Below are positions 1-29,689 of a stretch of DNA of 29,689 nt, in pieces (position 1 is the stretch's first letter; each line of letters opens with the position of its first letter). The translations under genes and the position numbers were made by a program. The notes below the pieces were generated by a model. The model made no database searches and was not told the origin of the DNA. It worked only from the letters and a program-made list of their open reading frames with translations. The stretch is from a virus: the IMG/VR virus record IMGVR_UViG_3300020430_000068, positions 1 to 29,689 of that record; one strand, written 5' to 3'.

Positions 1-602
1 TTCATTCTTTTCTTTTCATCATCTTTATTCTCATCAAGCTTTTCGTCTAGGTTTCTATGTTGGTATGCAATCCTTGCTAAGAACTCTCCACCTCTTGTAT
101 TTGGATACATCTTATCGAAGAATGGTCTGTCTTGTATTGATATAAGATTCATCACAGTTTCTAAAGGTGATGTGTCTAAACTGTAAATATGTTTTCTTAA
201 TCCCTTTACATCTTTTCTTTTATACAACTCTTTTGCTTTGATGAAATCTTTTCTGTCCATTGAGGCTGCATCTCTGATACGATTATCAAATCCAGCAAGT
301 GCGTTCTTTCTATCTTCATCAATATCTTCTCTGTCCTTATCGGTGAGGGGTTGTTCACCGATTGCGAGAACAGTATCACCTATTTTCTTTTTATCCGTTG
401 GTCTTATTGGGTAAACTTTGATAGGTTTCATAACACCAACTTTTTTTTCTGCACCTTTTTTATTGAGTTCTGCTTGTTTCTTCGCATCTCTACCTTTATA
501 CCTTGCGAGAATTTTATTGTCTTTATCTAGTAGGACATAATCAAACTGTTCATACATTGCAACTTGTTTGACTGCTTCTATCATTGATTTACTGTATCTC
601 AT
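1..602 (-). CDS. Unrecognised charged phage protein, 3' end outside window
   Basis: An open frame starts at an ATG at 602 and runs without a stop to the window edge, giving at least 200 residues. It begins MRYSKSMIEAVKQV and is rich in Lys, Asp, Glu and Arg, with long predicted helical stretches and no membrane segment or signal peptide. It lies 4 bases downstream of the 909-aa gene, so it is probably translated from the same message and belongs to the same possibly virion-related block. I do not recognise the family. The repeated acidic/basic helices would suit a scaffold-like or internal virion protein, but that is only inference. Confidence 0.75.
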   Translation of the reverse strand, partial: MRYSKSMIEAVKQVAMYEQFDYVLLDKDNKILARYKGRDAKKQAELNKKGAEKKVGVMKPIKVYPIRPTDKKKIGDTVLAIGEQPLTDKDREDIDEDRKNALAGFDNRIRDAASMDRKDFIKAKELYKRKDVKGLRKHIYSLDTSPLETVMNLISIQDRPFFDKMYPNTRGGEFLARIAYQHRNLDEKLDENKDDEKKRM

Positions 603-606
603 CTGT

Positions 607-3336
607 TTACCCCTTCATTAAATCCGTTACAGATTTCTTTGCACTCCAGAACTTACAAGACCAGTATCTTGCCTTATACTTAGGGCCTGGATTATCGCAG
701 TTGTGTCTCGCACGAAAACTCTTTCTTCTTGCTGGGTCATCTCGTTTGATTTCCATGTTTGGGTCACCGTATTCTACTTTGACGACATTTCCCTTATCAT
801 TTCTTACATAGACCTTAAACTTCTTTGTATCACCCCTCGTAGGATTATTTAGTTCTACAGGTCTTCCTTGATACTCAGCTTTCTCAGTTACTTCACCCCA
901 GTGGTTTCTTAATACAAACTGATTGAACTTCTGATATCCCTCACCTTTTGCTCTTTTTAATTGTGCTGGTGTAGGTGCTCCCTTCTCTCCAGGCTTTCTC
1001 ATTTTCTCACCTGAACCTTGTTTTATTCTTTGTCTTTTTTTATGAATGTTTGCCCATAGACTTTCCTCTAAACAATGTCCACACATATGTTCTACACTCT
1101 CATTCATTCTATTATCGTAAAATTTTGGTAGTGGGTCTTTTGTTATCCTATCTGCATACTCTTTCTTTGCAGGCCCATCTTCTACTGGAACTTTACCGTC
1201 TACCATATCTCTTACAAATCCCATAGTAGCTGCATTTGCATAAAGACTACCACACCTTGCAGTAACAGTTTCTTTTAATCCATCATAGATAATACTACCT
1301 GTTACATGACCTAGTGTATCTAACATATCACTATCAACTTTTATATTCATAACGGTGTACACATAATCTCTATGTGGTTTTGGAAAACTATGTGGGATAC
1401 TCTCATCAACAATATAAGTTTCCATTTCTCCCTCACCAAATGAACCAAGTTTATTCCATTTTAACATTGTTTCTGTTACTTCGTCTGGTTGACCATATTC
1501 TTTAATAAGTTTTTCTGCGTATCCTTTTGCATCATCATGTTCCCAGTTTTTTAGTGAGTCCTCTGGTTTCATTTCTTCATTAATACAATCATCACAACAA
1601 TCTGCATCAATCTTCTCCAACATCTTATCGTGGACTTCGTTCATCTTCCACCACCAATCTTCTCCATGATTTAGTTGATATTTTGCTCTTGTGATATTAG
1701 ACTCAAACCACTCTTGCACAGTATTAATATTCATAAAACTTTCTTTTTTAGATGCTTTCTTTCTCTTCTTTGCTGCCCTCGCAATCTTTTGTAAGTCTGG
1801 GTCTGCTTTACCACCTGATAACATTGAGTTCACTCTTGCAAATGCCCACTGTTGTGGAGTAGTGCCAGGTCTGTGTCCTGTTCTCCACGCAGCCATACCT
1901 CTGTCATAACTCTTTTTTAGAGTACCGTAAGGAACACCTGTCTGTTTAGACTTCTTCACTAAACCTGCTATTTTTTCATCTAACTCCATTTCTTCCTCCC
2001 CATACATTTTTTTGAACTTCTTTGTATATTTTGATGGTTTTGTTTTTTTACCCTTATCGCCAGGAGCAGGTTCATATGCTCTTGGGTCATCATCACTCAT
2101 TGCAGCTCCTTTATCAAAGTGTCTTGCACGAGCTTGTTTTGTTGACTTAGACATTCCCTTACCACCAGCACCCTTTGCAAAATACTTTGCTGGTTCTGAG
2201 CCAGGACTTCCTTTTACATCTTTATCTTGTCTAACTCTTCTAATCTTCTCTGCTTCTACCACATACTTTTTATCAAGTTTACCTTTACTTACTAACTTAT
2301 TAATAAATTTTGCAATACCTCTTGTGTTCATTCCATATTTTGTCTCTAAACCAAATTGTCGAACTATATCAAATATTAATCTATTCTTTGAGTTTTTTCC
2401 TCCAGATATTGCACTACCACCTTTATCTTTTCCTTTATCAACTCCGTCCTTGTATTTTTTAATAACTTTTGATATTATTCTACTATCTAACTTACCCTTA
2501 AGTTTTCTCACTAAAGGTGATGGGTCTAACATTCCACCAGCAAATGGATTTTCATGCACATTTATTTCGTGTAACCATGCTTTGTGTACTTTGTTACTTT
2601 CATCTACAAATGATACATAGTTTGTTCCTCTATTTATTATTTTACCTTGAATACCTCTTGCAACGATAGTATCGTTTATATTCCAAACATCTCCTGTAAG
2701 ATATGCATCTCTAAGTTCTTCATAGTCTGTCATTAAACCCATATCTCTTTCCTCACGAATACCCATAAACTTTCGCACATCATTAAATAACTTTTGTCCG
2801 TCTTTGAAACCTTTAGGTAATCCTAACTTGAATGATTCAAAATCACCTTGTGATGCAGATGCTCTCATCTTAGATGCAGACATTCCAGTTACACCCTCTG
2901 CATCTGGGTCTCTTTCACCAGCACTAATCACAGAAATAGTTCTGAACTTATAGTAACCATGTCTACTCTTGACATCATTGTATTTGTCAAGTAAGGTTTT
3001 GAACTCTTTTACTCTATCTGAACCAACAACCATTGCAATATCTGTATATTTTTCATTATACAATTTAACTGCGATATCGAATACATTGATTATCTTTTTA
3101 TCTGCAAGTATATTTCTTGCGTGTGTAGGAAACATCTTTTTCATATATGCAACCTTCAACGCAAATGGTAATGGGTCTTTCTTTTGGTTCTGTGATTGTG
3201 ATGGATAGATTACATACCTACCTGTACCAGCAATCAGTTTTACTCTGTCTAATAGTTTCTCATGTCCTGTGGTGGGTGGATTAAATCTTCCAAAGGTAAA
3301 AACAACTTGACCAGCCTGTTCCTGAAACTTTAACAT
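607..3336 (-). CDS. 909-aa mosaic protein: HxGH nucleotidyltransferase domain plus marine-phage modules
   Basis: Residues 10-160 match a cytidylyltransferase/NMN-adenylyltransferase-like fold: GRFNPPTTGH at 16-25 is the (H/T)xGH nucleotide-binding motif, VVGSDRV lies at 103-109, and GMSASKMRA at 151-159 corresponds to the ISSTxxR-type motif. Residues about 222-258 look like a small SH3/KOW-type barrel. Residues 455-507 (GVPYGTLKKSYDRGMAAW, then RPGTTPQQWA) form a module I associate with many marine T4-like phage proteins (DUF5824-like, from memory). Residues 759-796 (SLWANIHKKRQRIKQG) and 869-897 (FRARHNC, then ARYWSC) are further recurrent modules. Cys clusters occur at 580-584 and 752-755. 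The start overlaps the upstream stop as TGATG. A transferase acting on a nucleotide is likely from the motifs. Its substrate, and whether it sits in the virion, are unknown. Confidence 0.75.
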   Translation of the reverse strand: MLKFQEQAGQVVFTFGRFNPPTTGHEKLLDRVKLIAGTGRYVIYPSQSQNQKKDPLPFALKVAYMKKMFPTHARNILADKKIINVFDIAVKLYNEKYTDIAMVVGSDRVKEFKTLLDKYNDVKSRHGYYKFRTISVISAGERDPDAEGVTGMSASKMRASASQGDFESFKLGLPKGFKDGQKLFNDVRKFMGIREERDMGLMTDYEELRDAYLTGDVWNINDTIVARGIQGKIINRGTNYVSFVDESNKVHKAWLHEINVHENPFAGGMLDPSPLVRKLKGKLDSRIISKVIKKYKDGVDKGKDKGGSAISGGKNSKNRLIFDIVRQFGLETKYGMNTRGIAKFINKLVSKGKLDKKYVVEAEKIRRVRQDKDVKGSPGSEPAKYFAKGAGGKGMSKSTKQARARHFDKGAAMSDDDPRAYEPAPGDKGKKTKPSKYTKKFKKMYGEEEMELDEKIAGLVKKSKQTGVPYGTLKKSYDRGMAAWRTGHRPGTTPQQWAFARVNSMLSGGKADPDLQKIARAAKKRKKASKKESFMNINTVQEWFESNITRAKYQLNHGEDWWWKMNEVHDKMLEKIDADCCDDCINEEMKPEDSLKNWEHDDAKGYAEKLIKEYGQPDEVTETMLKWNKLGSFGEGEMETYIVDESIPHSFPKPHRDYVYTVMNIKVDSDMLDTLGHVTGSIIYDGLKETVTARCGSLYANAATMGFVRDMVDGKVPVEDGPAKKEYADRITKDPLPKFYDNRMNESVEHMCGHCLEESLWANIHKKRQRIKQGSGEKMRKPGEKGAPTPAQLKRAKGEGYQKFNQFVLRNHWGEVTEKAEYQGRPVELNNPTRGDTKKFKVYVRNDKGNVVKVEYGDPNMEIKRDDPARRKSFRARHNCDNPGPKYKARYWSCKFWSAKKSVTDLMKG

Positions 3337-3773
3337 CAGTTTTGTACCCTTGCTCTTGCTTGTTTAACCTTTTCTATTTCCTTTTTCTTTACTACCTTCA
3401 TAAGTCTAGTGGTAAGTTTGTTTATCATACCACCATATTTTTGACCTATCTTTTGGTCTATCTTCACTCTTGCTGGTAAAGCCATTTTTTTATAACTTGG
3501 AAAATATTTATCAATAACTTTTTGTTTTGCAAGTTTAGCAGCTTTAACTTTCTGTTTTGCAACAGATGCTATCCTTCTCTTAGACCTTTCAACCTTCTTC
3601 TTAAAACCAGCGGTCTTAACAAGTTTGGCCATTCTTCTCGCAATCTTTCTGCGTTGTGCTCTACCAATAACTCTAAATTCTGTTAGTTCATCAAGTGCAT
3701 CATCAAGTTCTTTGTAACCTGTATAAAGGTCTTCTGTCCTGTATAAGTCTTTTAATTTTTTCATTTGTCCCAT
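3336..3773 (-). CDS. Very basic conserved marine-phage protein, unknown function
   Basis: The 145-residue product is dominated by Lys and Arg, with a central stretch FRVIGRAQRRKIARRMAK at about 53-70 and long basic helices to the end. I remember similar IGRAQRRKIARRMAKL proteins from ocean T4-like phages but know no function. The high positive charge suggests nucleic-acid contact or an internal head protein (inference). It overlaps the upstream gene by 13 bases and the downstream gene by 1. Either the first ATG or the ATG three codons in (3764) could be the start: the first has AAAGG almost touching it, and the second is preceded by GGGAC. There is no signal peptide or membrane segment. Confidence 0.7.
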   Translation of the reverse strand: MGQMKKLKDLYRTEDLYTGYKELDDALDELTEFRVIGRAQRRKIARRMAKLVKTAGFKKKVERSKRRIASVAKQKVKAAKLAKQKVIDKYFPSYKKMALPARVKIDQKIGQKYGGMINKLTTRLMKVVKKKEIEKVKQARARVQN

Positions 3774-5005
3774 GCCTTTAGTGCAGTGAAGTTGTTAAAG
3801 GAAAACTCCATTCTGTCCACTAATTTTACTGCGTTACCTTTTACTCTATCAATCGCAACATATCCCTCTGGATTTGTTACTTTATATCCATTACTTGTAC
3901 GAATAAAGGTATCCGTCAAACCTTTAACACTATTTAGTTTTCTGACGATTTGCATCTTCGCATCTATCATTAGATTTTGAAAAAGAACAATGTTTGCAAG
4001 ATTGTTTGTATGTTTTCTAAACTCTCTTACATATTCTTGTTGTTGTTTCTTGTATTTCTCTTTTGCAGCTGGTGTCTTTACTTTGTCTATTTGTTTCTTA
4101 AAATGATTCTCAACATACTTTACATAATCTATTGCGTGTTTCTTTGGATTTTTTACTTGTTCACCTTGTCTAACTTTTGTATTTGTAAAGGTTTTTAGTG
4201 ACGCACCAATAAGATTACCAGTCAAACTCTCTTGAAGTTTAAGGAAGTTTCTTAACATGGGTGCATTTATTCTTTGAAATGTCTTTCCTACATTAGATAG
4301 GATAGCTGTAATCGCCTCTGTTTCTTTTGCATTAAAAGTTGCAGTACCAGAAACATCTTTGTATGTCGCATCATCTAACCATACTGAACTTGTCTTGTTT
4401 AACTTAGATACATCTGCACCAAACTTTGCTTTCATGTCTTGTAACTCTTTACCTTCATAGGTTGTATGAAATACAATACCTATCTTTGACTTGTTCATTC
4501 TTTTACCTAAATCAGAATCTACTGGAACTGCATAAACGATTGTATTAGGTTGAAATGTATAATACTTTACCCCATCTATTGTTTCTGTTTCAATATCATC
4601 TGTGTACATCAAGTCACCTTGTAATACATTTTTGATACCTAACTTTGATAACTCTGCAAGTGCAACCTTGAACTTTGCATTTAGTGTACCACTCAAATCT
4701 GCATCTATCTCTGCATTTGTTTTGTATAGTTTTGGATTGACATTAAATACTGATTTCTTTGCAACAAAGAACTTACCATCTGATGGGTCAATACCTGTAA
4801 AGATTGCAGGAGCTCCGTCCCACTTGACTGTCATTCTTACTGAAGACCTTGCACTACCAGACAACATATCTCTTAGTGAACGCAGAAAGTTGATTGCAGC
4901 TCTACCACCATCAACACCATGATTGATTATCTCATCTTCAATGTGTTCAAGGTGTAAGTTCTTACCAGCCTTACTTTCGTTTAGTATGTCTGTAAATCTG
5001 AGCAT
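3761..5005 (-). CDS. DUF6267-like phage protein with ligase/nucleotidyltransferase-like KxDG motifs
   Basis: The 414-residue protein has an N-terminal helix with NLHLEHIEDEIINHGVDGG (16-34), typical of a family widespread in T4-like phages that I recall as DUF6267. Seen in the sequence: TVKWDGAPAIFTG (59-71), with Lys61-Trp-Asp63-Gly64 matching motif I (KxDG) of covalent nucleotidyltransferases; FFVAKKSVF (79-87); NVLQGDLMYTDD (126-137), comparable to motif III; NTIVYAVPVD (154-163); and KIGIVFHTTYEGK (174-186), comparable to motif IV. The order and spacing resemble DNA/RNA ligases. If this holds, Lys61 would be adenylylated. The C-terminal half (from about 230) is helical and of unknown role. 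It sits directly downstream of a 554-aa unknown gene. Ligase or adenylation activity is inference. Confidence 0.7.
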   Translation of the reverse strand: MLRFTDILNESKAGKNLHLEHIEDEIINHGVDGGRAAINFLRSLRDMLSGSARSSVRMTVKWDGAPAIFTGIDPSDGKFFVAKKSVFNVNPKLYKTNAEIDADLSGTLNAKFKVALAELSKLGIKNVLQGDLMYTDDIETETIDGVKYYTFQPNTIVYAVPVDSDLGKRMNKSKIGIVFHTTYEGKELQDMKAKFGADVSKLNKTSSVWLDDATYKDVSGTATFNAKETEAITAILSNVGKTFQRINAPMLRNFLKLQESLTGNLIGASLKTFTNTKVRQGEQVKNPKKHAIDYVKYVENHFKKQIDKVKTPAAKEKYKKQQQEYVREFRKHTNNLANIVLFQNLMIDAKMQIVRKLNSVKGLTDTFIRTSNGYKVTNPEGYVAIDRVKGNAVKLVDRMEFSFNNFTALKAWDK

Positions 5006-6669
5006 TATTTTGGTTCACCTAATACTTTAGTGCTCGCATCAATTTTATAACTCCACGAACTACCACTCCGATTAATAAATTGTATTTGTAAATATTCTGG
5101 TTTAAGTTCAGTATCAACTTTTACAGCACCAACAAGTAAATATAAATTTATAGAGTTATAATCTTTTTTTCCTAAAGAACGACCTATTTTTAAAACCATA
5201 AACGGAACATTCATAGACTCACCTAACTCATTAATTTTTTCAGCAGTCATATCTTCAAACTCATTTTTAGTGTGTTTGTAATACGCACCACCACCTGTTC
5301 CATAAACAATCCAAAGTGGAAGTAAGGTATCTCCAAACATCGCTTCTGATTTTAACTTTGCAGATAGAGCAACTAAGGGTTGTGTTACCCTCTCTGCAAC
5401 ATTAACTTTTGTTAACATATCAGATAACATTGCATTAAAAGTTTTATAAGACGCATAGTTAGCAACTAATTTTAAAGCTGGTAATAATTCATCTCTTGTG
5501 ATGAATGCATTTAAACCTCTACTTAAAACTATATTTGCTGGATTTATAAACTGTTTCATTTCTAATTTTGGATTAGTACCACTATTATTCAATTTTATTA
5601 TATTTGGTTTTTTATTATTTAATTTTTGCACATTCTCTAGAAGTAAATCATACTCTTTATTAACCAAGTCTTTTGCTATTAGTTCATTTTTTAGAACTTT
5701 CATTTCTCTCAACATTGGTGCATTTATTTTTACAGGGTCATTTTTACCCTCTGACAATGTGCTTCCTAATAAACTTGTTAATTTTGCTGATGATTTGTGC
5801 ATTTTATCTTTGACAACTAATTTTGTTATTTTAATCGCACTTTTTAAGATAGAGTTTCTTATTTTTGAAAAAACACTTTTTGCAAATTTTAATACAAAAT
5901 TAAATCCTTTTGATAAAATATCTGTAAAACGACCAAACACATTTGATAAAATACCCTCAGACAAATCCTCTCCAACTAATTGTGAAGGCATTGATGATTG
6001 TTTTCCGTATATCGTGTTTATTAAGGTGTTAAGTTTTCCTATCCTTGCATTGTCCATACCTTTTTTTAAAGATACTTGAATGAATTTTATATTTGTCCCT
6101 TCAACTGATATCACGCCATCTTTTGTCCAATTCATAGTTGAAGTAGATAATTTATTTAATAATTCTTTTGCAGAACCACTGACTACGAGTATCATATCAG
6201 CGGTGTTAGCTTTACTACCCTTAGTAAAATATTTTTCAGGTACATTTTTATAAAATGTATTAATACTGCTGTGTATTATGTCAACACTACCCCAATTTAC
6301 ATTAGGTATCTTTTTTATATCACCACCGATTATCTCTATAGCTTCACATAAAAAATTATCTGATTTTTCAGTACCAAATTTTTTTCTGTAGTTGTTTATC
6401 CATTTTGCACCATCTTTAACAAACTCACTTTCAGATGATATACTTTTAATATTTGACATTGTGGGTAGGGTATTTTTACCAGACAGTTTCGCAACTATAT
6501 AAACCCAAGATTCATAAACAGCTTCTCCAACAGACCCACCACCAACTGATGCGATAACTTTTTCTGCTTCAGTTGACTGTTCTTGTAAAAATGTGTCAAT
6601 TTTTACGACAGGTGTTACTTTATTTTCTTTGATTGGATTTAGTTGGCGAACATACCTATTCAGTGACAT
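5005..6669 (-). CDS. 554-aa phage protein of unknown function
   Basis: Not recognised. The start is supported by GGGAG six bases before the ATG. Residues 41-60 (a glycine-rich turn and a hydrophobic helix) and 155-203 (NTADMILVVSG, then IKFIQVSLKKG) recall the core of a PD-(D/E)xK-like fold, with an acidic residue at 158 and the Gln198...Lys202 strand. This is weak. Residues about 237-290 are basic amphipathic helices (FGRFTDILSKGFNFVLKFAK and onward) that could lie on a membrane or on DNA. The peptide INAPMLR (about 319-325) is also found in the next gene's product. It is the first gene of a possibly late-expressed block, directly behind an AATAAATA motif. Its end overlaps the next start by one base. 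Confidence 0.7.
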   Translation of the reverse strand: MSLNRYVRQLNPIKENKVTPVVKIDTFLQEQSTEAEKVIASVGGGSVGEAVYESWVYIVAKLSGKNTLPTMSNIKSISSESEFVKDGAKWINNYRKKFGTEKSDNFLCEAIEIIGGDIKKIPNVNWGSVDIIHSSINTFYKNVPEKYFTKGSKANTADMILVVSGSAKELLNKLSTSTMNWTKDGVISVEGTNIKFIQVSLKKGMDNARIGKLNTLINTIYGKQSSMPSQLVGEDLSEGILSNVFGRFTDILSKGFNFVLKFAKSVFSKIRNSILKSAIKITKLVVKDKMHKSSAKLTSLLGSTLSEGKNDPVKINAPMLREMKVLKNELIAKDLVNKEYDLLLENVQKLNNKKPNIIKLNNSGTNPKLEMKQFINPANIVLSRGLNAFITRDELLPALKLVANYASYKTFNAMLSDMLTKVNVAERVTQPLVALSAKLKSEAMFGDTLLPLWIVYGTGGGAYYKHTKNEFEDMTAEKINELGESMNVPFMVLKIGRSLGKKDYNSINLYLLVGAVKVDTELKPEYLQIQFINRSGSSWSYKIDASTKVLGEPK

Positions 6670-6703
6670 TCCAAGCTCCCATTAGTACAAAATTGTTTTA
6701 TAC

Positions 6704-6711
6704 TATTTATT
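6704..6711 (-). promoter_or_regulatory. Possible T4-type late promoter
   Basis: The minus strand reads AATAAATA here, one base off the T4 late promoter box TATAAATA and matching the looser form I recall from marine T4-like phages. It sits about 35-42 bases before the start of the 554-aa gene and overlaps the stop of the preceding small gene. Its place at the head of a block of large basic or structural-looking genes fits late expression, but AT-rich sequence makes chance matches common. Confidence 0.35.
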
Positions 6712-6913
6712 CTTTTAGAAAGTCAGGAAATCCTTGTGAACCAAAAGTAGGTGTCTTGTTTTGGAACTTTGCAATACTCTCTGCAAGTTGTCTTGTTTCA
6801 CACCTAGTGATTATTTTTCTAGTCTTACTCTCCATTACGGTGTAAGGTCTTTCTACATCTTGATTGTCTTGACTTACATAGTAGTTAGACTTTGAGTTTC
6901 GAAAATCTTTCAA
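6707..6913 (-). CDS. Small conserved phage protein, probable TTG start
   Basis: The frame has an ATG far upstream (6982), but that would overlap helicase 41 by 98 bases. The TTG at 6913 is preceded by AAAGGA eight bases away and gives a 68-aa product (reading MKDFRNSKSNYYVSQ) with only 29 bases of overlap. Another possible start is the ATG at 6835, which lacks a clear binding site. The product has a core YTVMESKTRKIITRCETRQ followed by AESIAKFQNK and GFPDF, typical of small proteins in ocean T4-like phages. I know no function. No membrane segment is seen. Confidence 0.6.
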   Translation of the reverse strand: MKDFRNSKSNYYVSQDNQDVERPYTVMESKTRKIITRCETRQLAESIAKFQNKTPTFGSQGFPDFLKE

Positions 6914-8300
6914 TTTGTTTGTCCTTTGTATCTTTCCCAAAAGACGGTTCTTCAAAGACTTGATTAAGTTTCTCTTGACCATTATCGACTATCTCCTCTT
7001 GTGCTTGTGATTCTACATCATACAGACGCATTTTACTTCTATCAACACCAATCACAAATCGTTTATACATGGTTGGGTCATTATATCGGTTCTTCAACTG
7101 TTTGACTTGCATCTGTCCTATTTCCTGTAGTTGTTCAGTTTGTATCAATGCAAACATAAAATCAGCTGTTGCAGGCAGTCCAAAACTTTCAGAAGTATCT
7201 TCCAGTCCTATATCACTAGATACAAAACCTGTTCTGGTTGTTTGAGTTGCAGACATAAATGGTACACCAGTTTCTACTGCGAGTCCACGAAGTTCCTCTG
7301 CAATCGATTTTATGATTGTATATGAATTGATATTTGCACCACCCTTAAATCTACTTGATGCACATATATTGAGATAGTCTATAAACACTATGTCTGGTTT
7401 AAAAGACTTTTTAATTGCTAGTTCTTTGATTAACCCTCTGAAGTGTCCACTATGTGCAGACGCAGTTGGGTATTCTTTAATTATTAGTTTACCACTTGTC
7501 TTCTTTTGAATACTTGCAAGTTTATCTTCAAACATTCTCTTGGGTAACTCTGGTAAATTTGTAATACTGATATTCATCAGATTTGCATCTATTCTTTCTG
7601 CAATCCTTTCTTCAGCCATCTCCATAGTAATGTATAAAACATTCTTACCTTGTGAAAGACAGTTAGACGCAACATGACACATGAACAAAGATTTACCTAC
7701 ACCTGTACCAGCAAGTGCAATGTTCAGTGTCTTTGGTGGTAATCCACCCTTTGTTATTTTGTTAAAAAATTCTAAGTCGAAAGGTATCTTCTCTTCCTTC
7801 TTGTGATAGAAATCATATCTTTCTTGTCCGTCCATAAGATAATCATGTCCAACACTATTATCGAAACCAACAGATAGTGCATCAGATAAAATATCTGGTA
7901 TTGCATCTGGTGTTCTCTTTTTATCTTTACCATCAATAATATTGACACCCTCTACAATCGCATTGTAGATAGCTCTGTCTTTACAAAACTTTTCTGTTGT
8001 GTCAACTAACCAATCTAAGTCTACCTCTGTAGGTTTTAGACTACTAATAAGATTGACTATTTTATCGTGGTCATCTTCTGTTAAATCTTTTCTACTTTCT
8101 ATCTCTATATTCAGAGAGGTTTTAGTAGGTATCTTTTTATATTTTTCTACAAACTTAAGTATCTCTTCAAAGAGTAATCTTTCTTCTCTTACTGCGAAGT
8201 AATCTTTCTTTATGAAAGGTATAACTTTTCTTGCGTAATCTTCATTACATATTAAATTAGTTAGAGCTGTTTTCTCTATTGACTGGGATTGGTTTCTCAT
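6885..8300 (-). CDS. 41: Replicative DNA helicase, T4 gp41 / DnaB family
   Basis: This is the 5'-3' hexameric helicase that unwinds DNA ahead of the phage polymerase and carries the primase. The 471-aa length is close to T4 gp41. The N-terminal helical domain (about 1-120) is followed by a linker and a RecA-like motor. Walker A is AGTGVGKS at 197-204. The H1a region has YITMEMAEERIAERIDAN at 223-240, with the DnaB-type glutamate. Walker B is IVFIDYLN at 304-311, and MSATQTTRTG marks the sensor strand. The start overlaps the upstream 106-aa gene by 44 bases. The primase and a loader (gp61, gp59) are not in this window. Confidence 0.95.
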   Translation of the reverse strand: MRNQSQSIEKTALTNLICNEDYARKVIPFIKKDYFAVREERLLFEEILKFVEKYKKIPTKTSLNIEIESRKDLTEDDHDKIVNLISSLKPTEVDLDWLVDTTEKFCKDRAIYNAIVEGVNIIDGKDKKRTPDAIPDILSDALSVGFDNSVGHDYLMDGQERYDFYHKKEEKIPFDLEFFNKITKGGLPPKTLNIALAGTGVGKSLFMCHVASNCLSQGKNVLYITMEMAEERIAERIDANLMNISITNLPELPKRMFEDKLASIQKKTSGKLIIKEYPTASAHSGHFRGLIKELAIKKSFKPDIVFIDYLNICASSRFKGGANINSYTIIKSIAEELRGLAVETGVPFMSATQTTRTGFVSSDIGLEDTSESFGLPATADFMFALIQTEQLQEIGQMQVKQLKNRYNDPTMYKRFVIGVDRSKMRLYDVESQAQEEIVDNGQEKLNQVFEEPSFGKDTKDKQIERFSKLKV

Positions 8301-8577
8301 CTACTGCTACCTTTGTTTGTTCGTCCATAACCTCAACTAATATATCACCTATGAGATTAAAGAACTCATCATTAAATTGTTCTCTGGGTATTCCATTATT
8401 ATCTACTATATCATATTGAAACTGCATAGGCAAGTTTCCATTTTCATCTTCTTCTTTCGCAAAAGAAACTTTACCATATTTGTAAACCACACCAGCAAAC
8501 TTACCACCCTTGATACCTATACAAGTCTGGTCTTGCGATTTACTTTCTACATACACAAATTTTTCACGAATACTCAT
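8257..8577 (-). CDS. Conserved phage protein of unknown function upstream of helicase 41
   Basis: A 106-residue acidic protein beginning MSIREKFVYVESKSQDQT, with a beta-rich first half (IGIKGGKFAGVVYKYGKVSF) and a helical FFNLIGDILVEVMDEQ near 72-87. The last part overlaps the start of helicase 41 by 44 bases, and its own start overlaps the stop of the upstream oxygenase. Similar small proteins sit beside gene 41 in other marine T4-like phages as far as I recall, but I cannot assign a role. It does not resemble UvsY or gp59. Confidence 0.65.
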   Translation of the reverse strand: MSIREKFVYVESKSQDQTCIGIKGGKFAGVVYKYGKVSFAKEEDENGNLPMQFQYDIVDNNGIPREQFNDEFFNLIGDILVEVMDEQTKVAVDEKPIPVNRENSSN

Positions 8578-9077
8578 TTTCTTTTCACTGCGTAATCTAT
8601 CGCAAATCTTTTCTTATCTGTCAATACATCTTGAGCACAATGTACTTTATTCGAATCAAATATGACGAAACTTGTAGGCTTCAGAGTGTGTAATTTATTA
8701 TCGTGTATAAACCCACCACCCATTGTTTCACTATTCCAATCACTATTTAACAATCCTAAAATCTTGACTGTGTCTTTATCCCAAGTATCTGTGTGTGGGT
8801 CATCTACACCTCTACCCTTAACTGATATACCACAGAACTTTACCTCTGGTTCAAAGTATTTGTATCCACCAGCATCAAAGATTTGTAATAACAAACCCAT
8901 AGCCATACCAGCAAGAGATGTATTCTGATTATCTGGAACTAAGTTTATCTTTGCAAACCTTTGTTCAAAAGGTTTACCTTCTGGATATCTAAAATTCCAT
9001 TGGTCACTTCTCTGCGACAGTAACATCATAGAATCTAGATATGATTTAGAACAACAATTATTTAATGTAATGAGCAT
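8574..9077 (-). CDS. 2OG-Fe(II) oxygenase (prolyl-4-hydroxylase-like)
   Basis: The 167-aa protein shows the double-stranded beta-helix triad: HTD at 95-97 (in DDPHTDTW), the distal His at 146 (NKVHCAQD), and Arg157 (KKRFAIDYAV), which would bind the 2-oxoglutarate carboxylate. GGGF at 120-123 lies in the expected connecting strand. Such enzymes hydroxylate proteins or nucleic-acid bases using oxygen and 2-oxoglutarate. The substrate is unknown. It overlaps the next oxygenase gene by 20 bases, so the two are probably co-translated, and it lies between uvsX and gene 41. It is not close to the 180-aa neighbour in sequence, so this is not an obvious recent duplication. Confidence 0.8.
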   Translation of the reverse strand: MLITLNNCCSKSYLDSMMLLSQRSDQWNFRYPEGKPFEQRFAKINLVPDNQNTSLAGMAMGLLLQIFDAGGYKYFEPEVKFCGISVKGRGVDDPHTDTWDKDTVKILGLLNSDWNSETMGGGFIHDNKLHTLKPTSFVIFDSNKVHCAQDVLTDKKRFAIDYAVKRK

Positions 9078-9600
9078 AACTACCTACAATATATTTATTT
9101 TTTTCCACACATTTTTCACCAGAATGTAAATACAACCAGTTTGGTGGAAATATTAAAAGTGAACCCTTCGAACAAGAAGACTTCACATTGTGATTAGTGA
9201 ATATGGTACTACCTTCTTTGTTGTCTGTCAAGTATAAAAAGAACGCAAGAAATCTTGTGCAGTTCTGTTTTGTATTTACATCAACATGTGGTGGGAAGTT
9301 TTGACCATCAGGTAAATATCTTTTCATTCTAAATGGTTCTAACCCAAAACTACTAGGCCATTGATTATTATCAATCTTACAATCTTTTCTATACTTCTTT
9401 ACATACTTTGTAAAAACATCAGTAAGATATGTATTCTCATCTCCCCACATACCACTCTTACCTAGATTGATTTGTGTAAAGAATGGTTTATCTTCAGGCC
9501 ATTGTTCGTGTGCGATATAATCGTTCTCAAACTTCAATACACACATATCACTAAATTCATCTGTTACTGCGTTATCGTAACATCTTATATAATTATCCAT
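9058..9600 (-). CDS. 2OG-Fe(II) oxygenase, P4H-like, with Lys in place of the usual Arg
   Basis: The 180-aa product has FPPHVDVN (HVD at 105-107) as the iron site and LYLHSGE, with His159, as the distal ligand. [11 protein letters not shown] puts Lys169 where the co-substrate-binding Arg or Lys is expected. [10 protein letters not shown] (117-126) and [13 protein letters not shown] (147-159) are the usual prolyl-hydroxylase-like strands. The start overlaps the end of uvsX by 8 bases and has no strong ribosome-binding site, so coupling to uvsX translation is likely. The substrate is unknown. Oxygenases of this kind are frequent in marine T4-like phages. Confidence 0.82.
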
Positions 9601-10606
9601 ATTTAAATTCTTTACCTACTGATTCTTCTATCTTATCCATGATATCTTTTGTAAAGTATTTTTCTGGGTCATTCATAATAGACTTACCATATTGTTTAGA
9701 ACCGTCTGGTAATTCATATCTTGTTGATACCTTTTTGAATATGTTATACTTCTCTGCAATATCTAACAATCCATAGTATTTGTCAAGTCCTTTATCATAA
9801 GTTAATCTTACATCTACCATTTTATTTTCTATAGTCAATCTTGATTTATGATTTTTACAATGCACGATATTACCGATTACCTCTGCACCGTCTTTTTCTT
9901 TTTTCTTAGATAGATAAACAATAGATGAAGCTGCATATTTCAATCCAGAACCACCACCCATTTCTTTCTGTGGAAACATAGAACCAACAACATCATAGGT
10001 GTGATTTGTTACGACCATAGGAACTTTTGCCTTACCTAGTTTTAAAGTCAACACTCTAAATGCAGCCTTCAATACTTGAGCTCTTGTCATATCTCTTGTT
10101 TCTTTACCGTCTGCTGTGTCTTCTACTTCTTTTGTTGTGGATAACATACCAAGAGAATCTAAACATAGAAACAATGGTTTTCTAATGTTTACATCATCTT
10201 GTAAATATCTATCTAATACTTTCAGTGATTGTGTTCTAAACTCTTGCACTGTTGTGACAGGAACGATAACCATTCTATCTGGGTCAATACCTCTATCAAT
10301 CACCATTTGTTTTGTGATTGCACTTTCACTTTCAAAATAGATTACACCACTCTTTGGATTTGCATCTAGAAAGTTTTTTACTATACCCATTAAAAAGAAT
10401 GTCTTACCTGTTGCACTCTCACCAGCAAGTGCAGTGATTTTGTTTGCTGGTAATCCACCATGTATTGAACCTGACAGTAACGCATTGAATACATACGAAC
10501 CTGTGTCAATAAAATTATCTACATCACCAGCCTCTACTCCGTCTGCAACTAGACTTGCATACTCATTTCCAGTTGTCTTAATTATATCTTTCAAAAAATC
10601 GTTCAT
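9593..10606 (-). CDS. uvsX: UvsX recombinase, RecA family
   Basis: UvsX forms filaments on single-stranded DNA and drives strand exchange for recombination-dependent replication. The frame opens at 10633, but the ATG at 10606 follows AAGAGGAG with 5-6 bases spacing and overlaps the upstream stop only slightly, so I take the 337-aa form starting [10 protein letters not shown]. Walker A is GESATGKT at 62-69, the catalytic glutamate region is YFESESA at 90-96, and Walker B is PLFLCLDS at 144-151. The DNA-binding loop region has [20 protein letters not shown]. It lies downstream of a RecB-like nuclease gene and upstream of an oxygenase gene. UvsY is not seen here. Confidence 0.95.
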
Positions 10607-10607
10607 T

Positions 10608-11300
10608 CTAACTCCTCTTGTTCCAATTATCAAGTGCGTCTTTAAGTTGTTTTGTATATTCCCATTTATCCTTTATGAACTCTTGCACCGTACCGTCTTG
10701 TGTTACAACCAGTATAACAAGTTTATCTACCTTTTGTCCAGTTCTTTCGTAAAACATTTCTGCGTACGCACATGCCTGTATGTAATAGTTTTCATTCCAC
10801 GCATCATCTCTCTCTTTAGATGATGTTTTAAAATCGATTACAGATAACTCACCTTTATATTCTGCGATACAATCTACTTGACCAGCAACCTTTAATCTAT
10901 CACTATACAGATTTGTTTCTAAACACTTTATATTATTAATATGACCCAGTGTATTTCTCATCTGTGAAAATAAACACCATGCAAGAAAGTTCTTTGATTT
11001 GTGTTTTTCAAACTCATCAGGCCATGCAAGGTGTTGATTGTTTAAAAAATCCTCACACATCTTATGAACAGCAGTCCCTCTTTGTGCAGCTGTTCTCGCA
11101 ATATAGTTTGCAACATCATGTCCAACTCTATCTCTCCATTCATGCAAACTCTTTTTATTTCTTATTGATAATACTGTGGTGATTGAAGGATAGAATTTTC
11201 CCTCTGGTGTTTCATATGCACGACCACCATCTGGTAGTGCATTGTTCTTTTGTTTTATCTTTGGTAATTCTACTGTTTGATGTTCAAACTGCATTTTCAT
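10608..11300 (-). CDS. RecB-type PD-(D/E)xK exonuclease
   Basis: The 230-aa protein carries the RecB-nuclease motif set: GTAVHKM with His79, [11 protein letters not shown] with Asp143, [10 protein letters not shown] with Asp156 and Lys158, and QACAYAEMF with Gln175 and Tyr179 (the QxxxY motif). The expected role is metal-dependent degradation or end-trimming of DNA in recombination or repair, and its position next to uvsX supports that. The start follows GGAG and overlaps the DUF4385 gene by 17 bases. T4 uses gp46/47 for end resection. Those are not in this window, so whether this enzyme replaces or supplements them cannot be told. Confidence 0.85.
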
Positions 11301-11754
11301 CTTCTCTCCACTTTTTTCTCATCATCTGATATGTTTCATCATACGCAGCTAAGTCTCTCATATTTTTAAATATAGTTGCAGACAAAGCCTTTGCACAAGT
11401 CAACGCATCACTTTCTTGTGGTTTAATTGTTCCATCTTGATTATATTTTTTACCGTCTTTATGATTCGCATATCTTCTTGCACGAGTAAAACCCATTTCT
11501 AAAAATTTACGACACATATCCATACCAATAAAATCACCTTTTCTTTTGTAACCTTCAAACATCTCGTATATTTTTCTTGCACTGGTTCTTGCAACAAATG
11601 GATTTTTAAATCTCCAGTGTTTACAAATTGTATCAGTATATGGTCTTACTAATAGAACACCTTGTTCTCCACGACCTATACGATAGAGTTTTCTATTCTC
11701 TGGTTTTTTAAAATTTAGTTTCTTATAATCAAGTTTATAATCAAATTCTTTCAT
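11284..11754 (-). CDS. DUF4385 family protein
   Basis: The 156-aa sequence has the family's hallmark strings: FDYKLDYKKLNFKKP (4-18), LYRIGRGEQGVLLVRPYTD (23-41), HWRFKNP, then a helical KIYEMFEGYKRKGDFIGMDM and FTRARRYANHKDGKKY. These match DUF4385 as I remember it from cyanophages and some bacteria. No function is established to my knowledge. The conserved basic and aromatic residues suggest nucleic-acid or nucleotide contact (inference). A promoter-like TTGACA/TATTAT pair lies just upstream, inside the end of the SHMT gene, and would place the RNA start within one base of this ATG. Confidence 0.8.
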   Translation of the reverse strand: MKEFDYKLDYKKLNFKKPENRKLYRIGRGEQGVLLVRPYTDTICKHWRFKNPFVARTSARKIYEMFEGYKRKGDFIGMDMCRKFLEMGFTRARRYANHKDGKKYNQDGTIKPQESDALTCAKALSATIFKNMRDLAAYDETYQMMRKKWREDENAV

Positions 11755-11756
11755 AG

Positions 11757-12896
11757 TTATAATAATACACTAATTATTTTTTTTGTCAAGTCTCGAAACC
11801 AATCACAACCATGTCCTCTGGTTGTCTCTGCAGCTGTACCTATGCGAATACCAGATGTTTCTACAAAACTTCTTGGGTCATTTGGTATTCCATTTTTGTT
11901 TACAGTGATTCCATTTTCTTCTAGTAAGTCTGCAGCCTGTCTTCCAGAATACTTCTTATCACTTAAATCTACTAACATCATGTGACAATCTGTACCACCA
12001 GTTAATACATTGAAACCATTCTCTATAAACACTTCACTCATAACCTTTGCGTTTTCTTTTACTTGTTTTATATATTGTATAAAATCAGAAGTATTTGCTT
12101 CTTTGAATGCTTGTGCTTTAGCTGCAATTATATTCATCAATGGGCCACCCTGAGTGCCTGGAAATATTGCAGAGTTTATTCTCTTGGTATATTCGTCATT
12201 GTTCCAAAGTATAATACCACCTCTTGGGCCTCTAAGTGTTTTATGTGTCGTTGATGTAACTACATCTGCGTATTGCACTGGACTTCTATAACCACCACCA
12301 GCAATCATACCAGAATAATGTGCCATATCACACAATAGTATTGCACCTACTTCGTCTGCAATCAACTTAAACTTATCCCATTCTATTTGTCTTGAGTACG
12401 CACTTGCACCAGCAATAATCATTTTAGGTTTTAGTTTTCTTGCTTGACTTTCAATCATATCATAGTCTAACCACCCCTCATCATTTACTCCATAAGAATG
12501 TGCGTCATATATTTTACCAGATATGTTTGGTTTAGAACCATGACTTAAATGACCACCAGATGCTAAATCCATTCCAAGAATAGTATCGCCTGGTTTAAGA
12601 AATGCTTGATATACAGCTGTGTTCGCATTTGCACCACAATGTGGTTGGACATTTGCATTACTACAATAATATAATTTTTTTAATTCATCAATCGCAAGTT
12701 GTTCCATTTTGTCCATATACTCACAACCATTGTAATATCTTTTTCTTGGATAACCCTCTGCATATTTGTTTGTGAATACAGAACCACATAAACGCATTAC
12801 ATCATCTGATGCAAAGTTTTCACTTGCGATAAGTTCTACTGTAGTATTTTGTCTTTTGACTTCTTGAAGTAATATGTCTTTGACTTGTTTGTCCAT
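11757..12896 (-). CDS. glyA: Serine hydroxymethyltransferase (PLP-dependent)
   Basis: This enzyme converts serine plus tetrahydrofolate to glycine and methylene-tetrahydrofolate, the one-carbon donor for thymidylate and hydroxymethyl-pyrimidine synthesis. Seen: ELIASENFAS (21-30), the NKYAEGYPRKRYYNGCEYMD block (43-62), ASGGHLSHG (112-120), CDMAHYSGMIAGG with Asp190 and His193 that hold PLP, and TTHKTLRGPRGG with Lys219 as the Schiff-base lysine. At 379 aa it is about 40 residues shorter than E. coli GlyA (417). The loss is mainly at the C-terminus and in small internal trims, with the active site intact. Its start overlaps the lysozyme stop by one base. The gene was probably taken from a cellular host. 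Confidence 0.95.
   Translation of the reverse strand: MDKQVKDILLQEVKRQNTTVELIASENFASDDVMRLCGSVFTNKYAEGYPRKRYYNGCEYMDKMEQLAIDELKKLYYCSNANVQPHCGANANTAVYQAFLKPGDTILGMDLASGGHLSHGSKPNISGKIYDAHSYGVNDEGWLDYDMIESQARKLKPKMIIAGASAYSRQIEWDKFKLIADEVGAILLCDMAHYSGMIAGGGYRSPVQYADVVTSTTHKTLRGPRGGIILWNNDEYTKRINSAIFPGTQGGPLMNIIAAKAQAFKEANTSDFIQYIKQVKENAKVMSEVFIENGFNVLTGGTDCHMMLVDLSDKKYSGRQAADLLEENGITVNKNGIPNDPRSFVETSGIRIGTAAETTRGHGCDWFRDLTKKIISVLL
11762..11789 (-). promoter_or_regulatory. Candidate sigma70-type promoter inside the end of the SHMT gene
   Basis: The minus strand has TTGACA (11789-11784), a 16-base spacer and TATTAT (11767-11762), one base off consensus. The predicted RNA start would fall at about 11755, one base before the ATG of the DUF4385 gene. 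Because it lies in coding sequence and an A-rich tract, chance is a real alternative, but the TTGACAAA core is shared with the intergenic promoters further upstream. Confidence 0.4.
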
Positions 12897-13342
12897 TACG
12901 ACTCAATATTTCTCATTCTTTCAACTAATCTATTTGCTCTATTTGTAACTTGTTTATACCAACGACTGTCAACCATTTCATCTGCAGCTTTATTCCAATC
13001 TCTTGCATCAACACCTCTTTTCATTCCTTTAAATTTACTCAATCTAGTGTAACCCATATTGAACATCATATTTGCAACAATCTGTTGTACTTCCTCTGGT
13101 AGTTCATCAAAGTCTTTATATAATAAAGTGCAATCTCTTAATACTGATTCCACATCTTTGTCGAAGCATTCTCTGACTCTTTCTTCGGATACCCTTGTCC
13201 CAACATCTTCTCTATATTCTTTATCGTCTGGTACAACCAGATGGCCAATACCAAAAGTAGGATAACCAAGATGGTCGAGGTAAATTTCATATTTGACTCC
13301 TTCGTCTATTTCTAATTGTTTTCTAAGTTTATCTAAATCCAT
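12896..13342 (-). CDS. e: T4-type endolysin (GH24 lysozyme)
   Basis: This muramidase cuts peptidoglycan at the end of infection. The N-terminus aligns to T4 lysozyme with a three-residue shift: LEIDEGVKYEIYLDHLGYPT gives catalytic Glu14, Asp23 and Thr29 (T4: 11, 20, 26), followed by FGIGHLV. VANMMFNMGYTRLSKFKGM and WNKAADEMVDSRWYKQ match the C-terminal lobe, and RANRLVERMR is near the end. Length 148 aa against 164 in T4. There is no signal peptide or anchor, so a holin would be needed. It sits between phoH and the SHMT gene with one-base overlaps on both sides. Confidence 0.95.
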   Translation of the reverse strand: MDLDKLRKQLEIDEGVKYEIYLDHLGYPTFGIGHLVVPDDKEYREDVGTRVSEERVRECFDKDVESVLRDCTLLYKDFDELPEEVQQIVANMMFNMGYTRLSKFKGMKRGVDARDWNKAADEMVDSRWYKQVTNRANRLVERMRNIES

Positions 13343-14049
13343 TAGTCCATTCCTATTCCAAGTTTTGTTTTCTGAATAAGATAATCTCTAACAAATCCAG
13401 AACGAACAATATCACCGATATTAAATTCAGTGCAGTTAAAATCTTTCATCTCTTCTAATATTCTTAAAAAGTCATGCAGTCCATTTTTATCACCAGTCTT
13501 TATTAAATCAGTCTGGAAAAAATCACCACAGAAAACTATTTTAGAATCTTGACCTACTCTTGTTGTGATTGTATCTAACTCGTGAAAGTTTAAGTTTTGA
13601 CACTCATCAACTATAATGATTGTATTATCAAATGTTAAACCTCTTAAGAATGATGTTGATAGAAAATACAAACTACCTTGTGACTTTAATCTATCATACA
13701 ACATTTTGAATGCTTGTTCATTTGGTTGTTCAAACATAAACTGTACCATATTCTGATATGGTACTTGATACAGTGCAGCCTTATCTTCCTCATCGCCTGG
13801 CAAGAAACCTATCTCTCTTGTAGGTATTAGTGAACGAACCAACACGACCTTTTCATATTTTGTTTGTAAATTTAATACATCTTGCATTGCAAGGTATAAA
13901 GATACAAATGTTTTACCTGTTCCAGCACAACCAAACAAAAACTGATTCTGACCTTTCTTCCAAGTTTCAAAAACTGTTTTTTGACTTTCGGTTATCGGTT
14001 TTATTTTGAGTAAATTACTTGAACTAATTTCTTTATTTTTCTTTGCCAT
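13342..14049 (-). CDS. phoH: PhoH-like P-loop ATPase
   Basis: The 235-aa protein has a Walker A motif GCAGTGKT at 40-47 (FLFGCAGTGKTFVSLYLA), the RSLIPTREIGFLPGD segment (about 73-87) that marks PhoH, Walker B IIIVDECQN with DEC, and IVFCGDFFQTD as the sensor strand. PhoH proteins are predicted RNA or nucleic-acid helicase-like ATPases. The gene is common in marine phages, and its link to phosphate stress in phages remains unproven. The ribosome site AAGGA lies seven bases before the ATG. The unusually long leader (14050-14154) has a late-promoter-like box and a strong hairpin, so this gene may be independently controlled. Confidence 0.93.
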   Translation of the reverse strand: MAKKNKEISSSNLLKIKPITESQKTVFETWKKGQNQFLFGCAGTGKTFVSLYLAMQDVLNLQTKYEKVVLVRSLIPTREIGFLPGDEEDKAALYQVPYQNMVQFMFEQPNEQAFKMLYDRLKSQGSLYFLSTSFLRGLTFDNTIIIVDECQNLNFHELDTITTRVGQDSKIVFCGDFFQTDLIKTGDKNGLHDFLRILEEMKDFNCTEFNIGDIVRSGFVRDYLIQKTKLGIGMD

Positions 14050-14072
14050 TATCTAATCCTTATAATATAACT

Positions 14073-14108
14073 GTGGTAGAGGTTAGACTTGAACATTCCC
14101 CCTACCAC
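14073..14108 (-). promoter_or_regulatory. RNA hairpin in the phoH leader
   Basis: On the minus strand GUGGUAGGG pairs with CUCUACCAC (nine pairs, one of them G-U) around an 18-base loop. A weaker hairpin with one mismatch lies just before it (14112-14127). There is no U-tract after the stem, so it is not a simple terminator. It lies between the late-promoter-like box and the phoH ribosome site, so it may affect transcript stability, processing or translation of phoH. Confidence 0.5.
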
Positions 14109-14146
14109 TATGTTGTGTAAACGCAACAATTTGACGATACACATTA

Positions 14147-14154
14147 TATTTATA
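14147..14154 (-). promoter_or_regulatory. T4-type late promoter box before phoH
   Basis: The minus strand reads TATAAATA, an exact match to the T4 late promoter. It begins right after the stop of the 117-aa gene and lies about 100 bases before phoH. Phage T4 reads this box with its own sigma factor gp55. An exact intergenic match ahead of phoH, lysozyme and SHMT suggests these genes are transcribed late. Confidence 0.55.
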
Positions 14155-14508
14155 TCAGTATAAACCTGTGTCTTTATTCTTCTTAAATTTCTTACTTAAA
14201 TTTTGTCCACCATCTTTTACCAGACCATGTTTTCTTGCAATCGTTTCAGCTCTAACCTTTGCATTACTCTTATTATTTCCATACCTATCTGCAAGAGCAC
14301 TGTTAGGGTGTTTGTCTGCAATCTTTGAAAACACTTCTTTCATACCACCATCTGTTTTTGCAGTCACATGGTCACCTACAATAGCTGGTGCAGTTACACC
14401 TTTTACCCAATGTGGTTTTTCCTTGAGTAATTCTTGTAGTCTATCCCAAGAACAAAACACATCAAAAGTTTTTTTCTTCTTTGTATCAGTAATAATGTAG
14501 GTAGGCAT
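14155..14508 (-). CDS. Conserved marine-phage protein, unknown function
   Basis: The 117-aa product starts MPTYIITDTKKKKTFDVF, which resembles the first strands of FmdB-type zinc ribbons but lacks the cysteine pairs. It then has HWVKGVTAPAIVGDH (33-47), DGGMKEVFSKIADKHPNSA and LADRYGNNKSNAKVR, ending in a basic tail. I remember this GG..HPNSxLADRY pattern from cyanophage hypothetical proteins. No function is known to me. Its start meets the upstream coiled-coil gene's stop (shared base at 14508). Confidence 0.7.
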   Translation of the reverse strand: MPTYIITDTKKKKTFDVFCSWDRLQELLKEKPHWVKGVTAPAIVGDHVTAKTDGGMKEVFSKIADKHPNSALADRYGNNKSNAKVRAETIARKHGLVKDGGQNLSKKFKKNKDTGLY

Positions 14509-14756
14509 TAATGTCCTCTGATACTTCTCAACTCAACTTTATCTTCTTTTAAAGATTCAATCTCGTTCTTTAATTCTTCTACTTGTTCTGTAAGTTCTTT
14601 GATTCTTTTAAGTGCATCATAATAACTTTTTGTTAACTGTTTCATATCTTCTTTCATAATTTCTAGTTCACCTACTGTTAAAGTTGCTGTCATATTTTTT
14701 TTCTGTTCTGGTGTTGTTCTAACTGCATCACGCCACGCTTCGTCCATCATTCCCAT
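14508..14756 (-). CDS. Small coiled-coil protein, unknown function
   Basis: An 82-aa acidic protein. Residues about 27-75 (MTATLTVGELEIMKEDMKQ at 22-40, then IKELTEQVEELKNEIESLKED) form a clear heptad coiled coil, so it probably dimerises. AAGGA lies seven bases before the chosen ATG at 14756. A second ATG two codons in is possible. It overlaps the upstream gene's end by 29 bases. I do not recognise a family. Confidence 0.65.
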   Translation of the reverse strand: MGMMDEAWRDAVRTTPEQKKNMTATLTVGELEIMKEDMKQLTKSYYDALKRIKELTEQVEELKNEIESLKEDKVELRSIRGH

Positions 14757-15303
14757 TTTTTAATCCTTCAACATACCAACTTGGTATTTGTCTTTTCTTC
14801 CAAGTTGCAAATCTCTTTTTCTCGTTTATATAGTAAGACTTGTAACCTTGTATTGGATTATTCTGAACCTTACAATAATCTGGCATACACTGAGGCATCT
14901 CAGTCATACTACCATTAATTGTAATCTTCTTGGGTCTGTTTGTCAAGTATTTTAATCTATCTAATGTTGCATGTTTTTTACCATATCGATATTCAAACTC
15001 ATAACATAAACTTATCCATAACTCTAAAAGATAATCATAGTTTTCTGCACATTGTCTAGTCCAGATTGTTGATGGGTGATTTAACATAATACCTAACATT
15101 AATCCAACTTCTCTTTCATCAGGTAACAGCCATCTTTTTATCTTCCTACCATTTTTTGTTTTATCATAATATTCTGCACCATCAAGAGCTCTGTGTGCTG
15201 TAGATAATAATTGACAATATTCGATTGTCATTTTACACACATGTTTATCACAATGTTCTTGAGCTGCAATTCTAGGGTCTTCATTTAAATAAAATATATT
15301 CAT
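14728..15303 (-). CDS. Conserved phage protein (MNIFYLxxDP family), unknown function
   Basis: The 191-aa protein begins MNIFYLNEDPRIAAQEHCDK and continues HVCKMTIEYCQLLSTAHRAL, a strongly conserved start that I know from many marine phages. Later it has HPSTIWTRQCAENYDYLLEL (76-95), EYRYGKKHATLDRL, CMPDYCKVQNNPIQGYKSYY and RFATWKKRQIPSWY. The conserved His, Cys, Lys and Glu residues of the first 40 positions look like an active or metal site (inference). Some databases attach pyrimidine-dimer glycosylase names to such proteins, but I see no resemblance to T4 DenV. The start forms an ATGA overlap with the 59-aa gene upstream. Confidence 0.75.
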   Translation of the reverse strand: MNIFYLNEDPRIAAQEHCDKHVCKMTIEYCQLLSTAHRALDGAEYYDKTKNGRKIKRWLLPDEREVGLMLGIMLNHPSTIWTRQCAENYDYLLELWISLCYEFEYRYGKKHATLDRLKYLTNRPKKITINGSMTEMPQCMPDYCKVQNNPIQGYKSYYINEKKRFATWKKRQIPSWYVEGLKNGNDGRSVA

Positions 15304-15479
15304 TTTTTTATCTCCGTATCTTTTGGTGCAACATACAAAGTATGATACGCATCAATATCATTTAAACATTTACAACATAACCCATAGCCTGTTGAATTAA
15401 TTTTAACAACATGACCATTCTCACACTTACCTTCTTTACCATTCCATTCTTTCAATACCAATGTGACTCCTATACTCAT
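15300..15479 (-). CDS. 59-aa zinc-ribbon-like protein
   Basis: A short frame from ATG 15479 to TGA 15300 exactly fills the gap between the wall-hydrolase gene and the 191-aa gene, with ATGA overlaps at both ends. That makes it very likely real. The product is MSIGVTLVLKEWNGKEGKCE and onward. Cys19 and His23 (KCENGH) plus Cys35, Cys36 and Cys38 (LCCKC) could bind one zinc. Function unknown. It may be a small RNA- or protein-binding factor. Confidence 0.7.
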   Translation of the reverse strand: MSIGVTLVLKEWNGKEGKCENGHVVKINSTGYGLCCKCLNDIDAYHTLYVAPKDTEIKK

Positions 15480-16006
15480 TCTTCTATTTCCTCTTTCATT
15501 GTATAAAAAATATGGTCACCTATTTCAGTAGTAATCTTTTTATGATAAGACCAATCTGGTTTCACATAATCTGCATGATACCATAATGCACCGTCTGTAA
15601 TATCTAATAAACTTAGTTCACCTTTGACAATCAATAGTGCAAACTTAAACATCTCGTCATATTGTTTTATGTTTTTAGGTTTATCTGGTTTACCGTCACA
15701 ATACCAACTAAACTGACATCTATGTCTGACAGGGTGATATTCTCCATTCTTTCTCCAACTCTCTCTATGGGGGCCTTGTCTAACTACCTCACATATATTA
15801 CTTGGATACATTTTACTTTTTACTCTATTTAAAACTACATTTGACACTGCAATAATACCAGCAGTCCCTTGATTACGAGCTTCAAAGTACATATTATCTG
15901 CAAGACATTTTGCTTGACCTATCTCTTCTAACTGTTCATTGTAGTTTGATTTGTTGTCTATCGGTGTCATTATTAACATTCCACCTATTATACTTTCAAT
16001 TATCAT
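15476..16006 (-). CDS. SleB-like cell-wall hydrolase (Hydrolase_2 family)
   Basis: The core QAKCLADNMYFEARNQGTAG and ISNVVLNRV-like segment (AVSNVVLNRVKSKMYPS), with a later CQFSWYCDGKPDKP, match SleB/CwlJ-type hydrolases that cut peptidoglycan. Glu42 in YFEARNQG is the expected catalytic acid. The frame can be read from a TTG at 16021, but ATG 16006 follows GAGGTGG and gives 176 aa starting MIIESIIGGMLIMTP. That short hydrophobic start might be a weak export signal. With the GH24 lysozyme this makes two wall-degrading enzymes in the window. The role could be in lysis or in entry. Confidence 0.82.
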   Translation of the reverse strand: MIIESIIGGMLIMTPIDNKSNYNEQLEEIGQAKCLADNMYFEARNQGTAGIIAVSNVVLNRVKSKMYPSNICEVVRQGPHRESWRKNGEYHPVRHRCQFSWYCDGKPDKPKNIKQYDEMFKFALLIVKGELSLLDITDGALWYHADYVKPDWSYHKKITTEIGDHIFYTMKEEIEE

Positions 16007-16355
16007 TTTTCCACCTCTCAAATAAAATTTCTTGTTTTGCGTATGCTTCTTTTTCTCTATCCACTATGGGACTTTTATCTTTTCTATAATCTTGTTTCAC
16101 ATGTACCATTTCATGCATAATCGCAGTTACAAAATCATCATAACATAAATTTTTATTTATTTCAATAAAATGTTGACGGTTATCCTCACCAGACCATTGA
16201 TAGCCATCAACTCCACCATCTAATTCATTTAGTAAATCAATCGTGATATCTAGAGTACGAACTCTGGGTAACAACTCACTCATACACCATTTTACTATTT
16301 GTTCAGTAAAAATTTTTTGGTTTTTGTCACCACCGTTGATTTCTATGTAGTTCAT
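15996..16355 (-). CDS. Putative zinc metallopeptidase (HExxH)
   Basis: The 119-aa protein has IMHEMVHVKQDYR with His81, Glu82 and His85, a classical zincin helix, and REKEAYAKQ at 100-108 with a Glu (101 or 103) placed as the third ligand. The first half has a beta-rich DITIDLLNELDGGVDGYQW. It is short for a peptidase and resembles SprT- or WLM-like minimal zincins of phages. The substrate is unknown. It overlaps the upstream 70-aa gene by ATGA and the wall hydrolase gene by 11 bases, so they are co-translated. Confidence 0.7.
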   Translation of the reverse strand: MNYIEINGGDKNQKIFTEQIVKWCMSELLPRVRTLDITIDLLNELDGGVDGYQWSGEDNRQHFIEINKNLCYDDFVTAIMHEMVHVKQDYRKDKSPIVDREKEAYAKQEILFERWKNDN

Positions 16356-16564
16356 AGAAGTTGACTGAGTGCATGTTCATTTTCACACCTATTCCATAAG
16401 TCTTCACCAGCAACACCTAGTTCAGCTGCAATCTCGTTAAACTTATCTTGTAAATCATCAAGGTCATCATTCAACTGACCAGCCATTGTTGCTTGATATC
16501 TGTTATAGATATCCCAAGCCTCACTCATCATTTTGTTTGTATCTTTTGTATTAAATATATGCAT
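16352..16564 (-). CDS. Small acidic helical protein, unknown function
   Basis: A 70-aa product (MHIFNTKDTNKMMSEAWDIY and onward) with an acidic helical middle (LNDDLDDLQDKFNEIAAELG). The ribosome site AGAGAGG lies five bases before the ATG at 16564, in the same arrangement as several neighbouring genes. It overlaps the HExxH gene by four bases. I do not recognise a family. Confidence 0.65.
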   Translation of the reverse strand: MHIFNTKDTNKMMSEAWDIYNRYQATMAGQLNDDLDDLQDKFNEIAAELGVAGEDLWNRCENEHALSQLL

Positions 16565-16582
16565 AAAACCTCTCTATTTAAA

Positions 16583-16951
16583 TTAATCTAATCTACTCAT
16601 TGAATAACAATTTATTCCCCACTCTTTAAGAACTTTTGCAAACGCATTTGCATAGGCTTCTTTTCTTTCAATCGACTGACCTAGCTCTGAAGAACTAACC
16701 CAATAGTCCCAACCACCATAATAAGACTTGTGACCTTTACCTATCTTTTTTAGATAGTTGACAAACTTACCTCTTGCAGGCGATATATTCACCCACGCAA
16801 ATCCACACATACCTTCTGCGACATCATATGTCTGACCACTATGTACATCTTTGAAAGTCACTGGATTGGTATTTACTTCTAAACCTGCTTTTAAACCAGC
16901 AGCCTCTGCTTTTTTTAATAAATCACTTACTGTTATTGTTTCTTTTTTCAT
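16583..16951 (-). CDS. Conserved marine-phage protein, unknown function
   Basis: The 122-aa protein has a helical N-terminus (TVSDLLKKAEAAGLKAGLEV) and a conserved middle: GFAWVNISPARGKFVNYLKK (about 50-69), then YYGGWDYWVS and QSIERKEAYANAFAKVLKEW, ending CYSMSRLD. I recall similar proteins from ocean T4-like phages without known function. A GAGGGGG site precedes the ATG. There is no signal peptide. Confidence 0.7.
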   Translation of the reverse strand: MKKETITVSDLLKKAEAAGLKAGLEVNTNPVTFKDVHSGQTYDVAEGMCGFAWVNISPARGKFVNYLKKIGKGHKSYYGGWDYWVSSSELGQSIERKEAYANAFAKVLKEWGINCYSMSRLD

Positions 16952-16952
16952 A

Positions 16953-17171
16953 TTACCCCCTCACATTATTTTCAATTAATTCATTCTGTAGTTGTCTAAT
17001 ATTATCTACAGCACCATCAGTATCATTGTCTTCAATCCTATCGATAATCATAGTAAGAATACTATCGATACCTTGAATACCATTGACCCAAATATGTTCA
17101 TTAACATTTTTGTCAAACATTTCACCAACCATCTTAGTTGTTTTTTGTCTTGTTATATCATACTTACTCAT
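16953..17171 (-). CDS. Small helical protein, unknown function
   Basis: Two starts are possible. ATG 17171 has AGAGAGG five bases before it and gives 72 aa (MSKYDITRQKTTKMVGEMF and onward). ATG 17213 adds 14 residues (MSKEIDNKNKREVD) but lies exactly where the upstream promoter would start the RNA, so it would need leaderless initiation. I prefer 17171. The protein is acidic and helical, with NIRQLQNELIEN at the end. No family is recognised. Confidence 0.6.
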   Translation of the reverse strand: MSKYDITRQKTTKMVGEMFDKNVNEHIWVNGIQGIDSILTMIIDRIEDNDTDGAVDNIRQLQNELIENNVRG

Positions 17172-17219
17172 ATCAACCTCTCTTTTGTTTTTGTTATCAA
17201 TCTCTTTACTCATACTATT

Positions 17220-17247
17220 ATTATAACAAAAAGGGGGAGTTTGTCAA
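17220..17247 (-). promoter_or_regulatory. Consensus sigma70-type promoter with -35 in a hairpin loop
   Basis: The minus strand has TTGACA at 17247-17242, a 16-base spacer and TATAAT at 17225-17220, both perfect. The predicted RNA start is base 17213, the A of an ATG. The -35 box spans the loop and inner stem of the terminator hairpin next door. It would drive the small genes from 17171 downward. Confidence 0.75.
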
Positions 17248-17254
17248 CTCCCCC
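17226..17254 (-). terminator. Intrinsic terminator overlapping the next promoter
   Basis: GGGGGAGTT pairs with AACTCCCCC (nine pairs, GACA loop on the minus strand; stem at 17233-17254) and is followed by TTTTTGTT. It would end transcripts coming from the lipoprotein/membrane-protein region. The A-tract on the other side makes it able to act in both directions. Confidence 0.8.
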
Positions 17255-17386
17255 TAAAAAACCTAATAATAACAATGACTTACACATTATGTAAAATTGT
17301 ACATCACCTTATAATCACCGAATCATTAGGCACCGATTCGCATAGCTTTTTGTGATGAGGTTGAGAGGTGCTATGCAAATCGAATC
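17233..17386 (-). ncRNA. Candidate structured small RNA in the 3' region of the lipoprotein operon
   Basis: Directly after the stop of the 51-aa gene, GATTTGCATAGC (17381-17370) pairs with GCTATGCGAATC (17346-17335), 11 of 12 positions. The 23-base loop between them reads ACCTCTCAACCTC and onward, complementary to the AGAGAGGT ribosome sites of neighbouring genes. A competing pairing uses 17335-17340 with 17319-17324. The stretch ends in the intrinsic terminator. A tiny frame of five codons (AAGGTG then ATG at about 17301) is present but I do not count it as a gene. The overall shape fits a 3'-derived regulatory RNA. Function is inference. Confidence 0.4.
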
Positions 17387-17542
17387 TCATAAATCCAAAT
17401 ACTCACTATCTGTCATAACCATGTAGACAACCCCACCTATCATGGTCATTAATCCAAAGAATGAAACTAAGAAAGATATGGCTAGGGATTCTATACCAAT
17501 TCCTAAACATACTGTAAATAAACCTATTGTAAATATCCACAT
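17387..17542 (-). CDS. 51-aa two-helix membrane protein
   Basis: ATG 17542 lies one base after the lipoprotein stop (TAACATG), with GGGAAG in front, so translation is probably coupled. The product (MWIFTIGLFTVCLGIGIESL and onward, ending MVMTDSEYLDL) has two hydrophobic segments, about 2-17 and 20-43, that could form a hairpin in the inner membrane with a short acidic tail. It has no recognised family. Candidates are a holin-like or antiholin-like protein, a superinfection-immunity protein, or part of a small envelope complex with the lipoprotein. The sequence alone does not decide. Confidence 0.65.
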   Translation of the reverse strand: MWIFTIGLFTVCLGIGIESLAISFLVSFFGLMTMIGGVVYMVMTDSEYLDL

Positions 17543-17543
17543 G

Positions 17544-17747
17544 TTAATCTTCCCACTCTACATCACTATTTACAATTAGTTCTTCTTCGGTTAACTCATC
17601 TTGAATTATCTCTTCTTTATTAGATTGTTCAATGAGTTTATTTCGACCCCAATTCGCAATGTCTTGGACATCTTGACCCACACCAGCAACTGTTGAGCAC
17701 CCTGCTACAAAAGTTACTGATAATAATATTGATATAATTTTAATCAT
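17544..17747 (-). CDS. Small lipoprotein, entericidin-like
   Basis: A GTG at 17753 opens the frame, but ATG 17747 follows AGAGAGG by five bases, so I take the 67-aa form. MIKIISILLSVTFVAGCSTV is a lipoprotein signal with lipobox VAGC and Cys17 as the lipidation site. The mature part starts CSTVAGVGQDVQDIANWG, like entericidins (NTxxGxGxDxxxxG), and continues with an acidic tail (EEIIQDELTEEELIV). It would sit in the outer membrane or face the periplasm. Possible roles are lysis (a Rz1-like outer spanin), exclusion of other phages, or a bacteriolytic entericidin-like effect. The 51-aa membrane protein follows it immediately. Confidence 0.75.
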   Translation of the reverse strand: MIKIISILLSVTFVAGCSTVAGVGQDVQDIANWGRNKLIEQSNKEEIIQDELTEEELIVNSDVEWED

Positions 17748-17757
17748 ATTCACCTCT

Positions 17758-18147
17758 CTATATTAAGTAGTTAGCGCCAGTCCAAGAAACTGAATAGTTA
17801 CCTTCTAAGACATTACCTCTTCTACCAGCACCGACCAATGTATATGCACCGTAACCAGCAGCTTTCAAAATATCACCCTTTTTCACTCTACCACAGGCAC
17901 TATCTTTTTTTGCGACACCACCCCAGATTGAAGATTGATTACCTGACGAAGTGTATATACCAATGTATTTTTGTCCACTCCTAATCTCAATTCCATTTTT
18001 GAACCTCTCTTCCATTTCTAACATTACATCTGTCTTTGTCTTAGAACCATCATAACTTGTCCTATTACAATAATCTGCCTTGATGGCCTTAATTAAATTA
18101 TTAACTCCGTCCATCACATCTGTGAATTGTTTTGTTACTCTTGTCAT
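17758..18147 (-). CDS. 129-aa conserved phage protein, unknown function
   Basis: ATG 18147 follows AGAGAGG at the usual five-base distance. The N-terminal half is helical (TDVMDGVNNLIKAIKAD), and the C-terminal half is rich in Gly, Ser and aromatic residues (SSIWGGVAKKDSACGRVKKG, DILKAAGYGAYTLVG, GNVLEGNYSVSWTGANYLI). The last part, with GDILKAA and a final WTGxxYL, is a pattern I recall from hypothetical proteins of cyanophages. A beta-rich, possibly virion or binding domain is plausible. No function is assigned. Confidence 0.7.
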   Translation of the reverse strand: MTRVTKQFTDVMDGVNNLIKAIKADYCNRTSYDGSKTKTDVMLEMEERFKNGIEIRSGQKYIGIYTSSGNQSSIWGGVAKKDSACGRVKKGDILKAAGYGAYTLVGAGRRGNVLEGNYSVSWTGANYLI

Positions 18148-18187
18148 ATTTACCTCTCTGTTATATTAACGAATCACTTATACTATT

Positions 18188-18216
18188 ATAGTACCAAACT
18201 TTGGTGTATTTGTCAA
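18188..18216 (-). promoter_or_regulatory. Candidate promoter with internal palindrome
   Basis: TTGACA (18216-18211) overlaps the glycosyltransferase stop codon. A -10 of TACTAT gives 17-base spacing, while the better TATAAT (18190-18185) is 20 bases away. ACCAAA-G-TTTGGT, a perfect palindrome on the minus strand (18205-18193), lies between the boxes and could be an operator. It would serve the 129-aa gene and the lipoprotein operon. Confidence 0.5.
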
Positions 18217-19472
18217 GTCATAAATGCATCTAATGTATTTAAATTTTCTTTAACAAAAAGAGAACTTGTTTTATAAGTTATATTTCCAATTCTGTTCATG
18301 GTAAAACCTAAATCTTTTTTAACCCATTTTTCTATATTATTAAAGAAGTGGTTTCCGTTCCAAAGGTCTTCTTTTAAAATTAAATTTTGCAAAGTATTCC
18401 AAATCTCAAGATACTTTGACTTATTATTTTCTAAGTAATCAATTTTACTTTTTAATTCCTCTGGATTTTTTACATACAAAAACTCTGGAATATTAAATTT
18501 TTCAATGTCTAATTTTTTATAACTAAATGGTATAATACCAAATATTAACATTTTCCAAAACTTACTAGCTGTAGGATAGTTATTAGAACCACCAATAGTT
18601 AAAGTGTACTTTGTGTCATATAACACATCAAGTAAATCTATCATAGGCACTTCTTTTACATTCGGTAATTCTTTTTCCCACTTACCATAAATCATGGTGT
18701 CTGGAAATTGGTCTAAAACATAATCTTTAATTATAGAAAAAGTTTCTGGATAATATTTATTGTGGGAGGCTGTGCAGTGCATGAACAAATTTAATTTTGA
18801 TTTTCTATCATTAGGTTTTTTGAGCAACTTAGATTTATCTTCACTCATCAAAAACATACATGAGTGGTCAACATTTGAAACCTTTATATCTGTGGTAATT
18901 AGTTCTTGGTTGCTTTGTGATGTAATGTGTTTACATGACTTAACATCTTCTTTCTCACCTAGTATTCTTTTTGACCTATTATACAAGTCTCTTGCAACTA
19001 ATGGAAAGAAACGACTATCCTCTCCTATTTCCATATAAGGTATTTGTGATTCATTTAAAAATTTTGTAATAATACCAGTGTAGTTTTTAGATGACGATAA
19101 TGGTTTTGCATATTCTCCATTTTTCAAATACATATAATTTTCTATCGTAGATGAACCAGATAATCCAGCATATAATATACCAAAATCTATTTTTATATCT
19201 TTAAAGTAATTTATAAGCCAATCTTGTTTATTAATTGATTTATCATAATCTTTCCAACAATCAATCAGATTATTGTTTTTATTTATTTTTAGTTGAGTTC
19301 CTATTGGTAGTTTTGAAAAATTGTTTCTACTCACTAAGTAAAATGTATCGTTTGGGTATAAATGTGCGATAGATTGTGCAAAGATAGCACTCTCACTATC
19401 CCCACCAACCATTCCCCATTGTGTGGGTTCAAAGTTTATAGATTTTCCAAATTTACCAATCAAAATTTTCAT
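18213..19472 (-). CDS. GT-B-like glycosyltransferase, possibly a DNA hydroxymethylcytosine glucosyltransferase
   Basis: The 419-aa protein starts MKILIGKFGKSINFEPTQWG, with GGDSESAIFAQSIAHLYPND, a Rossmann-like first domain comparable in layout to T4 beta-glucosyltransferase (MKIAIINMGNNVINF, then a helix of similar position). The C-terminal domain has YTLTIGGSNNYPTASKFWKM, FGIIPFSYKK, then FLYVKNPEELKSKIDYLENN, matching the nucleotide-sugar-binding half of GT-B enzymes where a helix and a (G/A)xxP strand are followed by LxxxIxxL. It overlaps the TET-like gene by ATGA, with GAGGA six bases before the ATG. The expected acceptor from context is 5-hydroxymethylcytosine in DNA. The sugar is unknown. 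A protein or envelope acceptor cannot be excluded. Confidence 0.65.
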   Translation of the reverse strand: MKILIGKFGKSINFEPTQWGMVGGDSESAIFAQSIAHLYPNDTFYLVSRNNFSKLPIGTQLKINKNNNLIDCWKDYDKSINKQDWLINYFKDIKIDFGILYAGLSGSSTIENYMYLKNGEYAKPLSSSKNYTGIITKFLNESQIPYMEIGEDSRFFPLVARDLYNRSKRILGEKEDVKSCKHITSQSNQELITTDIKVSNVDHSCMFLMSEDKSKLLKKPNDRKSKLNLFMHCTASHNKYYPETFSIIKDYVLDQFPDTMIYGKWEKELPNVKEVPMIDLLDVLYDTKYTLTIGGSNNYPTASKFWKMLIFGIIPFSYKKLDIEKFNIPEFLYVKNPEELKSKIDYLENNKSKYLEIWNTLQNLILKEDLWNGNHFFNNIEKWVKKDLGFTMNRIGNITYKTSSLFVKENLNTLDAFMT

Positions 19473-20437
19473 ATAAAATCCTCTAAATTTCCGATTTGTT
19501 TCTTTGCATATTTACCTATTAGTTTTTCACTCTTACCAGCTACACCCTTCGTAGCCAACCTTGAATCCATATATGCAACACAACTAAACCTTTCACCATT
19601 ACCACTTATCTCTGTAACACCATGTACCTCTAAACTATCTGCAATCACTACGGAATTATCAGGTGCGTCAATAGCAACCTTGTATCTTGGAAATGTAAGA
19701 AATGCACCATCATAGTCACCCTGTCTGAAAACACACATAGTTGTTAAACCCATCTCTGTATCACCACTATCTACATGAAAAGACATTTTACTTGATTGAC
19801 CAGAGTGATAACGATTTGCAGAGTAAGTTGTAAAGATACCCATTCTATGTTGTGGTTCAACAAAACTTTCTGCAAAAATCTTTTGTCTTGCATAGATATC
19901 GTTATTTGCTTTTGCAAATGCAAGTTCATTATACTTTGATATATCTTTGAGTTTCTCAAATCTATCTGGGTTATCTTTAACCCAACCAGAAGAATCTATT
20001 GCACCTGTAAATCGTCCTCTTTTATATCCAATCATCACAGAGTGTATTTCATTTGCGTATGCAATCATACCCCAACCACCACTCTTAGTTCTAACTTGAT
20101 ATGTATTAGATGACCTTAACTTATAATGTTCACCTTCTATCAATCCTTTTTTCTTCATCTCTTCTTTATCAATGGGGCCAGAACAATTACCACGCATTGT
20201 AGATACATCTTCTATACTCATCAAAGTATTTCTTACTTTGTCATCTGGATATGCGTTTGTAATCACATATGCAAGAGGGACATCAGAACCGTCAAGAGAT
20301 ACAATAGGTTTCATAATTGCAGTGTCCTCTGTTACACGAATGACTTGGTCATAGGAAGTTTCATCTGGAAACTTACCATTCCATTTCTCAAAGGTCTCTT
20401 TCTTACCTAAATCAGTTTTTAGATTTATGTACTTCAT
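19469..20437 (-). CDS. TET/JBP-like 2OG-Fe(II) dioxygenase acting on 5-methylcytosine (predicted)
   Basis: ATG 20437 follows GGAG by seven bases and gives 322 aa; an earlier ATG at 20476 lacks support. In this numbering MSFHVDSGD holds His221 and Asp223, the strand GAFLTFPRYKVAIDAPDNSV follows, VIADSLEVHGVTEI holds His272, and GERFSCVAYMD holds Arg283. The order, spacing and the fPxYxVAIxxPxxSVVIADSxxVHGVT pattern fit TET/JBP oxygenases. Naegleria Tet1 has a similar size and closely similar ligand positions. TET enzymes oxidise 5-methylcytosine to 5-hydroxymethylcytosine. The gene lies between a cytosine-C5 methyltransferase and a glycosyltransferase, with overlaps on both sides, which makes DNA the likely substrate. 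The first 150 residues are an N-terminal part I do not recognise. Confidence 0.8.
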   Translation of the reverse strand: MKYINLKTDLGKKETFEKWNGKFPDETSYDQVIRVTEDTAIMKPIVSLDGSDVPLAYVITNAYPDDKVRNTLMSIEDVSTMRGNCSGPIDKEEMKKKGLIEGEHYKLRSSNTYQVRTKSGGWGMIAYANEIHSVMIGYKRGRFTGAIDSSGWVKDNPDRFEKLKDISKYNELAFAKANNDIYARQKIFAESFVEPQHRMGIFTTYSANRYHSGQSSKMSFHVDSGDTEMGLTTMCVFRQGDYDGAFLTFPRYKVAIDAPDNSVVIADSLEVHGVTEISGNGERFSCVAYMDSRLATKGVAGKSEKLIGKYAKKQIGNLEDFI

Positions 20438-21617
20438 TATACGGCTCCAATACTTGTTTATATATTTCATCTGCAAGCTGTTTCATACAGATTGGTGCAA
20501 CCATCAAACCAATTCTTGCAAGTTGTTGATTTAGTGTGCCAGTCAATTTATAATCATCTGGTAGTGTCATTATTCTTGCAGACTCTTTTGTAGTGAATAC
20601 TCTGTCTTCCTCTGGGTGTAAATGCACTGCAAGACTTGTTTGTAATCCTTGTTCTGATAGTGTGTGAGATGCTTGATTATAAGGAACTCTTCTTGACTGA
20701 TAAAAAGAACTTTTCCTATCTGGAATAGATTTACCCCATTTCTTTCTATGTGCAATCACCTTATCATACCAAGGCCCGACCACATCATCTCCAACAGATA
20801 CAACTCTATCTGGATTCTTTGGTAATCTTTTTAACCACTTCCACTTTGCACCTCTTTTCATGGCTTCAACCAACTCATGTGCTTCACTTGCATTTTCATT
20901 GTCTTGTTTCAAATCACCAATCGCATCTTGTATTGTTGCAAACTCTTTCTCTGGTTCTGGAAAGATATTATTAACACACATAAACGGCATACCTATATCG
21001 TCCATTACATCATTTCGTATTGATACAATAAACACTCTTTCTCTTTTCTGTGGCACACCTTGTTCGTGACCTTTAAGAACTTTGTATGTGGTTGTATAAC
21101 CCTCTTTCTCAAAGTCTGCAATCATTCTATTCAAATGTTCAACTGCGTAACTCATAGTCAAACCTTTTACATTCTCACAGATAATAACCTTTGGTTTCAT
21201 CTCACCAGCTATTCTAATCACTTCCCAAGTCAAGTCTTCAATATTCTTTTGTTTCATACCATACGCAGTTTTCTCTTGACCCCAACCTTTTTGTTTTGTA
21301 CCAGACATACTAAACGGAGGACAAGGTGGACTTGCATCAAGAATATCTAACTCACCTTCTTGAATACCTGTTATCTCCATAACCTGTTTGCCTGTTACAT
21401 TTTTTATATCACCACAGATGTGTGGAGTGTTAGGCCAGTTTGCAAGATAAGTGTCTACTGCAACTTGTTGAAACTCATTCACGAACTTACAATCACCACC
21501 AGCTAGTTTGTAACCAGCAGATGAACCACCACCGCCTGCAAAGAAAGATATGTAAGTAAATAACTTACGATTCGCAGACTTTTCTAAATCATCTAATGTA
21601 TATCTAAAATATTTCAT
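20412..21617 (-). CDS. DNA (cytosine-5) methyltransferase
   Basis: All main motifs are visible in 401 aa: I FFAGGGGSSAGY (25-36), IV ASPPCPPFSMSG (95-106) with catalytic Cys99, VI ICENVKGL (146-153) with Glu148, VIII QKRERVFIV (190-198), and X GLMVAPICMKQLADEI near the end. The target-recognition part lies between about 205 and 345 and I cannot read its specificity. The ATGA overlap with the polymerase stop and a 26-base overlap with the TET-like gene tie it to replication and modification. No restriction endonuclease is adjacent, so it is not a plain restriction-modification partner. It most likely supplies 5-methylcytosine for the TET-like enzyme. Confidence 0.95.
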   Translation of the reverse strand: MKYFRYTLDDLEKSANRKLFTYISFFAGGGGSSAGYKLAGGDCKFVNEFQQVAVDTYLANWPNTPHICGDIKNVTGKQVMEITGIQEGELDILDASPPCPPFSMSGTKQKGWGQEKTAYGMKQKNIEDLTWEVIRIAGEMKPKVIICENVKGLTMSYAVEHLNRMIADFEKEGYTTTYKVLKGHEQGVPQKRERVFIVSIRNDVMDDIGMPFMCVNNIFPEPEKEFATIQDAIGDLKQDNENASEAHELVEAMKRGAKWKWLKRLPKNPDRVVSVGDDVVGPWYDKVIAHRKKWGKSIPDRKSSFYQSRRVPYNQASHTLSEQGLQTSLAVHLHPEEDRVFTTKESARIMTLPDDYKLTGTLNQQLARIGLMVAPICMKQLADEIYKQVLEPYNEVHKSKN

Positions 21618-24112
21618 GCAAAGAAATCCTCAAGTGTTGCTTGTGTTCCATAACTTTTGTCTATTTTCCACAGTATCTTATCTGTGATAAATTTAAGTGG
21701 TTCAATAAAACTCTTCTCATACTGTATATCATAGTCTATTATTGAGTGAAAGTCAAGTTCTCTTGGTAACTTTGTTATAAAGGTTATAGCTGTAGACTGA
21801 TACTTGTTTGGTAATCTAAGATGTAGAAACTTAATCTTATCACCCTCGTTGATATATGGATACTTCTTACCTAACTTTTCTTTTTTGACTAAGTGATTAT
21901 ATACCAATGCACCTTTCACATGAATAGGTGTTCCCTTCTTAAAAAGATTTGCACTGTCACTCCATTTTCTTAATCCATTTACACTTCTTGGATATGCAAT
22001 ACTCTCTGGTGGTAAACTCATAAACTCTTTCCTAAACTCTTGTATAAAGGTATTTAGCATTTTCTCATCACCAGACATAATTATTTTTAGTGCATCTTTA
22101 ATTTTTTCTCTACAAGGAGCAGGAGTTGAACTCTTGACAGCCTCGATACCCATAATTTTAAGTGACGGTTCTTTATATCGAACACCTTCGATATCCCATG
22201 CATTTAAAATATATCTTTTCTTTGCAGTCCAGATACCTTTATCTGCAATCACTTCTCTTTTCATATTCATTCTTTGAGAATGACAGTTCAGATACGAAGC
22301 AAGATTTTGATAACTCTTATCAATAAAAGGTTCAAGTGTTTCTTTGGCAAATTTATCCAATGCGTTGATGATTGTTGTAGTGTCTGATTCAGATTTAAAC
22401 ATTTTATTAACATACCTGTCAAATGTGATATACACCGAATCTGTATCACTTGCAACAACATAGTCTTCCTTATCAGTTCCCATAATCTCGTTGAGATACC
22501 GATTAATATCAGACTCAATCCAACGAATAGAAAGCTGACCACTTGTAGTAATACCTTCAGCGATGAGATGATTATGATACCTAAAGTATGCATTACCGAT
22601 TGCACCATAAGCAGAGTTGAGTGAAATCTTTTTAGCCATCTGAATATTATTGTATTTTGAAATATCTTTAAGTAGTTTTGGATTTTTAGTATTTTCATAT
22701 TCCTGTTTAACCTCCAACATCTTTCTCTTAAATTTAACTCTATCATTATACATATTCTCCATAAGTTCTGGAAGAAAACCCTTTTTATCTGTTCTAAACA
22801 CAGCACCGTTTGGTGTCATAGTATGATGTTTATTTAATTTAGAACTATCAAACTCTTTATGTAGTAGTTTATCAACTTTCATATTTGGTATAGGCTGTTT
22901 ATAAACTAAAGTCTCTGGTGATATATTATATTGCATAATCAAATGAGGATACAGAGAGTTCAAGTCAAAAGACATCACCCACTTATGCATTCCAACTTGT
23001 GGGTCTTTCACATACGCACCTTCTAAATCTTTATCTTTTTTATATTGTAGTTTTTGTGGTATAACAATGTTCTTTGATTTAAGATAGTTGTATATTATAA
23101 TATCCCAATACTTTGTAGAACCAAGAACATCTATGTAATTCACCTTTGCTTCATAAGCCATAGTCAATGCAAGTTCAATCAACTTCATCTTATCTTCAAG
23201 TCTGTCTACCAACTCCACATCTGTAATATTATATTCTATGAATGATTGATAATCTTTAGTGTACCAATCTTTGAATGTTTCGTAAGGATTACTTTCTTTC
23301 TTCTCACCAAGTTCTACAAATGCAATATGGTCAAGTCGATAACTCTCTTGACTTGTGTATGTAAACTTACGATACAAATCAAAATAATCTAAATGTGCAA
23401 CACCAGATATATCAATCAACTGATGTGTTCTTCCCATAGTGTAAACATCTCTAGAATATACATTACCCCAAGGCGATAGTCGTTTTACATCTTTCTCACT
23501 AAACTTCATAATACGATTATACAAATAAGGAATATCAAAGAACTCTGTATTCCAGCCTGTAATTACATCTGGTTGTGTCTTTTCCCAAAATGTAAGAAAC
23601 TCATGTATGAGGTCTTCTTCGTTTTTACATTTGATATATGCAACATCATCTCTACGATTTACAAAGTCACCTATACCCCAAACCATAATGCGTTTGTTTT
23701 GATGATTTTTGATTGTGATTGATAGGATAGGTTCGATAGCCTTCTGTGGGTCTGGAAACCCATTTTCACATTGTACCTCAATATCGATTGTGATAATCAA
23801 TATCTTATCCATATCCCAGTTTACACGATTAGGATATTGTGTTGAGATGTAAGTATATGCGTGTTGTGTATTTCCGTATATGAGATGTGGCTGGTCTTCA
23901 TAAGACTTCAACCACTCAGAACATTCTTTTATACTTCCGAACTCCATAGGAGTTACATGTTTGTCATCAAGAGTTTTCCAGTTTGTTGATTTAACAACTG
24001 GAACAAACAAAGTTGGTTTATACTTCAACTTTGAGTTTACTCTTTGACCGTTGACCACCTCTCGTATAAGAAGATTATTTCCGTAACGAACTACATTTGT
24101 GTAAAAACTCAT
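21614..24112 (-). CDS. 43: DNA polymerase, T4 gp43 (family B)
   Basis: I start at ATG 24112 (832 aa, MSFYTNVVRYGNNLLIRE), which aligns with the T4 gp43 start. The frame opens upstream at 24154, but that would include the promoter. Exonuclease motifs: ITIDIEV (DIE about 110-112), GWNTEFFDIPY (Asn188, Asp193) and EYNITDVE (Tyr294, Asp298). Polymerase motifs: SFDLNSLYPHLI (about 382-393), KKISLNSAYGAIGN, VASDTDSVYITF and the AKKRYIL segment. It is somewhat shorter than T4 gp43 (898 aa). No ribosome site precedes the ATG, and the consensus promoter would start the RNA at this A, so the mRNA may be leaderless. T4's polymerase operator hairpin is not evident. Confidence 0.97.
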   Translation of the reverse strand: MSFYTNVVRYGNNLLIREVVNGQRVNSKLKYKPTLFVPVVKSTNWKTLDDKHVTPMEFGSIKECSEWLKSYEDQPHLIYGNTQHAYTYISTQYPNRVNWDMDKILIITIDIEVQCENGFPDPQKAIEPILSITIKNHQNKRIMVWGIGDFVNRRDDVAYIKCKNEEDLIHEFLTFWEKTQPDVITGWNTEFFDIPYLYNRIMKFSEKDVKRLSPWGNVYSRDVYTMGRTHQLIDISGVAHLDYFDLYRKFTYTSQESYRLDHIAFVELGEKKESNPYETFKDWYTKDYQSFIEYNITDVELVDRLEDKMKLIELALTMAYEAKVNYIDVLGSTKYWDIIIYNYLKSKNIVIPQKLQYKKDKDLEGAYVKDPQVGMHKWVMSFDLNSLYPHLIMQYNISPETLVYKQPIPNMKVDKLLHKEFDSSKLNKHHTMTPNGAVFRTDKKGFLPELMENMYNDRVKFKRKMLEVKQEYENTKNPKLLKDISKYNNIQMAKKISLNSAYGAIGNAYFRYHNHLIAEGITTSGQLSIRWIESDINRYLNEIMGTDKEDYVVASDTDSVYITFDRYVNKMFKSESDTTTIINALDKFAKETLEPFIDKSYQNLASYLNCHSQRMNMKREVIADKGIWTAKKRYILNAWDIEGVRYKEPSLKIMGIEAVKSSTPAPCREKIKDALKIIMSGDEKMLNTFIQEFRKEFMSLPPESIAYPRSVNGLRKWSDSANLFKKGTPIHVKGALVYNHLVKKEKLGKKYPYINEGDKIKFLHLRLPNKYQSTAITFITKLPRELDFHSIIDYDIQYEKSFIEPLKFITDKILWKIDKSYGTQATLEDFFA

Positions 24113-24118
24113 AATATA

Positions 24119-24147
24119 ATTATAATTTAAAAATGGGGGTTTGTCAA
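24119..24147 (-). promoter_or_regulatory. Consensus sigma70-type promoter of the polymerase operon
   Basis: TTGACA (24147-24142), exactly 17 bases, then TATAAT (24124-24119) on the minus strand: a perfect early-type promoter. The usual start point, seven bases past the -10 box, is 24112, the first base of the gene 43 ATG. It would drive polymerase, methyltransferase, TET-like and glycosyltransferase genes. Confidence 0.85.
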
Positions 24148-24152
24148 CCCCC
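24125..24152 (-). terminator. Intrinsic terminator overlapping the polymerase promoter
   Basis: GGGGGTT pairs with AACCCCC (seven pairs, GACA loop; stem at 24135-24152), starting 7 bases after the stop of the 329-aa gene and followed by ATTTTTAAATT. It would end the upstream transcript. The loop and inner stem are the TTGACA of the next promoter, the same design as at 17233-17254. Confidence 0.7.
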
Positions 24153-24159
24153 ATAGTCC

Positions 24160-25149
24160 CTATGCGGCATATTTTTTAGCAATTCCATCTGGGTCTACTA
24201 AAAATTTTCTATAAACACTTCCATTAACCCTTTGCTTAAAATTTTCATGATTGCATTTTGTACCATCTAAAGAAAATTCACAATCACCTTTTGGTTTTTT
24301 AATTATCTTATCAGCGGCATTACACAGCATAAAAAATCTAATATTTGATTTTTCAGTATTAGTTGTATCTGCACTTATGACACCACTTTTACTAAACTCA
24401 TTAAAAGTTTTCATAAGATGATTTGTTTTACCTTCTGTATCATCTGTCATCATCTTTAAAAGATTAGATGCGTGTTCCTGTAAATCCTCATGTATCATTA
24501 AAGCAGTGAAACCTAAAATTTCTTTACCCCATGATGAGAATCTATCCGTACTTCTAACATCTTTTGATAACTCTCTAGCTTTACGGACAGTTTTTTTCCA
24601 AATCTTCCATAAACTAATTGCATTTTCCATTCCTAATTTGACTTCACCACCTCTTCTACCAAGTATTTGTCTAAGAGTTGTTTCGTCCTCTTTAACTGCT
24701 GAATTATCTTCTATAAATATTTGGTCTATTGGATATCTTGCTTTAGGTGGTGATGTTAATGTAAATGCATCATTATCTGCTCCAAGAACTAATACCACAT
24801 CAACAGTTAAACCAAGTTCCACTATTGTTTTAAGTCTGTGTTGAAATTCCATGAGGTTACCAGCAGTAGTGAATACACAAGCACCACCATCTTTTTTCCA
24901 ACCTACATTTTGAATATTTGTATCTAACTTTTTCAACTGTGTTGAATAAAATCTTCTATTTTTTTTATTTAAAAAATGTAAAATAATTTGTGCTTTCTTT
25001 GGTGTCATTTTATACACCATAGCAATATATTTTTTTGAGAGAGGGTCAAATCCTAATATTCTTATTGCCTCATCAATCGTCATTCTTTCTAATTCTTCTG
25101 GAGAGTATAGCTCTCCTATTTTTTCTTCGTATTTTTTTAAAACCATCAT
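24160..25149 (-). CDS. ParB/sulfiredoxin-fold-like phage protein
   Basis: The 329-aa product has NRRFYSTQLKKLDTNIQN (63-80), GWKKDGGACVFTTAGNLMEF, QHRLKTIVELGLTVDVVLVL and then PIDQIFIED. This is the pattern of phage ParB-like proteins (NRPxSxxxVxxYAxxMxxGxW...GxLxDGQHRLxAxxxSGxxVxxxVxxG). Here the usual GQHRL is FQHRL. The rest is helical, with a basic KIWKKTVRKARELS and a Cys/His-containing end (DCEFSLDGTKCNHE). Such proteins are linked to DNA binding or nucleotide hydrolysis, but this family has no settled function. Two ATGs stand in tandem (25149 and 25146) after AAGGAG; either may be used. It forms its own unit between a promoter and a terminator, directly ahead of the polymerase. Confidence 0.65.
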   Translation of the reverse strand: MMVLKKYEEKIGELYSPEELERMTIDEAIRILGFDPLSKKYIAMVYKMTPKKAQIILHFLNKKNRRFYSTQLKKLDTNIQNVGWKKDGGACVFTTAGNLMEFQHRLKTIVELGLTVDVVLVLGADNDAFTLTSPPKARYPIDQIFIEDNSAVKEDETTLRQILGRRGGEVKLGMENAISLWKIWKKTVRKARELSKDVRSTDRFSSWGKEILGFTALMIHEDLQEHASNLLKMMTDDTEGKTNHLMKTFNEFSKSGVISADTTNTEKSNIRFFMLCNAADKIIKKPKGDCEFSLDGTKCNHENFKQRVNGSVYRKFLVDPDGIAKKYAA

Positions 25150-25187
25150 AAGCTCCTTAATAATTGTTATTTGGTTATATTTGAATC

Positions 25188-25216
25188 ATTATATACTAAT
25201 AAACTAAGTTTGTCAA
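25188..25216 (-). promoter_or_regulatory. Consensus sigma70-type promoter
   Basis: TTGACA (25216-25211), a 17-base spacer and TATAAT (25193-25188), all perfect on the minus strand. The RNA would start near 25181 and have a leader of about 32 bases with AAGGAG before the ParB-like gene. An AT-rich imperfect inverted repeat (about 25218-25240) lies between the previous gene and the -35 box and may act as a weak terminator or a binding site. Confidence 0.85.
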
Positions 25217-25240
25217 ATAATAATTAAACTTAATTTATTA

Positions 25241-25486
25241 TCATAATTTAAGTGCCATCTGAACATCTTCATTTAGCAACTCTTGTGAACTATCAAAATG
25301 GTTTTGAACAGCCTCAAGTTTATCTTCTGCCTCTGCAATCTTTCCAAAGTGTACATCTAGCTCCTCTAGAAATTTTGAGTGTTCAGGTATAGAGATTGGA
25401 TTATTTAACATTATCTTAATGTTTACTTTTGCTTCTTCAATTTCTGCTTCATATTTCTTTTTTAGTGCGTCAAGTATTGTACTCAT
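25241..25486 (-). CDS. Small coiled-coil phage protein, unknown function
   Basis: The 81-aa product (MSTILDALKKKYEAEIEEAK and onward) is nearly all helix with heptad character, including LEELDVHFGKIAEAEDKLEA (40-59). Similar DALKxKYEAEIEEAKxxI proteins are known to me from marine T4-like phages, next to the replication genes. The function is unknown. It overlaps the regA stop by ATGA and is the last gene of the clamp-loader operon. Confidence 0.7.
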   Translation of the reverse strand: MSTILDALKKKYEAEIEEAKVNIKIMLNNPISIPEHSKFLEELDVHFGKIAEAEDKLEAVQNHFDSSQELLNEDVQMALKL

Positions 25487-25863
25487 TTCTCTTCCTCTTT
25501 CTTTTTACCAATATTATATTTTGTTTCTAAAGTCCACTCATCTTTTTCTTTAAAAGATAATATCTTAATCTGACTTAATGGTGCAACAGGTTCTATCTTA
25601 CCCTCAACACCTACTAGATTCCAATCATTTAATAATTTTGCAATAGTATTTCTTCTTGCAATATCATTCTCTGATAGGTTTGTTTCTTTACCGTCTAGTG
25701 CAAAGAGTTCTTTAAAATGCACAATATAGTATTTACCTTGCTTGTGTAATATATGACAAGACTGATATAGTTTTCTTTCTTTTCTTGAAGCAACACCGAT
25801 ACGAGATAGAGTCTCTCTTACCTTTAGAAAGTCATCTGGCTCTTTCAGAGTGACTTGTAACAT
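25483..25863 (-). CDS. regA: RegA translational repressor
   Basis: RegA binds the start regions of early phage messages and blocks their translation. From ATG 25863 the sequence MLQVTLKEPDDFLKVRETL lines up with T4 RegA (MIEITLKKPEDFLKVKETL), followed by LYQSCHILHKQGKYYIVHFK, which is nearly identical, and a later ISFK-like LSFKEKDEWTLETKYNIG. Upstream in-frame starts exist (GTG 25899, ATG 25890), adding 9-12 residues not found in T4. CAGGAG stands close before 25863. I prefer 25863 but ATG 25890 is possible. It overlaps neither neighbour by more than a few bases with this choice. The 126-residue length matches T4's about 122. Confidence 0.93.
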   Translation of the reverse strand: MLQVTLKEPDDFLKVRETLSRIGVASRKERKLYQSCHILHKQGKYYIVHFKELFALDGKETNLSENDIARRNTIAKLLNDWNLVGVEGKIEPVAPLSQIKILSFKEKDEWTLETKYNIGKKKEEEK

Positions 25864-25879
25864 TTGCTCCTGTGACCAA

Positions 25880-26275
25880 TTATTTTCCATGTCTTCCACC
25901 CTTATTTAATTTATTCTTAATGAACTCAATTTGTTCATCATTTAGTATGGTGAGAGCAGACTTAGCCTTTTCATTACTATAACCATAATACTCTTTTACA
26001 TACTCTATATTACTCACTTTCTTAGACTTTAGCCAAGGAGTAAATCTATTTCTTTTCCTAAAACTATTTATCAAAAAGTCGAACTGTAACTTTTTATCTA
26101 AATGGTTCATCACATTCATTTCATTTACTAATAAACATTCTTCTTTACCAGTGGGTGCAAGACATTTATTTATAATATAGGCTGGGTATTTCTTTTCCCA
26201 AACTTCATCTTCACCGTCCATCAGTTTTTCTTTAGACTGATTGATTGCTTTTAGATATTCCTTCAACTCGTACAT
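25880..26275 (-). CDS. 62: Clamp loader small subunit, gp62 (short marine form)
   Basis: The 131-aa protein (MYELKEYLKAINQSKEKLMD, KKYPAYIINKCLAP, NEMNVMNHLDKKLQFDFLIN, VKEYYGYSNEKAKSALTIL) matches the short gp62 found in cyanophages and differs strongly from the 187-aa T4 protein. With four copies of gp44 it forms the clamp loader that puts gp45 on DNA. It lies between gene 44 (with an oxygenase inserted) and regA, the usual order. Its start overlaps the oxygenase gene by 44 bases. Confidence 0.88.
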   Translation of the reverse strand: MYELKEYLKAINQSKEKLMDGEDEVWEKKYPAYIINKCLAPTGKEECLLVNEMNVMNHLDKKLQFDFLINSFRKRNRFTPWLKSKKVSNIEYVKEYYGYSNEKAKSALTILNDEQIEFIKNKLNKGGRHGK

Positions 26276-26777
26276 TATCTAAATCCTTTGTTTTGAATAC
26301 CACGCAAGTTCTTAACTTATAACATTGTCTTGATACAGTTTGTGCTTGGTGTAAGTAACTTGCGTTAAATACTATTGACCTATTTCCTTTGTAGTCAATA
26401 AGTTCGTTTCCAATAATTGTTCCACCACCAAAATCTCTTTTCCAATCCATTCTTGGATAATAGATAATTGTGTAATCACCGTCATCTATGTGTGGGTGTG
26501 GTTCTATTCCATGTGTATGTGCATTGAGATACATTCTTTCCATTTGTAGTTTTACTTTATCAGATAGTTTGTGTTTGATTGATTCCCAAATCATAAGTAG
26601 ATAATCATAACCATTCTTTTCACATTCCTCTGGTGTATGACCACAGAATATGTGCCAGTGTTTATTTACACCGTTACCTGTAGAATTGTAATCATACTTC
26701 CAAGATAGATTACGAATAGACATATCAACTAATTCTGCATTGTGTCTTTCTAATGTATCGTCAATAACTTCTATCAT
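26232..26777 (-). CDS. 2OG-Fe(II) oxygenase inserted between genes 44 and 62
   Basis: The 181-aa product has IEPHPHIDDGDYTIIYYPR with the iron ligands His96 and Asp98, FGGGTI (116-121), then FNASYLHQAQTVSRQCYKLR with His143 and Arg156. This is the full set of a P4H-like oxygenase. It overlaps gene 44 by ATGA and gene 62 by 44 bases, so it is made with the clamp loader. The substrate is unknown. Its place inside an otherwise conserved pair is notable. Confidence 0.83.
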   Translation of the reverse strand: MIEVIDDTLERHNAELVDMSIRNLSWKYDYNSTGNGVNKHWHIFCGHTPEECEKNGYDYLLMIWESIKHKLSDKVKLQMERMYLNAHTHGIEPHPHIDDGDYTIIYYPRMDWKRDFGGGTIIGNELIDYKGNRSIVFNASYLHQAQTVSRQCYKLRTCVVFKTKDLDNVRVEGISKSNQSV

Positions 26778-27712
26778 TTAAATTTTACCTCTGACATTAA
26801 TACTACCATACACGCAAGTAGATTTATTTCTTGGTCAGCCACAAACGCAGCTTTGTATTGATACTCCCCAATAGTGTGAACGGCATACTTAATACTTGTA
26901 TCGTCAGATAGATGCATAAGTAGAGTATCATAAATAGTACGGAAAATACGATTATGGTCATTGTCCAAATTATTAACAATCCATTTTCTGGTAGATTGTA
27001 AATCTTTTCTTCTAAGTGCTTCAATAAGTTCATTTACATTTACCTCTGATAAGTTTACTAATATTCCAGCATCAATCTTACCAGATGTAGAATATCTTTG
27101 CAATTCGTTGAGAGTTCTTCTCCAGTCTGGAAAGTATTTATTGATTAACTCAACTACAACTTTCTCTTCAAACTTAATATTCTCTTGTGTAAGAATATCT
27201 TTAACTCTTTTAAAGAAGTCCATTGCAAGTTTAGGTTTTTCTTGATTAGGTATCTTAAAATTAACCACACTACATCTAGAGTGCAAGGGTGGTATTAATC
27301 TGTTTTCATAATTACATGTGAGAATAAAACCACAGTTCTTATGAAACTCTTCCATGAAACCACGAAGTGCAGGCTGTGTAGATTGTGGATTAAGATAATC
27401 TGCTTCATCAAGTATCAAATACTTTCGACCACCCTCAAGAGAACTTGTAGATGCAAAGTTTTTAATCTTTGTTCGAAGAACATCTATACCAGACTCTTCA
27501 GAACCATTTATCATCATTGATGTTGCACCTATCTCATCTATCATAGCTTTTGCAATAGTTGTTTTACCAACACCAGCACCACCAGATAAAATAAGATTAG
27601 GTATCTGATTATCTTTTACAAACTCTTGAAAAGTTTGTTTTAAATTAGTCGGAAGAATACAATCGTCAACTTTCGTTGGACGGTGTTTCTCCACCCAGAG
27701 AAATTTTTCCAT
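26774..27712 (-). CDS. 44: Clamp loader large subunit, gp44 (AAA+ ATPase)
   Basis: gp44 uses ATP to open and load the sliding clamp. In 312 aa: WVEKHRPTKVDDCILP (6-21, the RFC box II start), Walker A GGAGVGKT (44-51), Walker B LILDEADYL with DEAD at 102-105, FILTCNYENRLI as sensor 1 (129-140), and SRC at 145-147, the arginine finger motif of clamp loaders. AGGAG lies six bases before the ATG and the gene follows gene 45 by 9 bases. Confidence 0.96.
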   Translation of the reverse strand: MEKFLWVEKHRPTKVDDCILPTNLKQTFQEFVKDNQIPNLILSGGAGVGKTTIAKAMIDEIGATSMMINGSEESGIDVLRTKIKNFASTSSLEGGRKYLILDEADYLNPQSTQPALRGFMEEFHKNCGFILTCNYENRLIPPLHSRCSVVNFKIPNQEKPKLAMDFFKRVKDILTQENIKFEEKVVVELINKYFPDWRRTLNELQRYSTSGKIDAGILVNLSEVNVNELIEALRRKDLQSTRKWIVNNLDNDHNRIFRTIYDTLLMHLSDDTSIKYAVHTIGEYQYKAAFVADQEINLLACMVVLMSEVKFK

Positions 27713-27721
27713 GTTGCACTC

Positions 27722-28387
27722 CTAAGCAGAATAAGTTGATTCTGGTTCTAGTGCAATCCAGTATTGTGTTTTTCCGTTTTTAAAATGACTAATATTTTTA
27801 GAAGATACTTCTACTTCATACTTGCCTGGCAATAATTTTAAGTTTTCTGTCTTGAAGAAAAATTTAAATGTACCGTCATTCTTAACATCAATGTCAATCT
27901 GACAAGAGTTTGCAGTATCATTCTTTTTATCTTTGACAGTAAGTTTTACATCACCACCATCTTTTTCAAGAACTAAATCTGGTGCAGATAAAACTCCTGC
28001 AGCTTTAGATATTTCAGATATGTCTGCATCAGTTAATGTAAAAGTAACTTCATTACTTGGCATTGATATTTCTTTTGTGGGTGTCGTTACAACACTAGGG
28101 TCACTGTAAAAATACTTTACAGTCTTTCTACCATTCTCTTCTGTGATTTTTAGAAAACTATCTTCAAATGTTAGAATAGGATTCTTGAATAATGATAGAG
28201 ATGCAAGGAACTCATTCAAGTCATAGATTGCAACTTGTTTAGGAAATGTTTCCTCGACCTCAGCCTTTGCAACGATATTCTTCATTGCAGACATTGTTGA
28301 TATTGTATTACCTTCTTTAATCACTAAGTTCTGATTAATAGAGGCAAAGTTTTTTAATACTTGTATTGTATTAGTGCTTAGTTTCAT
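27722..28387 (-). CDS. 45: Sliding clamp, gp45
   Basis: The clamp keeps the polymerase on DNA and, in T4, activates late transcription. ATG 28387 follows GGAG by six bases and gives 221 aa starting MKLSTNTIQVLKNFASIN, aligning to T4 gp45 (MKLSKDTTALLKNFATIN). VAIYDLNEFLASLSLF (56-71 from the earlier ATG), YSDPSVV and LLPGKYEVEV with the ending WIALEPEST match the clamp fold. An earlier ATG at 28399 is less likely. Overlaps the upstream DUF3310-like gene by 17 bases. Confidence 0.95.
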   Translation of the reverse strand: MKLSTNTIQVLKNFASINQNLVIKEGNTISTMSAMKNIVAKAEVEETFPKQVAIYDLNEFLASLSLFKNPILTFEDSFLKITEENGRKTVKYFYSDPSVVTTPTKEISMPSNEVTFTLTDADISEISKAAGVLSAPDLVLEKDGGDVKLTVKDKKNDTANSCQIDIDVKNDGTFKFFFKTENLKLLPGKYEVEVSSKNISHFKNGKTQYWIALEPESTYSA

Positions 28388-28646
28388 CACTTTCTCCATT
28401 ATTTAAATGTAATGCGATTATACCATAATGTATAACCTTTAATAAATCTGCTCTATTTTTTCCATTCTTCTTTCCGTATCGTTGAGCATACTTCAAAATA
28501 TTTCCGATACAAAATCCTTCACCATGACCAGAGTCTATAATCATCTCTGTTGCTTGGTACTTACCTTTACTATAGTGTAAATCGTAAGTCTTGTCAATGT
28601 ATTCTTTTATCTCTTGTATAGATTTGTCTTCATCAAATTTGTACAT
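28371..28646 (-). CDS. DUF3310-like protein
   Basis: The 91-aa protein has GFCIGNILKYAQRYGKKNGK (44-63) followed by NRADLLKVIHYGIIAL, the (G/C)NxxKYxxRxGxK...DLxKxxxY pattern of DUF3310, a small helical family of phages sometimes called nucleotide-kinase-like. A similar gene often lies near gene 45 in cyanophages as I recall. No proven role. It follows the 270-aa oxygenase gene by 4 bases. Confidence 0.78.
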   Translation of the reverse strand: MYKFDEDKSIQEIKEYIDKTYDLHYSKGKYQATEMIIDSGHGEGFCIGNILKYAQRYGKKNGKNRADLLKVIHYGIIALHLNNGESDETKH

Positions 28647-28650
28647 AATA

Positions 28651-29463
28651 TTATCTCTCTGCGAATTGTTTTGTCACCTCTGGTGAATCATGTATGTTGA
28701 AGTTTGCAGAAAGAGTTCGTCTTTCACCCTCTCCTCTGAAAGGCCACACCATGTGTGATAGCCAATTAGGAAACATCAACAGTTTACCCTCAACAGGTCT
28801 TACAACATGTTGAGTTTGTTCTCTTAGTTGATAGATATCTTTCATTGTATTTGCACCCCACTGAAACTGTGTCCAGCCATCAATTTCACCAGATGCATGA
28901 TTTAAGTTTGGTACTTCTATCTTTGGTTTATTCTTAATCGAGTCTGGAACTTTCAAATATAGAATACAAGATAAACCAGATTGTGTTTGTACGCCGTGGT
29001 CATGTAGTGGATTGTAATCACCTTCATAACTATGAACAGTCCAACACTCAAAACATTCTACTGACGACATACGATTATAAGGTTTTTGTATAAATGATTT
29101 ACCTATATTTTCAAGAACCTTTTTAAATTGCACACCAGTTTCATGTTCTTTCAAAGGGAAATTAAGTTGTGCAGATTTATCACTACTTAATTGTCCAACA
29201 AGTTTATTAGAGTAATCTTTATCATTAGGTATCACTACATCATCAATGTATTGATTAATCTCCTCTATAAAAACTTTTGGAAACTGTACCTCTAACCATT
29301 TTAGAGCAGGCATAGTTTTTAACTTTATACTTGCTTCAAAATCTTTACTTGTTAAATCAGTTCTGGCTTTTCTTACAGTTTGTCTACCCATTGCGTAAGG
29401 TTGACTTTTTGTAGATGTTTGTTTTCTTTCATCTAGTTGTTTTGATAAATCACTTAGTCCCAT
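28651..29463 (-). CDS. 2OG-Fe(II) oxygenase, 2OG-FeII_Oxy_5 type
   Basis: The 270-aa product has a N-terminal part with KWLEVQFPKVFIEEINQYID and a core VHSYEGDYNPLHDHGVQTQS carrying the metal-binding His154/His156 region, then GGSxIDGWTQFQWGANTMKD-like IDGWTQFQWG, and LLMFPNWLSHMVWPFRGEGE with distal His237, ending RRTLSANFN with Arg248/249. This pattern (NPLHDH ... FPxWLxHxVxPF ... RRTxSxNFN) is typical of the marine-phage family PF13759. The substrate is unknown. It stands next to a related gene (29463-29689); their shared parts are about 57% identical over 63 positions. They overlap as TAATG. Confidence 0.85.
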   Translation of the reverse strand: MGLSDLSKQLDERKQTSTKSQPYAMGRQTVRKARTDLTSKDFEASIKLKTMPALKWLEVQFPKVFIEEINQYIDDVVIPNDKDYSNKLVGQLSSDKSAQLNFPLKEHETGVQFKKVLENIGKSFIQKPYNRMSSVECFECWTVHSYEGDYNPLHDHGVQTQSGLSCILYLKVPDSIKNKPKIEVPNLNHASGEIDGWTQFQWGANTMKDIYQLREQTQHVVRPVEGKLLMFPNWLSHMVWPFRGEGERRTLSANFNIHDSPEVTKQFAER

Positions 29464-29689
29464 TAGTGGTCACCTGTCAATCTTTCATTTGGTGTCACAT
29501 TCATATTACAAGAGAAAGTTCTTCTTTCACCTTCTCCAAAGAATGGCATTACACCATGTCTTAACCAAGCTGGAAACATTAACATTGTTCCAACTTCTGG
29601 TTTCACATATTCTTCTGTGATGGGTCTTAGTATGTTGATATCTCTCATACCATTTACACCCCAAGTCAAATAAGTAAATCCGTCTATTG
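29463..29689 (-). CDS. 2OG-Fe(II) oxygenase, 5' end outside window
   Basis: Only the C-terminal 74 residues or so are present, and the frame is open to the window edge. IDGFTYLTWGVNGMRD, LMFPAWLRHGVMPFFGEGER and RRTFSCNMNV correspond position by position to the next gene's IDGWTQFQWGANTMKD, LMFPNWLSHMVWPFRGEGER and RRTLSANFNI. The distal His, and the Arg pair that follows, are conserved, so the enzyme is probably active. The TTG at 29669 is not a start: reading continues upstream without a stop. A tandem pair by gene duplication is likely. Confidence 0.85.
   Translation of the reverse strand, partial: IDGFTYLTWGVNGMRDINILRPITEEYVKPEVGTMLMFPAWLRHGVMPFFGEGERRTFSCNMNVTPNERLTGDH

Follow-up and report, generated by a model that had tools for sequence, protein, structure and literature searches.

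An RNA element with an anti-Shine-Dalgarno (anti-SD) loop has been identified on the minus strand (17383-17232) of a fragment of a marine T4-like phage. The fragment, hereafter the window, is the whole stretch of 29,689 nucleotides that was analysed (IMG/VR record IMGVR_UViG_3300020430_000068). Among 50,697 phage records, the DNA polymerase of the window is matched best by that of the Methylophilales (OM43) phage Melnitz (64% identity), and no nearer cultivated relative was found. The element itself is real, and it is conserved. It consists of three hairpins (HP1, HP2 and an intrinsic terminator) and is characterized, at the level of sequence, by a defined structure, a covarying stem, a constant loop and an excess of complementarity to the phage's own leaders. 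The best explanation, to which a probability somewhat above one half is given, is a base-pairing RNA, either derived from a 3' UTR or free-standing, that would repress the phage's own GAGAGG-led genes.

HP1 (17333-17383, minus strand) was defined by folding and covariation and lies where the initial annotation had placed a hairpin. Its stem contains 14 base pairs (17383-17370 with 17346-17333) rather than the 12 originally described, and encloses a 23-nt open loop, ACCUCUCAACCUCAUCACAAAAA (17347-17369, minus strand), that is unpaired in the fold. The stretch ACCTCTCAACCTC (17369-17357) in this loop includes the two anti-SD modules CCUCUC (17368-17363) and UCAACCUC (17364-17357). The folding energy of the whole element is -58.9 kcal/mol (z = -6.2 relative to dinucleotide shuffles; 0 of 200 shuffles), and HP1 alone gives a shuffle z of -3.8. 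The alternative pairing suggested for the hairpin does exist: a GAUUCG further downstream is available as partner for the CGAAUC arm in most relatives, and this pairing is weaker than the 14-bp stem. The sequences GATTCG/CGAATC (GANTC sites) are also found repeatedly in these phages, at transcript starts, in promoter spacers and at terminators (window 17319, 17335, 17381 and 18170; contigs L007, L047, L169, L214, L220 and L225), and could represent a methylation or binding site, or the pairing partner of the HP1 CGAAUC arm.

An operon encoding the 129-aa protein, a lipoprotein and a 51-aa protein (17387-18147, minus strand) is located upstream of HP1. No match to the 129-aa protein was found in a search of bacterial genomes. 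No good promoter is present directly before HP1 on the minus strand of the window, and the RNA is therefore probably the 3' end of the operon transcript. HP1 is followed by the longer hairpin HP2 (17261-17331, minus strand), which was identified by folding and whose closing helix also covaries. The 3' arm of HP2 overlaps a motif, GTAAGTCATTG, that is found upstream of promoters in phages without HP1 as well, and for this reason the conservation of that arm was left out of the RNA evidence. The motif, in the form GTAAGTCATTG(A/T)TTT..TA.TAGG, precedes TTGACA by about 20-30 bp in many phage contigs that lack HP1; its sites include window 17270-17290 (minus strand) and contigs L128, L184, L185, L207, L214 and L220, and it is possibly an activator site of phage promoters. 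The initial annotation had an intrinsic terminator following the first hairpin. The terminator (AGGGGGAGTTGACAAACTCCCCCT and a T tail, 17232-17255, minus strand) is genuine, strong and also present in relatives, but HP2 intervenes between the two.

The next gene has a consensus promoter, TTGACA-16-TATAAT (17220-17247, minus strand; 12/12 match). Its TTGACA -35 box is located within the terminator hairpin (GGGGGAGTTGACAAACTCCCCC; 17220-17255, minus strand), so that a single sequence is both terminator and promoter, and this arrangement is kept in relatives (L003, L005, L028, L040, L041, L046 and L124). Two in-frame starts of the next gene are found in the region 17169-17213 (minus strand), namely ATG 17213, beside the promoter, and ATG 17171, after GAGAGGTTGAT. 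The short upstream peptide MSKEIDNKNKREVD resembles the MRKEIDNNNKREVD of relatives, and the true start (17213 or 17171) is therefore uncertain.

Relatives of the element were found via the neighbouring 122-aa, 51-aa and 129-aa proteins and by further searches with loop-containing patterns, with a pattern ignoring the loop and HP1, and with a pattern fixing only part of the stem. Family A comprises the window and contigs L003-L006, L023 and L028; families B, C and D comprise L040-L042, L135 and L171; L124, L169 and L225; and L046 and L049, respectively. The element is located before the 129-aa gene, not after it, in families B and C. Covariation was assessed on 12 different HP1 sequences, which could be aligned without gaps once their loops had been cut back to a 12-nt core. 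Standard pairs account for 98.7% of the cells of this alignment, and 8 of 13 pairs contain double changes that affect both sides. The covariation score is 0.613 as compared with 0.276 for shuffled alignments (0.613 was reached by 0 of 500 shuffles), and slid controls give at most 0.10.

The loop is kept while the stem varies. It is retained in the relatives that were recovered through neighbouring proteins and in each of the 12 contigs that the stem sequence alone had picked out, neither search having made use of the loop. CCUCUC does not vary in any of families A-E or in Melnitz. The second module differs between families: A and B have AACCUC, C has AUCUC and D has CUCUC. Covariation of the stem and constancy of the loop support the reading proposed in the initial annotation, an anti-SD regulatory RNA, of which the function is what we infer. 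Two pattern matches were discarded: contig L026 is GC-rich DNA without the element, although one pattern matched it, and L266 (Ignavibacteria), the only loop-pattern match in the genome collection, has no hairpin and is attributed to chance. A search of Rfam gave no match at the gathering score, and the hits up to E = 5 were at chance level and included no anti-SD family.

The same design is found on unrelated stems. A hairpin scan of other phages revealed three further types with unrelated stems and similar pyrimidine-rich anti-SD loops, and such hairpins lie in the vicinity of homologs of the 129-aa gene. The hairpin of family E (L044, L047, L048, L050 and L102), acgacctatatgac-GUACCUCUCUC...-gtcatataggtcgt, is located directly 3' of the 129-aa homolog and directly 5' of the leader AGAGAGAG. 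The hairpin of family F (L069 and L077), tgacccaactgac-ACUCUCUCUCUCAUUUCUCUCUC-gtcagttgggtca, carries the loop that departs most from the others, and the next leader, AGAGAAAUGAGA, matches this new loop as a perfect complement of 12 nt. No comparable pyrimidine-loop hairpin was found in Mosig and HTVC008M, which counts against the proposed RNA, though short or bulged ones could have escaped. Another hairpin, GAGAGGTGAG...CTCACCTCTC, immediately follows a tRNA gene in L053, L055, L065, L107 and L109, at about 620 nt beyond the 129-aa homolog, and has an SD-like GGAGGA in its loop; these hairpins (L053, L107 and others) were set aside as terminator-like, with the SD in the stem.

In Melnitz (MZ577097, about 38547-38600), a promoter (TTGACT-17-TATGAT) is followed at once by a perfect stem of 15 bp and then by a terminator. 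The loop of this hairpin is ACCUCUCUCUCGACUUUCUCUCUCA (also given as ACCTCTCTCTCGACTTTCTCTCTCA). The unit of promoter, hairpin and terminator is apparently free-standing and has the look of a small RNA gene. The annotated gene MelnitzEXVC044M_66 (hypothetical protein; L228, 38547-38726) spans the hairpin and terminator; its annotation is doubtful and probably represents a false gene call.

Several leaders that could pair with the loop have been located in the window. GAGAGG occurs six times at SD spacing before an ATG, always within 16.0-18.2 kb, around the element. These six leaders belong to the 129-aa, lipoprotein, 72-aa, 70-aa and hydrolase genes and to an internal 37-codon frame; the replication and recombination genes elsewhere in the window have other leaders. 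The predicted targets, all on the minus strand, are GAGAGGUUGA in the leader of the 72-aa gene (17173-17182; ATG 17171) and GAGAGGU in the leaders of the 129-aa gene (18152-18158; ATG 18147), the lipoprotein gene (17752-17758; ATG 17747) and the 70-aa gene (16568-16574; ATG 16564). The complementarities quoted for them in the initial annotation are correct, at 8 nt for the 72-aa gene (GAGGUUGA) and 7 nt for the 129-aa and 70-aa genes; the 8 nt given for the lipoprotein leader hold when the closing C is counted, with 7 nt in the loop.

The cell-wall hydrolase gene (PF07486, ATG 16006) is a possible target through UUGAGAGGU (16013-16021, minus strand). The 10-nt match claimed for it was recovered with the closing C (9 nt in the loop), but this length is specific to the window, and only the 6-nt core CCUCUC/GAGAGG is conserved in relatives. 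The hydrolase leader is contained in the end of the upstream gene, and the 10-nt match was probably lengthened by chance. Among family A phages, the 6-nt core persists with the 129-aa, lipoprotein, 70-aa and hydrolase leaders, whereas the 9-10 nt hydrolase match does not. Just one match keeps its full length in all five phages compared (the window and four relatives), namely that of 8 nt with the next downstream gene (UCAACCUC/GAGGUUGA).

Six families, each represented by one contig, were pooled to measure complementarity between loops and leaders; each loop was compared with its own leaders, and matches of at least 7 contiguous nt were counted. This gave 31 leaders complementary to their own loop. 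Shuffled loops gave 9.2 +/- 3.4, with 0 of 1000 reaching 31, and control stretches inside genes gave 5.8. An earlier version based on whole loops and a broad RBS mask was dominated by A-rich loop ends and spurious ATGs, and this count replaced it. Most of the leaders with a match belong to small genes, and together they form a GAGAGG-type subset. Loops swapped between families fitted worse, and permutations as good as the real assignment numbered 19 of 720 by duplex energy and 64 of 720 by count, the latter being only suggestive. The swaps may be taken as moderate evidence of co-adaptation between loop and leader. The leaders of Melnitz alone showed no excess over composition-matched shuffled loops (p = 0.275), which counts against the proposed RNA; the Melnitz loop is repetitive enough for its shuffles to resemble it. 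The commonest SD in Melnitz is AGGAGA (about 41), as compared with 7 GAGAGG leaders.

In the proposed mechanism, the RNA comes from the 3' end of the 129-aa/lipoprotein operon in the case of the window, and from a transcription unit of its own in Melnitz. The strong stem would display a fixed single-stranded loop with one or two anti-SD modules, and this loop would pair in trans with GAGAGG-type ribosome-binding sites of the phage's own, mostly small genes, including the next downstream gene. Pairing would block binding of the 30S subunit and lead to repression, and a phage poor in transcriptional regulators could in this way lower a leader-defined class of genes together. The hairpin looks like a built-in RNA switch that would lower a set of the phage's own small genes. 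We infer that a discrete RNA accumulates, that it pairs in trans and represses, and how this is timed. The length of the commonest contiguous match, 6-8 nt, is short for trans pairing without a chaperone and counts against a trans repressor.

The main rival is a switch that acts in cis only, in which the loop would find its partner on its own transcript, at the ribosome-binding site of the next gene, and would control translation of that gene locally. Such pairing would be direct in families E and F and would require read-through past the terminator in the window. Family F fits best. The 12-nt perfect complement of the L077 loop lies just downstream in the next leader, and a cis role is possible for the hairpins of families E and F, which are located directly before a ribosome-binding site without a terminator. 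The SD of L050, AGAGAGAG, begins 1-2 nt past the stem, and the next gene supplies the only long match kept in the five phages compared. However, a terminator and a new promoter separate the hairpin from the next gene in the window and in families B and C, and many other leaders also match. For a pseudoknot in family E, a 14-bp stem would have to be bridged by 1-4 nt, which is probably sterically unfavourable. The Melnitz unit is free-standing and its next gene is a poor match. Regulation in cis only is considered rather unlikely.

The protein-binding and host-directed readings explain less than a trans repressor. In the first, the pyrimidine-rich loop would bind a protein, such as ribosomal protein S1, a cold-shock protein or a phage translational regulator, and the element would serve as a sponge or stability element. 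All loops are rich in C and U despite their differing exact sequences, as such a site would have it, yet neither the excess of exact complementarity to the phage's own leaders nor the 12-nt match of L077, which includes CAUUU, is explained, and this reading is given a low probability. A role in host takeover, in which the RNA would act on host mRNAs, or on translation in general, through masking of purine-rich SDs, is marginally less probable again: anti-SD loops can in principle reach many mRNAs, and the loop contains two CCUC modules, but it fits GAGAGG and not the AGGAGA that is commonest in Melnitz, and it is the phage's own leaders that are enriched. A small gene overlapping the 51-aa gene at ATGA (...SQP...), whose open frame MRFDLHSTSQPHHKKL... 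crosses HP1 in family A and would keep the loop as coding sequence, is rejected as highly improbable, because stem changes are compensated on both arms though amino acids change (L005: CAT-TAT with TGC-TAC), the loop is not variable at third codon positions, families B and C lack an equivalent ATG overlap, and families D-G have the loop type, but no frame, in common.

A trans-acting repressor of GAGAGG-led genes also allows a wider proposal, which is possible though on balance doubtful. A private SD variant (GAGAGG) would tag a class of own genes in marine T4-like phages, which would carry the matching anti-tag RNA; the stem and the place in the genome would be free, whereas loop and tag would co-evolve. 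Melnitz has been reported to have no identifiable middle promoters and few terminators, and a simplified temporal control was proposed by the authors, in whose paper the term sRNA is absent (PMC9004378). The tag and anti-tag RNA, if real, would be a translational switch for a whole class of genes that replaces the missing middle-promoter system. An anti-SD RNA directed at a marked subset of phage genes would add a post-transcriptional layer in phages of abundant, streamlined ocean bacteria. A literature search of open-licence papers gave no earlier description of an anti-SD RNA in T4-like or marine phages.

Several known regulators resemble the element in part. The RegA protein of T4 is a repressor that lowers many early phage mRNAs at their initiation regions; the phage element is likewise proposed to be one regulator of many phage mRNAs, but as an RNA instead of a protein. 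Yfr1 of marine cyanobacteria is a structured RNA of small size, in which a pyrimidine-rich stretch directed against target mRNA leaders is both unpaired and ultraconserved. Yfr1 is a host gene with its motif between hairpins, whereas the motif of the phage element is in a loop. Phage RNAs that block translation initiation, sar of P22 and c4 of P1/P7, have one target, the ant gene of temperate phages, and c4 pairs around the ribosome-binding site through complementary stretches that are probably located in loops (PMC12197685). Unlike these RNAs, the loop of the T4-like phages fits several genes and is not a cis-encoded antisense RNA.

In design, the element matches the alphaproteobacterial cuckoo/alpha-r14 RNAs (NfeR1 and CcsR1-4), in which, as in the phage element, the anti-SD motif is unpaired and ultraconserved and the stems are strongly divergent. 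The hairpins of NfeR1 carry a fixed anti-SD motif on divergent stems, and this RNA silences ntrB by pairing of about 8 nt at the initiation region (PMC10746234). The CcsR RNAs are cut out of the 3' UTR of an mRNA for a small protein and have a terminator at the end (PMC8625941, PMC10253847). The motif is CCUCUC(AACCUC) in the phage element and CCUCCUCCC in the cuckoo/alpha-r14 RNAs; CCUCCUCCC is missing from the phage loops, which contain CCUCUCAACCUC, CCUCUCAUCUC, CCUCUCUCUC or CUCUCUCUCUC instead. The phage element has one such loop, whereas the cuckoo/alpha-r14 RNAs have three or four hairpins, and it differs further in its occurrence in T4-like phages and in its apparent targets, the GAGAGG-led phage genes. 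No Pfam match to DUF1127 was found among the three upstream and five downstream neighbours (15.5-18.15 kb), and the DUF1127 gene of Melnitz is 7 kb from the hairpin. The element is therefore not a member of that group, as its motif differs and it has neither an Rfam match nor a DUF1127 neighbour. Features of a trans-acting sRNA were found, namely a conserved structure with compensated changes and above-chance complementarity to several mRNAs (the latter not for Melnitz alone). The phage element would work like the cuckoo/alpha-r14 RNAs while falling outside their group, and the anti-SD loop design would extend to T4-like phages.
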